Below the pieces are notes generated by a model. That model was not told the origin of the DNA. It did not search any database and saw only the letters and a program-made list of their open reading frames with translations. Below are positions 1-64,000 of a stretch of 64,000 nucleotides of DNA, in pieces. Source of the stretch: an uncultured Oscillospiraceae bacterium (GTDB lineage Bacteria > Bacillota > Clostridia > Oscillospirales > Acutalibacteraceae). The position numbers and the translations under genes were made by a program. Location of the stretch: the NCBI GenBank assembly GCA_949289045.1, contig CASEMN010000001.1, forward strand, positions 372,001 through 436,000, read 5' to 3'. Position 1 is the stretch's first letter, and each line of letters opens with the position of its first letter.

Positions 1-2923
1 TACCGTACTCGTCGCCCTGCATAGAATGGGTATGGGTTACATTCCATGCAAGAATGTCATTCTTTATATAACCCGTTTCACCGAGAGCATACATATCCCA
101 TGCACCGACAGCCTCAACTGCATCGGAAACGATAAATGTATAATCTTTATCGCCAACTTTTACTGTATAAGGCTTATCTCCTGCGAAAGAAGCGGCTACA
201 ATATGGAGTTTCTTGGCTCCTGCAGGTATTGATACAGTATTTCCGCTGGGAATAAGAGCATTTTTCTTATCTGCGGGACCAAACTTAAATACTACACCAC
301 CACATTCAACAGTTTCAGGGAACATTTCTCTAGGAAGAGACTCTTTGTTGGGAAGTGCTCCGGGGATAAAGTTGTCGTTCTCAAGAGTTACACATGCGTT
401 GTATTCCAGTTCTACCGGCTGCTGAGTAACAGGAGCTGCAGCTTTCTTAGCTTTTTTAAGAGTAAGAGCAAAAGTCTTAACTTCAAAGGGCTTAAGGTCA
501 AACTTGATTTTGCCTGCCGTAACCTTAACGTTTTCAATTACATCTTCACTTGCATAAACAGATTTAGCCAGTCTTATTCCGTCGGCAAGAGTAAGCTCGA
601 CACCTGTCTGGGCTTTTCCTGTAAGCTCGTTGACTCTTACAATAACTTCATCGGAATTCTGTGCCTTTTTAATGCAGCGAATTGCAGCATCGCCTTTAAT
701 CTGAGCAAAAGAATAACTGGTTCCATAAACACCTGCATGAATATCAGTTTCAAAAGTATTCATCGGCTGGTTAAAGTAAGCGGCATTAAGCTGTGTTCCG
801 AGAACACTCTCGCCTTCATGTGAATAAACCGCAAAGCCATAACGGTTAAGGCCAAGATCCAAAGTGTTCTGTGAACTGTTAGGAAGATAAGCAGAACGAG
901 GAGTATGGATACCTGTAAGACGAAGTGTATTGCTCTCAGGCTTATCCCATCCATAACGAGAATCACTGAATACGGAAACGCCGTATTCTCCGCCAATATC
1001 GGTAATATCAGCCCACATCTGAGCGGGAACCTCATAAAGCTTTTTAGTATTATTGTTTCTGCTTATGTATCCGAGGCCTAAATCATACTTTGCTTTTGGA
1101 TTTTCGGCAGTAAAAGTAAAGTTGGTCTTAAGAAGCTTTCTCATGCTGCGCCAATCAATTTCATTAAAGAAATCAACATATTCGCCGTTAGCTGAAAGAG
1201 ACACTACCTGACGGAAAATAGATTCTCCGTAACGCTTTACAGTTTCAATTGCAACTCTTGCAGGACCGTCTTCCTTAATTCTGATGCTCTGAAGCTTCGG
1301 AACAGCAGTATGTTTTGCCATAACTTCATCGTAACAAAGCTCCCATGCTGGATAAACGCCGCTTCCGTTGTAATTAAAAATACGCATTTCAATAGGTTCT
1401 TCAAGAAGCTGCTTATTAAGCTTTTTATCAACAATGCTGCAAACATCGCCGTTATCATTAAGAGCGACTACAAATTTATCGTTTTCAAGTCTTCTTTCGT
1501 TTATGCGAAGGCCTGTAAAAATACCGCATGCCTTTGTACTTTCACGTACATCGTATACACGGTATCCCACTGAGGGAACCTCAGCAACGAAAGCAATTCT
1601 GTACATATTGCCTTTTTTGTAAACGATCTGAGAGGGAACTTCTTTGCCCTTATCATCATATACAGCAATGAAAACAGGACTGTTGTCAAATCGAAGTTCT
1701 GCAACTACTGTATCTTTTCTCACACCCTGAACAGGATTATTTACTACAACAGCTTTGCCCTTGACAAAAGAAGTATCAAGACGTGAAGCAACCTCGCCTA
1801 CTGCGCTTCTGTATTCCTCTGAAAATTCATTGAGAGAAAGCACATAGTCGTTCCAGTTACGCTTATAGCACTCCATAAGAGATGTGCCGGTTATATCATC
1901 ATGGAACTGATGAGAAATAACTCTCTTCCATGCTTTTTCAAGTTTAGCCTGTGGATAAGCATATCCGTTCATCCAAACAGCTGCGCTGGCACTTCTCTCA
2001 GCTGCATCTGCAAGCTGTTCAGCACGTCTGTTAAAACGTTTTCCTGCTGTTCTTGAAGTATAGGAACCTACGCCGTGATTCTGAGAAACAAGCTCAGTTT
2101 TCCAAACAGGAAGCTTACTCTTCTGTTCATCGGTAAGCTCAGCGTCCATATCTTTAAATATCTGATCGGCAGGTGCGCTTAAAACATCCCATTCACTTGA
2201 GGCGTTTTCCTTGATTTCCCTGCAAACAGTTGCAACTGACTCCTCTTTGGGAGCGCCGCCTCTATCGCCTACGCCGTGATAAATAAAAGTATACGGAAGA
2301 TCATAATCAGTTATATTTTTCGGAAGCTTTTCGAGAACACCATTGTTCTTTTTAACTTCGCTGAGAACAGAACAATAGCTGCGTGCGTCAAGAGAAGCAT
2401 AAATTGAATTTCCGTCGACACCCTGCCATTTTCCTAAATCAAAAGGAATACCGAAAGCGGAGCTCCAGGGAAGCTTCTGAGTAGAAAATCCCATAAGGTT
2501 AGCATGGTGAGCTATTGAAGGAAGAGCCCAGCCGAAGCCAAAGCAGTCCGGAAGATAAATATCTTTGCTTTCTTTGCCAAATGTTTTGCGAAAATAATCG
2601 TTTCCGTAAAGTATATTTCTGAAAAGTGCCTCCGGTGAAGGAACGTTAACATCACCGTTTTCATAGGAGCTGCCGCATACATTCCATCTGCCTTGAGCTA
2701 CATAATCTTTCAGCTTTTCGAAAAGCTCAGGATAATATTCCTCCATAAGCTCGTAGCGATAACTACCTTCAAAATTGAACTTATAGTCCGGATATTTCTC
2801 AAAAAGATAAAAATTGTCTTTAAGAGTTTTGGGGATATATTCCCTTAAAGTTGTTTCAAAATTCCAACACCATGTGGTGTCAAGGTGAGCAGTACCCACC
2901 GTATAAATTTTTGGTTTCTGCAT
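1..2923 (-). CDS. Alpha-mannosidase, glycoside hydrolase family 38 (partial, 3' end beyond the window)
   Basis: This enzyme hydrolyses terminal alpha-mannosyl residues, probably in the cytoplasm because no signal peptide is visible. The frame is open from the ATG at 2923 to the window edge (974 codons), so the C-terminus is missing. GH38 landmarks are present: the N-terminal zinc pair H13/D15 in TAHLD, the nucleophile D126 in PDCFGF, and the zinc-ligand motif HQFHDD (H338, H341). After about residue 800 a linker rich in A/P/Q leads to a beta-rich module of unknown role. AGGAGG lies 7 bases before the ATG. It is transcribed separately from tcdA, whose terminator lies upstream. Substrate specificity (N-glycan remnants or mannosylated sugars) cannot be read from sequence. 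Confidence 0.93.
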   Translation of the reverse strand, partial: MQKPKIYTVGTAHLDTTWCWNFETTLREYIPKTLKDNFYLFEKYPDYKFNFEGSYRYELMEEYYPELFEKLKDYVAQGRWNVCGSSYENGDVNVPSPEALFRNILYGNDYFRKTFGKESKDIYLPDCFGFGWALPSIAHHANLMGFSTQKLPWSSAFGIPFDLGKWQGVDGNSIYASLDARSYCSVLSEVKKNNGVLEKLPKNITDYDLPYTFIYHGVGDRGGAPKEESVATVCREIKENASSEWDVLSAPADQIFKDMDAELTDEQKSKLPVWKTELVSQNHGVGSYTSRTAGKRFNRRAEQLADAAERSASAAVWMNGYAYPQAKLEKAWKRVISHQFHDDITGTSLMECYKRNWNDYVLSLNEFSEEYRSAVGEVASRLDTSFVKGKAVVVNNPVQGVRKDTVVAELRFDNSPVFIAVYDDKGKEVPSQIVYKKGNMYRIAFVAEVPSVGYRVYDVRESTKACGIFTGLRINERRLENDKFVVALNDNGDVCSIVDKKLNKQLLEEPIEMRIFNYNGSGVYPAWELCYDEVMAKHTAVPKLQSIRIKEDGPARVAIETVKRYGESIFRQVVSLSANGEYVDFFNEIDWRSMRKLLKTNFTFTAENPKAKYDLGLGYISRNNNTKKLYEVPAQMWADITDIGGEYGVSVFSDSRYGWDKPESNTLRLTGIHTPRSAYLPNSSQNTLDLGLNRYGFAVYSHEGESVLGTQLNAAYFNQPMNTFETDIHAGVYGTSYSFAQIKGDAAIRCIKKAQNSDEVIVRVNELTGKAQTGVELTLADGIRLAKSVYASEDVIENVKVTAGKIKFDLKPFEVKTFALTLKKAKKAAAPVTQQPVELEYNACVTLENDNFIPGALPNKESLPREMFPETVECGGVVFKFGPADKKNALIPSGNTVSIPAGAKKLHIVAASFAGDKPYTVKVGDKDYTFIVSDAVEAVGAWDMYALGETGYIKNDILAWNVTHTHSMQGDEYG

Positions 2924-2989
2924 TTTTACGCCTCCTAACTGATTTTATACCTAAATGATTTTTTTAATCTAATAAAATCAATTGTATGG

Positions 2990-3012
2990 ATTATATCACA
3001 TTTGGAAAATGT
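2990..3012 (-). promoter_or_regulatory. Extended -10 promoter and inverted repeat upstream of the mannosidase
   Basis: On the minus strand TGATATAAT (extended -10; hexamer at 2990-2995) lies about 65 bases before the mannosidase ATG. An inverted repeat, ACATTT-3 nt-AAATGT at 2998-3012, sits in the spacer where a repressor could act. No good -35 is seen. Confidence 0.45.
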
Positions 3013-3044
3013 TTTCATTATCTAACCTGAGAAAAAATGCACAA

Positions 3045-3074
3045 AAAGCGGTTGCATTTTTTTACAACCGCTTT
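3045..3074 (-). terminator. Rho-independent terminator after tcdA
   Basis: A perfect 10-bp stem (AAAGCGGTTG with CAACCGCTTT) has a 10-nt loop. On the minus strand it is followed by a T tract just past the tcdA stop codon. Confidence 0.85.
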
Positions 3075-3088
3075 AATATAACAATTTG

Positions 3089-3799
3089 TTATTCAATTTG
3101 ACAAATATCTTTCACAACTTCTGCCGCCAGCAAAAAACCGGCAACAGGAGGAGTAAAAGAAATACTTGCAGGAACACGTGGATTTTGTAAATTTAACTTT
3201 GGCTGTTCTTTAGAATAAACTACCTTCAGCTTTTTGACGCCTCGATTTTTAAGCTCTCTTCTCATAACACGGCAGAGAGGACAAACGCTTGTTTTGTAAA
3301 TATCCGAAATTTCAAAAAGCTCCGGGTGCAATTTATTTCCTGTTCCCATGCATGAAATAAGAGGAATGCTTCTTATTTGACATTCCAGCGCTATATCTAT
3401 TTTAGCGCTGACTGTATCAATTGCATCAACTACATATGTACAGTCATCAGTAAAAAATTTATCGCCGTCTCCTGCATTGTAAAAAGCTGCAATAGTTTCC
3501 GTTTTACAGTAGGGATTGATATCTCGAATACGTTCAGCCGCTACTTCAACTTTCTTAATACCTAACGTTGAATGAAGAGCATAAAGCTGACGATTTATAT
3601 TTGTAATATCAACATCATCGCTATCCACCAAAATAAGTCTACCTATTCCTGCTCTCGCCAAAGCCTCAGCGGCATAGGAACCTACACCGCCGAGACCGAA
3701 AATCATTACTGTACTTTCATTGAGTTTCTCTAAATTTTCTTCACCGATTAGAGAAATTTCTCTTGAAAATTGTTCTTTTGTCAACCCGTTATCAACCAT
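3089..3799 (-). CDS. tcdA: tRNA threonylcarbamoyladenosine dehydratase
   Basis: TcdA is an E1/ThiF-fold enzyme that uses ATP to cyclise t6A37 of ANN-decoding tRNAs to the hydantoin form (ct6A). Visible features are the nucleotide-binding GLGGVGS loop near residue 35, then LVDSDDVDITNINRQ typical of the fold, and a CPLC pair later in the protein that may bind zinc. The start is taken as the ATG at 3799 (about 236 aa, normal for the family), which overlaps the end of the DHHW gene by 8 bases. An in-frame start further up would add 20 atypical residues lying inside that gene. Translational coupling to the surface-modification genes is probably incidental. Confidence 0.9.
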   Translation of the reverse strand: MVDNGLTKEQFSREISLIGEENLEKLNESTVMIFGLGGVGSYAAEALARAGIGRLILVDSDDVDITNINRQLYALHSTLGIKKVEVAAERIRDINPYCKTETIAAFYNAGDGDKFFTDDCTYVVDAIDTVSAKIDIALECQIRSIPLISCMGTGNKLHPELFEISDIYKTSVCPLCRVMRRELKNRGVKKLKVVYSKEQPKLNLQNPRVPASISFTPPVAGFLLAAEVVKDICQIE

Positions 3800-5282
3800 T
3801 ATAACCAACCATCTTTTTAAGTGAATCCATATAGCCCTTATTATACGGTGCAAAAACATAGTTAATCATAAGGACATCCTGAATACCGTGTTCCTTTACA
3901 AACGACGGAAGATCCATATCGATCTTTCTCGGATCTGTTACATAGATTTCCTCATAATTTTCAATAAGGAAGGGAACAAAAGCATTGCCGTAAGATTCCT
4001 TTACAACCATAATCTTTTTACCGTTTTTATTTCCGGTGGTAATTTTTGCAATAGGTGTATCACCTTGAATAAATGCAAGATATTTATTTGAATTTTCAAC
4101 CTCAGTTCTTACAATAGACAACGGAATCTGGTTTGTCATTGCAGCATCATAAGAATAAACTCCGGTTGCCTGGGTCTGCGGAAGGAAATACTCAACGTAA
4201 TCAGGATTTTCTTTAAGCATTTCACTCTGAGTAAATCCGTAATAGCTTCCAACAAAACCTTCGATTTTTCCGCTCTGATAGCTGGATAACGGTTTTGGTG
4301 TTAATCCGGCAACTTCAGCAAAAGCTGTGTATCCATAATATGCGCCTCTTGCTGTCCAATGATGGTCGGTGCGGAAATAAATATATTCATCTGTATGAGA
4401 CTGTATCTTGCTGTAAGCATCAACGGTTTTTATATTGCTGTTCAAAGCATCATACGCCATGGAAATACCCTTTTTCTCGGATTTATTTCCGGTATGATAT
4501 TTTTCAGCACTGTAAAATTCAAGAGAAGTTGGAGCAAGCAGAACATAAACCTGAGAATTGGGAACCTTTGAAGCAAAGGAATTGATAACTGCGGAATAAT
4601 CCTTCATACGTGAATCGGCAGTATAAAGTTCCATTGCAGATTTTCTTGTATGATCAAGAATGATATAACCACTCTGCTGATACTCATGGTCTTCAGCATT
4701 ATCCTGGGGCTTTGTCTCAGAGGCATCTGTACTGGGCTCAGTATTTTCCTGAGGTGGCATTGATATATCCGCTTCGCCGCCCAGCTGGTCGCTTCCGTTA
4801 GGCTTTTGAACTATTGAAATTCCATCTCCACTCTGATTTTGAGTGAAAGGTGTTGTTATTTTTTTATTTACACTAAGGAAAAAGTCGCGGAACGGAAAAG
4901 TATCTGAATAATACTCTTCAAAATCTTTAGTGTAAGTTCCGCTGAACAGCGCCTGAAAACTAAATTCCGGTTTGGTTTTTAAGTTTCTCTTTTCTGTTTC
5001 AGAAACTGTAGCATCGGTATCCATAGCGCTGTATAATCCCAAAAACAGAATTGGCAGTATAAATAGCGCTATAGCCAAAGATGCAACGGCTTTATTTTTA
5101 TAAAAAAGATGAACAATCGAATCCGCATAATTGTTTCCCTTCGTAGTAGATAGTTTGTTCTTCTTTCTGTGGGAAACATTCAGCCTTTTATTTTTGTTTT
5201 CTTCCGCCAATATCTTTGTATAAGGGGAAGGATTTCTTAAATTACGTGTGTCAAATTCGTTCATATTATCTTTTTTTCTCAT
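3792..5282 (-). CDS. DHHW-motif membrane protein, partner of the MBOAT O-acyltransferase
   Basis: This 496-aa protein belongs to the DHHW/AlgX-like group thought to transfer acyl (usually acetyl) groups to extracellular polysaccharide. It has about 60 basic cytoplasmic residues, one membrane segment at about 65-85 and a long extracellular part. The name-giving DHHW lies at 306-309 within FRTDHHWTARGAY. A Ser/Thr/Asp-rich linker spans about 150-200. GGGAGG is well placed before the ATG. It follows the MBOAT gene by 17 bases, the usual pairing in Firmicutes exopolysaccharide O-acetylation. The polymer modified is unknown and no glycosyltransferases are nearby. Confidence 0.85.
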   Translation of the reverse strand: MRKKDNMNEFDTRNLRNPSPYTKILAEENKNKRLNVSHRKKNKLSTTKGNNYADSIVHLFYKNKAVASLAIALFILPILFLGLYSAMDTDATVSETEKRNLKTKPEFSFQALFSGTYTKDFEEYYSDTFPFRDFFLSVNKKITTPFTQNQSGDGISIVQKPNGSDQLGGEADISMPPQENTEPSTDASETKPQDNAEDHEYQQSGYIILDHTRKSAMELYTADSRMKDYSAVINSFASKVPNSQVYVLLAPTSLEFYSAEKYHTGNKSEKKGISMAYDALNSNIKTVDAYSKIQSHTDEYIYFRTDHHWTARGAYYGYTAFAEVAGLTPKPLSSYQSGKIEGFVGSYYGFTQSEMLKENPDYVEYFLPQTQATGVYSYDAAMTNQIPLSIVRTEVENSNKYLAFIQGDTPIAKITTGNKNGKKIMVVKESYGNAFVPFLIENYEEIYVTDPRKIDMDLPSFVKEHGIQDVLMINYVFAPYNKGYMDSLKKMVGYNG

Positions 5283-5299
5283 TTTTCAATCCTCCCTCT

Positions 5300-6715
5300 T
5301 TAGAATCTGAAATAAAGGAACGGATTATAGCTGCTGCCTACAAGGGCTGCTGTGCATATAAACAACATTACAACATTATATGCGACTGTTACAAGACCCA
5401 CAGCAGTATTTGCAGCCTTTCCTTTTTGCGCTGCATGTGCCAGTAATTTTTTAACCAATACAGAAACAGGAATACAGGCAATAACAAGAACGACAATCAA
5501 AAGTAGATTATTTTTAAGCAAAAGCGTATCCGTTGAAAGTATAAATGGCTGACCACTCAGACCAAACATAAGTTTCAGCATATGACCAAGTCTTGACATA
5601 TCGTCGAAATAGAAGAAAACCCAGCCTACCAAAATAATTAATATGGAATATAAATGGCCAAATATCGACGGCAGTCTGTCAAGCACCTTATGGAAAAACA
5701 GTTTTTCAAACATTAGGAATACAAAATAATAAAGTCCCCAAAGTATGAAGTTCCAGCTCGCGCCATGCCAAAAACCGGTTAGAAACCAAACAATAAACAT
5801 GTTTCTGACAAAATGACTTCTGTTTCCTCCGAGAGGTATATAGAGATAATCGCGGAAAAAAGAACTCAAAGTAATATGCCATCTTCTCCAGAATTCGGTT
5901 ATGGATTTTGAAATATACGGGAAATTGAAGTTTTCAACATATGTGAAACCAAACATCTTTCCAAGACCGATAGCCATATCCGAATATCCGGAAAAGTCAA
6001 AGTAAATCTGCATTGCATAGAAGAATATGCCCGTCCAAGCCCCTACAACTGAAAGTCCAGACAAATCGCTGCCTATAAGGTTTGTAGTTATTTCACCGGC
6101 AAGGTTTGCTAAAAGCACCTTTTTTCCGAGACCTGCTGCAAACCTTGTTATGCCGGCTGAAAATCCCTGTAAAGTTGTTCTTCTGTTATCAATTTGCTCG
6201 TCAATATCAGCATATCTTAAAATCGGTCCGGCAATAAGCTGCGGGAACAACGAAACAAACAACAGAAAGTTTGCAAAAGAATGCTGAACTTTTACTTTAT
6301 CTCTATACACATCTACAGTATAAGAGATTGTCTGGAAGGTATAAAATGAAATACCTATGGGAAGATTGAAACTCGGCACCGGAATACCTGTTCCTAAAAG
6401 CGCATTGATATTCTCAACGAAAAATCCGGAATATTTAAATACACCCAGCATAGAAAGATTAATCACAAGTGATGCAGCCAGTGCAGCCTTCGCCTGCCAC
6501 TGATTTCTATGCTTTTCAATTATCAGTCCGTTGATATAGTCAACCATCGCACTGAAAATCAGAAGTGTAACCCATACCGGTTCTCCCCAGGCATAAAAAA
6601 GCAGCGACATAATAAGCAAAATAATATTTTTCGCTTTCATGCCGCGCATAAGGAAATACAGCCCTAAACAGATAGGCAAAAAAATGTAGATGAAATTAAG
6701 ACTTGAAAAAACCAC
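5300..6715 (-). CDS. MBOAT-family O-acyltransferase (AlgI-like)
   Basis: This 471-aa polytopic membrane protein of the AlgI/DltB branch moves acyl groups across the membrane for polysaccharide O-acylation. Family hallmarks are WRRWH at 276-280 with the following FFRDYLYIPLGGNR, and the catalytic histidine H317 in WHGASW. The start is a GTG at 6715 preceded by AGGGAG; the next in-frame ATG would delete the first membrane helix. It is followed immediately by the DHHW gene, forming a two-gene acylation unit. Confidence 0.92.
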   Translation of the reverse strand: MVFSSLNFIYIFLPICLGLYFLMRGMKAKNIILLIMSLLFYAWGEPVWVTLLIFSAMVDYINGLIIEKHRNQWQAKAALAASLVINLSMLGVFKYSGFFVENINALLGTGIPVPSFNLPIGISFYTFQTISYTVDVYRDKVKVQHSFANFLLFVSLFPQLIAGPILRYADIDEQIDNRRTTLQGFSAGITRFAAGLGKKVLLANLAGEITTNLIGSDLSGLSVVGAWTGIFFYAMQIYFDFSGYSDMAIGLGKMFGFTYVENFNFPYISKSITEFWRRWHITLSSFFRDYLYIPLGGNRSHFVRNMFIVWFLTGFWHGASWNFILWGLYYFVFLMFEKLFFHKVLDRLPSIFGHLYSILIILVGWVFFYFDDMSRLGHMLKLMFGLSGQPFILSTDTLLLKNNLLLIVVLVIACIPVSVLVKKLLAHAAQKGKAANTAVGLVTVAYNVVMLFICTAALVGSSYNPFLYFRF

Positions 6716-6729
6716 CTGTACTCTCTCCC

Positions 6730-7140
6730 TTACACAGTTATGAAACTACGAATGGATTCAAATGTCTTTTCTCCGATTCCATTAACATTTGTAATTTCTT
6801 CAATAGATGAAAAACCGCCATTTAACGTGCGGTATTCAATTATTGCCTGAGCTTTTACCGGACCTATACCATTAAGAGAAAGGAGATCTTCATAACTACA
6901 GGTGTTTATATTTATTAAATAAATACCGTTAGTTTCACTGACGGTATTTAATTCTGAAGAAACAACATTGCTCGTAAAGCTATCTTCTGTAGACGCAAAA
7001 ACATAAGCCGATGAAGAAACCTCAAAATTTTCTATCGGCAAAAGAAGCGGCACAGAAAATGTTCTATACAAAATCAGAGCAGCAATGAGAAGAAAAGAAG
7101 CGGCTAATATAAAGTATTTAGCTCTTCCCTCTTCTTCCAT
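6730..7140 (-). CDS. ComEA-like helix-hairpin-helix DNA-binding membrane protein
   Basis: A small protein (137 aa from the ATG at 7140) has an N-terminal membrane anchor at about residues 8-27. Its C-terminal domain carries two helix-hairpin-helix motifs (LLSLNGIGPVKAQAI and ITNVNGIGEKTFESI). This is the architecture of ComEA, the surface DNA receptor of competence. No comEC or comEB is adjacent, so a role in DNA uptake is inferred only. Upstream in-frame ATGs at 7185 and 7158 have no better ribosome site, so the start is uncertain. It lies between sigE and the acyltransferase genes. Confidence 0.8.
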   Translation of the reverse strand: MEEEGRAKYFILAASFLLIAALILYRTFSVPLLLPIENFEVSSSAYVFASTEDSFTSNVVSSELNTVSETNGIYLININTCSYEDLLSLNGIGPVKAQAIIEYRTLNGGFSSIEEITNVNGIGEKTFESIRSFITV

Positions 7141-7214
7141 GCAAACACATCCATTCATGTTCTTTATCGATAAAAATTTTATCACATGCAGGCTGGGCTT
7201 TCAATAACAATTCG

Positions 7215-7239
7215 GTTACAATTTGTTGCAAATTGTAAC
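7215..7239. repeat. Perfect inverted repeat between sigE and the comEA-like gene
   Basis: GTTACAATTTG and its exact complement are separated by 3 nt. There is no clear T run on the minus strand, so it could be a weak terminator for sigE or a protein-binding site. Confidence 0.5.
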
Positions 7240-7255
7240 AATAGTATTACCATTT

Positions 7256-7975
7256 TCAGCACACTTTTTCCAATTCTTTTTTCAATCTTTGAATTATTTT
7301 TTTTTCAAGTCTGGAAATATAGCTTTGTGATATTCCCAGTATATCTGCTACCTCCTTTTGGGTATGCTCCTTTTCGCCTCCTATTCCAAATCTCATTTTC
7401 ATAATAACCTTTTCTCTGCCATTTAATTTTTCCAAAGTGGCAGTAAGCAGATTTTTCTCATCTTCCAGTTCAATATCTCTGTTTACTATATCAGGATCAC
7501 TTCCCAAAACATCTGACAGCAAAAGTTCATTCCCGTCCCAATCAGTATTCAGAGGTTCATCAATAGAAACTTCGCTCTTCATACCGTTTATTTTTCTCAG
7601 GTACATAAGTATTTCGTTTTCAATACATCTGGAAGCATAGGTAGCAAGTTTTATATTTCTTGACGGACAAAATGTATTTACAGCTTTTATAAGTCCTATT
7701 GTACCGATCGAAACCAGATCTTCAACTCCAACGCCTGAATTCTCAAATTTTTTAGCTATGTAAACTACAAGCCTTAAATTGTGAACTATTAAAGGTTCTC
7801 TTGCACTCTCGTCTCCTTCTTCAATTCTTCTCATAATATCAGACTCTTCCTGCTTTGAAAGTGGAGGCGGCAGATTTTCAGGTCCGTTTACATAAAATAT
7901 ATCTTCGTAAAACAGTTTAGTTTTTATAACTGTCATCAGTTGAGAAAATCTTTCAAAAATCAAATTACGTTTCAT
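7256..7975 (-). CDS. sigE: RNA polymerase sporulation sigma factor, sigma-E
   Basis: This is the early mother-cell sigma factor, made as an inactive pro-protein. At 239 aa it equals the Bacillus subtilis SigE length from memory. It has an N-terminal pro-region, sigma region 2 ([30 protein letters not shown]) and region 4 with a helix-turn-helix ([22 protein letters not shown]). The start is the ATG at 7975, 7 bases after AAGGAG; an upstream in-frame GTG at 7993 overlaps that ribosome site. It directly follows spoIIGA, whose product is the protease that matures it. Confidence 0.96.
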
Positions 7976-7995
7976 AATCATTCTCCTTTTCACTG

Positions 7996-8880
7996 TTACA
8001 TTTCTTTTGATTCAAAAATTTTCGGATTTAATAAAACATCACAGTCAAGTGAATCAAAATTTCTAATGCCGATCGCAACATAAACTTCATTGGTTTTACA
8101 CACTAACTTATGATCTTTTTCAATTGTTACAAAATCCGGCTTGAAAGCTTTTAGTATACCTTGTTCTTTAATTGTTCCAAAAGGTATAATTCTTACTCGG
8201 TTTTTCAGTCGTCCTTCATTTTCTGAAACGGCAGTTTTTTCTTGCAGATATGTAATTTCAGAAGCAAAAAACAATTTTTCAACGAACTTTTTATTTGCTA
8301 TAATCACAGGGAAGCCTGAAAAACAATCTGTAAGCGAATTTCCAGTATCAAGGTATCCGCTTCCTACAACCGACAGAGTATCGAAGACGATTGTAACTGT
8401 ATATTTCACTTCTGAAGACGATCGTCTTGCTACAATTCTTGAGATCGTGATAACAAATCCATAACAAACCACTGTAGAAACAATCAATACCGGAACACTT
8501 ATATCAAAATATACAACATTATTATTTATTACCATTCCTCCTGGCTTAAAGGCCATCCACAGCGCCATCATGCTTCCGGCAAAAATAAAATTCGCCGCAA
8601 TAAAGGCGAAAAACAACTTTACAAACTTTTTAAAATTTTTCATTCCAAAAGATATGTATACAATTGCCAAGGCAGTGGTTAATTTAAAAGCAATCCCACC
8701 GAAAAAGTTCATTTCAGGTAAAAAAATTACAAGAGAAGCTGCGGAGCCTGCGGTCGCTCCCAGAAAAAGTCTTAATCTCTTTGTTTGCGTTTTTAGTAGC
8801 TTCGTACATGACAAAAGAAGGAAATAATTGACAAGCAGATTAGTGGTAAGCAATATATCAACATATACAACCTGTTTCAC
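7996..8880 (-). CDS. spoIIGA: Sigma-E processing peptidase SpoIIGA
   Basis: A membrane-bound aspartic protease that cleaves pro-sigma-E. Five hydrophobic helices fill the first ~150 residues. The soluble C-terminal domain has the active-site motif DTGN with D178 in [11 protein letters not shown]. The start is a GTG at 8880 with GGGGAG 7 bases upstream, giving 294 aa. An upstream in-frame ATG would add 16 residues without a ribosome site. It is co-transcribed with sigE. A sigG gene, commonly third in this cluster, is not present. Confidence 0.94.
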
Positions 8881-8904
8881 TGTATCACTCCCCTGACAAT
8901 CATT

Positions 8905-8940
8905 ATTATAGTTGTGTCCATGCAACAAATTTGTCGATAA
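8905..8940 (-). promoter_or_regulatory. spoIIGA-sigE promoter with a Spo0A-like box
   Basis: On the minus strand a TATAAT -10 (8905-8910) is separated by 21 bp from TCGACA (8932-8937). TTTGTCGATAA on the plus strand (8930-8940) matches the 0A box and overlaps this -35. The B. subtilis spoIIG promoter also has overlong spacing and 0A boxes at the -35, so Spo0A~P activation is a reasonable inference. Confidence 0.55.
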
Positions 8941-8986
8941 GGGGAAATGATTTTCTCTTATTTTTTCAACTTTTTAAAATTAACTA

Positions 8987-9015
8987 TTGATTTTAGCGTA
9001 AAACTATGATATTAT
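8987..9015 (+). promoter_or_regulatory. Promoter of tRNA-Ala
   Basis: TTGATT (8987-8992), a 17-bp spacer and TATTAT (9010-9015) lie 15 bases before the tRNA 5' end. Confidence 0.6.
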
Positions 9016-9029
9016 TATCTGCGTCGTAT

Positions 9030-9105
9030 GGGGCATTAGCTCAGCTGGGAGAGCGCTACACTGGCAGTGTAGAGGTCAGCGGTTCGATCCCGCTATGCTC
9101 CACCA
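9030..9105 (+). tRNA. tRNA-Ala (anticodon GGC), CCA encoded
   Basis: A full cloverleaf is seen. The acceptor stem pairs GGGGCAT with ATGCTCC (one G-T). The D arm contains AGCTCAGCTGGGAGAGC. The anticodon stem CTACA/TGTAG carries loop CTGGCAG, giving anticodon GGC, and the T arm has GGTTCGATCC. The discriminator A is followed by a genomically encoded CCA. It is a single tRNA gene with its own promoter and terminator. Confidence 0.97.
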
Positions 9106-9106
9106 T

Positions 9107-9144
9107 AAAAATAACCTGTCACCAAAAAGTGACAGGTTATTTTT
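9107..9144. terminator. Bidirectional Rho-independent terminator between tRNA-Ala and the DUF1801 gene
   Basis: A 16-bp perfect stem (AAAAATAACCTGTCAC / GTGACAGGTTATTTTT) has a 6-nt loop. T tracts lie on both strands, so it serves the tRNA and the convergent gene. Confidence 0.9.
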
Positions 9145-9170
9145 ATTTTTTCAGATCTGTAAAGATAATA

Positions 9171-9575
9171 TTAATTTCTGTTTTTTAAGCACCATTTTGA
9201 AATATCTCTTATTAAATCAACCGGTAATGGTGTACTATAAGGAATTTGTATAGTTCCCTTGCTGGTTTTGAAATCTCTAAGCCTTTCAGCAAATGTCACA
9301 ATAGCTTCCGGGCCGGGATAAATACCTATATGATTTTTAAAGGCAGCAAACTGAATTATAATTTTCTCACTATAATAGGTTGGCATTCGCCAGGAGATTT
9401 TCTCCTTTGCGTTTGGCAAAGCTTTTTTAATAGTCTCATTTATCTTCATAAGATGAGGCCTTACATCCTCTCGCTGCTCGAGAATATATTCATCTATTGT
9501 TGACGGCGTCAAACCGCATCTGTGCTCATGATTGCAATTTTTAAATATACGTCCGCACTCCAGACATTCCCACAT
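9171..9575 (-). CDS. DUF1801 (YdhG/Fra-like) domain protein with N-terminal zinc-finger-like motif
   Basis: This 134-aa soluble protein has an N-terminal CxxC...CxxxHxC pattern (WECLECGRIFKNCNHEHRC) that may bind a metal. A DUF1801 fold follows, seen in TIDEYI, ISWRMPTYY, HIGIYPG and GTIQIPY. Some family members were described as frataxin-like iron chaperones, but function is generally unsettled. The start is the ATG at 9575, 6 bases after GAGGTG; a GTG three codons earlier sits inside that site. It is monocistronic, with its own promoter at 9639-9667. Confidence 0.82.
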   Translation of the reverse strand: MWECLECGRIFKNCNHEHRCGLTPSTIDEYILEQREDVRPHLMKINETIKKALPNAKEKISWRMPTYYSEKIIIQFAAFKNHIGIYPGPEAIVTFAERLRDFKTSKGTIQIPYSTPLPVDLIRDISKWCLKNRN

Positions 9576-9638
9576 TCTTCTCACCTCTGTTCATTATTTT
9601 TTTGAAGTATAAACCTCAAAGTTTTTTCTGGCAACGAA

Positions 9639-9667
9639 ATTATCTACCCCTTTTATTATTTAGTCAA
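9639..9667 (-). promoter_or_regulatory. Promoter of the DUF1801 gene
   Basis: Minus-strand TTGACT (9662-9667), a 17-bp spacer and GATAAT (9639-9644) lie about 65 bases before the start codon. Confidence 0.65.
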
Positions 9668-9700
9668 CTACTATTTTCTCCCGGAAAATAGTAGTTTTTT
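9666..9700 (+). terminator. Orphan terminator-like hairpin on the plus strand
   Basis: A perfect 13-bp stem (AACTACTATTTTC / GAAAATAGTAGTT) with a TCCCG loop ends in six T on the plus strand. No plus-strand gene lies between the tRNA terminator and this site, so the transcript it would end is unknown. Its left arm overlaps the -35 of the divergent DUF1801 promoter. Confidence 0.6.
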
Positions 9701-9775
9701 AAAATTAGTTAAATTTCTACTATTTGTTCTTCAAAAATATCAAAATTTTCTATAAAGGAAATGTCATTTTAAATA

Positions 9776-9814
9776 TCAAGGCACCTTGACATTTGATTTT
9801 CTAAATGTTATATA
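9776..9814 (+). promoter_or_regulatory. MarR-ABC operon promoter with overlapping palindromic operator
   Basis: TTGACA (9786-9791), 17 bp and TATATA (9809-9814) form a near-consensus promoter. The palindrome TCAAGG-CA-CCTTGA (9776-9789) covers the -35. A second inverted repeat, ACATTT-8 nt-AAATGT (9789-9808), fills the spacer. Both are good candidates for MarR autorepression. Confidence 0.7.
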
Positions 9815-9845
9815 TGTAACGTAAAAAAGGCAGGTGAAAAACGTT

Positions 9846-10283
9846 ATGGAGCAAACCCACAGTCTTTCCGGAGACGTTATTAAACAGCTTAGGACATGTG
9901 GACACTTTTTATATTTCAGAATGGGCGGAAAAATAGGCAGAAGAAGAATATTAGTGGTTTTGGAAAAGCACCATGAACTTTTACAGAAAGAACTTCAGGA
10001 GATTCTTGAGGTGCAGTCTGGCTCATTAAGTGAAATTATTATTAAAATGGAAAATGACGGATTAATCGAAAAAGCCAAGAGCGAAAGAGATGGTCGGCAT
10101 CTTGTGTTGCGTTTAACCGAAAAAGGCTTAAAAGAAGCCAAAATCGCAAGAAGCGAACATGATAAGCATGTTGAAGAGCTTATGTCGTGCCTCGCCGAAA
10201 ATGAAAAACAAGAACTTTATAATTTACTTTCTAAAATATTGCTGCATTGGAAAGACATAGAAAAACAAATAGATTTCAGGTGA
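9846..10283 (+). CDS. MarR-family transcriptional regulator
   Basis: A 145-aa winged-helix dimeric regulator. The recognition-helix region is QKELQEILEVQSGSLSEIIIKMENDGLIEK. The wing contains ERDGRHLVLRLTEKG, with the D/R pair typical of MarR. Its dimerisation helices are at both ends. The ATG at 9846 follows AGGTG; a GTG at 9834 overlaps the ribosome site. It lies 89 bases ahead of the two ABC exporter genes and is probably their repressor, relieved by a small ligand or substrate of the exporter. The ligand is unknown. Confidence 0.9.
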   Translation: MEQTHSLSGDVIKQLRTCGHFLYFRMGGKIGRRRILVVLEKHHELLQKELQEILEVQSGSLSEIIIKMENDGLIEKAKSERDGRHLVLRLTEKGLKEAKIARSEHDKHVEELMSCLAENEKQELYNLLSKILLHWKDIEKQIDFR

Positions 10284-10372
10284 TTATCTTAATGTAACTC
10301 AACAAAAAGATATTAAAATACTTCGCTTGTTAAAAATTTAAATATTAATTATTTTGAAAGGAAGGATAAAAC

Positions 10373-12118
10373 ATGATAAGCGCTTTATTAAAAAGTTTGC
10401 GCGAGTACAAAAAGACAACAATTATAACACCGCTGCTTGTTGTAATGGAAGTTGTCATGGAATGTATAATTCCGTTTATCATCGCCAACCTTGTAAACCA
10501 GATTAAAGCTGGCTGTGAACTTTCAGTAATTATCAAATACGGTGTAGTGCTGATAGTTATGGCTAGTCTTTCTCTTTTCTTTGGTGCATGGGCAGGTTCC
10601 ACCTGTTCTACTGCATCGTGCGGTTTTGCAAAAAATCTGCGTCATGATATGTTTTACGCAATTCAGAAGTATTCATTCGAAAACATTGACAAATTTCTCA
10701 CCTCGTCACTGGTTACTCGTATGACAACGGATATCACAAACGTACAAAATGCGTTTATGATGGTTATACGTACCGCAATCCGCGCTCCATTAATGCTCAT
10801 TTTTGCTTTTACAATGGCATTTATCATGGGAGGCAAAATGGCAACAATCTTTTTGATTGTATTGCCGATTTTAGGAATAGGTCTTTCAATAATCATCTAT
10901 AAATCTATTCCTCTTTTTAAAAGGGTTTTCAAAAAATATGATAACCTTAACAGTTCCATTCAGGAAAACATAAAAGCTATGCGTGTCGTAAAATCATTTG
11001 TAAGAGAAGACTACGAACAGGAAAAATTCAATTATGCCGCAGAAGACGTATGCCGTGATTTTACAAAGGCAGAGAGAATCCTGGCCCTTAATAACCCTTT
11101 AATGCAGTTTTGCATATATACAGTTATGGTATTTGTTCTTTCATTCGGCTCATATACAATTATAACCTCACGAGGCATTGATCTAGACGTAGGTCAGTTC
11201 TCAGCTCTTCTTACTTACAGCTTTATGATGCTCATGAGCCTTATGATGCTTTCAATGGTGTTTGTTATGATCACTATGGCCGGAGAATCAAGCAAACGTA
11301 TTGCAGAAGTTTTGGCTGAAAAAAGCACTCTTACAAATCCTGAAAATCCTGTTCATGAAGTAGCGGACGGCTCAATATCCTTTGAAAACGTCAGCTTTAA
11401 ATATTCAAAAACAGCTAAAAGAATGGCGCTTTCAGACATTAACTTACAGATTAAATCAGGCGAAACCATCGGAATTATCGGCGGAACAGGTTCCTCTAAA
11501 TCTTCACTTGTTCAGCTTATTTCACGTCTTTACGACGCCACGGAAGGTGTTGTAAAAGTCGGCGGTATAGATGTAAGAGATTACGATATTGAATCCCTTA
11601 GAAATCAGGTTGCAGTTGTACTGCAGAAAAACATTCTGTTCTCAGGAACGATTAAAGAAAACCTGCGCTGGGGAAATAAAGAAGCCACAGACGAAGAGAT
11701 GATCCACGCCTGCAAGCTCGCCTGTGCAGACGAATTTATTTCTCAGTTCCCGCAAGGATATGATACATACATAGAACAAGGCGGTGCCAATGTTTCCGGC
11801 GGACAAAAACAACGTTTGTGCATAGCAAGAGCACTTCTTAAAAAGCCTAAAATACTCATTTTGGACGACTCCACCAGCGCCGTTGACACAAGAACCGACG
11901 CAAACATCAGAAAGGCTATGCGTGAATACATTCCCGAAACAACAAAAATTATAATCGCTCAGCGTACAGCTTCGGTAGAAGACGCCGACAGAATTATAGT
12001 TATGGATAAGGGAACTATAAACGCAATCGGCACACATTCCGAATTACTGGCCAAAAATGAAATTTATCGTGAAATTTATACATCTCAGAATAAGGCAGGT
12101 GATCAGCTTGAAGACTAA
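10373..12118 (+). CDS. ABC exporter half-transporter with degenerate ATPase site
   Basis: A 581-aa fused exporter with about six membrane helices in residues 1-310 and an ATPase domain from ~335. Walker A is GGTGSSKS (370-377, with Ser where the P-loop normally has Gly), the Q-loop Gln is 418, the signature is VSGGQ (474-478) and the Walker B Asp is 498. The catalytic Glu is replaced by D499 and the switch His by Q530, the pattern of the non-hydrolysing half of heterodimeric exporters such as TM287/288 and BmrCD. AAAGGAAGG precedes the ATG. The partner gene overlaps its 3' end. It likely exports drugs, peptides or lipids; the substrate is unknown. Confidence 0.92.
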   Translation: MISALLKSLREYKKTTIITPLLVVMEVVMECIIPFIIANLVNQIKAGCELSVIIKYGVVLIVMASLSLFFGAWAGSTCSTASCGFAKNLRHDMFYAIQKYSFENIDKFLTSSLVTRMTTDITNVQNAFMMVIRTAIRAPLMLIFAFTMAFIMGGKMATIFLIVLPILGIGLSIIIYKSIPLFKRVFKKYDNLNSSIQENIKAMRVVKSFVREDYEQEKFNYAAEDVCRDFTKAERILALNNPLMQFCIYTVMVFVLSFGSYTIITSRGIDLDVGQFSALLTYSFMMLMSLMMLSMVFVMITMAGESSKRIAEVLAEKSTLTNPENPVHEVADGSISFENVSFKYSKTAKRMALSDINLQIKSGETIGIIGGTGSSKSSLVQLISRLYDATEGVVKVGGIDVRDYDIESLRNQVAVVLQKNILFSGTIKENLRWGNKEATDEEMIHACKLACADEFISQFPQGYDTYIEQGGANVSGGQKQRLCIARALLKKPKILILDDSTSAVDTRTDANIRKAMREYIPETTKIIIAQRTASVEDADRIIVMDKGTINAIGTHSELLAKNEIYREIYTSQNKAGDQLED

Positions 12119-14003
12119 AGTAAGACAGAGTAAAAAAGGCACTGTAGGACGACTTCTTAAAACAATGTTCAGTTTCTATCCGGTACTTTTACCTATAACA
12201 GTTGCCTGTATAGTATTTAACGCTATTGTAAGTTCAATCCCCTCTGTTTTCATGCAGAATATCATTTCAATAGTTGAAAGCAGCTGGCAAAGCGGAGACT
12301 GGAACGGCGTAAAGTCAAAAATACTGACATTTGTATGTATTCTTGCAGGATTCTATATTTTATCCTTAATTTCCGGATTTATATTTAACCAGTTGATGGC
12401 AGTAATAACTCAGGGAACCTTAAAAAAGATGCGCGAAAAAATGTTTGGCGGTATGCAGCGTCTTCCTATCAAATATTTTGATACTAACAACCACGGCGAT
12501 ATAATGAGCCATTATACAAACGATATAGATACTCTTCGCCAGTTGATTTCACAAAGTTTCCCTCAGCTTCTTGTTTCCGCTATAACAGTTACCACCGTTT
12601 TCTGCATTATGGTCTACTATTGCCTTTGGCTTACTCTCGTTGTAATCCTTGGCGTTGCAATAATGTTTTATCTTATAAAGAAAATAGGTGGAAACTCCGC
12701 AAAATATTTCTTCCGTCAGCAGGCTGCACTTGGTACTGTTGAAGGATTTGTAGAAGAGATGATGAATGGTCAGAAAGTTATAAAGGTTTTCTGCCACGAG
12801 GAAGAAAGCGGAAAAGATTTCGATAAACTTAACGAAAAACTTTTTAAGGAATCTGAAAGAGCAAACAAATACGCAAATATTCTTGGCCCCATACTTAATA
12901 ATATAGGAAATGTTTTATATGTTGTAGTGGCCATTGTAGGCGGTATACTTCTTGTTTCAAAAGTGCCGAATGTCAGTGTTTCAGGTCTTGCGATCAGTAT
13001 AAGCATAGTTGTACCTTTCCTCAATATGACAAAACAGTTTGCAGGAAATATTGGACAAGTTTCACATCAGGTAAACGCTGTTGTTATGGGTCTTGCAGGA
13101 GCTGAGCGTATTTTTGAGCTTGCCGATGAAAAACCTGAACAGGACGAAGGATATGTTACTCTGGTAAATGCAAAAGAAGAAAACGGACAACTTGTTGAAT
13201 GCGCTGAACGTACAAAGACTTGGGCTTGGAAGCATCCCCACAGCGATGGCACTGTTACATATACAAAACTTATGGGTGACGTTCGTCTCTTCGATGTTGA
13301 TTTCGAATATGAAGAGGGCAAACCGGTTCTTCATAACATAACTTTGTATGCAAAACCTGGACAAAAAGTTGCTTTTGTCGGCGCAACGGGAGCAGGCAAA
13401 ACTACTATCACCAACCTTCTTAACAGATTCTATGACATAGCAGACGGTAAAATCAGATACGACGATATAAATATCAATAAAATTAAGAAGAGCGATCTTC
13501 GCCGCTCACTTGGCATAGTTCTTCAGGATACTAACCTTTTTACCGGAACGGTAATGGACAACATTCGTTACGGAAAGCTTGATGCATCAGATGAAGAGTG
13601 CATTGCTGCGGCCAAACTTGTAGGTGCAGACGATTTCATAACTCGCCTTCCTCAGGGTTATGACACTCCCCTCACCGGCAACGGCGCCAATCTTTCTCAG
13701 GGCCAGCGTCAGCTCCTTTCTATTGCCCGTGCCGCTGTTGCTGATCCTCCCGTTATGATTCTTGACGAGGCAACCTCATCAATTGATACACGAACCGAAG
13801 CCATTGTTCAGAGAGGTATGGATGCACTTATGGAGGGAAGAACGGTTTTCGTTATTGCTCACCGTCTTTCCACTGTAAAAAATTCAGACGTTATCATCGT
13901 ACTTGACCACGGTAGGATTATTGAAAGAGGTACTCACGACGATCTGCTTAAAGAAAAAGGTCAGTACTATCAGCTTTACACAGGAGCTTTCGAGCTTGAG
14001 TAA
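12108..14003 (+). CDS. ABC exporter half-transporter, catalytically competent partner
   Basis: A 631-aa exporter half with six membrane helices and a canonical ATPase: Walker A GATGAGKT (425-432), signature LSQGQ (529-533), Walker B Asp 553, catalytic Glu 554 and switch His 585 in AHRLST. A charged insertion at ~345-385 precedes the ATPase domain. The start is taken as the TTG at 12108 because AGGTGA lies 5 bases upstream. It overlaps the previous gene by 11 bases, which indicates translational coupling and fits an obligate heterodimer. An ATG at 12057, well inside the previous gene, would add 17 unlikely residues. Confidence 0.92.
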   Translation: MKTKVRQSKKGTVGRLLKTMFSFYPVLLPITVACIVFNAIVSSIPSVFMQNIISIVESSWQSGDWNGVKSKILTFVCILAGFYILSLISGFIFNQLMAVITQGTLKKMREKMFGGMQRLPIKYFDTNNHGDIMSHYTNDIDTLRQLISQSFPQLLVSAITVTTVFCIMVYYCLWLTLVVILGVAIMFYLIKKIGGNSAKYFFRQQAALGTVEGFVEEMMNGQKVIKVFCHEEESGKDFDKLNEKLFKESERANKYANILGPILNNIGNVLYVVVAIVGGILLVSKVPNVSVSGLAISISIVVPFLNMTKQFAGNIGQVSHQVNAVVMGLAGAERIFELADEKPEQDEGYVTLVNAKEENGQLVECAERTKTWAWKHPHSDGTVTYTKLMGDVRLFDVDFEYEEGKPVLHNITLYAKPGQKVAFVGATGAGKTTITNLLNRFYDIADGKIRYDDININKIKKSDLRRSLGIVLQDTNLFTGTVMDNIRYGKLDASDEECIAAAKLVGADDFITRLPQGYDTPLTGNGANLSQGQRQLLSIARAAVADPPVMILDEATSSIDTRTEAIVQRGMDALMEGRTVFVIAHRLSTVKNSDVIIVLDHGRIIERGTHDDLLKEKGQYYQLYTGAFELE

Positions 14004-14075
14004 AACAGTTATTCCTATTTACAATTTAAGAATTATATACAGTCTGTATACTAATATTAAGTCTATAACAAAATC

Positions 14076-14103
14076 TTGACTTTTTTTAAAAAAGTTGTAT
14101 ACT
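14076..14103 (+). promoter_or_regulatory. Promoter of the hairpin-79aa-MATE operon
   Basis: TTGACT (14076-14081), a 16-bp spacer and TATACT (14098-14103). The predicted start at about 14110 places the following hairpin at the very 5' end of the transcript. Confidence 0.7.
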
Positions 14104-14109
14104 AATAGT

Positions 14110-14165
14110 ACAGCGTGTAGCAAAACTGCGTAAATCCAGTTGTTTGCTACACGCTTTTTATTTTT
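14110..14165 (+). ncRNA. Structured leader element, copy 1 (terminator-like, unclassified)
   Basis: A 13-bp perfect outer stem (14112-14124 with 14143-14155) begins AGCGTGTAGC. Above a 2-nt bulge is a 4-bp stem, and the apical region reads GCGTAAATCCAG (14128-14139). TTTTTATTTTT follows directly. It begins within about 2 bases of the predicted transcription start and lies 60 bases before the 79-aa gene, as an attenuator or riboswitch-like leader would. Copy 2 is at 14461. It resembles no RNA class I can name. Confidence 0.55.
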
Positions 14166-14214
14166 GGCGTCATTTTCTATGTATCACCTTTGACCGCCAG
14201 AAGGAGGTGAGCGA

Positions 14215-14454
14215 ATGAAACGGGTAAAAGCTGCCTGTATCTGCCAAACACTGCATTTTATGCTCAAAGAAGAACTTGGACATAATTATGCAGCTGAGCA
14301 GGTAAAAAAAGAAGTTGAGCACTATAAACAATCGCTCGACAGAAAGCATACACAGTATAAAATTGTAGAAGAGACTGTGCAGCCTGATGATTCAATTATT
14401 CTGAAAGTCATCAAACAATATAATCAGAGCCCTGTCGGTAATTATCTTAACTGA
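14215..14454 (+). CDS. Conserved small Clostridia protein, function unknown (79 aa)
   Basis: This short, charged, soluble protein has an N-terminal CICQTLHFMLKEEL stretch, a helical middle (EQVKKEVEHYKQSLDRK) and a beta-rich end (YKIVEETVQPDDSIILKVIKQYN). I recall similar ~80-aa proteins in Oscillospiraceae with no assigned role. AAGGAGGTGA sits 4-5 bases before the ATG, an unusually strong ribosome site. It lies between the two leader elements and ahead of the MATE exporter, so it may sense or assist the same export process. That link is inference from position only. Confidence 0.8.
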   Translation: MKRVKAACICQTLHFMLKEELGHNYAAEQVKKEVEHYKQSLDRKHTQYKIVEETVQPDDSIILKVIKQYNQSPVGNYLN

Positions 14455-14460
14455 CAGAAA

Positions 14461-14511
14461 AAATGCGTGTAGCGTAAAGCGTAAATCCAGCTTTCGCTGC
14501 ACGTATTTTTA
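14461..14511 (+). ncRNA. Structured leader element, copy 2 (terminator-like, unclassified)
   Basis: The outer stem 14461-14474 pairs with 14495-14508 (14 bp, two G-T). After a single-base bulge a 5-bp stem AAAGC/GCTTT carries the same GCGTAAATCCAG (14479-14490) as copy 1. The first arm also shares GCGTGTAGC with copy 1. ATTTTTATTTAT follows, then the MATE ribosome site. It starts 7 bases after the stop codon of the 79-aa gene. Confidence 0.55.
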
Positions 14512-14530
14512 TTTATAGGAGGAACTTAAT

Positions 14531-15958
14531 TTGGAACAGAAAGCAAACACTTTTCTTGAAACAGAAAAAATCAGCAAACTTATGAGAAAATACTCAATTC
14601 CCTGTATAATTTCTCTTTTAGTAGCTGCTTTATATAATATCGTCGATCAAATTTTTATTGCCAACGCCGATTATCTGGGTTCCTATGGAAATGCGGCCAA
14701 CACAGTTGTTTTTCCGCTGACAGTTGTAGCTTTGGCTATTGCTGTTATGATCGGAGACGGCTGTTGTGCTTTTGTAAGTATTAGTCTTGGAGCAAATGAA
14801 AAAGAAAACGCACATAAAAGTATCGGAAACGCTGTTTTACTGTGCATAATTTCAAGTATAGTCTTAACAATACTGTACCTGATTTTTCAGGATCAAATAC
14901 TTACGATTTTCGGAGGCAAAGTAAACGAAGAAACTTTTAAATATTCAAAAGAATACTTTTTCTGGATAAGCCTTGGCATCCCCTTTTATATGTTCGGTCA
15001 AGCAGTAAATCCTATTATCCGTTCAGACGGAAGTCCTAAATTTGCTATGGTATCAACAGTTCTGGGAGCTTTGGCAAATCTTATACTCGATCCTATATTC
15101 ATTTTCGGTTTTAAATGGGGAATGACTGGTGCAGCTGTTGCAACGGTCATAGGACAAATCCTTACCGCTATTTTGTCTCTTTGGTATCTTTTACATATGA
15201 AAGCAGTAAAGCTAAATAAACAGAGCTTTAAAATTAAATACAAACTACTCGAAAAGTTTTTATCTTTAGGAATATGCAGCTTTTTATCCCAAATTTCGCT
15301 TGTTGCAGCAATGGCAGCAATTAACAATATGCTTCGTATATACGGTGCACGGGATATTATATTTGGTCAAGCTGAATATGCGCAAATTCCTATGGCGGTG
15401 GTGGGAATTGTAATGAAATTCTTTCAGATAGTTATTTCCATTGCGGTAGGAATGGCAGCCGGATGTATTCCGATAGCAGGATATAATATCGGAGCAGGTC
15501 ACAAAGACCGTGCAAAAAGTTTGTTTACACATTTAATTGTTGCTGAGGCTGCTGTCGGAGCTATTGCATTAATAATAGTTGAATTATTTCCAGTAAACCT
15601 CACTAATATCTTTGGTGCTTCACACGAAAGCGTTTATTACACCGAATTTGCAGTTAAATCTTTCCGGATTTATCTGTGCATGATTATCTTTGCATGTATA
15701 AATAAGGGAACCTTCATTTATCTTCAGGCCCTCGGTAAGGCTCTGGCATCCACTTTGATTTCCATGGTTCGTGAAGTTATTTTTGGCGTCGGATTTGCAA
15801 TTTTACTTCCTGCTTTCTTTGGACTTAATGGAGTTCTTTATTCAATGCCCGTATCTGATATTCTAACATTTATTATTTCTGTCATAGTTACAATAAGCAC
15901 TTATAAATGGTTAAGCTCAGGCAGAAATAAAATTAAAGTCAAGGAGGAAAAGCAATGA
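14531..15958 (+). CDS. MATE-family multidrug/metabolite efflux transporter
   Basis: A 475-aa protein with twelve predicted membrane helices and MATE-type repeats. The N-terminal half contains KYSIPCIISLLVAALYNIVDQIFI and the second half contains GICSFLSQISLVAAMAAINNML. It probably exports a cationic or aromatic compound in exchange for Na+ or H+. The start is a TTG at 14531, 8 bases after AGGAGG. It ends in an ATGA overlap with the cytidylate-kinase-like gene, so the two are translationally coupled. Expression may be gated by the leader hairpin just upstream. Confidence 0.92.
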   Translation: MEQKANTFLETEKISKLMRKYSIPCIISLLVAALYNIVDQIFIANADYLGSYGNAANTVVFPLTVVALAIAVMIGDGCCAFVSISLGANEKENAHKSIGNAVLLCIISSIVLTILYLIFQDQILTIFGGKVNEETFKYSKEYFFWISLGIPFYMFGQAVNPIIRSDGSPKFAMVSTVLGALANLILDPIFIFGFKWGMTGAAVATVIGQILTAILSLWYLLHMKAVKLNKQSFKIKYKLLEKFLSLGICSFLSQISLVAAMAAINNMLRIYGARDIIFGQAEYAQIPMAVVGIVMKFFQIVISIAVGMAAGCIPIAGYNIGAGHKDRAKSLFTHLIVAEAAVGAIALIIVELFPVNLTNIFGASHESVYYTEFAVKSFRIYLCMIIFACINKGTFIYLQALGKALASTLISMVREVIFGVGFAILLPAFFGLNGVLYSMPVSDILTFIISVIVTISTYKWLSSGRNKIKVKEEKQ

Positions 15959-16542
15959 GCAACAGAGTTATAACAATAAGCCGTGAATTTGGAAGCGGCG
16001 GAAGAACGATAGGTCGTTTAACAGCAGAAAAATTAGGTATCCCCTGCTACGATTCCGAGATTATTGAAAAAATAGCTGAAGCAAGCGGACTTACAAGCGA
16101 ATATATAGCAGACAGAGGAGAATATTCTCCTCATGGTAACTGGATAGCCAACGCTCTTTCTTCTGGACGCTCTTTTAACGGATATTCGGTTCAGGATTAT
16201 CTATGGAGCATTCAGAAAAAAGTTATTCTCAATCTTGCAGAAAAGGAATCATGTGTTATAGTCGGAAGGTGTGCTGACTATATTCTAAGCGATACAGCAA
16301 ACTGCCTAAAGGTTTTTATTCACGCTTCTCTCGAAAAGCGTGCCGAACGAATTGTAAAAGTTTACGGTGAAAGAGATGAGTCTCCACAAAAGAGGCTTCT
16401 CGAAAAAGATAAGCGACGTAAGTCATATTACCGTTTTTATACTGATCTCGAATGGGGTATAGCAGAAAACTACCATATTTCACTTGACAGTGGTGTTCTT
16501 GGAATAGAAAAATGTGCCGATTTGCTTACAGAATTATATTAG
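15955..16542 (+). CDS. Cytidylate kinase-like family protein
   Basis: A 195-aa P-loop protein of the cytidylate-kinase-like group. An N-terminal ITISREFGSGGRTIG forms the phosphate-binding loop, GIPCYDSEIIEKIAE follows, and a KRAERI/EKDKRRKSYYRFYTD region resembles the lid. These proteins are common beside transporters in Clostridia, but their substrate is not established; the housekeeping cytidylate kinase (Cmk) normally has different CMP-binding signatures. It starts by a 4-base ATGA overlap with the MATE gene and is last in the operon. Confidence 0.85.
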   Translation: MSNRVITISREFGSGGRTIGRLTAEKLGIPCYDSEIIEKIAEASGLTSEYIADRGEYSPHGNWIANALSSGRSFNGYSVQDYLWSIQKKVILNLAEKESCVIVGRCADYILSDTANCLKVFIHASLEKRAERIVKVYGERDESPQKRLLEKDKRRKSYYRFYTDLEWGIAENYHISLDSGVLGIEKCADLLTELY

Positions 16543-16560
16543 ATATACACATCTAATATA
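16535..16560. repeat. AT-rich inverted repeat at the end of the MATE operon
   Basis: TATATTAGAT and its exact complement flank a 6-nt loop and overlap the stop codon of the preceding gene. No T tract follows, so termination here would be weak. Confidence 0.4.
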
Positions 16561-16706
16561 TGATTAATTGACATAAAATTCGATTTAATCTTTACTTTTC
16601 AAAATTTTTAGCAGTTAACACACTGATAGATATTTTATATATTCCAACATATATGTATAATTTTGTATAAAATTAAGTTAATAGGATACTTTGTGCAAAA
16701 TTTTTG

Positions 16707-16735
16707 TTGCATATGTTCTGCCAGCACATTATAAT
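16707..16735 (+). promoter_or_regulatory. Promoter of the CofE-like gene
   Basis: TTGCAT (16707-16712), a 17-bp spacer and consensus TATAAT (16730-16735) lie 58 bases before the start codon. The remaining bases back to 16561 are AT-rich, with nothing else recognisable. Confidence 0.65.
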
Positions 16736-16793
16736 ATAAGTGTTTTGGTATTTACCAAACGGCAAATACGCTCAAATATATGGGGGTTTTTTA

Positions 16794-17990
16794 ATGGAAA
16801 GATTAATTGGCACTGTATCACGCGGTATCAGAGCTCCAATCATTAGAGAAGGAGACGATATTGCGCAAATCGTTGTCGATTCCGTCCTTAACGCTTCAAA
16901 GGGTAACTTTGAAATAAAGGACCGCGATATTGTCGCTGTTACAGAAGCGGTTGTAGCACGCGCTCAGGGCAACTATGCCACTGTAGGTCAGATCGCCAAA
17001 GATATTAATGATAAGTTTGGAGATTCTACTGTCGGTGTTCTTTTTCCAATTCTCAGCCGTAACCGTTTTGCAATTTGTTTAAGAGGAATAGCAAGAGGCT
17101 GCAAAAAGGTAGTTTTAATGCTTAGCTATCCTTCTGATGAAGTTGGCAATCATCTTGTAGATGTTGATCTCCTTGACGAAAAGGGCGTTAATCCCTGGAG
17201 CAATGTTCTTGACGAAAAAAAATACCGTGAGCTTTTCGGTTATCAGAAACATGTTTTCACAGGTGTAGATTACGTGGAGTATTATAAACAGCTCATTTCC
17301 GAAAGCGGAGCTGAAGTTGAAGTTATATTTGCCAACAATCCAAAAGCAATTCTCGACTATACAAAAAATGTCCTTACATGCGATATTCATACCCGTGCAA
17401 GAACCAAAAGAATACTTAAAGCAGCCGGCGCTGAAAAAGTATACGGCCTTGATGATATTATGGTTAAAAGTGTTGATGGAAGCGGATACAACGACCAGTA
17501 TGGTCTTCTCGGCTCCAACAAGGCAACAGAAGAAACTGTAAAACTTTTCCCGGTAAATTGTCAGGAAGTCGTTGATCGAATCCATTCCATGCTTAAAGAG
17601 GCAACAGGTAAAAATGTAGAGGTAATGGTTTACGGTGACGGAGCTTTTAAAGATCCGGTAGGAAAAATTTGGGAGCTTGCTGATCCGGTTGTCTCCCCTG
17701 CTTATACATCCGGCCTTGAGGGAACTCCCAATGAGGTAAAACTCAAATATCTTGCAGACAATGACTTTGCTGACCTTAAAGGTGATGAACTTAAAAACGC
17801 TATTTCAGAATATATACGTCAGAAGGATGAAAAAGCAGCAAGCCTCGTAGGTACAATGGTAACTCAGGGTACTACACCCCGCCGTTTAACTGACCTTATC
17901 GGCTCACTTTGCGACCTTACAAGCGGCAGCGGCGACAAGGGCACACCTATTATCTATGTTCAGGGATACTTTGATAACTTCACTAAATAA
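16794..17990 (+). CDS. Coenzyme F420-0:L-glutamate ligase-like (CofE domain) protein
   Basis: A 398-aa protein of the F420-0 gamma-glutamyl ligase family. It opens GTVSRGIRAPIIREGDDIAQIVVDSV, continues with IKDRDIVAVTEAVVARAQGN, and contains KDPVGKIWELADPVVSPAYT and GTMVTQGTTPRRLTDLIGSLCD. CofE adds glutamate to F420-0 by a GTP-dependent amide bond. This longer ~400-aa form occurs in many Firmicutes not known to make F420, so its real substrate is open. The ATG at 16794 follows GGGGG; an upstream in-frame TTG-region start would add 18 residues. It is monocistronic and ends at a strong hairpin. Confidence 0.8.
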   Translation: MERLIGTVSRGIRAPIIREGDDIAQIVVDSVLNASKGNFEIKDRDIVAVTEAVVARAQGNYATVGQIAKDINDKFGDSTVGVLFPILSRNRFAICLRGIARGCKKVVLMLSYPSDEVGNHLVDVDLLDEKGVNPWSNVLDEKKYRELFGYQKHVFTGVDYVEYYKQLISESGAEVEVIFANNPKAILDYTKNVLTCDIHTRARTKRILKAAGAEKVYGLDDIMVKSVDGSGYNDQYGLLGSNKATEETVKLFPVNCQEVVDRIHSMLKEATGKNVEVMVYGDGAFKDPVGKIWELADPVVSPAYTSGLEGTPNEVKLKYLADNDFADLKGDELKNAISEYIRQKDEKAASLVGTMVTQGTTPRRLTDLIGSLCDLTSGSGDKGTPIIYVQGYFDNFTK

Positions 17991-18013
17991 AACTCTTTAC
18001 CTTCAAATGATTA

Positions 18014-18045
18014 AAAGCACCAAGTCAATTAAGACTTGGTGCTTT
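18014..18045. terminator. Terminator between the convergent CofE-like and secreted-protein genes
   Basis: A perfect 13-bp stem (AAAGCACCAAGTC / GACTTGGTGCTTT) has an AATTAA loop. Pyrimidine-rich or T-rich tracts lie on both sides, so it likely works in both directions. Confidence 0.8.
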
Positions 18046-18082
18046 CTTTCATATAAGTATAAGCACTTCTACTTAAAATTAA

Positions 18083-20368
18083 TTAAAATCCAAATTTTGC
18101 TGCTATTGTTTTAAAAGCATTACTTAACCAGCCTAAGAAACCATCCTTCTCATTGGTTTCTACGTCAGTCGTCCGCCCTGCTTCTTCTTCAGCATCATCG
18201 GTATCATCTGAATCCGGTACCAGAGTTTCATCCGAAACTGCCGCTGTTTCATCTTCGGTAACAGATTCAACCATATTTTCATCCGTAAGCTTCCAGAGCT
18301 GAGCACCGTAATAGGGGTTTGCACAGCCTAAATAGAAACTTCCGTCATCGCCTACAGCCATTGTACGTATACCGTGATTATACTTATCACCAAAACCGTC
18401 AACGGTAATTGGTTCCCAATCAATTCCGTTTTCTGTACACCATACTTCACCGCCAGGCGTAGTGTGATTTGCACATACGTCGGAAATAAGCATGTAATTT
18501 TCAATATGTGTCTTATTTTCAGCGATATACTGGAAAGGTTTATTGATTAAATTGATAAACTCTACGGCTGCTTTAGCTGCGGCGCAGTTCTCGGGATTGT
18601 AATACCCCTCATTTATACGCTTCTCAATGGCCTCTTTTATATCGTTCAGGCTATCAGAATACTTAACGCTGTAATCTATAAGCGCTGAAAGAGATTCTGT
18701 AGTCGCTTTCTGGTCTATCATTGAGTATACAGAATACAGCGCGTCAATAGCAGGCTGAGTCATGTTTTCGGCAAGCTTACTGAGAATTGCTGAACTGTCA
18801 ACAAAGTCGCCGTATTTACTAAGCCAGCTTACAAACTTTCCGGCTGTACTTTGCTCACCGAGAATTTCGGCAGCTGCGGTTCCGATAAAGTCAGAAATAT
18901 AGTTAAGCTGACTCTCAAAATCTTCCTTATTCATACCGAGAAGCTGACCGTTTGTAAGCTTAGTGAAATAACTGTACATGTTCCATACGTCAATTGTATT
19001 AACATACATACGGTCGTTATATGTTACAGAACGCCAGGCGTACATACTTGTACTATATTCATCATCATTAAATCCGGCGCCAAGTTTTGCAGCATATTCA
19101 ACACTATCCGGGCAGAATTTTTCGTCACCCATTACCATCTGCATCTTTCCTTCAGAGGTATAACGGTAGACGGCACATTCACTGTCAAGCGTTGCTGCAA
19201 GCTGATCTATACCTGTGTAGAGATAGGTTGTGTTCTGTGCTAAAACACCCATAAAAGCTATCATCAAGGGAGTCATTGGGTTAGTCATCGAAAGGAAATA
19301 AAGTTCACCGTTAAATACAGCGGGAGTCAAAGTTACATTAAGAGAGTTTCCGAGACTGATAGGATATTCTCCCTGAACTCCTATAAATTCTGACCAAACC
19401 CATCCGTAGCTGTTTGCCTTACCGGCAGCAATTTCCTCCTCGCTGGCAACATGTCCGCAGAAAACAGCAACGCCAAAAGAAGTAACAAGAGAAGCTATAA
19501 CCTCTTCGCCGTTTTCGTATGCGCTGTTGGGGAGTGCAGCAACATCGTTAACGGTAATAGATGCGCCGTTTCTTGTATAATACTCAAAGTCTTTGCTATC
19601 AGCTATAATGTCAAAATCACCGGGATCGCCGGTTTCAGTGGCAAATACAACAGCTCCACTCTTATAACCCTCCGGGATTTCACAACTTCCGCCTGTGTAC
19701 ATACGCTCTTCATCAACACTTACACACAAAGCTCGAAGAGAACCGTTTTCAAGGCACATTTCCGGAGTAGCATAAGGATCCTCTTCGTTTACTCGCCATA
19801 ATTGGCAATCGGTAGCGCCGCTGTTAAGCATAGCGTCCATATAGACGTCACCTTTAAAGGTTATAGCTGCTCTGAAGCCATAAATAGCACTGTAATCTCC
19901 GCTTTCGTAATCGGCAGGATCAAAGAGAAGCTCCATTTCTCCGGTAGCTTCATTGTAACGATATATTTTAGCACTCTGAGTAGAATCCTCTTCACAGGGA
20001 TCTATTTCTCCGTTAGTGTAAGCCAGCATAAGCTTATCGACAACTTCCTGGCTTACTCCGCTCTGTGAAAGCTGGCTTATGGAAAGCACTATCTGATAAA
20101 GCCCGTTAGGCCAGGTTCCTATGTAAACATATCCGTTATTTTCAGCCATTGCCCAGCAATAACTGCTTGCACGGTCACCTTCAGGAGAAAGCCCGTCAAT
20201 TTCGCCTTCACCCTTATCGGGATTTGATACCTTTTCTAACGTATACTTCTCACCATTCATATGCGTATAAACGCTCTCTGCCGCAAAACTCGGTACCGTA
20301 AGCAGTGTTGACAAAATTGCAAAAACAACCAGCACAGCCACAGCTTTTATTATTTGGTGCCTCTTCAT
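18083..20368 (-). CDS. Large secreted protein, possibly beta-propeller, function unknown
   Basis: A 761-aa exported protein. The Sec signal peptide has a KRHQ basic start, a hydrophobic core and a likely cut after PSFA-A near residue 30. The body has repeated short beta motifs ending in Y-I-G or L-W-type turns (GYVYIGTWPNGLYQI, DGSFYLGCANPYYGAQLWKL), suggesting a propeller-like fold. A helical insertion spans about residues 480-620. The C-terminus is an acidic linker (many D/E) followed by an amphipathic helix, GFLGWLSNAFKTIAAKFGF. I do not recognise a family. Two tandem ATGs are possible; the second, at 20368, is 8 bases from AGGAGG. Confidence 0.75.
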   Translation of the reverse strand: MKRHQIIKAVAVLVVFAILSTLLTVPSFAAESVYTHMNGEKYTLEKVSNPDKGEGEIDGLSPEGDRASSYCWAMAENNGYVYIGTWPNGLYQIVLSISQLSQSGVSQEVVDKLMLAYTNGEIDPCEEDSTQSAKIYRYNEATGEMELLFDPADYESGDYSAIYGFRAAITFKGDVYMDAMLNSGATDCQLWRVNEEDPYATPEMCLENGSLRALCVSVDEERMYTGGSCEIPEGYKSGAVVFATETGDPGDFDIIADSKDFEYYTRNGASITVNDVAALPNSAYENGEEVIASLVTSFGVAVFCGHVASEEEIAAGKANSYGWVWSEFIGVQGEYPISLGNSLNVTLTPAVFNGELYFLSMTNPMTPLMIAFMGVLAQNTTYLYTGIDQLAATLDSECAVYRYTSEGKMQMVMGDEKFCPDSVEYAAKLGAGFNDDEYSTSMYAWRSVTYNDRMYVNTIDVWNMYSYFTKLTNGQLLGMNKEDFESQLNYISDFIGTAAAEILGEQSTAGKFVSWLSKYGDFVDSSAILSKLAENMTQPAIDALYSVYSMIDQKATTESLSALIDYSVKYSDSLNDIKEAIEKRINEGYYNPENCAAAKAAVEFINLINKPFQYIAENKTHIENYMLISDVCANHTTPGGEVWCTENGIDWEPITVDGFGDKYNHGIRTMAVGDDGSFYLGCANPYYGAQLWKLTDENMVESVTEDETAAVSDETLVPDSDDTDDAEEEAGRTTDVETNEKDGFLGWLSNAFKTIAAKFGF

Positions 20369-20548
20369 CATTTCAACCTCCTGTAAATTTATTTTCTATA
20401 AAGTTAAATGAAAGCTAATTCAGAAAAAACATTAATATTTATAAATTTAAACTTCTATTCCCGGACAATAAACATTCAAATTAAAACAATCAATGTGTTT
20501 TCTTAAAATTAGCAATCACTCCTTCCGTTATTGCTTTTTCAGAATATA

Positions 20549-20597
20549 ACATTCATCTGTATGAATGTATTATACAATTGCTTTATCCCGTTTGCAA
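20549..20597 (-). promoter_or_regulatory. Promoter with palindrome for the secreted protein
   Basis: Minus-strand TTGCAA (20592-20597), 17 bp and consensus TATAAT (20569-20574). Just downstream is the perfect inverted repeat ACATTCAT-CTGT-ATGAATGT (20549-20568), which covers the expected start point. The leader would be about 190 nt. This lies in the 392-base gap 20372-20763, which holds no gene. Confidence 0.6.
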
Positions 20598-20699
20598 TAT
20601 TAAACAAAAAACTGTGAATTTTTATAAATTTATATCTAAATGTTTGTATAAATATTTAATTTTATCTGTTTTCGTTTATTAGGAAGTGATTTATATGGC

Positions 20700-20728
20700 T
20701 TGAAAGAAAAAACTGTTTAGATTATAAT
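20700..20728 (+). promoter_or_regulatory. Promoter of the alpha/beta hydrolase gene
   Basis: TTGAAA (20700-20705), a 17-bp spacer and consensus TATAAT (20723-20728) lie 36 bases before the start codon. Confidence 0.7.
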
Positions 20729-20763
20729 TAACTCGAAGCTTAAAATTTGAAAGGAGAATTATT

Positions 20764-21741
20764 TTGGAGACTCTAACTGTTATTTTAATTATTATTGCTG
20801 TAATTTTGCTAATTTTATTTTTAGCAGGCAACTTTTTCTTCGGCTTTGCACTAAACACCAAATCAATATTCAGCATGCAAAAAATAATGCCAATTCTGCT
20901 CAAGAGGAATGGAACCAATGTACAGGAGTACAGCGGTTATACCGGATCAAAAGAAGAAAAAGATTGGTTCAGCAAAATCAGAAAAAACGTATACATAACC
21001 TCCGCTGACGGATTAAAGCTGCATGGCTATGAAGTTGTTAATGAAAACGGCAACGGTAACTATGTTATAGCCTGTCACGGATACAGTGGCAGTGCAAACG
21101 ACATGGCTCGCTACGCTAAATGGTACTATGGTATGGGATACAGCCTTATAATACCCGACGCAAGAGCACATGGCACGAGCGAAGGTAACGTAAGAGGTAT
21201 GGGCTGGCTGGAACGTAAAGATATTCCCATTTGGATTGATAAAATTTTAAGCGAACATAGAAACGCAAAAATTGCTCTTTTCGGCATCTCAATGGGAGCC
21301 GCTACAGTTATGATGACATCTGGAGAAGAATTACCTGACCAAGTATGTGCAGTTATAGAGGACTGCGGTTATTCTTCTGCATGGGATGAATTTGAAAAGC
21401 AGATGAAAAACATGTTCCATCTCCCCTCCTTCCCCATTATGAATGTAGCGTCAGCTGTTACCAAAATAAGAGGAGGTTATTCTCTTAAGGAAGCAAGTGC
21501 GGTAAATCAGCTTGCCAAATGTAAACTGCCAATACTTTTTATACACGGCAAACAAGATCAATTTGTCCCCTTTGAAATGCTCGACACAGTATATGAGGCA
21601 GCACAATCTGATAAAGAAAAAATCGTAATCGAAGACGCAGGTCACGCCATGTCTTCAACCAAAGATCCCGAAAAATACTGGAGTGCAGTTAAAAACTTTT
21701 TAGACGAATATATGTCAGAATTATCTGATATCGACACTTAA
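20764..21741 (+). CDS. Membrane-anchored alpha/beta hydrolase
   Basis: A 325-aa serine hydrolase with an N-terminal membrane helix (residues ~4-28). The catalytic triad is visible: S176 in GISMG, D265 in HGKQDQF and H294 in DAGHA. The oxyanion-side motif is CHGYSGS near residue 104. It resembles the BAAT/Abhd-type peptidase or esterase proteins (YfhR/BEM46-like) whose substrates are mostly unknown. The start is a TTG at 20764 with AAAGGAG 7 bases upstream. It is monocistronic with its own promoter and terminator. Confidence 0.88.
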   Translation: METLTVILIIIAVILLILFLAGNFFFGFALNTKSIFSMQKIMPILLKRNGTNVQEYSGYTGSKEEKDWFSKIRKNVYITSADGLKLHGYEVVNENGNGNYVIACHGYSGSANDMARYAKWYYGMGYSLIIPDARAHGTSEGNVRGMGWLERKDIPIWIDKILSEHRNAKIALFGISMGAATVMMTSGEELPDQVCAVIEDCGYSSAWDEFEKQMKNMFHLPSFPIMNVASAVTKIRGGYSLKEASAVNQLAKCKLPILFIHGKQDQFVPFEMLDTVYEAAQSDKEKIVIEDAGHAMSSTKDPEKYWSAVKNFLDEYMSELSDIDT

Positions 21742-21782
21742 AAAATCTCCCGGTAAGGTCAAACCTTACCGGGAGATTTTTT
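21741..21782 (+). terminator. Rho-independent terminator after the hydrolase
   Basis: An 18-bp perfect stem (AAAAATCTCCCGGTAAGG and complement) has a TCAAA loop ending in a T tract. It overlaps the TAA stop codon. Confidence 0.92.
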
Positions 21783-22055
21783 GTCCTTTTTAGCGAGGGG
21801 ATTCTGCCTCTCTCATCATTCTCTATAGCTTCTACGTCGCACTCTGATCAGTGTAAAGGTATAGTTATCAATAACATTATCTTAACTTCACACAATTAAA
21901 CAGAAAAATTTTATCTTCAATTAACTTTAAACGATAAAATTAAACGCAATCTGTCAAATTCAAATATATTTTTAATTATAATGTCTTTTATTATTTATTT
22001 CAAGTTCTTGTTAAAGATATATAATAAGTAGTGTGTCAATATTTTCACATACAAA
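21783..22055. other. Non-coding gap with no recognisable gene
   Basis: The left part (21783-21860) has a more balanced base composition than the AT-rich remainder. A 9-bp inverted repeat AATTTTATC...GATAAAATT lies near 21908-21942. I see no ORF with a ribosome site and no RNA family. Confidence 0.4.
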
Positions 22056-22085
22056 AAGCGTCATGCATTTGTCTGCATGACGCTT
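22056..22085 (-). terminator. Terminator of the GntR-ABC operon
   Basis: A 12-bp stem (AAGCGTCATGCA / TGCATGACGCTT) is followed on the minus strand by TTTTTG, 15 bases after the permease stop codon. Confidence 0.88.
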
Positions 22086-22099
22086 AAATAGTTTACTTC

Positions 22100-24358
22100 T
22101 TATTTTAAGGCCGTAGCAAAATATAATTTTGTAGCCTGAGTTGAAGTCTCAGCAGAATTATTGGTGAAATAGTAAACATATCCTTCTCCGTAGGCTCTTA
22201 AATCTTCAATAGCCTGTTCAGCATTAAAGCTTTGAGCCTTTTGAATCAAATATTCTCGGTCAGAATCAAGTTCCTCGCTTACAACAGTCTTTATTAATAT
22301 ATCTCCTGCCGTATTTCCCTCTAAATCCGAACGGAAAGTTGTCAAAAGCCAAGAATCACCACCATTTATCGGATAAACAAATTCATAGGTTCCGAGAAGA
22401 CTTGCTCCGTCTGCTGAATATTCTACAGGAGTAATAACTACTTCCCAATCATCCGTCACATCAGACAGCGGTGCAGCTTCTGAAAACAAATTAATCTCCT
22501 CAAGAGCCTTTGCGGTGTTTTTATACGTTCCTGTATTAATCTGAACACCGTAAATATTCAGAAGGCTGTTTGACTGATAGAGCGAATCATATGCATCCAA
22601 AGGTATTTCGTAAAATACTTTTTTAGCTGCTTCTGTTGTTTTATCTGTGAAAAACACAAATTTCATATCAACATTATAACTACTGCCTTTTTCTTCAGAT
22701 ATAAGCGTATCCACTTCCGTTGAAAAACTATCACCATAAATATTAGGTGTTGTGTAGTTACTTTCAGAGCCTGAAATATCTAAAAGATAATTTTCAAAAA
22801 GCTTCTTGGCCTCATCTTCCTTTAACAGCATTGAACGATTATTTATCGAAACATATACTGTAGCCAAATCTTCCTCTTCGTAAGGCATAGACTGCTTTCT
22901 TAAATATTCATCACTCTTTTGAATTGCGTCGTATGTCTCAAGGAGCTTTGAGGAATAATTTTCCTGTTTTTCGTCCTGATGCAAAAATTCGTAAGCAAGT
23001 ATTCTGGTAACAGTTTCTCCATCTTTAAGGTGATAAATTAATTTAACATAGCTTGTAGGAGTATCTTCGCCGTCAAACGTTGAAAGTGATTCCTTATGAA
23101 ATTCGGTTACATTTTTTATGGACTCTTCCTGCTCAAGTTTAACACTCGGCATCTGCATATAACTGCTTCCAAAAAGTCTGCTAACAAAATCAACCGTTCC
23201 GTATCCATAAACATTTGTATCAACTTCAACAGACTCAATCTGTGAAACTTCGGGAATTCGGTTTGAATATGACTGTGTTGCATACTTAGCGGTAAGCATA
23301 ATTCCGGCAAAGACAAAAGTAAAACCTAACCAGTAAAATACTGTGGATTTTTTAATTCTCTTTTCTGAAATATAATTCATTGCGAACATAGCAACAAGAG
23401 CTACAACCGTCGCAACTATAATTGCAGTAACGATATTTTTTGAGGAAATGTATGATATAACTCCAGCGAAAACAGCCACACCCATAACTCCAATATTAAA
23501 CGGAACATTACTGGAGGGATGACTTTCTGAGTTTTCGCTCTTTCTCGTTTTGTAGAAATAGAGTCCCGCCAAAAAAGCTATTATAGCCACTACCAAACTT
23601 ACAGGAATTGAAACGGCAAAAGAAATGTCGTCGCCTGCTACATCCGCAAGTAATAAGCCATACGGGAAAATAGTCCATATATTTTCAAAAGTATTAGCAA
23701 AAGCCGGAATAAGCGACTCGAAGCTCATCAGAAGCATAAAAGCGGAAAAAGGCAGCATTATTAGCAGCAGGAAAATGTTTATAATATAGCTTGCCACTAC
23801 GCCAGAAACTGAAATTGAAAGAGCAAATACTCCAGTAGTTGCTGCAAGAATAGCAAAAATCAAAACTTCTGATAAAAAGATTACCCCTAAATCGGCAAAA
23901 GATTTTGCTGAATTAACTTTACTTATAAGGGTTATAACAGCAAATTCACCAACTAACGAAATAGCATTTACAATAATTGGCACTGCAACTGCCGACCAGT
24001 AAAAGGCACCTCGTGTTATAGGAAAACTATGATACAAATCGGTTTTTCTCTTGCTGTAAAGGAAGGAAAACAAAGTATTGAGAATAATAAACGAAAATAG
24101 TGAACCTATAACTATATCAATTACCATTAATGGAGAAGTGAGCTGATATGTAACATCGTTAAGCATTCTTAAAGCGGAAGAGCTCAGTAGCGTCTCATCT
24201 TGAGTAATACTACCTCTGGCAGAACACATAATGCTGCTGAGCAATGCAGCTATAATCAATCTTATAGCTATAAATGCAATCATTATCCATTTTTGTGATT
24301 TTATATTCCAAATAATTTGCTGTTTAAAGCCGTTATTCGATAACGTTCTTGATGTCAT
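22100..24358 (-). CDS. ABC-2-type permease with large extracytoplasmic domain (DUF6449-like)
   Basis: A 752-aa membrane protein. Residues 1-360 hold an N-terminal helix, a FLYSKRKTDLYHSFPITRG loop typical of ABC-2 permeases linked to YtrB-type ATPases, and about nine more helices. The remaining ~380 residues are soluble, beta-rich and predicted outside. It forms the membrane part of the transporter whose ATPase gene overlaps its start by 26 bases. YtrA-type operons respond to cell-wall antibiotics in Bacillus, so an envelope-stress role is inferred. The C-terminal domain is probably substrate- or partner-binding; I cannot assign it further. Confidence 0.85.
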   Translation of the reverse strand: MTSRTLSNNGFKQQIIWNIKSQKWIMIAFIAIRLIIAALLSSIMCSARGSITQDETLLSSSALRMLNDVTYQLTSPLMVIDIVIGSLFSFIILNTLFSFLYSKRKTDLYHSFPITRGAFYWSAVAVPIIVNAISLVGEFAVITLISKVNSAKSFADLGVIFLSEVLIFAILAATTGVFALSISVSGVVASYIINIFLLLIMLPFSAFMLLMSFESLIPAFANTFENIWTIFPYGLLLADVAGDDISFAVSIPVSLVVAIIAFLAGLYFYKTRKSENSESHPSSNVPFNIGVMGVAVFAGVISYISSKNIVTAIIVATVVALVAMFAMNYISEKRIKKSTVFYWLGFTFVFAGIMLTAKYATQSYSNRIPEVSQIESVEVDTNVYGYGTVDFVSRLFGSSYMQMPSVKLEQEESIKNVTEFHKESLSTFDGEDTPTSYVKLIYHLKDGETVTRILAYEFLHQDEKQENYSSKLLETYDAIQKSDEYLRKQSMPYEEEDLATVYVSINNRSMLLKEDEAKKLFENYLLDISGSESNYTTPNIYGDSFSTEVDTLISEEKGSSYNVDMKFVFFTDKTTEAAKKVFYEIPLDAYDSLYQSNSLLNIYGVQINTGTYKNTAKALEEINLFSEAAPLSDVTDDWEVVITPVEYSADGASLLGTYEFVYPINGGDSWLLTTFRSDLEGNTAGDILIKTVVSEELDSDREYLIQKAQSFNAEQAIEDLRAYGEGYVYYFTNNSAETSTQATKLYFATALK

Positions 24359-25235
24359 AACCTATCGCCCCCATTTCACTTATAAATACTTCTTCCAGTG
24401 AAAGCGGAAGAACTTCATAATAAACAATTTTATAACCGCTCATGATTTTCTCTATGGTATCTTTTTCTGCGTGAACGGTCCATTCAGCAAGTCTGCCTCT
24501 CTTGCTCTCCTTGACAATGTTGAATTTTGACTTAGCCTGTTTTTCATCCTCTTCATTTTCAAAAACAGCTACAATCTTATTGACTTCGAGCTTGAGTGAA
24601 TCAAGCTCTCGCTCCATTATAACCGTACCGTTATGAAGAAGTCCTACATGGTCACAGAAATCTTCAAGCTCATGCAAGTTATGAGATGAAATTATAATAG
24701 TCGCATCATTATCTAGAACAAAATCAATAAGCAGCTTTCTGAGAACTTCACGAACAACCGGGTCAAGTCCATCGAAAATTTCATCAAATAAGAAATATTT
24801 AGGCGACGCAGACAGTGCAAGTATAAGAGCTGCCTGACGCTGCATTCCCTTTGACATTGAGGTTATCTTCATTTTTTTATCAAGAGGGAACACAGATGAA
24901 TAATAGTTATATTTCTCATCGTTCCAGTTAGGATAAATGGTTTTGTAAAAAGCAGCCATCTTTTCAATGCTTGCCTGAGGGAAAAAGTATGGATAGTCAG
25001 AAATGAAAATCATATTTCCCTTTACTTCACAGTTCTCAAAAGGTTCCTTTCCGTCAACCAGAATTTTTCCTTCATCAGGTTTGTACACACCTGCAAGAGT
25101 TCTTAAAAAAGTTGATTTACCGGCACCGTTTGAACCCACAAGACCAAATATTCCCGACTCGGCAATATTAAAGGTTACGTTGTCAAGAGCAACTTTTTTT
25201 CCGAACCTTTTAACCAGGTTTTTAACTTCAATCAT
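24333..25235 (-). CDS. ABC transporter ATP-binding protein (YtrB-like)
   Basis: A 300-aa ATPase with Walker A GSNGAGKST, Q-loop followed by ISDYPYFFPQ, a signature reading SMSKGMQRQ instead of LSGGQ, Walker B FLFDEIFDGLD and switch histidine in SSHNLHELED. The SKGM signature is typical of ATPases paired with YtrA-regulated ABC-2 permeases. The ATG at 25235 has AAAGGAGG 7 bases upstream; an upstream in-frame start would add 14 residues. It lies between the regulator and the permease, overlapping the latter. Confidence 0.92.
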   Translation of the reverse strand: MIEVKNLVKRFGKKVALDNVTFNIAESGIFGLVGSNGAGKSTFLRTLAGVYKPDEGKILVDGKEPFENCEVKGNMIFISDYPYFFPQASIEKMAAFYKTIYPNWNDEKYNYYSSVFPLDKKMKITSMSKGMQRQAALILALSASPKYFLFDEIFDGLDPVVREVLRKLLIDFVLDNDATIIISSHNLHELEDFCDHVGLLHNGTVIMERELDSLKLEVNKIVAVFENEEDEKQAKSKFNIVKESKRGRLAEWTVHAEKDTIEKIMSGYKIVYYEVLPLSLEEVFISEMGAIGYDIKNVIE

Positions 25236-25288
25236 CCTATTGCCTCCTTTGGTAGGATATTTTATTATATATAACATTATAAAAAACT

Positions 25289-25651
25289 CTAACGGTTTAA
25301 ATATACTTTTTCAATTTCCAGAATCACTTCCTCCTTTGATACACCTGCGTTTTTAGCTGCAAAGGCGGACTCTTTAACTTTAAGCTTTGCCATCGAAGCG
25401 ATTTCTGTAATCTTATCGCTGCTGCCGCTGATAAAAACGCCTTTCCCCACTACGGTATACACAATTCCCTTGCTTTCGAGCTCATTATAAGCCCGCTGAA
25501 CCGTATTAGGGTTAACGTTCAGTTCCTTTGCCATATTGCGTACTGAGGGAAGCTGTTCATCTGATTTTAAAACTCCGCTTACAATGTACTTAATTATAGC
25601 ACTTTCAATTTGCTCATACAATGCTCCGGCATTTCTCTCAATTGTAAACAT
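25289..25651 (-). CDS. GntR-family transcriptional regulator, YtrA subfamily
   Basis: A 120-aa regulator with a GntR winged helix (residues ~10-75: QLPSVRNMAKELNVNPNTVQRAYNELESKGIVYTVVGKGVFI). The short helical tail characterises the YtrA subfamily, which has no ligand-binding domain. Such proteins repress their own operon of ABC genes. The ribosome site is GGGAGG. The operon promoter and operator sit immediately upstream. Confidence 0.93.
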   Translation of the reverse strand: MFTIERNAGALYEQIESAIIKYIVSGVLKSDEQLPSVRNMAKELNVNPNTVQRAYNELESKGIVYTVVGKGVFISGSSDKITEIASMAKLKVKESAFAAKNAGVSKEEVILEIEKVYLNR

Positions 25652-25676
25652 CTTTCCTCCCTCCCAAGCGTATCGC

Positions 25677-25732
25677 CTGTATTAATTCGATTAGTACAGT
25701 CACAATATAGCACAGTATATACTTATTGTCAA
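25677..25732 (-). promoter_or_regulatory. GntR-ABC operon promoter and operator
   Basis: Minus-strand TTGACA (25727-25732), 17 bp and TATATT (25704-25709). A 10-3-10 inverted repeat, CTGTATTAAT-TCG-ATTAGTACAG with one mismatch (25677-25699), covers the expected transcription start, as YtrA operators do. A short palindrome AGTATATACT lies in the spacer. Confidence 0.75.
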
Positions 25733-25851
25733 GTAAAACAAAACTATATTAAACTTTTTTATATAATAATTACAGAAAACATTAATACAGCTACAAATAC
25801 ATAATTTCTTAAAGGGATATAAGTATATCAAAAACTGTTCTAAAAATAATA

Positions 25852-25885
25852 TGCACCCTAAAAGTTCAATACTTTCGGGGTGCAA
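25852..25885 (-). terminator. Terminator of the V-ATPase operon
   Basis: GCACCC pairs with GGGTGC, and an inner AAAGT/ACTTT stem sits above an internal mismatch. A T-rich tail follows on the minus strand. The rest of 25733-25851 is AT-rich with nothing recognised. Confidence 0.75.
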
Positions 25886-25931
25886 TATTAAATAACAAAT
25901 CAGTCTTTTACCTATTTTACAACAAATTGAA

Positions 25932-26588
25932 TCAAATAGTCTCGTATCCGTGAGCCTGAGCAAGCATCATATCCTTAACTTTCATTAGTCTCGTAGTGGT
26001 GCTTCGCTCATTTTCATCAAGCTTCATAGTGATATACTTAATGGTTTCCTGATACTGGGGAATCATAACGTGTTCCAGAGCGTTGACTCGTCTGCGGGTT
26101 TTCTCAATTTCATCTGCCATCATCTGGCATGATTTTTCCACTTCCGCAAGTCGTATCATAAGAGGCATAATATCCGAAAGAGATTTCACAGCAACGTCGA
26201 GGTCATCAGATGTAAATGCATAACCGTAAGAATAAATATCATCTTCCTTTGCGGTTTTCATTTTTACATCATATTTGGGTATCATGACGCTCATTACATT
26301 CTGCTCACTTATTTCAAGCTCCATAGACTGAGTAGGCATCATAAGTGCAACATCAATTGTGTTGTCGCTCATAACAGAGCGTGCCACTGCCATATGTGAG
26401 TTTGCTCTGGCAATACCCTCTTCCACCTTGCGGCGAAGCTCTTTATTTTCCCTGACAAGATCAAGAAAACGACGCATAAGCTCATCACGCTTGTCTTTCA
26501 GAAGCTTATGGCCACGCTGAGCCGTTACAAGCTTGCGTTTTAAATTGGTAAGCTCCATTCTTGTGGGATTAACATTCAGTACCGCCAT
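25932..26588 (-). CDS. ntpD: V/A-type ATP synthase subunit D
   Basis: This is the central rotor shaft of the V-ATPase: 218 aa, almost wholly helical, with long coiled-coil arms at both ends (N-terminal NPTRMELTNLKRKLVTAQRGHKLLKDKRDELMR; C-terminal RVNALEHVMIPQYQETIKYI). It turns inside the A3B3 head and couples ATP hydrolysis to c-ring rotation. It is last in the operon, 5 bases after ntpB, and is followed by a hairpin terminator. Length and both conserved ends are normal. Confidence 0.96.
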   Translation of the reverse strand: MAVLNVNPTRMELTNLKRKLVTAQRGHKLLKDKRDELMRRFLDLVRENKELRRKVEEGIARANSHMAVARSVMSDNTIDVALMMPTQSMELEISEQNVMSVMIPKYDVKMKTAKEDDIYSYGYAFTSDDLDVAVKSLSDIMPLMIRLAEVEKSCQMMADEIEKTRRRVNALEHVMIPQYQETIKYITMKLDENERSTTTRLMKVKDMMLAQAHGYETI

Positions 26589-26593
26589 ATTTC

Positions 26594-27967
26594 TCAGACC
26601 TTTCCGTAATACTGGTCAAGAAGCTTATCGCTGATACGTTTAAGCTCGCTTCTGGGAAGAATTGAAAGCAGTTTCCATCCAAGGTCAAGTGTTTCCTCAA
26701 TGCTTCGGTCGGTTTCATTTCCCTGGGCAACATACTGCTTTTCAAACTCATCGGCAAACTTTGCATAGAGTTTATCAATATCCGTAAGAGCCGCCTCGCC
26801 CAAAATTACCATAAGCTCTTTTGCATCCTTTCCTCTCGCATAGGCGGAGAAAAGCTGATTCATGGTATTTGAATGGTCGGCTCTTGTTTTGCCCTCACCT
26901 ATTCCCTTATCTTTCAGACGTGAAAGGGACGGCAAAACGTCAATGGGAGGTATAATGCTCTTTCTGTAAAGTTCACGGCTTAATATAATCTGTCCTTCAG
27001 TGATGTATCCTGTAAGGTCGGGAATGGGATGTGTCTTGTCATCTTCGGGCATTGAGAGAATTGGTATCATTGTGATACTTCCCTCTTTACCTCTCTGACG
27101 TCCGGCACGCTCGTAAATTGAAGCAAGGTCCGTATACATATAACCGGGATATCCTCGTCTTCCTGGGACCTCCTTACGTGCTGCAGAAACCTCACGGAGA
27201 GCATCCGCATAGTTTGTGATATCCGTAAGAATAACAAGAACGTGCATTCCTTTATCGAAAGCCAGATACTCTGCGGCTGTAAGAGCCATTTTAGGAGTGG
27301 CAATTCTTTCGATTGCGGGGTCATTGGCAAGATTTGAGAACATGACTGTTCTGTCAAGAGCGCCTGTTTCACGGAAGCTTTCAACAAAATAGTTTGATTC
27401 CTCGAAAGTAATACCCATGGCAGCAAAGACAACGGCGAACTGTTCATTCTCGCCTCTTACCTTTGCCTGACGGGCTATCTGCGCAGCGAGCTGTGCATGG
27501 GGAAGACCGGAAGCTGAAAAGATAGGCAGCTTCTGTCCTCTAACCAGTGTATTAAGTCCGTCGATTGCAGAAACTCCTGTTTGGATAAATTCCTGTGGAT
27601 AAGCTCTTGCGGCTGGATTTATAGGCGTACCGTTTACATCTATTCTCTTTTCTGGAATGATTTCGGGACCACCGTCAATTGGTCTTCCGAGTCCGTCGAA
27701 AACTCTGCCCAGCATATCTTCTGAAACTCCAAGCTCCATCTGACGGCCAAGGAAGCGAACCTTACTCTCCGCAAGGTTAATTCCCGTTGAACTTTCAAAA
27801 AGCTGTACAAGGGCATCAGTGCCGTTTATTTCAAGAACTCGACATCGTCTTTTCTCTCCGTTTGAAAGTTCAATTTCACCAAGCTCATTGTAGGTTACTC
27901 CTTCAACCTGCTTTACAAGCATAAGAGGACCTGCAACCTCCTGAATGGTTCTGTATTCTTTTGGCAT
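26594..27967 (-). CDS. ntpB: V/A-type ATP synthase subunit B
   Basis: The regulatory, non-catalytic nucleotide-domain subunit of the A3B3 head, 457 aa. It has an N-terminal beta-barrel, a region [18 protein letters not shown] in place of a Walker A loop, the B-specific [15 protein letters not shown], and the C-terminal helical domain. The absence of a P-loop is normal for subunit B. Its ATG overlaps the TGA of ntpA by one base. Confidence 0.97.
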
Positions 27968-29739
27968 CAGTAATCCTCCTTTGCATTAAGAATTTCAGCA
28001 GTCTGGCTGAGAAGTGCTTTATGAACGGCGGCATATTCGCTGTCGATATTTTCCTCTTCCACATATTTAAAGCGTCCGATGCTCTCACGAACAGGCATAG
28101 AAACAAACTTTTCTATGTCTGCACCCTGCTGGAGCGATTCAAGACATACATCGTAGAACTCCAAAACAAGGCTCATCATCAAGAACTGCTTTTTAAGTGA
28201 AGTATATGTGTCAACCTCATGGAAAGCAAGCTGATGAAGGAAGTCTTCACGGATAGACCTTGCCGCCTCCATTTTAAGTCTGTCAGGTGGTGAAAGGGCA
28301 TCCATACCGACCAGCTTTACTATTTCATCCAAAGCCGCTTCCTCTGATAAAAGAGCCATAATCCTTGCACGAAGGTCAGTCCAGCTTGAATCTACGTTTT
28401 TATTGAACCATTTACCCAGTGTATCGGCATAAAGTGAATAACTTGTAAGCCAGTTAATTGCCGGGAAATGACGCTTATATGCCAACGCAGAATCAAGACC
28501 CCAGAAAACCTTGACAATTCTGAGAGTTGCCTGGGAAACCGGCTCGGATATATCACCGCCGGGAGGAGAAACTGCTCCGATTACTGAAAGAGCACCCTCT
28601 CTTGCATCCTTACCCATGGAGATAACTCTTCCGGCACGCTCATAGAACTGAGCAAGACGGCTACCAAGATAAGCAGGATAACCTTCTTCACCGGGCATCT
28701 CTTCAAGACGTCCCGACATTTCACGAAGAGCCTCAGCCCAGCGTGATGTGGAATCAGCCATAAGTGCTACTGAATATCCCATATCTCTGAAATACTCAGC
28801 GATTGTAATTCCTGTATAAATTGATGCTTCACGGGCAGCAACAGGCATATCAGAGGTATTTGCTATAAGCACTGTTCTTTCCATAAGAGATTTTCCTGTA
28901 TGGGGGTCAATAAGCTCTGGGAACTCATTGAGAACGTCCGTCATTTCGTTACCACGCTCACCGCATCCGATATATACAACTATATCCGCCTCAGCCCATT
29001 TAGCAAGCTGATGCTGTGTAACGGTTTTACCGCTTCCGAAGGGTCCTGGAATAGCGGCAACACCGCCCTTGGCAATTGGGAAAAGAGCGTCAATTACACG
29101 CTGACCCGTTACAAGAGGTACATCAGGAGCAAGCTTTTTAGCAAAGGGACGTCCCTTTCTTACAGGCCATTTCTGCATGAGGCCGACTTGCTTTTCACTG
29201 CCTTTTTCATCTGTAAGAATACAGACTGTATCCGTTATTTTGTAATCGCCCTCGGAAATTTTCTTTACTTTACCGCTCATTCCCGGCGGAACCATTATTT
29301 TATGGTTTACAACATCTGTTTCCTGAACAGTTCCAACTACATCTCCGCTGGCAACTTCGTCTCCATCTTTTACGCAGGGGACAAAATGCCACACTTTTTC
29401 TCTATCGAGAGCGGGAACTTCAATTCCTCTTTGAAGGTTATTTCCTGAGATTTTCATAATCTCGACAAGAGGTCGCTGGATACCGTCAAAAATACTGCTT
29501 ATAAGACCGGGACCAAGTTCAACGCTCAGGGGCATATTTGTTGACTCAACAGGCTCGCCTGTTCCAAGTCCTGAGGTTTCTTCATAAACCTGAATGGAAG
29601 CCCTGTCGCCGTGCATTTCAATTATCTCGCCTATGAGTCTTTGGCTGCTGACACGGACAACGTCAAACATGTTTGCATCCTTCATACCGGATGCAACAAC
29701 AAGAGGTCCGGAAATTTTAGTTATTGTTCCAACACTCAT
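27967..29739 (-). CDS. ntpA: V/A-type ATP synthase catalytic subunit A
   Basis: The ATP-hydrolysing subunit of the cytoplasmic head, 590 aa. It contains the bulge domain specific to A subunits (about residues 110-190), Walker A GPFGSGKT at 232-239, the catalytic GERGNEM that follows, and [27 protein letters not shown]. It pairs with subunit B. The direction of operation (ATP-driven ion pump or synthase) cannot be read from this subunit. The ribosome site is weak (GAGTG). Confidence 0.98.
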
Positions 29740-29757
29740 TTAGACACTCGCTTTCTG

Positions 29758-30072
29758 TTAATCTGACAGTATATCGGAACCGACTGCTTTTTCTACAAAA
29801 CGGCTTACCGATTTCATACCCATACCGTTGTTTCCCGTTACTCCCGGAATTGGGATAATTGCGGGAACGGCAGCAGATTTATATTTTTCTATTTCTGTTT
29901 CTATCTGTACGGCAAGAGACTCCGTAATATAAATAACTGCATATCCTGATTCTACCATGGTTCTCAGTGTTTTCACCGCAGATACAGGGTCGGTTTCAGG
30001 AAAAATCTCAAGGCCTATGGAAGCAAAGCCATAAATACTGTCCTTATCTCCCATAGCTGCAATTTTATACAT
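29758..30072 (-). CDS. ntpG: V/A-type ATP synthase subunit F
   Basis: A 104-aa central-stalk subunit (called NtpG in Enterococcus hirae). Features are MGDKDSIYGFASIGLEIFP at the start, GYAVIYITESLAVQIE, and the PIPGVTGN segment found in F subunits. It binds subunit D in the rotor. It starts inside the end of ntpC (8-base overlap), with GAGGAAAG before the ATG. Confidence 0.95.
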   Translation of the reverse strand: MYKIAAMGDKDSIYGFASIGLEIFPETDPVSAVKTLRTMVESGYAVIYITESLAVQIETEIEKYKSAAVPAIIPIPGVTGNNGMGMKSVSRFVEKAVGSDILSD

Positions 30073-31036
30073 AGGCTTTCCTCACTCTCTTGCGTATTTC
30101 TTCTGAAGAAATTCCGTTTCTTTTAAGGGAAAGAATTACACGGACATTTTTGATTTCTGCTTCACGAGCCATAAAGTAAGCAAAAACCGGTTCAACACCA
30201 AAAGCTGTATACTTTGCTTCCTTTACCTTTTCCATAATTGCATCGTCAAGGCATTTTTCAAAAAGGGTTGAGCTTTCTTTTAAAAATGAAGCAGCATAAG
30301 AAAACTCTTTTATACCTTCAAGATAAACCATAACAGCGTTTTCTCCCTCAGCTGCCTTTTTTTGAAGTGTTTCAATATCTATAATCGGACACTCATCGCT
30401 CATGGCTTTTTTCATAAAATCCATACTTTTGCCTGTTTTAACACAGCGCAGTGCGATTTTAATATTGGCAGCAGCGACGTTCATGTTTACGGCATTTTTA
30501 AGAAGTGCAGAATCACTTTTTTCTGCCATTTGAAGCTTCACTGCCATTGCCTGCTTATCGATTATAATATCGGCCATTTGCCCTGAACCTAGACGGGTCA
30601 AAACATCATACGCTTTCTGAGCCGTTTCAGCCATACAATCAGGAAGAGAAGAAAAATCCTTTTTGTCAATAGCTTCCTTTATTTTCTGCGGGTCGTATAC
30701 ACAAGGAAAAAGGAAATACTGATCCGCTTCTTCTCTTGTAAAAACAGTCTTTATTGCTGTTTTCAAATTATGGAAATCATTTTCAATAATAAGACAGTCG
30801 AGAAGATTTTCTTTTGGCAGACATTCGCAAATCAGCTGCCAGTTTTTTTCGCTCTCTTTAAGAAGCATAGATGAGAAATCTCTTTTTTCAGTGTCCCATC
30901 CCTTATCGCTGAGCACTCGAACTGCCTCGTTCAAATTAGCAGCGGAAATCATACTCTCCAGATTATCGTTAGTAAGCAGTGAAAGCTCATGTGCCCTGAT
31001 GTGTGCAACGCCATATGCAAATTCAGTATCACGCAT
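30065..31036 (-). CDS. ntpC: V/A-type ATP synthase subunit C
   Basis: A 323-aa helical, funnel-shaped subunit (V-ATPase d-like) that links the central rotor to the c-ring. Recognised from the opening DTEFAYGVAHIRAHELSLL, the internal repeat organisation, and the end YFMAREAEIKNVRVILSLKRNGISSEEIRKRVRKAYV. Length is typical. It lies between ntpE and ntpG in the canonical order. Confidence 0.95.
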   Translation of the reverse strand: MRDTEFAYGVAHIRAHELSLLTNDNLESMISAANLNEAVRVLSDKGWDTEKRDFSSMLLKESEKNWQLICECLPKENLLDCLIIENDFHNLKTAIKTVFTREEADQYFLFPCVYDPQKIKEAIDKKDFSSLPDCMAETAQKAYDVLTRLGSGQMADIIIDKQAMAVKLQMAEKSDSALLKNAVNMNVAAANIKIALRCVKTGKSMDFMKKAMSDECPIIDIETLQKKAAEGENAVMVYLEGIKEFSYAASFLKESSTLFEKCLDDAIMEKVKEAKYTAFGVEPVFAYFMAREAEIKNVRVILSLKRNGISSEEIRKRVRKAYV

Positions 31037-31053
31037 AATCTAACACCGCCTGA

Positions 31054-31638
31054 CTAAAAAATAATTTTATAGATTTTCTCTTTAAGAATATCTCTTTTTT
31101 CATCTGCAAGAGCACCAAAAGTACAGTTTTCTTCAACATCCCCGAAAGCCATGATAAATCCGTTCTTAATTGTGTTATTGGGCTTTGAGTTTATCACAGC
31201 ATCGCAACCGGCAGAATGAAGCTTTTCTTCAAAATCTTTCGGAAGGCGCTTTAAATCCCTCTCGTTAAAAGACATTATTCCGCCTTTTCTCTTTTCGGCA
31301 TACTTAACTGCAAGAGAGAGAATAGCTGCAAAATACTCATCGTCCGGCATAGTATTCATATTATTGAGAGCTTCTGAAAGAATGCTGTTTATTGCCTCAG
31401 ATTTAGCTGCAAGCATAATCTGGTTAGCTTTCTGTTTGCTTCCGGACGCTGCTTTTTCTCCTATAATCGCCGCTTCACGCTTTGCGTCTGCAATTATAGC
31501 TTCCGCTTTCTCCGCAGCCTCACTCTGAGCTTTTTCCATAAGAGAACTGATATTTTTTTCGGTTGTTTCAGAAATTGATCTGCACTGGGCTTCGGTATCG
31601 CTTCTGATTCTTTCAATAATTTTATCTAAACCAGCCAT
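31054..31638 (-). CDS. ntpE: V/A-type ATP synthase subunit E
   Basis: A 194-aa peripheral-stalk subunit. The N-terminal half is a long coiled coil rich in A/E/K (residues ~1-80) and the C-terminal globular part contacts the top of the A3B3 head. It pairs with the small NtpF subunit to form the stator. AAGGAAG precedes the ATG, and it follows ntpK by 15 bases. Confidence 0.93.
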   Translation of the reverse strand: MAGLDKIIERIRSDTEAQCRSISETTEKNISSLMEKAQSEAAEKAEAIIADAKREAAIIGEKAASGSKQKANQIMLAAKSEAINSILSEALNNMNTMPDDEYFAAILSLAVKYAEKRKGGIMSFNERDLKRLPKDFEEKLHSAGCDAVINSKPNNTIKNGFIMAFGDVEENCTFGALADEKRDILKEKIYKIIF

Positions 31639-31653
31639 ATTTAACTTCCTTCA

Positions 31654-32124
31654 TTATAAGCTGAATATAAGGAGCACTGAAACAAGGAGCGCAAGAACTG
31701 CGTATGTTTCAACCATAGCGGCAAGAACCATAGCCTTACTCTGCTCTTCCGGCTTTTTAGCAATAACACTTACGCCTGATGCGGCAACTCGAGCCTGACC
31801 GATTGCTGAGAAGTATCCGACAATCGCCATAGGAAGACAGGCGGCAAGATATGCAAGTCCGTCGGCAGTAGTAAGAGCAGCAACTTCACCTGTAAAAATA
31901 CCAGTTCTGATCATAACAACAATAGCTGTAATAAATCCGTAAAGTCCCTGTGTACCGGGAAGAATCTGAAGAATAAGAACCTTAGTGAATTTTGAAGGAT
32001 CTTCCGCCACAAGACCTGCAGCAGCCTCACCAACAATTCCTACACCTTTGGCAGAACCTACTCCTCCGCCGAAAGCTGCCATAACAGCACCTAAAATCGC
32101 TAAAACCAAACCGAGTTTATCCAT
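31654..32124 (-). CDS. ntpK: V/A-type ATP synthase subunit K (c-ring), Na+-type residue set
   Basis: A 156-aa four-helix proteolipid, a fusion of two hairpins, that forms the ion-carrying ring. The residues known to coordinate Na+ in E. hirae NtpK (Leu, Thr and Gln of LPGTQ, a Gln in helix 3 and the essential Glu in helix 4) are all present: L55/T58/Q59 in LPGTQGLYGF, Q110 in AIGQARVAASG and E139 in MVETYAVL. This supports sodium rather than proton coupling. AAGGAGG precedes the ATG, which overlaps the ntpI stop by 8 bases. Confidence 0.97.
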   Translation of the reverse strand: MDKLGLVLAILGAVMAAFGGGVGSAKGVGIVGEAAAGLVAEDPSKFTKVLILQILPGTQGLYGFITAIVVMIRTGIFTGEVAALTTADGLAYLAACLPMAIVGYFSAIGQARVAASGVSVIAKKPEEQSKAMVLAAMVETYAVLALLVSVLLIFSL

Positions 32125-34117
32125 TAGTAATTTCCTCCTTAAATCTTAATGTTTTTGTATTAGCCTTAAAGGGACGGAACTTTTTACCGCCGCCCTCATA
32201 AAACCTTGAGAAGAATTCAACATACTGAAGTCTGTTAGTATGAACGTAAGCACCTATAATGTTTATACCGAAGTTTATGGTATGACCTATTGCAAAAACA
32301 ACAAGTAAAAGCAGCGCTTTCGTAATTTTGCTTTCCGGTAATGTACCCATCATATTGATTACGTTGCCTATGATACCGGTAACAAGACCCAATGCCAAAA
32401 GTCGTGAATATGAGAGAATATCGCTCAGATAACCTGATACGACATTGTAGAAGGCATAAAGACCGCCACCGATTTTTCCGCCAATGCTCTTTGAACTTCT
32501 TCCGCCGGTGAGTATTATAAGAACTACGCCTACAATGGCAAGATACTTGCATATTCCTGTTACTGAATCAGGTATTTCTACAAGCATTCCAGCACATATG
32601 GGACCTGCTCCTCCTACAGCCAGGAAAATAGGCACCGTCTCGCTAAACGCTCCGAACTTATCCCCGTCGCGCCAAAGCATATATCCCTTTATAGCAACTC
32701 CTACAAACAGATGAATGAGTCCGAACAGGAAACAGTAAACCATAACCGACATAAGATCATTGCCCTGTGGGTCTTTCCACAAATACAGTCGTATTGAATC
32801 AAGACCTAAGAAATTAGTTCTGATAATATTTATAATGTCTCCAAAGAAACTGCCGTACATTATGCCCCAGAACATTGTGGAAATTCCGCAGTACATATAC
32901 ATGAGCATTGTATTTTTCTTTTGACGTTCGGGCTTGTACTTTAGAATGACAAATGCAGTAGCAATTACCATTAACAGTCCGTAGCCGGCATCGGAAAACA
33001 TCATACCGAAAAATACATAATAGAAAAATGCCATTATACCGTTGGGATCGATATCCTTTTTTGACGGCAGCGAATACATTTCAGTAATTGGTTCGACAGG
33101 AGCCGCAAAGCTATTATTTTTGAGAAGCACAGGCTCATTTTCATCGTCTTCAACTGTATCAGTTATTGATACGGCAGCCGTGAATTTTTCTTCAATTTCT
33201 TTTGTAAGCTTTTCACCGTACTTAGCAGGAACATAGCCTTCAAGAATAAATACACGGTCGCTGACGCCAAGCTTGCCTATAACCTCATACTTATCGGCAC
33301 GAATGGAAAAATAATCAATAAGAAAATCTATTTTTGAAACAAATTCTCCCATTTGAGAAAGATTTGCTTCGCATTTGTCTATCTCCTTTAGCAGCCTTTC
33401 CTTTTCCGTGAGATAAGCCTCATACTGTTCTTTCGGAAGCCGTGACGACATATCGGAAGGCTTCACAAAGCCTTCTGCACGTAATGCTCTTTCAATTTTT
33501 TCGCCGTTCTCTTTCAGACAAAAAACAACCACACAGGTTTGTGTTTCATCCGAAAACACTATTTCAATTTCAATGTCATCAGCTTCCGGAACAGCTTCGG
33601 CAAACTTTATTAAGAGCTCATCTTTAGTCACCGAAAACGGGAAATATCCGATAAAGGCAGAAGAAAACTCTGTACCGGTAAAATTCATGGGAACATCAAG
33701 CTTAATCCAGGGAGCGATATTTTCTGCCAAGGTTTCATTGCGGATTATTGCCGCCTTGTCTTCAGATATCTTTTTGCCTAAATCGTTTATTTCATAACAC
33801 TTATTCAGCAGAGCATCAGCTTCATCGCTTTTCTCAATAAACTCTGCCGCTGTCACCTGACGTCTCGGAGAAAAACTGTCAAGCATTGATTTCTTTTCGT
33901 TACAATACTTCAAAAGCAGCTCTTTTGCCGACTGTGCAGTTTCTAAAAATCTACCGAACTGTGAAACAGAATGCGAAACGTCCATTTTATAAAGTCCGTC
34001 AATCTCTCGACACTCTTCAATCTGCACTATTCCCCTGCGCTGAAGCAAATCTACAATTTGTTGGCTGTCTTCAAGAACCGCCGCAATTTCAATTTGCTTC
34101 ATAGCCACTTTTGCCAT
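32117..34117 (-). CDS. ntpI: V/A-type ATP synthase subunit I (a-subunit)
   Basis: A 666-aa stator membrane subunit. The cytoplasmic N-terminal ~330 residues have coiled-coil arms that hold the peripheral stalks. About eight membrane helices follow (GIMAFFYYVFFGMMFSDAGYGLLM onward). The conserved arginine-bearing LSYSRLLALGLVTGIIG segment faces the c-ring glutamate. The ATG at 34117 follows AAGGAGGTG; a GTG three codons earlier overlaps that site. Confidence 0.96.
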   Translation of the reverse strand: MAKVAMKQIEIAAVLEDSQQIVDLLQRRGIVQIEECREIDGLYKMDVSHSVSQFGRFLETAQSAKELLLKYCNEKKSMLDSFSPRRQVTAAEFIEKSDEADALLNKCYEINDLGKKISEDKAAIIRNETLAENIAPWIKLDVPMNFTGTEFSSAFIGYFPFSVTKDELLIKFAEAVPEADDIEIEIVFSDETQTCVVVFCLKENGEKIERALRAEGFVKPSDMSSRLPKEQYEAYLTEKERLLKEIDKCEANLSQMGEFVSKIDFLIDYFSIRADKYEVIGKLGVSDRVFILEGYVPAKYGEKLTKEIEEKFTAAVSITDTVEDDENEPVLLKNNSFAAPVEPITEMYSLPSKKDIDPNGIMAFFYYVFFGMMFSDAGYGLLMVIATAFVILKYKPERQKKNTMLMYMYCGISTMFWGIMYGSFFGDIINIIRTNFLGLDSIRLYLWKDPQGNDLMSVMVYCFLFGLIHLFVGVAIKGYMLWRDGDKFGAFSETVPIFLAVGGAGPICAGMLVEIPDSVTGICKYLAIVGVVLIILTGGRSSKSIGGKIGGGLYAFYNVVSGYLSDILSYSRLLALGLVTGIIGNVINMMGTLPESKITKALLLLVVFAIGHTINFGINIIGAYVHTNRLQYVEFFSRFYEGGGKKFRPFKANTKTLRFKEEITNG

Positions 34118-34151
34118 CAAACGCACCTCCTTTATTATTTAAATAGATTTT

Positions 34152-34466
34152 TCAGCCATTTAGAATACAATCAACAACGGCGGAAACTGCTTCTTTTCTC
34201 TTATTATCTGAAACAGAACAGATTTCCTTACTTTCCGATATCGCCTCTTCTTCAGCTTTCTGCAAAACGGCCTGAGCATCTTTTTCAGCTTGTGCAATTA
34301 TCTCTTCCGCTTTTTGAGAAGCCGCTCTGACTGTTTTTTCAGACATCTCTTTTGCCTTGAGCTTTGCCTCTTCCAACGCTTTATTTGCATTTTCGTTTGC
34401 CTGCGTGATTTCTTCACGTGACTGAGATTCAGCGTTTAAAATCTCATCAACAATTTTTTCAGCCAA
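34152..34466 (-). CDS. ntpF: V/A-type ATP synthase small peripheral-stalk subunit (NtpF/subunit G/H)
   Basis: A ~104-aa protein, nearly all coiled coil with A/E/K heptads (ESQSREEITQANENANKALEEAKLKAKEM), that partners subunit E in the stator. It is the first gene of the operon, as in E. hirae. Two starts are possible. An ATG at 34484 has no ribosome site before it. The TTG at 34466 is 5 bases after AAAGGAAGTG, so it is preferred here and gives a protein beginning with AEKIVDEIL. Confidence 0.88.
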   Translation of the reverse strand: MAEKIVDEILNAESQSREEITQANENANKALEEAKLKAKEMSEKTVRAASQKAEEIIAQAEKDAQAVLQKAEEEAISESKEICSVSDNKRKEAVSAVVDCILNG

Positions 34467-34509
34467 AAATTCACTTCCTTTCATTAAAGCATTGACAACA
34501 TTCTTGATT

Positions 34510-34518
34510 ATTATATCA
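34510..34518 (-). promoter_or_regulatory. V-ATPase operon promoter (extended -10)
   Basis: TGATATAAT on the minus strand, with TATAAT at 34510-34515, lies 26-44 bases before the two candidate ntpF starts. The -35 is poor, so activator dependence or the extended -10 alone may drive it. Confidence 0.55.
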
Positions 34519-34599
34519 TCAGGAAAAACACAAAACCATTGGTATTTAACATAAACTTTTCGCTATGTCATGTGCAAAATTCACAAAAGACTATTATTT

Positions 34600-34631
34600 A
34601 TATTGTTAATTTGTGAACAAATTAACAATAT
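34600..34631. promoter_or_regulatory. 32-bp near-perfect palindrome containing a Rex-like operator
   Basis: Two 15-base arms (ATATTGTTAATTTGT and its exact complement) flank a 2-base centre. Within it TTGTGAA-CAAA-TTAACAA (34611-34628) matches the redox sensor Rex consensus TTGTGAA-N4-TTCACAA except at one base. It lies about 90 bp upstream of the V-ATPase -10 and beyond the exonuclease terminator. No rex gene is in the window. Confidence 0.6.
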
Positions 34632-34735
34632 CGCATTAACTTTAGTTATATAAAATTTCTTTAGCATAATTAAGTTAAGATAATAAGGCGATTGTGTCTT
34701 TATATTGTAATTTGTACATTTTATGTAATTTATGC

Positions 34736-34768
34736 AAAAAAATGCAGTTCACTCTTGAACTGCATTTT
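34736..34768 (-). terminator. Terminator of the exonuclease gene, overlapping its last codons
   Basis: A 13-bp stem (AAAATGCAGTTCA / TGAACTGCATTTT) has a 4-nt loop. The stop codon lies inside the hairpin, and a run of T follows on the minus strand. Confidence 0.85.
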
Positions 34769-35636
34769 CTTTAATCTTTTGATTTTCAGTTTTTGCCTTA
34801 ATAAGTACATATGTTTTTTCTGAAACCGCAACATGATCAAAATACTGTTTGAATCTCACAGTTTTGCGAAACTTTCTTCCGCAGTTTTGACACTTAAAGG
34901 TACCCTGAAATGCCTGACATGATATTTTCCAGTCATCAAGCTGCTTTGCCCGTTCTCCGCATACGTCGCACACACAAATTAGCGCCGCTGGTTCAATTGC
35001 TGGACTGTTAATATCTAGTATGTAATGAGTTCTGAAATTAAGCTTTCTGTAGAAAACTTCATCACAGTCCTTAGCCATTTTCAAAAGAGAAGTTTCATCA
35101 AATACCTTTTTAAGGCACTCAACGCTTAAAAGACTGTCATCCAAAGCTCTATGATGAGAATATTTATCATCTTTGATTCCAAGAATCTCGGCAGCCGCTG
35201 CAAGGCCAAGCTGCTGAGTTGTAAAAGAACCATTCATTTTCGATTGACAGTATTTCTGCAAATCCAAATACCTACCCAAAAACGGTATAGTTTCTCCCAA
35301 AGAAAATTCCTTGCAGTTTTCTACAAGAACTCGTATATCTGTATCTCCCCAAGTCATAACGATATCATCGGGGGCTATCCAGCTTTTCAAAAGCTTTACG
35401 GCGTTGATAAAACTCATTCCTCCTGCCACATCGGCATCGGTTATATTTGTCATCTCAACAACACGTTTACTGAGCTTTTTGCCTACACTGGGACGGATAA
35501 AAGTTGAAATGGTATCTTTGACCACAAGATTTTCATCAAGCTTTACCGCACCTATTTCAATTATTTCATTGATCGCTTTTTTACTTTTAGGGCTGAAAGC
35601 ATTATTCCATTCAAGGTCAACAACAATATATCGCAT
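34749..35636 (-). CDS. DEDDh 3'-5' exonuclease with C-terminal zinc-finger domain
   Basis: A 295-aa DnaQ-type exonuclease. Metal ligands D7 and E9 (VVDLEW) are in ExoI, Asp near 98 (WGDTDIRVL) in ExoII, and H162/D167 (HHRALDD) in ExoIII. After residue ~215 comes a four-cysteine zinc-ribbon-like module (CVCDVCGE ... CQNCGRKF) and a basic tail, perhaps for nucleic-acid binding. It could trim DNA or RNA (the KapD/ERI-1-like group is similar). Its substrate is unknown. It is 20 bases downstream of the zinc-ribbon membrane gene and ends in its own terminator. Confidence 0.88.
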   Translation of the reverse strand: MRYIVVDLEWNNAFSPKSKKAINEIIEIGAVKLDENLVVKDTISTFIRPSVGKKLSKRVVEMTNITDADVAGGMSFINAVKLLKSWIAPDDIVMTWGDTDIRVLVENCKEFSLGETIPFLGRYLDLQKYCQSKMNGSFTTQQLGLAAAAEILGIKDDKYSHHRALDDSLLSVECLKKVFDETSLLKMAKDCDEVFYRKLNFRTHYILDINSPAIEPAALICVCDVCGERAKQLDDWKISCQAFQGTFKCQNCGRKFRKTVRFKQYFDHVAVSEKTYVLIKAKTENQKIKENAVQE

Positions 35637-35656
35637 ATAAATTTACTCCGAAAATA

Positions 35657-36355
35657 TTAAACGTGAAAAGTTCTTTTAAACCAAAGTTCAAACCGTTTGT
35701 TTCCTGATACAATTGCAAAAAAGATTATCAGGGCCGCACAGGAAGCGACAATCGGAATTGAAAATCTTAAAAAAGCATCTTTACCATAAAAATTGCTGTA
35801 GAATCCGTCTATAACCACACTGAGAATAGCAATTTCTGTAAAAATGGCAATAGTGATTTCAGACCATTTGCGTTTTTTCTTACGCATCCAAAAAAGCATA
35901 AATAAAGCAAAGGCAGACACACAGGCGATTACAGGCAATGCCAAATGTAAAAACCATCGCGGAGATTTATTATCTGAAATAACAAACAGCGCATAAAGTG
36001 AAACGGCAACAGAATCCAAAAACCACAGAACATAGGGATGTGCTTTTGTGATAAAAAGAGGAGCAATAAATATTATCCAAAAAAGAGCGCTTGATGTAAT
36101 TATATAAAGCGACCAATTTCCGGAACTTGGCACAAGTAAATTACTGATTCCAAAAACTATATTGGGTATAAGAAGGCACATAGAGATAAAAAATCCCATA
36201 TATTTATTCTTAGCTTTAGGAGTAAAAGTGTTATCCGGATAAGGCGGCAGCTTTTCCGGTTCATCTTCAAAGGCATTGAGCACAGGAGCAGAACAAAGAG
36301 GACATTTTATTGCGCTCTCATCGAGTTCAACACCACAATTAACGCAGTATGACAT
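35657..36355 (-). CDS. Zinc-ribbon membrane protein (DUF6320-like)
   Basis: A 232-aa protein whose N-terminal zinc ribbon (MSYCVNCGVELDESAIKCPLC: two CxxC pairs) is followed by a short PPYPDN linker and six predicted membrane helices from residue ~50. Such proteins are often found directly after condensation-type acyltransferases in Clostridia, as here (13-base gap). The pairing suggests it helps deliver or anchor an acylated lipid or alcohol product. The function is not established. Confidence 0.8.
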   Translation of the reverse strand: MSYCVNCGVELDESAIKCPLCSAPVLNAFEDEPEKLPPYPDNTFTPKAKNKYMGFFISMCLLIPNIVFGISNLLVPSSGNWSLYIITSSALFWIIFIAPLFITKAHPYVLWFLDSVAVSLYALFVISDNKSPRWFLHLALPVIACVSAFALFMLFWMRKKKRKWSEITIAIFTEIAILSVVIDGFYSNFYGKDAFLRFSIPIVASCAALIIFFAIVSGNKRFELWFKRTFHV

Positions 36356-36368
36356 ATTAAATCCTCCT

Positions 36369-37661
36369 TTATCTATTGCTTTCTACTTTAACATGTATTC
36401 CCATTTTTACAAGAGAGGTGAAAAATTCTCTTTCAATATCTGATTCGGCATAGATATTTGCAAAAGTGAGAGCCAGACAGTTGCCAAGACTTGAAGCACC
36501 GCATCTTGCACCATTAAGTTTACCGGGACCTGCCATAAAAATAAATTTATCAACAAAAGGCTCCATATCTTTCGGAAGTTTCACTACTCCCAAATTAGTA
36601 AGCAGTACACTTGTTGTCTGTTCTCCTGTAAGAAGAAAAGATAATCCAATAGCTGCATCTTTAATAAATAGTGGCAAAATGCGGTTAATAGGATTAGATT
36701 CAAGTTTCAAGTTATTTGAAATCATAGCATTAAGCTGCTTTTCGTTATTTATATATCTGAGATAAAGTGAAACCTGTTTTACAACCTCTTCAAAGGTGTA
36801 CTCGCCCATATTGGGGTCAATACGTACACTGTAGCAGAGAGAAAAATTTCTGAAAGTATTCGTCGGGAAAGTTCTTCTCAGATTTACAGGTATCTGAACG
36901 CTTACATCTTTTTTCTTATAGCACTCACGGTTCTGCTTCTGATAATGAATATAAAGAAGCAGTGCACCTAAAAACTCGGTAATAGTTGCATTATACTCAG
37001 CCGCTTTCTTTTTAATGGCATCTACCGGCATGAATCCGGTTGTAATATTTACCCTGTGGTTAGGTAATTTGGTTCCCTTTGCATGATAAACAAATTTGTT
37101 GAACTTCTTAAGCTTTGCCTTTGAATTTGCAAATTTTACAAAGGCATCGTTTATTTCATCTTCTGTTGCAGGCTCATTGATATCGAGCACATTTCCACCA
37201 ACAGAAATAGTATGACCGCATAAAGTCAGATATCTTGCCGCAAGAGTGCATAAAAACAGCGAACCACCGTAACCGTCCGTAAGCACATGGAAGAAATCCA
37301 CCGATATACGCCTATCATAATAATACACCTTAAATAAAAAATGATTATTTTCATTCCACTTGATTCTGTGACAGGGGTTATTAACGTCAAGCATAACCGG
37401 AGGAGCTGCATATTCATTCTCCTGAAGATAATACCAGAAGAATCCCTTTTTAATTTTTACGTCAAAGCAAGGGAATCTTGGAAGCACATCTTCAAGAGCC
37501 TGTTCCAAAATTTCAGGGACAATTTTTTCTTTCAGCACGACAGAAACCCGAAACACGTTTGACCATGTTTCGGTTCGCTGACCGGGAAAAATCTTTCCTG
37601 CATTATCGACTTTAAACCAACGTTTATGGGTACGTGAAGAGCTTTTCTCTTTTTCAGCCAA
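36369..37661 (-). CDS. Condensation-domain-like (PapA/alcohol O-acyltransferase-type) acyltransferase
   Basis: A ~430-aa protein of the CoA-dependent acyltransferase fold. The active-site motif HxxxDG appears as FFHVLTDGYGG (H128/D132/G133 numbered from an upstream GTG), with a single His rather than HHxxxDG. NLRRTFPTNTFRNFSL resembles the solvent-channel motif. It may esterify an alcohol or lipid using acyl-CoA. A GTG at 37670 lies inside GAGGTGAG; the TTG at 37661, just after that site, is the better start. It is attached to the 3' end of the his operon with a 5-15 base gap, an unexpected neighbour for histidine synthesis. Confidence 0.8.
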   Translation of the reverse strand: MAEKEKSSSRTHKRWFKVDNAGKIFPGQRTETWSNVFRVSVVLKEKIVPEILEQALEDVLPRFPCFDVKIKKGFFWYYLQENEYAAPPVMLDVNNPCHRIKWNENNHFLFKVYYYDRRISVDFFHVLTDGYGGSLFLCTLAARYLTLCGHTISVGGNVLDINEPATEDEINDAFVKFANSKAKLKKFNKFVYHAKGTKLPNHRVNITTGFMPVDAIKKKAAEYNATITEFLGALLLYIHYQKQNRECYKKKDVSVQIPVNLRRTFPTNTFRNFSLCYSVRIDPNMGEYTFEEVVKQVSLYLRYINNEKQLNAMISNNLKLESNPINRILPLFIKDAAIGLSFLLTGEQTTSVLLTNLGVVKLPKDMEPFVDKFIFMAGPGKLNGARCGASSLGNCLALTFANIYAESDIEREFFTSLVKMGIHVKVESNR

Positions 37662-37675
37662 AGCACTCACCTCAT

Positions 37676-38002
37676 TCAGCTGTTTTTATCGACCTGATGA
37701 AATTTTTTAAGATTTCCGCTTTTCTGGCGGCGTTTTTCGAGCTCAGCTGCAACATCCTCAACCTCAATGCCTTCGTTTGCCATCATAACAAGAAGATGGA
37801 AAATAAGGTCACTTATTTCGAGAACTGTCTCGCTTTTGTCACCGTTTTTAGCGGCGATGATTGTTTCGGCACATTCTTCGCCCACTTTTTTTAGTATCTT
37901 ATCAAGACCCTTATCAAAAAGATAACAGGTATAAGATCCTTCTGTAGGATTTGCTCTTCTTTCGAGAATTACTTCGTATAAATCTTTGATAATATCATTC
38001 AT
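37676..38002 (-). CDS. hisE: Phosphoribosyl-ATP pyrophosphatase
   Basis: This enzyme carries out step 2 of histidine synthesis, hydrolysing PR-ATP to PR-AMP and pyrophosphate. It is a 108-aa helical MazG-like protein with DKILKKVGEECAETIIAAKNGD and EISDLIFHLLVMMANEGI, the Mg-binding EExxE and D/E residues. HisI is encoded separately just upstream, so the common hisIE fusion is absent. The start is the ATG at 38002, 2 bases past the hisI stop, with GGGAGA upstream. Confidence 0.95.
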   Translation of the reverse strand: MNDIIKDLYEVILERRANPTEGSYTCYLFDKGLDKILKKVGEECAETIIAAKNGDKSETVLEISDLIFHLLVMMANEGIEVEDVAAELEKRRQKSGNLKKFHQVDKNS

Positions 38003-38004
38003 GT

Positions 38005-38331
38005 TTATTTCTCCCATATCTTTGTGTAAAAGCAGCTGTGATTGCCTGTATGGCAAGCAGCTCCTGTTTGTACTACATTTATTAAAAGAGTATCGTCATC
38101 ACAGTCAGTATAAATATCAACTATTTTCTGAATATGACCTGAGGTTGCCCCCTTATGCCAAAGCTCCTGACGGGAACGGCTGTAAAACCAAGTTTCACCT
38201 GTTTCAAAGGTTTTTGCAAGGGATTCACGGTTCATATAGGCAAGCATCAGTACTTCACCTGTTGATTCTTCTCGCACAATCGCCGGAATGAGATCACCTT
38301 TTTTAAAATATCTCTCTATATCGTTATTCAT
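38005..38331 (-). CDS. hisI: Phosphoribosyl-AMP cyclohydrolase
   Basis: Step 3 of histidine synthesis: opens the adenine ring of PR-AMP. It has 108 aa with signatures [33 protein letters not shown], the metal ligands of DCDDD, and zinc cysteines in [12 protein letters not shown]. It overlaps the hisA stop by 4 bases (ATGA), indicating coupled translation. Confidence 0.96.
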
Positions 38332-39053
38332 TTCTGCTCCCCTCCGACTTTTATGGCTTCTTCGAGACTGAGTGTACCGCTGTAAATTGATTTACCACAT
38401 ATTACTCCATAAAGTCCGCCATCTTTTACAGCCTTTATATCTTCAATATCCTTGATTCCACCGCTTGCAACTATATTGCAGGAAACAGCGTCATTAAGAG
38501 CAAAAAGCTGCTCCAAATTGGGACCTGACAGCATTCCGTCACGTCCTATATCTGTAAAGATTATATACTTTACACCTTTTCCTTCCATTCTCTTTGCAAG
38601 CTCAATATAGGATATCTCACTTGTCTTTACCCAACCTTCAGCGGCAACCATGCCGTTTCTTGCATCAATGCCGAGAACTATCTTTTCAGCACCATATGCC
38701 TTTATACAGTCTGAAACAAGCTGAGGATTATTTAATGCCGCAGAACCTATTATAACTCTTTCAATTCCTCTTGAAAGATAGTATTCTACATCTTCAGCCT
38801 TTCTTATGCCTCCGCCTACCTCTACCTTTAATCCGCTTTTTTCAGCGGTTTCAGTGAAAACAGAGGTGTTAATCCTTTTGCCGTTAACTGCTCCGTCAAG
38901 ATCAACCATGTGAATCCAAGCAGCGCCAGCTTGTTTAAATGACAAAGCCGTATCGAGAAAATTTTCTGCTACCTTATGGGCTGTATTCATGTCGCCCTTT
39001 TTAAGGCGCACACATTCACCGTTTTTAATATCTATTGCAGGAAAAATAAGCAT
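38328..39053 (-). CDS. hisA: ProFAR isomerase (phosphoribosylformimino-AICAR-P isomerase)
   Basis: Step 4 of histidine synthesis, a 241-aa TIM barrel with [41 protein letters not shown] and [14 protein letters not shown]. The PAID...DLDGA pattern identifies HisA rather than HisF. GGAGG precedes the ATG by 5 bases. The usual neighbours hisH (before) and hisF (after) are both missing here. Confidence 0.96.
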
Positions 39054-39065
39054 ATTGACCTCCGA

Positions 39066-39641
39066 TTAAAGACTTCCCTTAGTTGAAAGAACACCTTTTC
39101 CGTTTTCTTTTACGGCAATTGCGAGAGCGTGAGCCAATGCTTTGAATATCGCCTCAATCTGGTGATGAGTATTCCCGCCGTAAATCATGTTCACGTGAAG
39201 GGTGATTCCGGCATTGTAAGCAAAAGCTCTCATAAACTCTTCACACATACAGGAGTCAAACTCGCCTACTCTTTCTTCAGGAAATTCAGCATTGAAAACA
39301 AGGAAAGGTCTTCCTGAAACATCCAGTGAAACAAAGGCAAGAGATTCATCCATAGGAACTGTAAAGCTGCCATACCTCTCTATACCGCTTTTATCTCCCA
39401 GAGCTTCGGCAAAAGCTTTTCCGAGAACTATGCCTGTATCTTCAATTGTGTGGTGACAGTCAACATTGAGATCACCTTTAACATCAGCTTTCAAACCAAA
39501 GCCGCCGTGAACGGCGAAAGCTGTAAGCATATGGTCAAAAAAGCCTATGCCTGTTTTTATTTCACACTCTCCGCCATCAAGGCAAAGCTCTATTTTTATA
39601 TCGGTTTCTTTTGTTTTTCTGCTTATATCAGCACATCTCAT
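39066..39641 (-). CDS. hisB: Imidazoleglycerol-phosphate dehydratase
   Basis: Dehydrates IGP to imidazole-acetol phosphate. The single-function form (~191 aa) has metal-binding histidines in GIGFFDHMLTAFAVHGGF, DCHHTIEDTGI and HHQIEAIFKALAHAL. The start is uncertain. The ATG at 39641 begins MRCADISRKTKET, matching the family start, but no ribosome site precedes it. A GTG at 39653 is 13 bases after GGAGG and may be used instead. Confidence 0.94.
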   Translation of the reverse strand: MRCADISRKTKETDIKIELCLDGGECEIKTGIGFFDHMLTAFAVHGGFGLKADVKGDLNVDCHHTIEDTGIVLGKAFAEALGDKSGIERYGSFTVPMDESLAFVSLDVSGRPFLVFNAEFPEERVGEFDSCMCEEFMRAFAYNAGITLHVNMIYGGNTHHQIEAIFKALAHALAIAVKENGKGVLSTKGSL

Positions 39642-39673
39642 ATTATAAATCACGCTAAAAGCGCATCCTCCGT

Positions 39674-40729
39674 TTAAGATTTATAGAATAAATCAATTCC
39701 TTCGCACACTTTTTTGTTTTCATTTTCACTTCCGGCAGAAATTCTAAGGTGTGTACCCATTTTTCTTACGGCGATACCTTTGGTTTTAAGAAACTCGAAA
39801 AGCTCCCCTGCCTTTTCAAACTCAGTATACACAAAATTCGTAACCGGTGCAACGGGTTTTATTTTTCCTTTATACTTTTCTGAGAGAGCGGTTATCCTTT
39901 TATAAAGCTCGTCTCTGGATCTTTTGATACTTTCGGTACATTCTCTTAAGTAATCAGCATGATTGAGAACTACCGCACCCGCTGCCTGAGAAAGACTGTT
40001 GACATTATAGGGAGATTTTACGCTTCTTATAACATCGGTAAGGGTTTTATTTGCAACAGCAAAACCGAGTCGCATTGCCGCCAAACCAAATGCCTTTGAG
40101 CAAGTACGCAAAATTATAAGATTATCATATTTCTCCGCTTCATTAATTAAAGATTCATCCCAGAAATCCATATAGGCTTCGTCCAAAACCACAAGGCAAC
40201 TGAGAGAAGAAATAAGCTTTCTCATCTCATCCCTTTTAACTCCTAAGGATGTAGGGTTACAGGGGTTTGAGAAAATAAGTACACGTACATTTTGCTCTTT
40301 AGCTTCATTAATTACATTATCCACAGAAAATTCAAGGCTGGTGTTTTTAAAGAAATCAATACACTGAGCCTCCACAATCGAAGCATAAAAAGCATACATT
40401 GAAAAGTCAGGAGTAACGGTCATAACCTTGTCGCCTTTTTGAAGAAAAGCGGTCATTATAACTGAAATAAGCTCATCGGAGCCATTTCCGGCAGTGACAA
40501 AATTTTTATCTATACCATAAAACTTTGCAAAAGCCTCGCAAAGCTCAGTGGCAAAGGGATCGGGATAACGGTTAAAATCAACTTTTCCTATTGCTTCCTT
40601 AACCTCTGAGAGGATTTCTTCACTGAGAGAAAAATAAGATTCGTTAGCATCAAGCCTTACTGCATATTCACCCTCAACAGGAGAATACGGTGTGAGATTT
40701 TTAATTTTTTCATTTAAAACAAAAGCCAT
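39674..40729 (-). CDS. hisC: Histidinol-phosphate aminotransferase
   Basis: A 351-aa PLP class-II aminotransferase. The Schiff-base lysine is K212 in TCSKAFGLAAMRLGF. Others: RLDANESYF, FSNPCNPTSLG and VVLDEAYMDF (PLP-contacting Asp/Tyr). It converts imidazole-acetol phosphate plus glutamate to histidinol phosphate. It lies 2 bases after hisD, with GAGG before the ATG. Confidence 0.94.
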   Translation of the reverse strand: MAFVLNEKIKNLTPYSPVEGEYAVRLDANESYFSLSEEILSEVKEAIGKVDFNRYPDPFATELCEAFAKFYGIDKNFVTAGNGSDELISVIMTAFLQKGDKVMTVTPDFSMYAFYASIVEAQCIDFFKNTSLEFSVDNVINEAKEQNVRVLIFSNPCNPTSLGVKRDEMRKLISSLSCLVVLDEAYMDFWDESLINEAEKYDNLIILRTCSKAFGLAAMRLGFAVANKTLTDVIRSVKSPYNVNSLSQAAGAVVLNHADYLRECTESIKRSRDELYKRITALSEKYKGKIKPVAPVTNFVYTEFEKAGELFEFLKTKGIAVRKMGTHLRISAGSENENKKVCEGIDLFYKS

Positions 40730-40731
40730 TT

Positions 40732-42015
40732 TTAAAACCTCACCTTAATTGAATTTGCATGAGCGCCAAGCCCCTCAGCCTCTGCAAGAGTAATAACATC
40801 ATCCTTATCCTGAGAAAGGGCGGATTCGGTATAGTAAATAAAGCTGGATTTCTTTACAAAGCTGTCAACTGAAAGAGGAGAGAAAAATCTCGCCGTACCG
40901 CCGGTTGGCAGAACGTGGTTCGGGCCCGCATAATAATCGCCCAAAGGTTCTGGAGAATAATTGCCCAAAAATACAGAACCGGCATTATCCATCCGTCCAA
41001 TATATTCCATGGGATTTTCTACGCACATTTCAAGGTGCTCCGGAGCAAGCTCATTTGCGAAATCCACCGCTTCACTAAGATTCTGGCAAACAATAATCGC
41101 ACCGTAATCTTTAAGAGACTTTTTGATTATATCTTTTCTTGGCATTTCCTCTACCTGACGCTTTAAATCCTCTACAGTTTCAGAAGCTATCTTTTCACTG
41201 TTAGTAAGAAGAATTGCGCTTGCAAGTACATCATGCTCAGCCTGAGACATAAGATCCGCTGCAAGGAACTCAGGTTTTGCACTATCATCAGCAACGATTA
41301 AAATTTCACTGGGACCTGCTATCATATCGATGTCCACAACTCCATAAAGGAGCTTCTTAGCAGTGGCAACATAGATATTTCCGGGGCCTACGATTTTATC
41401 AACTTTCGGAACCCTCTGAGTACCGTACGCCAAAGCGGCAACAGCCTGGGCTCCGCCTGCAAGGAAAACCCTATCAACACCGGCAACATAAGCTGCTGCA
41501 AGGATATGTGGATTTGCTCCGCCGTCTTTCATTGGAGGAGTCACCATTATAAGCTCTTCAACTCCTGCGATTTTGGCGGGGATGGCATTCATAAGCACAG
41601 AGGACGGATAAGCTGCCGTACCTCCGGGAACATAAAGACCTACTCTTTTAAGTCCTCTGATACGCTGACCAAGAATAACTCCGTTTTCTTTTGTAGTAAG
41701 CCAGCTCTGCTGTTTTTGACGAGCATGGAAATCTTTAATTCTCTCAGCGGCATTTTTTACAGCTGTTAAAAACTCGGGAGCAACGCTGTTTACCGCCTCT
41801 TCCATCTCTTCTTTTGTCACTTCAAGTTTTTCAGGAACTGAGCCGTCAAAAAGCTTTGTGTATCTGTCAAGAGCAGCGTCTCCCTCAAGACGTACTGCTT
41901 CTATAATTTCAGTAACACTTTCAGTAACTTTTTTGCTTGTCTCACCGCTTCTCGCTTTGAGCTGTGCAATAAGCTCTTTTTCTGCTTTTCCGTCTGCTTT
42001 TATATATGAAATCAC
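40732..42015 (-). CDS. hisD: Histidinol dehydrogenase
   Basis: A 427-aa zinc, NAD-dependent enzyme that carries out the last two oxidations to histidine. Signatures: GLKRVGLYVPGGTAAYPSSVLMNAIPA, KIVGPGNIYVATAKK, AGPSEILIVAD, the SQAEHD zinc/base region and APEHLE. The start is a GTG at 42015 preceded by AAAGGAGG. Confidence 0.96.
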   Translation of the reverse strand: MISYIKADGKAEKELIAQLKARSGETSKKVTESVTEIIEAVRLEGDAALDRYTKLFDGSVPEKLEVTKEEMEEAVNSVAPEFLTAVKNAAERIKDFHARQKQQSWLTTKENGVILGQRIRGLKRVGLYVPGGTAAYPSSVLMNAIPAKIAGVEELIMVTPPMKDGGANPHILAAAYVAGVDRVFLAGGAQAVAALAYGTQRVPKVDKIVGPGNIYVATAKKLLYGVVDIDMIAGPSEILIVADDSAKPEFLAADLMSQAEHDVLASAILLTNSEKIASETVEDLKRQVEEMPRKDIIKKSLKDYGAIIVCQNLSEAVDFANELAPEHLEMCVENPMEYIGRMDNAGSVFLGNYSPEPLGDYYAGPNHVLPTGGTARFFSPLSVDSFVKKSSFIYYTESALSQDKDDVITLAEAEGLGAHANSIKVRF

Positions 42016-42017
42016 AG

Positions 42018-42644
42018 TTATTCCTCCTTTGCCTTTTCAACTTTTTCGAGAAAATCTTCAATCTCGTTTTTGCGAAGCTTCATACTCGCCATATTTACTA
42101 TAACTCTCGCTGAAACGGGTATAATCTCATCAATGACTTCAAGTCCGTTTTCTTTAAGAGTTGAACCAGTTTCTACAATATCGACTATGGCGTCAGAAAG
42201 TCCTAAAAGAGGAGCAAGCTCCACTGAACCCTCGATTTTTATTATCCTGACATCCATGTTTTTGCTTTCAAAATAATTAGCAGCAACAGTCGGATACTTT
42301 GTTGCAATACGCTTTACGTTATATCCGCTGAAAAAATCGGTTCCTTTAGGTCCTGCAAGAGCAAAACGACATTTGCCAAAACCTAAATCCATAACCTCGT
42401 AAAAGCTTTTTCCGCTTTCTACTATGGTGTCTTTACCGACGATACCGATATCACATACACCGTGCTCAACATATGTTGTAACATCGGCAGCCTTTGCAAG
42501 AACCACCTCATATGGCGGAACAGGCAAAACAAGCTTTCTTCCCTTTTCAATAAGAGCGGTACAGTCGAGACCCATTTTGGAAAAAAGCTCTACTGTCTTT
42601 TTTTCAAGTCTTCCCTTTGTAAGGGCGATTCTAAGTGGCTTCAT
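42018..42644 (-). CDS. hisG: ATP phosphoribosyltransferase, short catalytic form
   Basis: First and committed step of histidine synthesis (ATP + PRPP to PR-ATP). The 208-aa short form has KGRLEKKTVELF, DVTTYVEHGVCDIGIVGKDT and the PRPP loop DIVETGSTLKENGL. Short HisG lacks the regulatory ACT-like domain and needs HisZ, which is encoded immediately upstream and overlaps by 4 bases. Confidence 0.96.
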   Translation of the reverse strand: MKPLRIALTKGRLEKKTVELFSKMGLDCTALIEKGRKLVLPVPPYEVVLAKAADVTTYVEHGVCDIGIVGKDTIVESGKSFYEVMDLGFGKCRFALAGPKGTDFFSGYNVKRIATKYPTVAANYFESKNMDVRIIKIEGSVELAPLLGLSDAIVDIVETGSTLKENGLEVIDEIIPVSARVIVNMASMKLRKNEIEDFLEKVEKAKEE

Positions 42645-43849
42645 GCTTTTTTCCCTCCTGTTCTCTCGATTTTGAATCCGTCTTTTCCGATAATGTGTAT
42701 TGCACGTATTCCCTTTTTCTCAGCGTACTCACGAGCTTCGTCAAGAGTAGATCCTGTAAATATCTCAGCCACTATATCAGTAAGCTCTCTTGCATAGATA
42801 AGGGCGTTGATTTCATATCCGTCCTCACCAAAAACGAGTACATCAGCAGCTTTCTCTCCCTCAGCTTCACCTCTTTGAAGCATTGCTTTTGCAAGAGCGT
42901 CTACATCTACTCCGAAGCCTGTCGCAGGAAGTTCTCTGCCGAACTCTCCTATAAGTCCGTCATATCTTCCTCCGGAAAGAACCGTTATACCTGAGCCTTC
43001 AATATATCCTCTGAAAACAGTTCCTGTGTAATAATTGCTTCTGTGTACAAGACCAAGATCTATTGTTATTTTTTCACCTAAGCCAAGCTGTGAAAGTGAA
43101 GAATAGATTGTTCCCAAATATTTAAGAGCTTTGTGTGCTTCTTCAGAATCATATAATTTTGCAGCTTCTTCCAATATTTCAGCGCCGCCAAAAAGTCGTG
43201 GAAGTCTTTTTAATGCCACGGTGACATCCGTCTGAGGCATTGAATCAAGAAGATCATTAAGAGCTGCATAATTTTTGGACTCAATAAGCTCGTTTATTTC
43301 CTCTCTTACATCATCATCTGCGTCAAGTGCGTTTGCGAGAGACTTAAAAAATCCTGCATGGCCAATTTCTATTCTGAAATCTGCCGCACCGCAGCCCTGT
43401 AAAGCATCAATAGCAGTTGAAATAACCTCAAGATCGCTTCTGAGACCCTTTGCACCAATAAGCTCAATTCCGCACTGAACGGTCTCGTTGGCATGGCCTG
43501 CAAGGCTCTGACGGCATCTGAAAACGCTTTGGTTATAATAAAGCCTTATGGGAAGCGATGCCTCACGAAGACGTGTTGTAACTATTCTGGCAATGGGCAT
43601 TGTGCTGTCCGGACGCAGAACAAGAAGTCTTCCGCGATTATCGGTAAGTTTATACATACTTTCCGGTGCAAAGCCTGCGCTTTCACCACTGAACACATCA
43701 AAATATTCAAGTACCGGAGTTATAACTTTACTGTATCCTCTTGATTTAAAAAGTGCGGTAAGGGCTGACTCTACATTTTTTCTCGCAGAGCATTCCTCAA
43801 ACAGCAAATCTCTTGTGCCCTCCGGAGTTGTTCGCAAATACTTTTTCAT
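42641..43849 (-). CDS. hisZ: ATP phosphoribosyltransferase regulatory subunit
   Basis: A 402-aa histidyl-tRNA synthetase paralogue without aminoacylation function that complexes with short HisG and mediates histidine feedback. It keeps the class II core (TPEGTRDLL, LRPDSTMPIARIV, LYYNQSVFR, GGRYDGLIGEFG). The end is a short alpha/beta piece (GYEINALIYARELTDI) in place of a full anticodon-binding domain. Its position ahead of hisG separates it from hisS. It is first gene of the operon, with promoter at 43906-43934. Confidence 0.92.
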   Translation of the reverse strand: MKKYLRTTPEGTRDLLFEECSARKNVESALTALFKSRGYSKVITPVLEYFDVFSGESAGFAPESMYKLTDNRGRLLVLRPDSTMPIARIVTTRLREASLPIRLYYNQSVFRCRQSLAGHANETVQCGIELIGAKGLRSDLEVISTAIDALQGCGAADFRIEIGHAGFFKSLANALDADDDVREEINELIESKNYAALNDLLDSMPQTDVTVALKRLPRLFGGAEILEEAAKLYDSEEAHKALKYLGTIYSSLSQLGLGEKITIDLGLVHRSNYYTGTVFRGYIEGSGITVLSGGRYDGLIGEFGRELPATGFGVDVDALAKAMLQRGEAEGEKAADVLVFGEDGYEINALIYARELTDIVAEIFTGSTLDEAREYAEKKGIRAIHIIGKDGFKIERTGGKKA

Positions 43850-43901
43850 AATCTTCTCCCATAAGTTTGTTTTACTTTAGTCTGCTAACACGCTAATTTG
43901 G

Positions 43902-43934
43902 TAATATGTTATCATATTAAACACAATTAGTCAA
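43902..43934 (-). promoter_or_regulatory. his operon promoter with palindrome over the -10
   Basis: Minus-strand TTGACT (43929-43934), 17 bp and TAACAT (43906-43911). The inverted repeat TAATATG-TTAT-CATATTA (43902-43919) spans the -10, a likely repressor site. No T-box or His-rich leader peptide is seen in the remaining ~50-base leader. Confidence 0.6.
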
Positions 43935-43971
43935 CCTCTAAATAAAGAATCAGATAAAAACTTAATGCGTA

Positions 43972-46900
43972 TTAAAAGAAGCTCATCTGAGTGCTATCAG
44001 GAAGTCCTTCCAATGCACCGGTTTCTTCAAGAGAAGCTATAACGCTTTTTGATACACCTGCTCTTCTTTGCAAGTCATCCTTTGATATAAATGTACCCTC
44101 GCCGTCGTCTCTCGCCGCAGCAAGCCCTTTTGCCGCAGCTTCACCGGTTCCAGCAATGGAAAGAAACGGAAGGCGGATTTTTCCATCCTCTATAAGATAA
44201 CGAGTAGCATCAGATTTATAAATATCAATAGGCAAGAACTCATATCCGCGAGCCATCATCTCATTTGTTACCTGTAAAATAGTATACTGATCCTGTTCCT
44301 TTTTAGAAGCTTCCTTACCCTTTTGCTTTATTTCGAGCATCTTGCTCTTAACTGCGGCATGACCTTTAACAGCGGTTACTGCGTCGAAGTCCTCGCCTCG
44401 TACAGTGAAGAATGCTGAATAGTATTCCAGCGCTCTGTAAATCTTAAACCAGCCAAGTCTCAAAGCAGCACTGACGTATGCAGCGGCATGAGCTTTAGGG
44501 AACATGTATTTAATCTTCATGCAGGAATCAAGATACCACTGTGGAACATCATGGGCTTTCATGGCATTGATATGCTCTTCGGTGAGAAGTTTTGTAGCTT
44601 TTCCCTTACGGACAATCTCCATAATCTTAAACGCCATACCCGGTTCAAGTCCTTTATGCATGAGATAGGTCATAATACTGTCACGGGTTCCAATAACCTC
44701 GGATATTGTACAGGTTCCATCTTTGATGAGGTCCTGAGCGTTACCAAGCCAAACATCTGTACCATGGGAAAGTCCGGATATCTGCAAAAGGTCGGAAAAG
44801 GTTTTCGGTTGTGCGTCAATAAGCATCTGACAAACAAAATTAGTACCCATTTCAGGAATGGACAAAGTGCCCGTAGGCCAGTCTATATCCTCCTTAGTAA
44901 CCCCTAAAGGCTCAGGGCTTGTGCAAAGCTCATATATCTTCGGGTCGCATATGTCAATGTCCATTACAGAGATTCCTGTCATATCCTCAAGATGCTTATA
45001 AAGTGTGGGAACATCGTGTCCCAGCTCGTCAAGCTTGAGGATGGTATCATGGAGTGAATGGAAGTCGAAGTGAGTTGTTACTGTACCTTTATCTGCATCA
45101 TCGGCAGGGTGCTGAACAGGTGTAAAATCGTATACTTCATAGGCATTGGGAACAACAACCATTCCGCCCGGGTGCTGACCTGTTGTTCGTTTAACGCCTG
45201 TGCAGCCTCTTGTGAGGCGTTCTTCCTCGGCGCGATTAACTACCATTGAACGCTCTTCAAGATACTTTTTAACATATCCGTACGCTGTTTTATCAGCAAC
45301 GGTAGCGATTGTACCGGCCTTGAAAACGTGTGTGGGACCGAAAAGCTCTTCTGTATATCTGTGAGCCATGGACTGATACTCACCGGAGAAGTTAAGGTCA
45401 ATATCGGGAGCCTTGTCTCCGTTGAATCCGAGGAATGTTTCAAAGGGGATTTCGTGTCCGTCACGGTGCATGGGTGTGCCACACTCCGGACAGTCTTTCG
45501 GCGGAAGGTCGTATCCTGAACCGTAACTGCCGTCCGTTATGAACTGACTGTATTTACATTTCGGGCATACATAGTGAGGTGAAAGCGGGTTAACCTCTGA
45601 TATTCCCGCCATGGTAGCAACAAAGGATGAACCAACAGAACCACGGGAGCCGACGTGATAGCCATGGTCCTCAGAGTTTTTAACAAGCTTCTGAGCAATT
45701 ATGTAAAGAACTCCGAATCCGTGCTTAATAATGGATTCAAGCTCTCTCTCAAGTCTTGTGGCAACATATTCGGGAACAGGGTCTCCGTACATATCTTTAG
45801 CGTGCTGCCAGCAAATTGCTCTGAGTTCATCATCGGCGCCTTCAATGCTGGGCTGGAATGTACCCTCAGGGATAGGTCTTATAACCTCAGTCATTTCGGC
45901 GATTTTATTTGTATTTTCAACAACTACTTCATATGCTTTATCTTTACCGAGATACTGGAATTCCTTGAGCATATCGTCGGTAGTCCTAAAATAAAGGGGT
46001 GCCTGATTGTCAGAATCCGTAAAGCCCTTGGCTGCCATCAATACGCTTCTGTAAATAGCATCCTGCGGGTCAATGAAATGAACATCACCTGTTGCCACAA
46101 CAGGCTTTCCCAGTTCGTCGCCAAGCTTTACAATTTGACGGTTAATGTCTTCAAGTTCTTCAATGCTCTTCACAGTTCCGTTTCGGAGCATAAACTCGTT
46201 ATTTCCATTAGGCTGAATTTCGAGATAGTCGTAAAATTCCGCAATTTTTTTTATCTCATCTGCCGGTCTGCCGTCAACAATAGCTCTGTAAAGCTCACCT
46301 GCTTCACAGGCGCTGCCTATAATAAGTCCATCACGGTGCTTTATAAGCTCACTTTTAGGTATTCTCGGAACTCTAAAATAATAATTAAGGTGCGCCATTG
46401 AAATAAGCTTATACAAATTTTTAAGTCCCACAAGATTTTTAACAAGTATAATCTGATGGTATGGTTTAAGCTTTGAAGTATCTCCGCCGGCAAGACCTGT
46501 ATTTATTTTCTGAACAGAAGTTATATTTCTTTCTTCCTTTAAATCCCTGAACAGAACAAGCATTATATCCGCAAGGATTTTTGCATCATCACAGGCTCTG
46601 TGATGATTAAAATCATCAAGCTTTAAGTGCTTTGAAACTGTATCAAGCTTATAATTTTTAAGTCCGGGCAGCATTGTTCTGCAAAGAGGAACGGTGTCGA
46701 TGAAAGTATGGTTATAGGGTATTTCATATCTTTCACAGGCAGCTCTAATGAAGCTTATATCAAACTGTGCATTATGAGCCACAAGGATTGTATTTTCGCC
46801 GCAGAAGTCAAGGAATGCCCTTACTGCTTCCTCCTGGCTGGGAGCATCCTTAACCATATCGTCAGTTATACCTGTAAGCTCAACAATTTTTTCAGGTATA

Positions 46901-48276
46901 GGCTTTTCTGGATTTACAAAAGTATTGAAGCTCTCTTTTATCTCTCCCCCTGAAACCTTTACTGCTCCTATTTCAGTTATACGCTCATTCTTAGCGCTGA
47001 AGCCCGTAGTCTCAAGGTCGAAAACTACAAAATCACCATCTATCTCAGATTCCTGAGAACCGTTGACAATGGGAATCATATCATTTACAAAATAAGCCTC
47101 AACACCGTAAATAATTTTAATATCACCTGATGCGGCTGCATTCATAGCGTCAGGGAAAGCCTGAGCGACACCATGGTCTGTTATTGCAATAGCCTTATGA
47201 CCCCATTTGATTGCACGTTTTACGAGAGTTCCAGCATCAGTAATACCATCCATCGAAGACATATTGGTGTGAAGATGCAGTTCTACCCTTTTAACGGGAG
47301 CGTCATCTGTTACCGGAATTTTATCAATTGTGCTTATGCCATATGGACGTATTACATATTCCTTGGAATAATTATCATATGTAACTGAGCCTTTTACAAG
47401 TATTGTTATACCGTTAGTGAAATACTTCTTAAAAGTAGCAAGAGCATCCTTTTTGTCGAAAATCTTTACTGTATACGAACTTATATAGTCCGTTATATTA
47501 AAGGAAATAATATTGCTTTTTCCGTCTCTCGTATCACGGCTCTCATAGGAAAACACATCTCCCCACACTACAGCTGTACCTATATCAGGAGTAATCTGCT
47601 TTATTGAAATGGGCTTGTCCTTAATTGGTTTTCCATATATTACCTGTGCAGTTTCAAAATAAAGAGGTATTCCTTCTACTATCTGGTGCTCACGGGGTTT
47701 CCTTTCTACTTGAGCTACAGCCGCTTCTTTAGCCTTTGTTTCAGCTTTTTGCTTTTCGGCTTCACGCTGCATATTGGTAAAAATCGGATCGTTAAAGGAA
47801 ACGTCGGTTTCTCCACCGAATTCTACTTTAATTTTAATGCCAAACCTGTCATGCACGGTTTTTTCTATGTATTTATCACAGCCCGTTGAAAGAAGAATAT
47901 CCTTTCCGCCATGGGTAAGTGAAATCTTCATTTTGTCTCCTGAAAGAGCACAGGTGGAATCGGAGAAAAAGCCGTTTGCCGCAGCAATATTGCGTTTAAG
48001 CTCAAATACCAAAGAAGGATAATATTCCTGAGAAAAGCATTCAGGAGGAAAGGTGGGCAATATTACACACTCGCCTAAACCTAAATTAAAAGCAATTTCT
48101 CTGGAAATTTTTTCAAGAAGCTCGCTTTGAACAAGATTAAAAAACTCAGCTGAAGCACTTATTCTGTTTTTATCTTTGCACAATTCAACAGACAGCAGCC
48201 TGCTTGCGGCAAGCAACTGTCTGTTTTCCTGACTGTTTATATAATCACCGAATATCTGAAAAAAATCGCAACTCAT
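43972..48276 (-). CDS. polC: DNA polymerase III alpha subunit, Gram-positive type PolC
   Basis: The main replicative polymerase: 1434 aa, almost the same length as B. subtilis PolC (~1437). In order: N-terminal domain; OB-fold (GTAVVWGDVFSYE region); PHP domain (VELHLHTNMSSMDG ~335); an inserted DnaQ-type 3'-5' exonuclease (VVFDLETTGF ~425 to HHRACDDAKILADI); the rest of PHP; a zinc-binding CPKC...CPEC segment; palm with the catalytic PDIDLNFSGEYQ; and C-terminal helix-hairpin-helix (AGVSKSVIASLEETGALEGLP). It is last in the uppS-cdsA-dxr-rseP-ispG-polC cluster, 8 bases after ispG. Confidence 0.98.
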   Translation of the reverse strand: MSCDFFQIFGDYINSQENRQLLAASRLLSVELCKDKNRISASAEFFNLVQSELLEKISREIAFNLGLGECVILPTFPPECFSQEYYPSLVFELKRNIAAANGFFSDSTCALSGDKMKISLTHGGKDILLSTGCDKYIEKTVHDRFGIKIKVEFGGETDVSFNDPIFTNMQREAEKQKAETKAKEAAVAQVERKPREHQIVEGIPLYFETAQVIYGKPIKDKPISIKQITPDIGTAVVWGDVFSYESRDTRDGKSNIISFNITDYISSYTVKIFDKKDALATFKKYFTNGITILVKGSVTYDNYSKEYVIRPYGISTIDKIPVTDDAPVKRVELHLHTNMSSMDGITDAGTLVKRAIKWGHKAIAITDHGVAQAFPDAMNAAASGDIKIIYGVEAYFVNDMIPIVNGSQESEIDGDFVVFDLETTGFSAKNERITEIGAVKVSGGEIKESFNTFVNPEKPIPEKIVELTGITDDMVKDAPSQEEAVRAFLDFCGENTILVAHNAQFDISFIRAACERYEIPYNHTFIDTVPLCRTMLPGLKNYKLDTVSKHLKLDDFNHHRACDDAKILADIMLVLFRDLKEERNITSVQKINTGLAGGDTSKLKPYHQIILVKNLVGLKNLYKLISMAHLNYYFRVPRIPKSELIKHRDGLIIGSACEAGELYRAIVDGRPADEIKKIAEFYDYLEIQPNGNNEFMLRNGTVKSIEELEDINRQIVKLGDELGKPVVATGDVHFIDPQDAIYRSVLMAAKGFTDSDNQAPLYFRTTDDMLKEFQYLGKDKAYEVVVENTNKIAEMTEVIRPIPEGTFQPSIEGADDELRAICWQHAKDMYGDPVPEYVATRLERELESIIKHGFGVLYIIAQKLVKNSEDHGYHVGSRGSVGSSFVATMAGISEVNPLSPHYVCPKCKYSQFITDGSYGSGYDLPPKDCPECGTPMHRDGHEIPFETFLGFNGDKAPDIDLNFSGEYQSMAHRYTEELFGPTHVFKAGTIATVADKTAYGYVKKYLEERSMVVNRAEEERLTRGCTGVKRTTGQHPGGMVVVPNAYEVYDFTPVQHPADDADKGTVTTHFDFHSLHDTILKLDELGHDVPTLYKHLEDMTGISVMDIDICDPKIYELCTSPEPLGVTKEDIDWPTGTLSIPEMGTNFVCQMLIDAQPKTFSDLLQISGLSHGTDVWLGNAQDLIKDGTCTISEVIGTRDSIMTYLMHKGLEPGMAFKIMEIVRKGKATKLLTEEHINAMKAHDVPQWYLDSCMKIKYMFPKAHAAAYVSAALRLGWFKIYRALEYYSAFFTVRGEDFDAVTAVKGHAAVKSKMLEIKQKGKEASKKEQDQYTILQVTNEMMARGYEFLPIDIYKSDATRYLIEDGKIRLPFLSIAGTGEAAAKGLAAARDDGEGTFISKDDLQRRAGVSKSVIASLEETGALEGLPDSTQMSFF

Positions 48277-48284
48277 CGCACTAC

Positions 48285-49334
48285 CTACATTTTCTCTATT
48301 TCAGAAAGCAGCTCCGTAACAATATCTTCTTCCGGAACCTTTCTTATAATTTCACCTTTTTTGAAAATAAGTCCGCAGCCGTCTCCGCCTGCAATTCCTA
48401 TATCTGCCTCTCTCGCCTCTCCTGGGCCGTTAACAGCGCAGCCCATAACGGCAACCTTTATGTCTTTTTTGACGCTTCTCAAATGCTCTTCAACCTGTGA
48501 AGCAATTGAAATAAGGTCAATCTTTGTTCTGCCGCAGGTAGGACATGATACCAGCGTCGGAGTACCGGTAAGAAGTCCAGCGGCTTTAAGTATATCAAAT
48601 CCTGCATAAACCTCATTTACAGGGTCAGCAGTTAATGAAACTCTTATTGTATCTCCTATGCCTCTCAAAAGCAGTCCGCCTATTCCGATAGCAGATTTAA
48701 TAAGACCCATACGCTGAGTTCCTGCCTCGGTAACGCCCAAATGAAGAGGATAGTCGCATTTTTCAGCAAGAAGCTCATATGCCTCATACATTTTCTGAAC
48801 GTCCGATGATTTAATGGAAATCACAATATTGTCAAAATCGAATTTTTCAAGGAGCCTTACATGATACATTGCGCTTTCGCACATTGCCTCAGGTGTAGGA
48901 GAACCGTATTTTGCAAGTATTTCCTTTTCGAGGGACCCGGAGTTTACACCAATTCTTATGGGAACGCCTTTTCTCAGACACTCATCAGCTACAGCTTTTA
49001 CTCTGTCATCGGAACCGATATTGCCGGGATTAAGCCTGATTTTATCTACGCCTGCCGCAAGACTGTCAAGGGCAAGCTTATAATCAAAATGAATATCAGC
49101 TACAATAGGCGCTTTCACAGCTGCTTTCAAAGCTTCAACGGTCTTTACCGCTTCTTTATCCGGTACGGATACCCTTATTATTTCACATCCGGCTTTTTCG
49201 AGAGCCAAGGCTTGCCTGACATTACCCTCAACGTCATGAGCAGGCACATTTAGCATTGACTGAACTGCAATATGCTCTGAGCCTCCGATTGAAAGATTTC
49301 CAATTTTAACTTTTTTGCTTTTTCTGCGTTCCAT
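48285..49334 (-). CDS. ispG: 4-hydroxy-3-methylbut-2-enyl diphosphate synthase (GcpE)
   Basis: Penultimate step of the MEP isoprenoid pathway, reducing MEcPP to HMBPP with a [4Fe-4S] cluster. It has an N-terminal TIM-barrel-like domain (IIRVSVPDKEA, VADIHFDYKLAL, KIRLNPGNIG). The C-terminal part has cluster cysteines in SCPTCGR and GCAVNGPGEAREADIGIAGG. The ATG at 49334 follows GGGTGAG; a GTG three codons upstream overlaps that site. It overlaps nothing essential but abuts rseP. Confidence 0.96.
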   Translation of the reverse strand: MERRKSKKVKIGNLSIGGSEHIAVQSMLNVPAHDVEGNVRQALALEKAGCEIIRVSVPDKEAVKTVEALKAAVKAPIVADIHFDYKLALDSLAAGVDKIRLNPGNIGSDDRVKAVADECLRKGVPIRIGVNSGSLEKEILAKYGSPTPEAMCESAMYHVRLLEKFDFDNIVISIKSSDVQKMYEAYELLAEKCDYPLHLGVTEAGTQRMGLIKSAIGIGGLLLRGIGDTIRVSLTADPVNEVYAGFDILKAAGLLTGTPTLVSCPTCGRTKIDLISIASQVEEHLRSVKKDIKVAVMGCAVNGPGEAREADIGIAGGDGCGLIFKKGEIIRKVPEEDIVTELLSEIEKM

Positions 49335-49339
49335 ATTTC

Positions 49340-50410
49340 TCACCCTTTTACCAAATTGAGAATATCGTTAAATGTTACAACAACCATAAGCATAAGAAGC
49401 AACACCATACCCGCTGCATGAACGTATCCCTCATACTTCGGATTGACCGGCTTCCTGCGTATAGCCTCAACAATAAGGAAAAACAGTCTTCCGCCGTCAA
49501 GTGCAGGAAGAGGAAGAAGATTAAAAACACCTATATTTATAGTGATAAATGCAAAAATACTTATTAGATTTTCTATGCCGGTTGTGGCAACCTCTGCTAT
49601 AACACTTACTGTTCCAACAGGTCCCGCAAGCTGGCTCAGACCGTAACGTCCTGTGATTAAATCAAACAGTGAAAGCCATACAAGCCTTGCGATTGAAACT
49701 GTCTGCGAACATGCGGCTTTAAAGACATTCCAAGCCGTTTTCGGAAGTCCGTAAATTGAAAAATCATATGTTATATAATTTATTCCGTCAACCTGCTTCG
49801 TTTGGAATTTAACGTTATCAAGTTCTACTTTCTCGCCGTCTCTTTCAACTACAAAATCAATGACTCCGTCGTCATCGCGGGTCATCAGAAAACTTACATC
49901 CATGCTGGATAAAACTCTTGTGCCGTTTATACGTAGTATTTTATCTCCTGGCTGCAAACCGTACTGACTGCTTGTTGCATTTTCGGCAAAAGCGGCAATA
50001 GTTGTAGTGCCAACGAGATTTTGCTGAGAAATCATTACACAGACAAGAACAAGACCTAAAATAAGGTTCATGACTGCGCCTGCCGCAACAACCGCAATTT
50101 TTTTATGAACGGGCTTTTTATTAAATGCACGTTCATCCTCGCTGTTTTCGTCCTCACCCTCCATACTCACATAACCGCCTATAGGCAAAATTCTGAGAGC
50201 ATACTGAGTTTCGCCCTTTTTAAACTTAAAAAACGCCGGTCCCATACCAATTGCGAATTCATTGACTTTTACACCTGAAAGTTTTGCAACGATAAAATGG
50301 CCGAACTCATGTATTGTAATGATAAATCCAAAAAACAAAATTGCAAGAAGTATGGGCCACGCCTTACTCCAGATCGCTGAAACAGATAACAGATTTAAAA
50401 TAAAAATCAC
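49340..50410 (-). CDS. rseP: Site-2 protease family intramembrane metalloprotease
   Basis: A 356-aa polytopic zinc protease. The active site is HEFGH (H34/E35/H38) in the first helix, with the third zinc ligand in PALDGGR of the last part. A single PDZ domain lies around residues 125-200 (GLQPGDKILRINGTRVLS). In spore formers RseP/YluC releases anti-sigma factors and clears signal peptides. It overlaps the end of dxr by 4 bases, and the order dxr-rseP-ispG-polC is a conserved Clostridia block. Confidence 0.95.
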   Translation of the reverse strand: MIFILNLLSVSAIWSKAWPILLAILFFGFIITIHEFGHFIVAKLSGVKVNEFAIGMGPAFFKFKKGETQYALRILPIGGYVSMEGEDENSEDERAFNKKPVHKKIAVVAAGAVMNLILGLVLVCVMISQQNLVGTTTIAAFAENATSSQYGLQPGDKILRINGTRVLSSMDVSFLMTRDDDGVIDFVVERDGEKVELDNVKFQTKQVDGINYITYDFSIYGLPKTAWNVFKAACSQTVSIARLVWLSLFDLITGRYGLSQLAGPVGTVSVIAEVATTGIENLISIFAFITINIGVFNLLPLPALDGGRLFFLIVEAIRRKPVNPKYEGYVHAAGMVLLLMLMVVVTFNDILNLVKG

Positions 50411-51561
50411 CTCATAGGAATATGATTTAAAACAAATTCTCTCGCCGCTTTGTCAGTATCAAGAACATCATTAAATGTATAATCCCCTGCTCTGCCAACC
50501 TTCTCAGAGGCTTCTCCTACAAGCTTTGCTATGTCAAGGAATTTTATCCTTCCCTCACGGAAAAGCCTGTTGGCTTCCTCATTTGCAGAATTTGCCGCGG
50601 CGGGATAAAGTCCGCCTTTTTCGATTGCATTTCGGCAAATGTTTATACACTGGAAAGTATCATAATCGGGCTTTGCAAAGGTAAGAGTGCCCACATCACT
50701 TAAAGAAAGCTCTTTGACCGGTGATTCGGTTCTTACAGGATACATAAGAGCATACTGAATAGGTATTCTCATATCCGGTACACCAAGCTGAGCCAAAACC
50801 GAATTATCGCTCATTTCAACAAGGGAATGGACTATACTTTCCCTGTGTACCAAAATATCCACGTTTTTGGGCTCTACACCGAAAAGCCATACCGCTTCAA
50901 TAAGCTCAAGTCCTTTATTCATCATTGTAGCAGAGTCAATGGTAATTTTTGCTCCCATACTCCAGTTGGGATGATTGAGAGCTTGCTCCACTGTAACGTT
51001 TTGAAGATCTTCTTTTTTCTTACCGAAAAAAGGTCCGCCTGAAGCTGTAAGAATCAGTTTCTTAACCCATTTTTTCTCCGAAACTCCCTGAAGGCACTGG
51101 AAAATAGCTGAGTGTTCACTGTCAACAGGATAGATTTTAACGTTTTTTCTCTTGGCGCTGTCTATAACTATTCTTCCGCCTGCTACAAGGGTTTCCTTAT
51201 TGGCAAGAGCGATATCCTTTCCGGCTTCAATAGCTGTCAGTGTCGGCTTGAGTCCAGCCATACCTACGACAGAATTCAGAACAATATCACTTTCCTCACA
51301 GGCAGCGCACTCACAAACACCATCCTCGCCGGCAAGAACTTTTGTACAGGTATCCTTAACTCTTACCTTTAAATCTGCCGCAGCTTTTTCATCACAAACT
51401 GCTGCAAGTTTAGGTTTAAATTCCCTTATTTGCTTTTCGAGAGTATCAACACTGGAATTAGCTGTAAGAGCACTTACGCTGAAACCGGCTTTTTTTATAA
51501 CATCCAGTGCCTGAGTACCTATAGAGCCTGTTGAACCTAAAATTGAAACAATCTTACTCAT
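50407..51561 (-). CDS. dxr: 1-deoxy-D-xylulose 5-phosphate reductoisomerase
   Basis: Second MEP-pathway enzyme: NADPH-dependent conversion of DXP to MEP. It has 384 aa with nucleotide loop GSTGSIGTQAL, ALANKETLV, the metal-binding PVDSEHSA, LTASGGPF, HPNWSMGAKITIDSATMMNKGLE and the C-terminal helical domain. Length and motifs are complete. It is followed by rseP with an ATGA-type overlap. Confidence 0.97.
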   Translation of the reverse strand: MSKIVSILGSTGSIGTQALDVIKKAGFSVSALTANSSVDTLEKQIREFKPKLAAVCDEKAAADLKVRVKDTCTKVLAGEDGVCECAACEESDIVLNSVVGMAGLKPTLTAIEAGKDIALANKETLVAGGRIVIDSAKRKNVKIYPVDSEHSAIFQCLQGVSEKKWVKKLILTASGGPFFGKKKEDLQNVTVEQALNHPNWSMGAKITIDSATMMNKGLELIEAVWLFGVEPKNVDILVHRESIVHSLVEMSDNSVLAQLGVPDMRIPIQYALMYPVRTESPVKELSLSDVGTLTFAKPDYDTFQCINICRNAIEKGGLYPAAANSANEEANRLFREGRIKFLDIAKLVGEASEKVGRAGDYTFNDVLDTDKAAREFVLNHIPMR

Positions 51562-51591
51562 TATTATTCACCAAAGTTTCTTTGTATAATC

Positions 51592-52425
51592 TCAAAACAG
51601 GTTTACAATAACATAAATTGCCGGAAGAACGAAAAGACAGCTGTCAAATCTGTCCATTATTCCTCCGTGACCGGGAATGAGGTTGCTGAAATCCTTCACT
51701 CCAAAATTACGCTTGATAGTTGAAGCTGAAAGATCACCCAGCATACTTGCAACTGAAAGCACAGGTGAAATTATCAGCATTGCCCAGTAAGGAATTACAG
51801 TTCCATCAAAGAAGAACTTTTCAAAAACTGCAAGTACGATTATGTTTATAACAGCAGGAATTATTATACCGCCAATAGCACCCTCAACAGTCTTTTTGGG
51901 GCTAATCTTGGGACAAAGCTTATGTTTACCGAAAGCTCTTCCTGTAAAATATGCAAACACATCGGTAAGCCATGAACACACAAGCACAAGGAGAATTAAG
52001 TAAACTCCCTCTGTTTTGCTGAATTTACCGTCACTGTTTAAATTTATATCTCTGAGATAAACAAAAATTGAAAATGCAAAGGGAACTGCTACTGAAGCGA
52101 AAAATGCTACAGCAACATGCTCAAACTTAGTTATATCGTAGCCGATTAACATAATAGTAAGCATGATGAGTACATAAACTGCTAAAACAACAGAATATGA
52201 TACGTCTACAAAGCCAAAGCTTTCATTCAGGCAGAAAAGAGCCGAAAAAGCAAGACTTAAAATCATAAGTGCTTTGTTTTTTATTTGTGTAACCTTTTCT
52301 ATTTCGTATACTGCCATAACGGCAAGCACTGTCCAAACAATTGGGAATACTACAGTATTCATAAGAAGAAGAACACTGATTGCAACAACGGCGATTACAA
52401 CGCCGGATAATACTCTTTGTTTCAT
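51592..52425 (-). CDS. cdsA: Phosphatidate cytidylyltransferase
   Basis: Makes CDP-diacylglycerol from CTP and phosphatidic acid for phospholipid synthesis. About 277 aa with eight membrane helices, the cytoplasmic KISPKKTVEGAIGG, and the family signature SMLGDLSASTIKRNFGVKDF leading to PGHGGIMDRFDS. The start is uncertain. The ATG at 52425 lacks a clear ribosome site, and a TTG at 52446 would add seven residues. Confidence 0.94.
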   Translation of the reverse strand: MKQRVLSGVVIAVVAISVLLLMNTVVFPIVWTVLAVMAVYEIEKVTQIKNKALMILSLAFSALFCLNESFGFVDVSYSVVLAVYVLIMLTIMLIGYDITKFEHVAVAFFASVAVPFAFSIFVYLRDINLNSDGKFSKTEGVYLILLVLVCSWLTDVFAYFTGRAFGKHKLCPKISPKKTVEGAIGGIIIPAVINIIVLAVFEKFFFDGTVIPYWAMLIISPVLSVASMLGDLSASTIKRNFGVKDFSNLIPGHGGIMDRFDSCLFVLPAIYVIVNLF

Positions 52426-52492
52426 TTTAATAGCCGCACAATACAAGAAGTATTGCTTTACCTTTCCGTAAATTTATTAAAATCAATTAAAG

Positions 52493-53218
52493 TTAAACAC
52501 CGCCGAACCTACGGTTTCTCTCCGCAAAAGCAACAATAGCTTTATCAAGGTCATCGGTAGTAAAATCAGGCCACAGAACATTTGAAAACCAAAACTCGGA
52601 GTAAGCCGCCTGCCAAATAAGGAAATTTGAAAGCCTTAACTCTCCGCTGGGACGGATTATCAGATCCGGGTCAGGCTGACCAGCAGTATAAAGGCTGTCG
52701 GAAATCATCTGCTCATTAATATCTTTCGGATCAAGCTCTCCGCTTTTGACTTTTTCAGCTATAGCCTTTACTCCGTCAACAATTTCAAGCCTTCCTCCGT
52801 AATTTATCGCAAGATTTATTACGGTTCTCTTTCCGCTTTCGGTACTTGATTCCGCCATTTCCATTAAGTTTTCAATATCTTGCGGCAAAGCATCCCGTTC
52901 ACCAATAAAACGAAGCTTCATTCCCTTACTGGCTTCGGGAGACTCCTCCGCTTCACCAAGATACTCACGGAACAAATCCATAATAGCCGCTACTTCTTCC
53001 GGCGGACGTTTCCAGTTTTCAGTGGAAAAAGCATAAAAGGTCATATATTCTATGCCTATATCCGCTGCATATTCCGAAATTTTTCTGAATACCTTAGCTC
53101 CCTCACGGTGACCTTCAAATCTTTTAAGTCCACGCTGTTTAGCCCAGCGGCCGTTTCCGTCCATTATAACACCAATATGCCGGGGCATATGACTCTTATC
53201 AATCTTACTTATATCCAT
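52493..53218 (-). CDS. uppS: Undecaprenyl diphosphate synthase (cis-prenyltransferase)
   Basis: Builds the C55 lipid carrier for peptidoglycan and surface polymers. A 241-aa protein with catalytic Asp 20 in VIMDGNGRWAKQRG, GHREGAKV, YAFSTENWKRP, LAINYGGR and the C-terminal PDLIIRPSGELRLSNFLIWQAAYSEFWF. AGAGG precedes the ATG. It starts the transcription unit that runs to polC; the frr terminator lies just upstream. Confidence 0.97.
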   Translation of the reverse strand: MDISKIDKSHMPRHIGVIMDGNGRWAKQRGLKRFEGHREGAKVFRKISEYAADIGIEYMTFYAFSTENWKRPPEEVAAIMDLFREYLGEAEESPEASKGMKLRFIGERDALPQDIENLMEMAESSTESGKRTVINLAINYGGRLEIVDGVKAIAEKVKSGELDPKDINEQMISDSLYTAGQPDPDLIIRPSGELRLSNFLIWQAAYSEFWFSNVLWPDFTTDDLDKAIVAFAERNRRFGGV

Positions 53219-53298
53219 AACTAAACCTCTAATGGTAAATTATAGTTTTGCTTTACTAAAAATATAATAATAATTCTAAAACAATAAAATAGCGAAAA

Positions 53299-53317
53299 GC
53301 CCCTCTCTTCGAGGGGC
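53299..53317 (-). terminator. Terminator after frr
   Basis: A GC-rich 7-bp stem GCCCCTC/GAGGGGC has a 5-nt loop and is followed by TTTT on the minus strand. Confidence 0.85.
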
Positions 53318-53324
53318 ATAGTCG

Positions 53325-53879
53325 TTATATTTCCATAACCTCTTTCTGCTTTTTAGCAGCGATATCATCTATTTCCTTTATAAATTTATCCGTGATTTTC
53401 TGAAGCTCGTTTTCACCGTCTTTAAGGTCATCTTCTGTAATCTCAGAAGATTTTTTCATCGCCTTGAGCTTCTCAATGCAGTCACGGCGGATGCTGCGGA
53501 TTGCAACTTTTGATTCCTCAGCTTTTTTGCTGATATCTTTTGCAATTTCCTTACGCTTATCCTCTGTAAGAGGCGGGAATACAAGGCGGATAACCTTACC
53601 ATCATTCTGAGGATTAATACCTATATCGGACTGCTGAATTGCCTTTTCAATTTTTCCGAGTGTTGATACATCCCAAGGCTGAATAGTAAGAATTCTTGCC
53701 TCTGAAACAGAAATCGCAGCCATCTGATTAATAGGTGTAGGAACACCATAATAATCAACATGTACCTTATCAAGAACATTTGCGTTTGCACGTCCTGCAC
53801 GTATTGTACCATACTCGTGAACAAGTGCGTTCACTGTTTTTGTCATTTTTTCTTTAGCTAAAGCAAAAATAGTTTCCAT
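53325..53879 (-). CDS. frr: Ribosome recycling factor
   Basis: Splits post-termination ribosomes together with EF-G. 184 aa: two long helices forming the three-helix-bundle domain plus the small sandwich domain. Signatures: TIRAGRANANVLDKVHVDYYGVPTPINQMA, ISVSEARILTIQPWD, and KVAIRSIRRDCIEKLKAMKK. AGGAGGAG lies before the ATG, 3 bases after the pyrH stop. Confidence 0.98.
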   Translation of the reverse strand: METIFALAKEKMTKTVNALVHEYGTIRAGRANANVLDKVHVDYYGVPTPINQMAAISVSEARILTIQPWDVSTLGKIEKAIQQSDIGINPQNDGKVIRLVFPPLTEDKRKEIAKDISKKAEESKVAIRSIRRDCIEKLKAMKKSSEITEDDLKDGENELQKITDKFIKEIDDIAAKKQKEVMEI

Positions 53880-53882
53880 ATA

Positions 53883-54599
53883 TTACTCCTCCTCTGCAGT
53901 TACAAGAGTACCTACGTTTTCGCCTTTAACTGCAGCTACAATATTCATGGGGTTTGAAAGATTAAATACCAAAATCGGCAGATTGTTATCCTTGCAGAGA
54001 GATGCTGCTGTGCTGTCCATAACATGAAGATCTTTATTAAGAATATCAAGGTATGAAAGTCTGTCATACTTAACAGCATCATCAAACTTATTGGGGTCTT
54101 TATCAAAAACACCGTCGACGTTTGTAGCCTTGAAAATAACGTCTGCATCGATTTCCGCAGCTCTAAGAGCAGCAGCAGTATCTGTTGTAAAGAACGGGTT
54201 ACCTGTTCCGCAGCCGAAAACAACAACTCTTCCTTTTTCAAGATGTCTGATTGCACGGTTACGAATATACGGCTCAGCTATCTGCTGCATGGAAATAGCA
54301 GTCTGCACACGTACCGGAACATCAAGCTGTTCGAGGGCATCAGCAAGGGCAAGAGAATTCATAACAGTTGCAAGCATACCCATATGGTCAGCTCTTGTGC
54401 GGTCCATATCACCGCTGGAACGTCCTCTCCAGAAGTTTCCGCCGCCTACAACAAGGCCGATTTCAACGCCCATATTGCTGCATTCTTTTACTGCCTCGCA
54501 AATTGAAAGTACTGTATCAAAGTCAATACCGTGACCGCTTTTACCGGCAAGAACCTCACCGCTTAATTTTAATAAAATGCGTTTATAAACAGGCTGCAT
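53883..54599 (-). CDS. pyrH: Uridylate kinase
   Basis: Phosphorylates UMP to UDP for nucleotide synthesis. It has 238 aa of the amino-acid-kinase fold with [67 protein letters not shown] and [12 protein letters not shown]. The ATG at 54599 is 8 bases after GGAGG; an in-frame ATG at 54617 lies ahead of that site. It is the first gene of the pyrH-frr unit. Confidence 0.97.
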
Positions 54600-54632
54600 T
54601 TTAATAACCTCCAACATGTTAACTTTAACAAT

Positions 54633-54661
54633 ATTTTACTTCATAAAGCCTAAACTGTAAA
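54633..54661 (-). promoter_or_regulatory. pyrH-frr promoter
   Basis: Minus-strand TTTACA (54656-54661), a 17-bp spacer and TAAAAT (54633-54638) lie 34 bases before the pyrH ATG. Confidence 0.65.
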
Positions 54662-54717
54662 GAGAAAAAGTTAAATATTAATTCTTTATCGCTCTTCACA
54701 GCCGCATAAACAGACAG

Positions 54718-57462
54718 TTATTTTGATACATCACTGAAACTTACTGCATAGTCAATGACACAAACACTTGTATCATTGTCACAAACAGAAATCTTGCTCA
54801 TATCAGTGCCGCTACCTATAAGACTCTCGTCATAAACAGAACCCTGCAGTTTACCGTTAACATAAAGCTTCAGCATATAATTGCGTTCCCTTACAGCATA
54901 AATGTCATTTTTACCATCAATGAGAACGCTATCTTCAGAAACCACTTTAGCATTACCTATTGAAAATTCTACTTTTCCGGAATCGTTAATTAAAAGCTTA
55001 AATCCATTTTCGCTTTCAGCAACGACAAAGGGCTTTTTATCTATATTCTCAAGCTCTGTATAGACTGTAAAATCAGAATTTTCAATGTAATTTACTGACT
55101 TATCACTGTCGCTGCTGTAAATCACCGAATTATCAAAGTACACAGTTTCCGCCTTTGCTGTAACGGGTGTGCCGGCACAGTCAACCAAACCGTCAATTTC
55201 TATTATCAGTTCTTCACCGGAAGTAAACGGAGTATCGGAAGTAAGCATAACCGAAGAATAATCCGCCTTTATTTCACAGCCGCAAGGAGTTTTTCCGTTT
55301 ATTTTGAAGTTTTCAGCAGAACAATGAATAATTCTGTCAAAGTAAACCTCTACAACCTTGTCGCTCTTTGCCTTTGCAAACAATACCTTCGCTGTATCAT
55401 TTTTATCTACCTTGGCGAACTCGATAACCAAAACTTCATGAGGATTGAGCTGAGCTTCAAAAACATCGCCGTAAGAATATGTATTAATATTTTCAGGCTT
55501 ACAATAAGGAATAAGTTGACGTTTTGATAAATCAGCAGTTCCTTCCCCTACGCCGATAATTCTGTCAAGCTTAACTTTAAAGCTTTGAACTTTGTTTGCA
55601 GGGTTTCGCAAGGTTATAAATCCATGGTCACCGTTCCAAGCGGAGTAGCCATAAACTTTGCCCTCGGCCGGAGTTTCGCCGATAAGCTTTGCATTCCTTA
55701 AAACCTCAAAATTTTTCTTTGCCCATCCAAGCACAAAGGCGTTTATGTCCCACATATCGTCATTAAAGAGATTAAAGCTGTAGTAAAGTTCCCAAAAAGC
55801 CGTACCTCTGGCAGCAAGCACAAACATGAATTTACGGTAATCTTCAGTTGTCATTTTTATTTTTACCGTATTACCGTAAATGGGATCATGGTTATAAATA
55901 TTTGATAGAGGAAACTGAAACTGTCTTTTATTACAGAAATCGAAATAACGGTCATCACGGTAAGAGAGCATTTCATCAGCTTTGCTACCTTTGAGAGGTT
56001 CTCCGCTTTTGCTCTTGGAAATAAACCAGTGGTCACTGCTGTTCTGGAGCCACATACTCTTTCCCCATTGTAAAAACCATGGACTGGGGTTAGCGTAGCT
56101 TGTGAGATTAAGCCAAAGCTCTTTTCCCTGAGAAGCTCTGAAAGAAAGCATTTTATCAAATATCTCTATCCAGCGCTCCCATACTTCCGTAGTAAAATAC
56201 ATTCCGTTGGGACCGCCAGTAATATGACCGTGATTCTTACTTTTACAAGGCTTATATGCAAAACCGTCAAGCTTCCAGTAATTGATATCGAACCTGTTCA
56301 TATAATCTATGAAAAGATCTGTTACGCTCTTTACATAGCCACTGTGGGATATACATACATCCCTTGCCTGCTTATTATATCCACCGGTACCGGCTTTTTC
56401 CATATTCTTACCAAATGAACGCTCATATATATATCCGCCTCTGGGACCAAGCCATAGACCGAAATCTGAAGAAAGCTTTTTAGCTGTCTTTGACGCCTCA
56501 TAAAGCTCGTTGGGGAATTTATCGTTAAACTTCCAAAAATCTCCCGTATAATCGTTCCAGCCGTCATCCACAACATATGAATCCACAGGGGGAACACCGT
56601 GCTGAGTAAGCCCTTTTTCAATTTCAAAAAATGAATCAAATATATTTTCAGAATTAATATCCATCATGTGATCATACCATGAATTGTACTGAACCCTGAA
56701 TTTAAACGGCAATGATATATCCCTGATATAATCGAAAAAATCAGATTTTATAACCTCTAAATCAAAGCTTCTTGCACTGCCGAACACATTTCTCCAAAAA
56801 GCAAATTCACCGTTTTCATTAAGTTTGAGCTCTGAAAGGCTTTTACCGGAATAGTATCTTATAAAAGCCGTATTGTTTTCAATATTATTGTAGCACTCTG
56901 GAAATTCATTTCCAAAGAACATGCCGTTTATGTAGACAGGCTGACCGAGAGCTACAAGAAATCCTGAAATATGCGCTTTGGACATATCGGGTCTTGACCA
57001 GCTCTGCTTGACGCTTTCCCCTAAAACAAAATGCTCACTGTCAATAAAATCAAGCTTAACCTTTGAAACATTTTCTCCGGATGCCTTCATATAAATATTT
57101 TTATAAATATAATGCTTGCTGTCAAAAACTGTATAAACCTCTCGGAAAGATAATGAGACACCTTTTACAGAATAAGGTTCGTAACAGATTTCTAAAACTT
57201 TGTAGTTTTCTCCTTCTTTTTCTTTAACAACTGCAACATGTAAATCATTTGACTTTACAACAGTTTTACTGAATAAGCCGGTATTAAAAGATACCACAAA
57301 ATTATCAGAACCATTTTCAGGTATAAAAATTGTTTCCTTATCAGTTCTGAAATTGATAATTTTTTCTGTAGTAATATGTCCTTGGGTAATACTAAAAACT
57401 CTTGATAAAAAGTTATTCCCTATCTCATATCTTTCTTGATATTTTTTTATGAAAGCCGACAT
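54718..57462 (-). CDS. Alpha-galactosidase-like glycoside hydrolase (GH36/clan-D type) with C-terminal laminin-G-like domain
   Basis: A 914-aa hydrolase without a signal peptide. An N-terminal beta-sandwich (~1-250) leads to a TIM barrel with VVDDGW (D299/D300) and the presumed nucleophile D399 in INYWKLDGF, the pattern of retaining alpha-galactosidases. A beta domain follows at ~620-720. The last ~130 residues resemble a concanavalin/laminin-G sandwich. GGAGG is 5 bases from the ATG at 57462. Probably processes alpha-galactosides or alpha-GalNAc inside the cell, but specificity is not readable. No transporter or regulator is beside it. Confidence 0.82.
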   Translation of the reverse strand: MSAFIKKYQERYEIGNNFLSRVFSITQGHITTEKIINFRTDKETIFIPENGSDNFVVSFNTGLFSKTVVKSNDLHVAVVKEKEGENYKVLEICYEPYSVKGVSLSFREVYTVFDSKHYIYKNIYMKASGENVSKVKLDFIDSEHFVLGESVKQSWSRPDMSKAHISGFLVALGQPVYINGMFFGNEFPECYNNIENNTAFIRYYSGKSLSELKLNENGEFAFWRNVFGSARSFDLEVIKSDFFDYIRDISLPFKFRVQYNSWYDHMMDINSENIFDSFFEIEKGLTQHGVPPVDSYVVDDGWNDYTGDFWKFNDKFPNELYEASKTAKKLSSDFGLWLGPRGGYIYERSFGKNMEKAGTGGYNKQARDVCISHSGYVKSVTDLFIDYMNRFDINYWKLDGFAYKPCKSKNHGHITGGPNGMYFTTEVWERWIEIFDKMLSFRASQGKELWLNLTSYANPSPWFLQWGKSMWLQNSSDHWFISKSKSGEPLKGSKADEMLSYRDDRYFDFCNKRQFQFPLSNIYNHDPIYGNTVKIKMTTEDYRKFMFVLAARGTAFWELYYSFNLFNDDMWDINAFVLGWAKKNFEVLRNAKLIGETPAEGKVYGYSAWNGDHGFITLRNPANKVQSFKVKLDRIIGVGEGTADLSKRQLIPYCKPENINTYSYGDVFEAQLNPHEVLVIEFAKVDKNDTAKVLFAKAKSDKVVEVYFDRIIHCSAENFKINGKTPCGCEIKADYSSVMLTSDTPFTSGEELIIEIDGLVDCAGTPVTAKAETVYFDNSVIYSSDSDKSVNYIENSDFTVYTELENIDKKPFVVAESENGFKLLINDSGKVEFSIGNAKVVSEDSVLIDGKNDIYAVRERNYMLKLYVNGKLQGSVYDESLIGSGTDMSKISVCDNDTSVCVIDYAVSFSDVSK

Positions 57463-57491
57463 GGTGTCCTCCGTAAAATGATAGTAAAAGA

Positions 57492-57522
57492 AAAGGTGCA
57501 ATTATTAAATAACTGCACCTTT
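57492..57522 (-). terminator. Terminator after the ACT-domain gene
   Basis: A 9-bp stem AAAGGTGCA/TGCACCTTT has a 13-nt AT loop and is followed by a T-rich stretch on the minus strand. It lies only ~30 bases before the hydrolase start. Confidence 0.75.
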
Positions 57523-57534
57523 ATTAAAGCTAAA

Positions 57535-57960
57535 TCAGAAAATATCCGACTGCTCAAAAATTTTTATACCTGCTTTTGTGAGTATTTCAATTGCTTTTTC
57601 ATTATCGGGAACACGAATAATAACGTAAGCCGTACCAACCTCAGGGGTGATAAAAGCGTACGCATATTCAACGCTTATTCCCTCTATCGAGAGAGTATTG
57701 ATTGCCTTTGAAAATCCGCCTGGAACATCCGGTATGCCTATTCCGAGAACTTTTGTAATGGAAACAGTAAGGCCGTCATCTTTAAGAATCTTTTCAGCCT
57801 TCTCCGGATCGCTTACAATCAGACGCAGAATACCGTAATCCGTGGTATCAGCAATTGAAAGCGCACGAATATCAATTTCGTTATCAGCAAGAAGTGAGGT
57901 GATTTCCGCAAGGCGTCCTGGTTTGTTTTCAACAAAAATTGAAATCTGTTTAATTGACAT
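57535..57960 (-). CDS. Tandem ACT-domain protein
   Basis: A 141-aa protein with two ACT domains (residues ~1-70: ISIFVENKPGRLAEITSLLADNEIDIRAL; ~70-141: GIPDVPGGFSKAINTLSIEGISVEYAYAF). Such proteins bind amino acids and are commonly encoded next to phenylacetate-CoA ligase and indolepyruvate oxidoreductase in anaerobes. It is probably a sensor or allosteric partner for aromatic amino-acid metabolism. It is last in the gene run, 18 bases after the ligase, with a hairpin terminator behind it. Confidence 0.9.
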   Translation of the reverse strand: MSIKQISIFVENKPGRLAEITSLLADNEIDIRALSIADTTDYGILRLIVSDPEKAEKILKDDGLTVSITKVLGIGIPDVPGGFSKAINTLSIEGISVEYAYAFITPEVGTAYVIIRVPDNEKAIEILTKAGIKIFEQSDIF

Positions 57961-57978
57961 AGTCTGTTCCTCCCTTTA

Positions 57979-59280
57979 TCAGTAAACTCTTTTATCAACA
58001 ACACGCACTGCCTTACCCTCTGAACGGGGAAGAGAATGGGGCTCGACAAGGCGTACAATTGCCGTAATACCAAGGGTTGTATGCATGGCGTCCATAATTT
58101 TACGCTCTGTGTTTTCAATATCCTTAACAGAGTCTGAGAACATCTCGTTAGACATCTCAATTCTTACTTCCATAACATCACGGTTATTTTCTCTTGTTAC
58201 AACAATCTGATAATTAGGCTCCATTCCGAGAGAAAGAATAACGTGCTCAACCTGTGACGGGAATACGTTAACTCCACGGATAATAAGCATATCGTCGCTT
58301 CTGCCGTGAGGCTTCGTCATCTTTACGAGAGTTCTTCCGCATTCGCATTTCTCATGGGATATTGCACAGATATCACGGGTACGGTATCTGACAAGAGGCA
58401 GAGCTTCTTTTCCAATACAGGTAAACACAAGCTCACCATAAGTTCCATCCGGAACAGGCTCAAGAGTGTTAGGATCAACAACTTCAGGATAGAAATAATC
58501 TTCGCAAATATGCATACCTGACTGCATACAGCATTCATATGCAACACCGGGACCAGCAATTTCAGAAAGTCCGTAAATATCGTAAGCTTTAATGGCAAGG
58601 GATTTTTCAATTTCACGACGCATGTTTTCAGACCATGCTTCAGCGCCGAAGATACCGCCTCTAAGCTTTATTGATTTGGGGTCAATGCCCATTTCATTAA
58701 GAGTTTCTCCTATATACATAGCGTAGGAAGGAGTACAGCAAAGAAAATCAGACTCGAAATCTTGTAAAATCTGAATCTGTCTTTTTGTATTGCCTGAAGA
58801 AACAGGAATTGCTGTAGCGCCAAGCTTTTCAGCGCCATAATGAAGGCCGAGGCCACCGGTGAACAGTCCGTAACCGTAGGAAACATGAATAGAATCGCTC
58901 TTTTCTGCTCCTGCAGCTACAAGAGCTCTGGCAGCGCCTTCAGCCCATACGTTAATGTCGTTTTCGGTGTAACCTACAACTGTCTGCTTTCCTGTTGTTC
59001 CGGATGAAGCGTGAATTCTTACGAGCCTGTCCTTGCTTACAGCAAAAAGGCCAAAGGGATAATTGTCACGCAAATCCTGCTTAATGGTAAAGGGAAGCTT
59101 TGTGATATCATCAATAGTCTTGATATCCCCGGGAAGCAAACCTATTTCATCAAACTTTTTCTTATAAAAAGGCACATTGTTATAGCAGTTATGTACCATT
59201 TTAATAAGTCTTGCAGACTGGATTGCATGAAGATACTCTCGTGAGGCTGTTTCAATTTCTTCGTTAAAAAACTTTGCCAT
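57979..59280 (-). CDS. Phenylacetate-CoA ligase family protein, copy 1
   Basis: A 433-aa adenylate-forming ligase (PaaK type) joining an aryl- or acylacetate to CoA with ATP. Motifs: IHASSGTTGKQTVVGY (P-loop-like), YGLSEIAGPGVAYEC, LVRYRTRDIC, the zinc-like CECGRT, GRSDDMLIIRGVNVFPSQVE. In this setting it may work backwards, making ATP from arylacetyl-CoA produced by IorAB; that is known for archaeal and clostridial amino-acid fermentation and inferred here. It lies 19 bases after iorB. Confidence 0.9.
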   Translation of the reverse strand: MAKFFNEEIETASREYLHAIQSARLIKMVHNCYNNVPFYKKKFDEIGLLPGDIKTIDDITKLPFTIKQDLRDNYPFGLFAVSKDRLVRIHASSGTTGKQTVVGYTENDINVWAEGAARALVAAGAEKSDSIHVSYGYGLFTGGLGLHYGAEKLGATAIPVSSGNTKRQIQILQDFESDFLCCTPSYAMYIGETLNEMGIDPKSIKLRGGIFGAEAWSENMRREIEKSLAIKAYDIYGLSEIAGPGVAYECCMQSGMHICEDYFYPEVVDPNTLEPVPDGTYGELVFTCIGKEALPLVRYRTRDICAISHEKCECGRTLVKMTKPHGRSDDMLIIRGVNVFPSQVEHVILSLGMEPNYQIVVTRENNRDVMEVRIEMSNEMFSDSVKDIENTERKIMDAMHTTLGITAIVRLVEPHSLPRSEGKAVRVVDKRVY

Positions 59281-59299
59281 ATGTTTATTTCTCCTTTAG

Positions 59300-59872
59300 T
59301 TATGAGTTATAGCCGAGCTCAAAAGCTTTCATATTAAGGTCTAAAAACTTTTCAGGAACTGTTTCCTTAATAGCATTATGCCAAACTGAAACAGGAAAAT
59401 CAACATGTTTTGCCATAACTCCGACAAGAACAACGTTTACAGCCTTAGGAGAACCGGCTTCAACGGCCATACTAAGGGCATCAACAGCAGTAATATCGGC
59501 ACCTAAAGCCTTTACTGAATCAAGAATATTTTCAGGATATGTTGTCATACCTGTAACAACGGGCATGGGATCCATCTGCTGAGTGTTAACAATAATTTTT
59601 CCGCCTTTTTTAAGATAAGGCAGCCATCTTGCAGCTTCAAGCTGCTCAAAAGCAAGAATAAGATCTGCTTCACCTTTTACAACAATAGGAGAATTAACTT
59701 TATCTCCGTATTTTACATAAGTTACAACAGAACCACCGCGCTGGCTCATTCCGTGAACCTCTGAAACTTTAACGTCATATCCTCCGGCAAGGAGAGCGTT
59801 ACCTAAAAGACGGCTTGTAAGAAGAGTACCCTGTCCTCCTACACCAACGATCATTATGCTTTTTACGCTCAT
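59300..59872 (-). CDS. iorB: Indolepyruvate:ferredoxin oxidoreductase, beta subunit
   Basis: A 190-aa gamma-domain subunit with IVGVGGQGTLLTSRLLGNALL, KVSEVHGMSQRGGSVVTYVKYG and the C-terminal helix-rich end. With IorA it oxidatively decarboxylates aryl 2-oxoacids to aryl-acetyl-CoA while reducing ferredoxin. The ATG at 59872 follows AAGGAGG, 2 bases past the iorA stop; an upstream in-frame start would lie inside iorA. Confidence 0.95.
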   Translation of the reverse strand: MSVKSIMIVGVGGQGTLLTSRLLGNALLAGGYDVKVSEVHGMSQRGGSVVTYVKYGDKVNSPIVVKGEADLILAFEQLEAARWLPYLKKGGKIIVNTQQMDPMPVVTGMTTYPENILDSVKALGADITAVDALSMAVEAGSPKAVNVVLVGVMAKHVDFPVSVWHNAIKETVPEKFLDLNMKAFELGYNS

Positions 59873-59873
59873 T

Positions 59874-61613
59874 TTATTCAGCCTCCTTACCTGTAATTGC
59901 GTCAAATTTGCAAAGCTGAGTACATACATTGCAGCCTACACACTGTGTAAAATCGATAACTGCTTTGCCGTTCTTCATGCTTATTGCGGGACAACCTATC
60001 TTCATGCACATTTTGCAGCCTCTGCACTTATCAGTATCGACTTTGAGAGGCGGATTGTGCTTAACATATTTAAGAAGTGCACAGGGTCTGCGTGAAATAA
60101 TAACAGAGGGCTCGTCAACTGCGATTTCCTCTCTTACGGCATCCTCGCACTCTTTAAGGTTATACGGGTCTACAACTCTTACACGGTTAATACCGACAGC
60201 CTTGCAAAGAGCCTCAAGGCTAACTGCACTTGTAGGATCGCCTTTGATTGTATAACCTGTTGTGGGATTCTGCTGATGGCCGGTCATACCGGTAATACTG
60301 TTATCAAGAACAATCACAGTAGAATTGCCCATATTGTATGCGATATCTATAATTCCGGTAATACCTGAATGTATAAAGGTAGAATCACCGATAACTGCAA
60401 CAGATTTTTTAGCGGAACCTTCACGAACCTTGTTGTGACCGTGGAGAGCCGAAACGGAAGCGCCCATGCAGATGCATGTATCCATCATGCCAAGAGGAGC
60501 AAGTGAACCAAGAGTATAGCATCCGATATCACCGCTTACTGTAACATTGACCTTTTTAAGGGCATAGTAAAGGCCACGGTGAGGACATCCGGCACAAAGT
60601 ACGGGAGGACGTCCAGGAATTTCCTTATCAGTTACTTCGCAGTGCTCGTTTTCTTCACCAAGTATTGCTTTTTTGACAATGCTCTGAGAGAACTCTCCGC
60701 AAATAGGGAACACTTCTTTACCGATAACATCCACTCCATGCTTTTTGCAGTGAGTTTCAATAATATCGTCAAGCTCTTCTACGACATAAACTTTATCGCA
60801 CTTTGAGGCGAACTCTTTAATAAGCTCAACAGGAAGAGGATATACGCAGCCAAGTTTAAGATAAGAAGCGTTTTCTCCAAGAGCTTCTTTAGCATACTGA
60901 TAAGAAATACCGGCAGCGATAACACCTATCTTAGTGCTGTAATACTCTGTTTTATTTATTTCGCAGGTTTCTGCCCACTGAGTAAGAGCCTTTATTCTGT
61001 CCTCAACTACAACATGTCTTTTAATTGCCATTGCAGGCATCATGACATATTTCTGAGGATCTTTTACATAATCCTTAAGCTCATCCCCGCTTCTCTCACC
61101 TGTTTCAACAAGGCTTCTTGAATGTGAAACACGAGTTGTAAGTCTGAGAATAACGGGAGTATCAAATTTTTCTGAAAGCTCATAGGCAAGCTTTGTATAA
61201 TCAAGACATTCCTGAGAATCAGAGGGCTCAAGCATAAGAGTCTTTGAAGCCATTGCATGATGGCGTGAATCCTGCTCATTCTGAGAAGAATGCATTCCAG
61301 GATCATCGGCAACTGCAAGAATGAAGCCACCGTTTACACCAGTGTATGAAGCGGTATATAAAGGATCAGCGGCAACGTTAAGGCCAACGTGCTTCATTCC
61401 GCAGAAAGATCTTGCTCCTGCAATGGAAGCACCACAAGCAACTTCGGCTGCAACCTTTTCATTGGGAGCCCACTCACAGTAAATGTCATCATACTTAGCG
61501 GCAAACTCTGTAATCTCGGTACTGGGTGTTCCGGGATAGCTGGAAACCAGACGGCAGCCGCCTTCGTAAAGTCCACGGGCAACAGCTTCATTGCCCAACA
61601 TCAATTTTTTCAT
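59874..61613 (-). CDS. iorA: Indolepyruvate:ferredoxin oxidoreductase, alpha subunit
   Basis: A 579-aa thiamine-diphosphate and iron-sulfur subunit. It has an N-terminal pyrimidine-binding domain (SSYPGTPSTEITEF). The TPP-binding domain holds GDIGCYTLGSLAPL, MGASVSALHG and GDSTFIHSGITGI. Its ferredoxin-like tail has two CxxCxxC...C sets (CRGCKMCMKIGCP and CVGCNVCTQLC). Oxygen sensitivity of these clusters fits an anaerobe. The ATG at 61613 follows GGTGG. It lies 81 bases after the second ligase gene, the largest gap in this run. Confidence 0.96.
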   Translation of the reverse strand: MKKLMLGNEAVARGLYEGGCRLVSSYPGTPSTEITEFAAKYDDIYCEWAPNEKVAAEVACGASIAGARSFCGMKHVGLNVAADPLYTASYTGVNGGFILAVADDPGMHSSQNEQDSRHHAMASKTLMLEPSDSQECLDYTKLAYELSEKFDTPVILRLTTRVSHSRSLVETGERSGDELKDYVKDPQKYVMMPAMAIKRHVVVEDRIKALTQWAETCEINKTEYYSTKIGVIAAGISYQYAKEALGENASYLKLGCVYPLPVELIKEFASKCDKVYVVEELDDIIETHCKKHGVDVIGKEVFPICGEFSQSIVKKAILGEENEHCEVTDKEIPGRPPVLCAGCPHRGLYYALKKVNVTVSGDIGCYTLGSLAPLGMMDTCICMGASVSALHGHNKVREGSAKKSVAVIGDSTFIHSGITGIIDIAYNMGNSTVIVLDNSITGMTGHQQNPTTGYTIKGDPTSAVSLEALCKAVGINRVRVVDPYNLKECEDAVREEIAVDEPSVIISRRPCALLKYVKHNPPLKVDTDKCRGCKMCMKIGCPAISMKNGKAVIDFTQCVGCNVCTQLCKFDAITGKEAE

Positions 61614-61694
61614 CACATATCCACCATTTCTCCGCACAATTTTATTTTCCGGAACTGTGCGGCGTTTTCCGAAAAAAATCAGACAAGATATATT

Positions 61695-62999
61695 TTATTT
61701 CTTTTCGCCGCGTAAATCAAGGATTCTGTTGGCTTTTCCTACAAATCTTTCAAGACTCTTAGGCTCAACAAGACTTACTTTACACTGAATACCAAGAACT
61801 GTCTGTAAATTATGCTTAATAAGATTATGAAGCTTTTCGATTTCCTGATATTTATCCAGTACACTTCCGTCAATAAGCTCAACCTTAACTTCAAGAGTAT
61901 CGGCGAAGCCTTCACGGCGAACAACAAGCTGATAGTGGGGCCCGATTTTCTCAGTACCCACAAGAACGCTCTCAATCTGCGACGGAAAAACATTGACGCC
62001 GCGGATTTTAAGCATATCGTCACTTCTGCCCTTTACTTTATCCATTCTAACACCGGTTCTACCGCATTTACAGGGCTGATAGTTAAGTCTGGTTATATCC
62101 TTTGTTCTGTATCTCAAAAGGGGCAGTCCCTCTTTTGTAAGCGTAGTTACGAGAAGCTCGCCGTCCTCTCCTTCTCCGAGAGGTTCAAGTGTATCAGGAT
62201 TTACAATTTCGGGAAGGAAGTAGTCCTCACAGAAATGAAGTCCGTCACGTTCCTCACACTCACCTGAAACGCCGGGACCCATTAACTCGCTCATACCGTA
62301 GTTATCCGTTGCAAAAAGTCCCCAAGCTTTTTCGATCTGTGTACGCATCTCAGGAGTACATCCCTCTGAGCCGAAAAGACCTAAACGCAGATGATAATCG
62401 CTCATCGGGTACTGGAGCTCTTTAGCTGTTTCAGCCATATATAAAGCATAAGAAGGGGTTGCAACAAGAGCAGTCGTTTTAAAATCACGCATAAACATAA
62501 GCGCTTTTTCAGTGTTTCCGCTTGAATTCGGTACAACGGTAGCGCCTATTTTTTCAAGTCCGTAGTGAAGACCCAAAGCGCCGGTAAACATACCGTATCC
62601 AAATGAAATCTGAACTATATCGTCGGCTGTAGCTCCTGCAGCCGTTGCAAGCCTTGCAACACAGTCTGACCATAAATCAAGGTCGTGTTTTGTGTAACCT
62701 ACTACAGTGGGCTTTCCTGTAGTACCTGAAGAGGCATGTATTCTGACAATCTCACGCATTGGCTTTGCAAAAAGTCCGAATGGGTAATTGTCACGTAAAT
62801 CCGTCTTTGTTGTGGGCGGTATGTATTTTATATCAGACAAGGACTTGATTTTATCCGCTGTCACTCCCGCCTCATCGAGTTTTTTGGTGTAGAACGGGAC
62901 GTTTTTATAACAGTAGTCCACAGTCCATTTAAGTCTTTCGAGCTGAAGAGCTTCAAGCTCTTTTCGGTTCATAGTTTCAATTTCTTTTTGAAAAAACAT
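61695..62999 (-). CDS. Phenylacetate-CoA ligase family protein, copy 2
   Basis: A 434-aa paralogue of the ligase at 57979, clearly diverged but with the same motifs: IHASSGTTGKPTVVGYT, YGMSELMGPGVSGEC, LLRYRTKDIT, CKCGRT and GRSDDMLKIRGVNVFPSQIE. It is upstream of iorAB while copy 1 is downstream, suggesting the two handle different acids. It is the first gene after the symporter terminator, so a promoter within ~63000-63020 is expected, though none is obvious. Confidence 0.9.
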   Translation of the reverse strand: MFFQKEIETMNRKELEALQLERLKWTVDYCYKNVPFYTKKLDEAGVTADKIKSLSDIKYIPPTTKTDLRDNYPFGLFAKPMREIVRIHASSGTTGKPTVVGYTKHDLDLWSDCVARLATAAGATADDIVQISFGYGMFTGALGLHYGLEKIGATVVPNSSGNTEKALMFMRDFKTTALVATPSYALYMAETAKELQYPMSDYHLRLGLFGSEGCTPEMRTQIEKAWGLFATDNYGMSELMGPGVSGECEERDGLHFCEDYFLPEIVNPDTLEPLGEGEDGELLVTTLTKEGLPLLRYRTKDITRLNYQPCKCGRTGVRMDKVKGRSDDMLKIRGVNVFPSQIESVLVGTEKIGPHYQLVVRREGFADTLEVKVELIDGSVLDKYQEIEKLHNLIKHNLQTVLGIQCKVSLVEPKSLERFVGKANRILDLRGEKK

Positions 63000-63022
63000 T
63001 TTGCTTCTCCTTTATATACGCC

Positions 63023-63057
63023 AAAATCACAGCCGAATAAAATCCGGCTGTAATTTT
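63023..63057 (-). terminator. Terminator after the sodium:solute symporter
   Basis: ACAGCCG/CGGCTGT with flanking AAAAT/ATTTT pairs forms a 7-bp GC-rich core with an AT-rich 9-nt loop. A TTTT tail lies on the minus strand just after the symporter stop. Confidence 0.8.
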
Positions 63058-63070
63058 CGGTAATCAATAT

Positions 63071-64000
63071 TTATTTTGCTTTAACACTGAAAGTATAAAA
63101 CATATCTGTTTTTGCATCAATTGCAGCATCACTTGTACTCATTTTATTATAAACCTTACTTACTCCAAATACAAGTACAATAGATATAATCATGGCAGCA
63201 CAGGCAAAAACAGGACCCATAGCAGCAATCTGCTTTACTATGGCTATATCAGCGAATGGTTCCAGAAGCTTGCATGCTGCCGGCACCAATGCTACAATAA
63301 AGCCGCCGATAATTCCTGCCCAAGCTCCCTGCTTATTTGCCTTTTTCCAGTAAAGGGCAATTACATAAGGAGCAAGGAAAGAACCAGAAATTATACCCCA
63401 AGAGTAGCTCATCATATCGAGGATAGGGGTATCGGTAGTAGCTACTACAAAAGACACGATTACAAAAATCACACAAGCTAATTTTGTAAGCAGTGTTGTC
63501 TTTTTCTCGCTCATGTCGGGTCTGATACTCTTTTTTATTATGTCAACTGAAAAAGTTGAGCTTGCTGTAAGAGTAATTGAACACAGAGTTGAAACGGAAG
63601 CTGAAATAAGAAGAACAAGTACAACTCCCAAAAGCACTGTCGGTAAGTTCGCAAGCTTTAACATTGTGGGAACAATATAGTCCTGAGCCGGCATTGTTTC
63701 CGAAGTAAAGAACATATGGCAAAGAGAACCAATAAAATATCCGCCGCCTGCTACAAGTAGAGCAAAGAAAGTGGAGATTAAAATACCTTTTTTAGCCTGC
63801 TTATCATCCTTAATACCAAAATATTTCTGAACCATCTGAGGAAGTCCCCATGTACCAAAGCTGGTCATAAGCACCGTGGAAATAAGACTCAGCCACGATG
63901 AACCTGAAAGTTCAGGAAGACCTTCTGCGGTTTTGGCGTATTCCATAATACCCTCTATACCGTTTACGGTATCGCATCTGATAACAAAGAAAATTAAAAG
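63071..64000 (-). CDS. Sodium:solute symporter family protein (partial, 5' end beyond the window)
   Basis: 309 codons of the C-terminal part of an SSS-family (PutP-like) transporter. Eight or so membrane helices are visible, with LISTVLMTSFGTWGLPQMVQKYFGIKD (a hallmark of the family's middle), ISASVSTLCSITLTASSTFSVDI, and a C-terminal helix. The frame stays open to the window edge beyond the internal ATG at 63946, and those residues fit the family, so the true start is outside. It may import a carboxylate or amino acid such as proline or an arylacetate-related acid; the substrate is unknown. Confidence 0.9.
   Translation of the reverse strand, partial: LLIFFVIRCDTVNGIEGIMEYAKTAEGLPELSGSSWLSLISTVLMTSFGTWGLPQMVQKYFGIKDDKQAKKGILISTFFALLVAGGGYFIGSLCHMFFTSETMPAQDYIVPTMLKLANLPTVLLGVVLVLLISASVSTLCSITLTASSTFSVDIIKKSIRPDMSEKKTTLLTKLACVIFVIVSFVVATTDTPILDMMSYSWGIISGSFLAPYVIALYWKKANKQGAWAGIIGGFIVALVPAACKLLEPFADIAIVKQIAAMGPVFACAAMIISIVLVFGVSKVYNKMSTSDAAIDAKTDMFYTFSVKAK

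Follow-up and report, generated by a model that had tools for sequence, protein, structure and literature searches.

The two hairpins that flank the first gene of an export operon in the window (the whole 64,000-nt stretch of DNA analysed in this work) are predicted to be copies of one small RNA switch, each of them probably a terminator-embedded antiterminator that is OFF by default. The basis of this reading in the sequence is a pair of mutually exclusive, covarying structures, together with the placement at a promoter, the U-tracts and the association with particular genes. The original prediction had proposed an attenuator at the promoter and a second one inside the operon, both responsive to a ligand or factor, and the comparative evidence appears to support every part of it.

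Copy 1 encompasses a hairpin at 14112-14155 and a T-rich tract that extends to 14165, and copy 2 a hairpin at 14461-14508 and a tract that extends to 14516, both on the forward strand, as are all features of the operon described below. Within the window the 12-mer GCGTAAATCCAG is present at 14128-14139 and 14479-14490 and nowhere else, the 5' arms of both copies contain GCGTGTAGC, and the stem positions that differ between the copies are still paired (T-A vs. T-G, ACTG/CAGT vs. AAAGC/GCTTT), all as originally described. Each element folds into a single hairpin (copy 1: -23.2 kcal/mol, z-score -6.2; copy 2: -28.6 kcal/mol, z-score -7.8; no shuffled sequence folds as well in either case), and the tracts reported at their ends are present as U-rich stretches directly on the 3' side. 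A simple consensus terminator scan lists neither copy, because its rules (loop of 3-8 nt, unbroken stem) do not fit longer, bulged hairpins. The genome (2.5 Mb, 98% complete) contains exactly one further occurrence of the 12-mer (three in all), which lies within a coding gene and forms no such hairpin, and a genome search with a covariance model built for the hairpin returned no strong matches other than copies 1 and 2; we therefore reject the possibility that the element is a scattered mobile repeat.

A sigma-70-like promoter (TTGACT-16-TATACT, 14076-14103) ends 8 nt upstream of copy 1, with the predicted start of transcription at ~14110-14112, which agrees with the proposed position of copy 1 at the start of the operon promoter. 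The first gene (14215-14454) encodes a 79-aa protein, highly conserved in Clostridia, with a predicted beta-alpha-beta-beta fold. Copy 2 is located, as claimed, between this gene and the gene of a MATE family efflux transporter (14531-15958, TTG start; PF01554, E-value 1e-31; TIGR00797, score over the cut-off), with no promoter box in front of it. The last gene (15955-16542) overlaps the end of the MATE gene and encodes a cytidylate-kinase-like protein (Cytidylate_kin2; PF13189, E-value 9e-51). The region 9834-14003, which ends just upstream of the operon promoter, encodes a MarR regulator (9834-10283) followed by two ABC half-exporters, the first of them at 10373-12118.

Homologues of the 79-aa gene were found at 173 loci in Clostridia, of which 80 were kept; the protein (MKRxKAACICQTLHF...) exhibits 61-79% identity across many members of this class (loci L017-L111). 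More than half of the 80 loci carry the hairpin at the promoter (core matched upstream in 48, the window included), and in 27 a second copy was matched between the 79-aa gene and its downstream neighbour, which is usually MATE. Isolates with both copies include Butyricicoccus faecihominis and Faecalicatena contorta. A -10 box with at least 5 of 6 matching positions precedes 95% of the homologous upstream copies, mostly at a distance of 8 nt (shuffled control: 15%), and only 4% of the intercistronic copies, which is the level of the control. The spacing places the beginning of copy 1 at the transcription start, with no space for a leader peptide, and the intercistronic copies, with no -10 box above the control, indicate that copy 2 is an internal checkpoint.

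The terminator hairpin is conserved as a structure. Among 54 of the hairpins at the 79-aa loci, 95.3% of the cells of the outer stem are paired (vs. 87.9% in shuffled alignments), with 54 double-sided changes (vs. 17.7) and compensatory substitutions at 6 of the 10 pairs; in the covariance model built for this hairpin (R1), copies 1 and 2 score 69.6 and 56.1 bits. At four loci (L138, L141, L142, L147), the 5' strand of the terminator is formed by the core GCGUAAGUCC, and the upstream CGWGURGC arm, left outside the terminator, is nonetheless conserved, which suggested that the arm and the core pair with each other. Across 178 distinct instances, the terminator captures the 5' arm in 134 (architecture A), the core in 41 (architecture B) and neither of them in 3.

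The structure predicted for the arm and the core is a 30-nt hairpin that is mutually exclusive with the terminator. With positions 1-10 assigned to AACGWGURGC and positions 25-38 to GCGUAANUCCRGUU, it comprises a helix P1 (1-38, 2-37, 3-36 and 4-34, with 35 bulged), an internal loop (5-6 and 30-33), a helix P2 (7-29, 8-28, 9-26 and 10-25, with 27 bulged) and a terminal loop of mostly 4-9 nt. In copy 1 the putative antiterminator or aptamer hairpin encompasses 14112-14141 (P1: 14112-14141, 14113-14140 (a G-U pair), 14114-14139 and 14115-14137; P2: 14118-14132, 14119-14131, 14120-14129 and 14121-14128; bulges 14130 and 14138; internal loop 14116-14117/14133-14136). Its counterpart in copy 2 encompasses 14464-14492 (P1: 14465-14491, 14466-14490 and 14467-14488, with a T-T opposition at 14464-14492; P2: 14470-14483, 14471-14482, 14472-14480 and 14473-14479). 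Both assignments are based on covariation, and the covariance model of the small hairpin (R2) assigns the copies 41.5 bits (in a search of their own genome) and 36.5 bits, respectively. A third, partial match at ~23271 of the window does not form P1. The 12-mer, originally described as a shared apical loop, is indeed present in both copies, but it appears to be more than a loop: on the comparative data, the conserved entity is the competing hairpin (antiterminator or aptamer) that the 12-mer is predicted to form with the 5' arm.

When mutual information was calculated for all pairs of conserved columns in 84 elements, with no structure assumed, pair 2-37 ranked first; among the top six pairs, compensatory Watson-Crick changes were otherwise found only at 3-36 and 10-25, and the remaining pairs involve neighbouring or non-pairing columns. 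Counted in full, the small-hairpin structure is 96.3% paired and reveals 39 double changes, vs. 11.3 in the shuffled control. The R2 matches from the genome search exhibit 96.2% paired cells (vs. 84.9% shuffled) and 76 double changes (vs. 18.6), in an alignment (A7) that was fitted to the structure of the model and is hence biased toward it, and with copies from within one genus being related, so that the counts overstate the number of independent events. At pair 2-37 these matches contain AU (34), UA (21), GC (13), GU (8) and CG (2). A model devoid of base pairs (R3), run on 295 genomes from a single order, many of which were additional to the earlier sample, reported matches in 47 genomes, and P1 and P2 hold in nearly all sequences fetched. 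In architecture B, where positions 1-3 (and 1-10 in all) lie outside the terminator, pair 2-37 is formed in 97% of the sequences (vs. 52% shuffled) and 3-36 in 97% (vs. 84%), with P1 combinations as different as AUC/GAU, GUU/AAC, AGU/ACU and ACC/GGA; this covariation of P1 cannot be explained by pairing in the terminator. The absence of covariation in homologues, which would have spoken against the original prediction, is thus contradicted for the terminator and for the small hairpin alike. The weakest pairs are R8-U28 and the closing A1-U38, which fail in ~9% and ~11% of cases. The unpaired residues G6, A30 and C33 are 99-100% conserved, and U32 and G27 ~96% conserved, a pattern that would be expected of a binding pocket.

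According to nearest-neighbour energies the small hairpin is not expected to be stable by itself, and in neither window copy does the 30-nt element adopt it as its minimum-energy fold. The mean energies for the 178 instances are -22.4 kcal/mol for the terminator and about +3.6 kcal/mol for the small hairpin; with a strong terminator opposed to an unstable competitor, OFF is the expected default unless the small hairpin is stabilised. We propose that the polymerase would start at copy 1 or within a base or two of it, and that the first 30 nt of the RNA would fold into the short bulged hairpin with P1, the conserved internal loop and P2. If this hairpin is not stabilised, the RNA would refold into the far stronger terminator hairpin with its trailing U residues, and the polymerase would stop short of the gene. 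Binding of a ligand or, less probably, of an RNA-binding protein to the small hairpin would keep the 5' strand of the terminator occupied and permit readthrough. Copy 1 would gate the whole operon (the 79-aa protein, MATE and the cytidylate-kinase-like protein), and copy 2 would gate MATE and the distal gene again, separately, so that the exporter would require two readthrough events. We infer that the switch is OFF by default and turned ON by a ligand or factor, and that the signal is a toxic compound or the stress that results from it.

The original prediction needs correction in that the element is not confined to the export operon of the window: it recurs in many genera before MATE, MFS, CarD, DUF2798-like, cytidylate-kinase-like and UvrA genes. 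In 391 sampled genomes of class Clostridia, the R1 search reported strong copies at loci with no 79-aa gene within 1.5 kb, located directly before MATE, MFS, CarD, UvrA and small membrane proteins that resemble DUF2798. R2 matches were found in 68 of these 391 genomes (51 of 223 genera), usually one per genome, and in 18 of 398 genomes sampled across the phylum, the weakest matches in both counts not all being real. The 60 R2 matches of at least 28 bits are followed by MATE (31), CarD (12), MFS (5), DUF2798-like (4), Cytidylate_kin2 (1), UvrA (1) and other genes (6), i.e. ~90% precede named families, as counted by reading the open reading frames, with Pfam checks on ten representatives; two of the three DUF2798-like proteins tested have no Pfam match and were assigned by resemblance. 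Two weaker matches precede ABC exporters, of which that at L231 shares 80% identity, over 581 residues, with the ABC exporter at 10373-12118 of the window. At L195 a homologous cytidylate-kinase-like gene directly follows the element. The families of the window's 79-aa, MATE, cytidylate-kinase-like and ABC exporter genes are therefore each found directly behind the element in some genome. Six R2 matches (L190, L191, L192, L219, L221, L232) were set aside as chance, as most of them are in apparently coding DNA or have no core or terminator.

Small CarD-family proteins are encoded directly behind the element at L179, L180, L196, L201, L206, L207, L210, L211, L213, L214, L217, L218, L224 and L229. 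This placement would link a family of RNA-polymerase-binding proteins to the same signal as the exporters. Closely paired elements, which resemble tandem riboswitches, were found at L249 (~78 nt apart), L120, L237, L244 and L247.

The closest described mechanism appears to be that of the HMP-PP (thiS) riboswitch, a terminator-embedded aptamer that acts as an ON switch by antitermination, with examples from Clostridium (PMC6478431). The element resembles it in having two mutually exclusive folds and an unusually conserved terminator loop, with the aptamer role being putative here, and appears to differ from it in the two terminator architectures, in the lack of any recognised thiamin gene behind the 60 R2 matches of at least 28 bits and in the lack of an Rfam match at the thresholds tried. 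The Guanidine-IV riboswitch and its Gd4v variant also precede MATE genes and act as terminator-based ON switches, with a pseudoknot linking two hairpins within ~95 nt (PMC7736828, PMC9788692). The element shares with them the use of a terminator and the downstream MATE genes (31 of the 60 matches); however, its conserved part is a single 30-nt hairpin that starts at +1, and it has no Rfam match to any guanidine class. The best sub-threshold Rfam match is the trpB motif (RF04312), which includes a similar-looking terminator stem (PMC11109978); the two copies score 25.7 and 17.9 bits (cut-off: 59) and the similarity derives from the generic terminator portion, hence we reject membership in this family. 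No family of Rfam 15 matches the element, and no hits at the gathering thresholds were found at the hairpin in 18 of the 79-aa loci and 19 further loci (37 altogether), in agreement with the original statement that this RNA class was not a known one. We found no description of the element in the literature covered, which comprised main texts and few subscription journals, and it may possibly be listed elsewhere, for example unnamed among the tabulated motifs of a large survey.

The general traits of riboswitches are present, namely a conserved structured leader before functionally related genes, mutually exclusive structures and a conserved unpaired pocket. We consider the chances about even that the element represents a new riboswitch class, in which a 30-nt aptamer that resides wholly within the terminator would directly sense a toxic compound or stress metabolite across Clostridia and switch on MATE, MFS and ABC exporters and CarD-type proteins, with the terminator capturing either of two strands. 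A small-molecule ligand is favoured over a protein (roughly an even chance for the former and a distinctly lower one for the latter), since we saw no gene of a regulator repeatedly adjacent to the element.

The protein-dependent alternative is possible, albeit rather doubtful: a specialised RNA-binding protein, itself a sensor of drug stress, would bind the small hairpin and act in trans on all copies. In the systems of BglG, SacY and LicT, the RNA antiterminator (RAT) is a bulged hairpin of ~30 nt that overlaps the 5' half of a terminator close to where the transcript begins. The layout of the element, with bulges and an internal loop in a 30-nt hairpin, is the same, and the diversity of the exporters behind it would fit a trans-acting regulon; its sequence, however, differs from what we take to be the RAT consensus, it is followed by exporter, CarD, DUF2798-like and other genes rather than by sugar operons, and no BglG-type PRD regulator, PTS or sugar genes were seen beside the window copies or behind the element. 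For mutually exclusive stem-loops compare PMC3369936. Besides the lack of a recurrent regulator gene among the neighbours seen, no homologue of the 79-aa protein is encoded in 21 of the 22 element-bearing genomes, and CarD as a candidate sensor yields a non-discriminating comparison, as CarD proteins occur in most genomes checked and the family also includes Mfd. The same 21 genomes lead us to reject the 79-aa protein as the general sensor and to regard it as a target. That it is an RNA-binding autoregulator of the twin hairpins we find hardly credible: it is small and highly conserved, with a basic N-terminus, and its gene is flanked by two copies in the window operon and in many homologues, but many homologues also have no upstream copy of the element. 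Autoregulation is therewith refuted as the general mechanism; a special role in the window operon is possible.

The copies all resemble intrinsic terminators, and might be conserved ones with no regulation, serving merely to lower expression or to insulate genes. This is improbable, given that such terminators need neither the conserved apical sequence nor the second covarying hairpin, that the 5' arm is conserved where the terminator leaves it unused, with P1 covarying in architecture B, and that the gene would be silent if termination at +1, immediately ahead of the ribosome site, were constitutive. Still harder to accept is that the inverted repeat at +1 acts as a DNA operator, to which a repressor would bind, for instance the MarR protein encoded upstream. 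The arms are palindromic at the promoter start and the MarR gene lies at 9834-10283, but the length between the arms varies, the 3' arm shifts between architectures A and B, the conservation covers G-U pairs and bulges, U-tracts follow, and the intercistronic copies have no promoter.

If the antiterminator reading is true, a widespread class of RNA switches (in ~1/6 of the sampled Clostridia genomes) would control multidrug exporters in bacteria many of which are probably gut commensals, and the identity of the inducer would reveal what these exporters normally remove. Such a tiny element, with its two natural terminator designs, would add to the rare examples of a terminator-embedded layout, and would join exporters, CarD-family proteins and the conserved 79-aa protein in one testable regulon.

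The 79-aa protein matches no Pfam or NCBIfam family, and sequence searches of PDB and PHROGs gave no useful result. Comparison of its predicted fold with the PDB revealed no significant match (Foldseek: best E-value 0.015; best VIA-align: Z 5.8, rmsd 4.3, 63 aligned), and no function was inferred from it. At L111 the 79-aa reading frame contains three internal stops, yet both hairpin copies are kept, which suggests that they still serve the exporter after decay of the small gene. Some homologues with no hairpin (L031, L038, L039, L041, L042, L061, L063, L064, L066, L067, L069-L071) have in common a different leader, located ~100 nt ahead of the 79-aa gene and conserved as TATCTCTATTCAGGCTC..GCCG.AAtAGG; it has no Rfam match in the three loci scanned and is possibly a second, unrelated regulatory RNA. 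The element is also found in IMG/VR contigs, two of which have the operon of the 79-aa gene and MATE and could represent bacterial DNA that was mis-binned. In three near-identical IMG/VR contigs classed as viral (L263, L266, L270) it precedes a small gene (MADKYGIRIIHDSGPVGWVAGRDCNILLFKTRLEAEKALKQMKSDP...).
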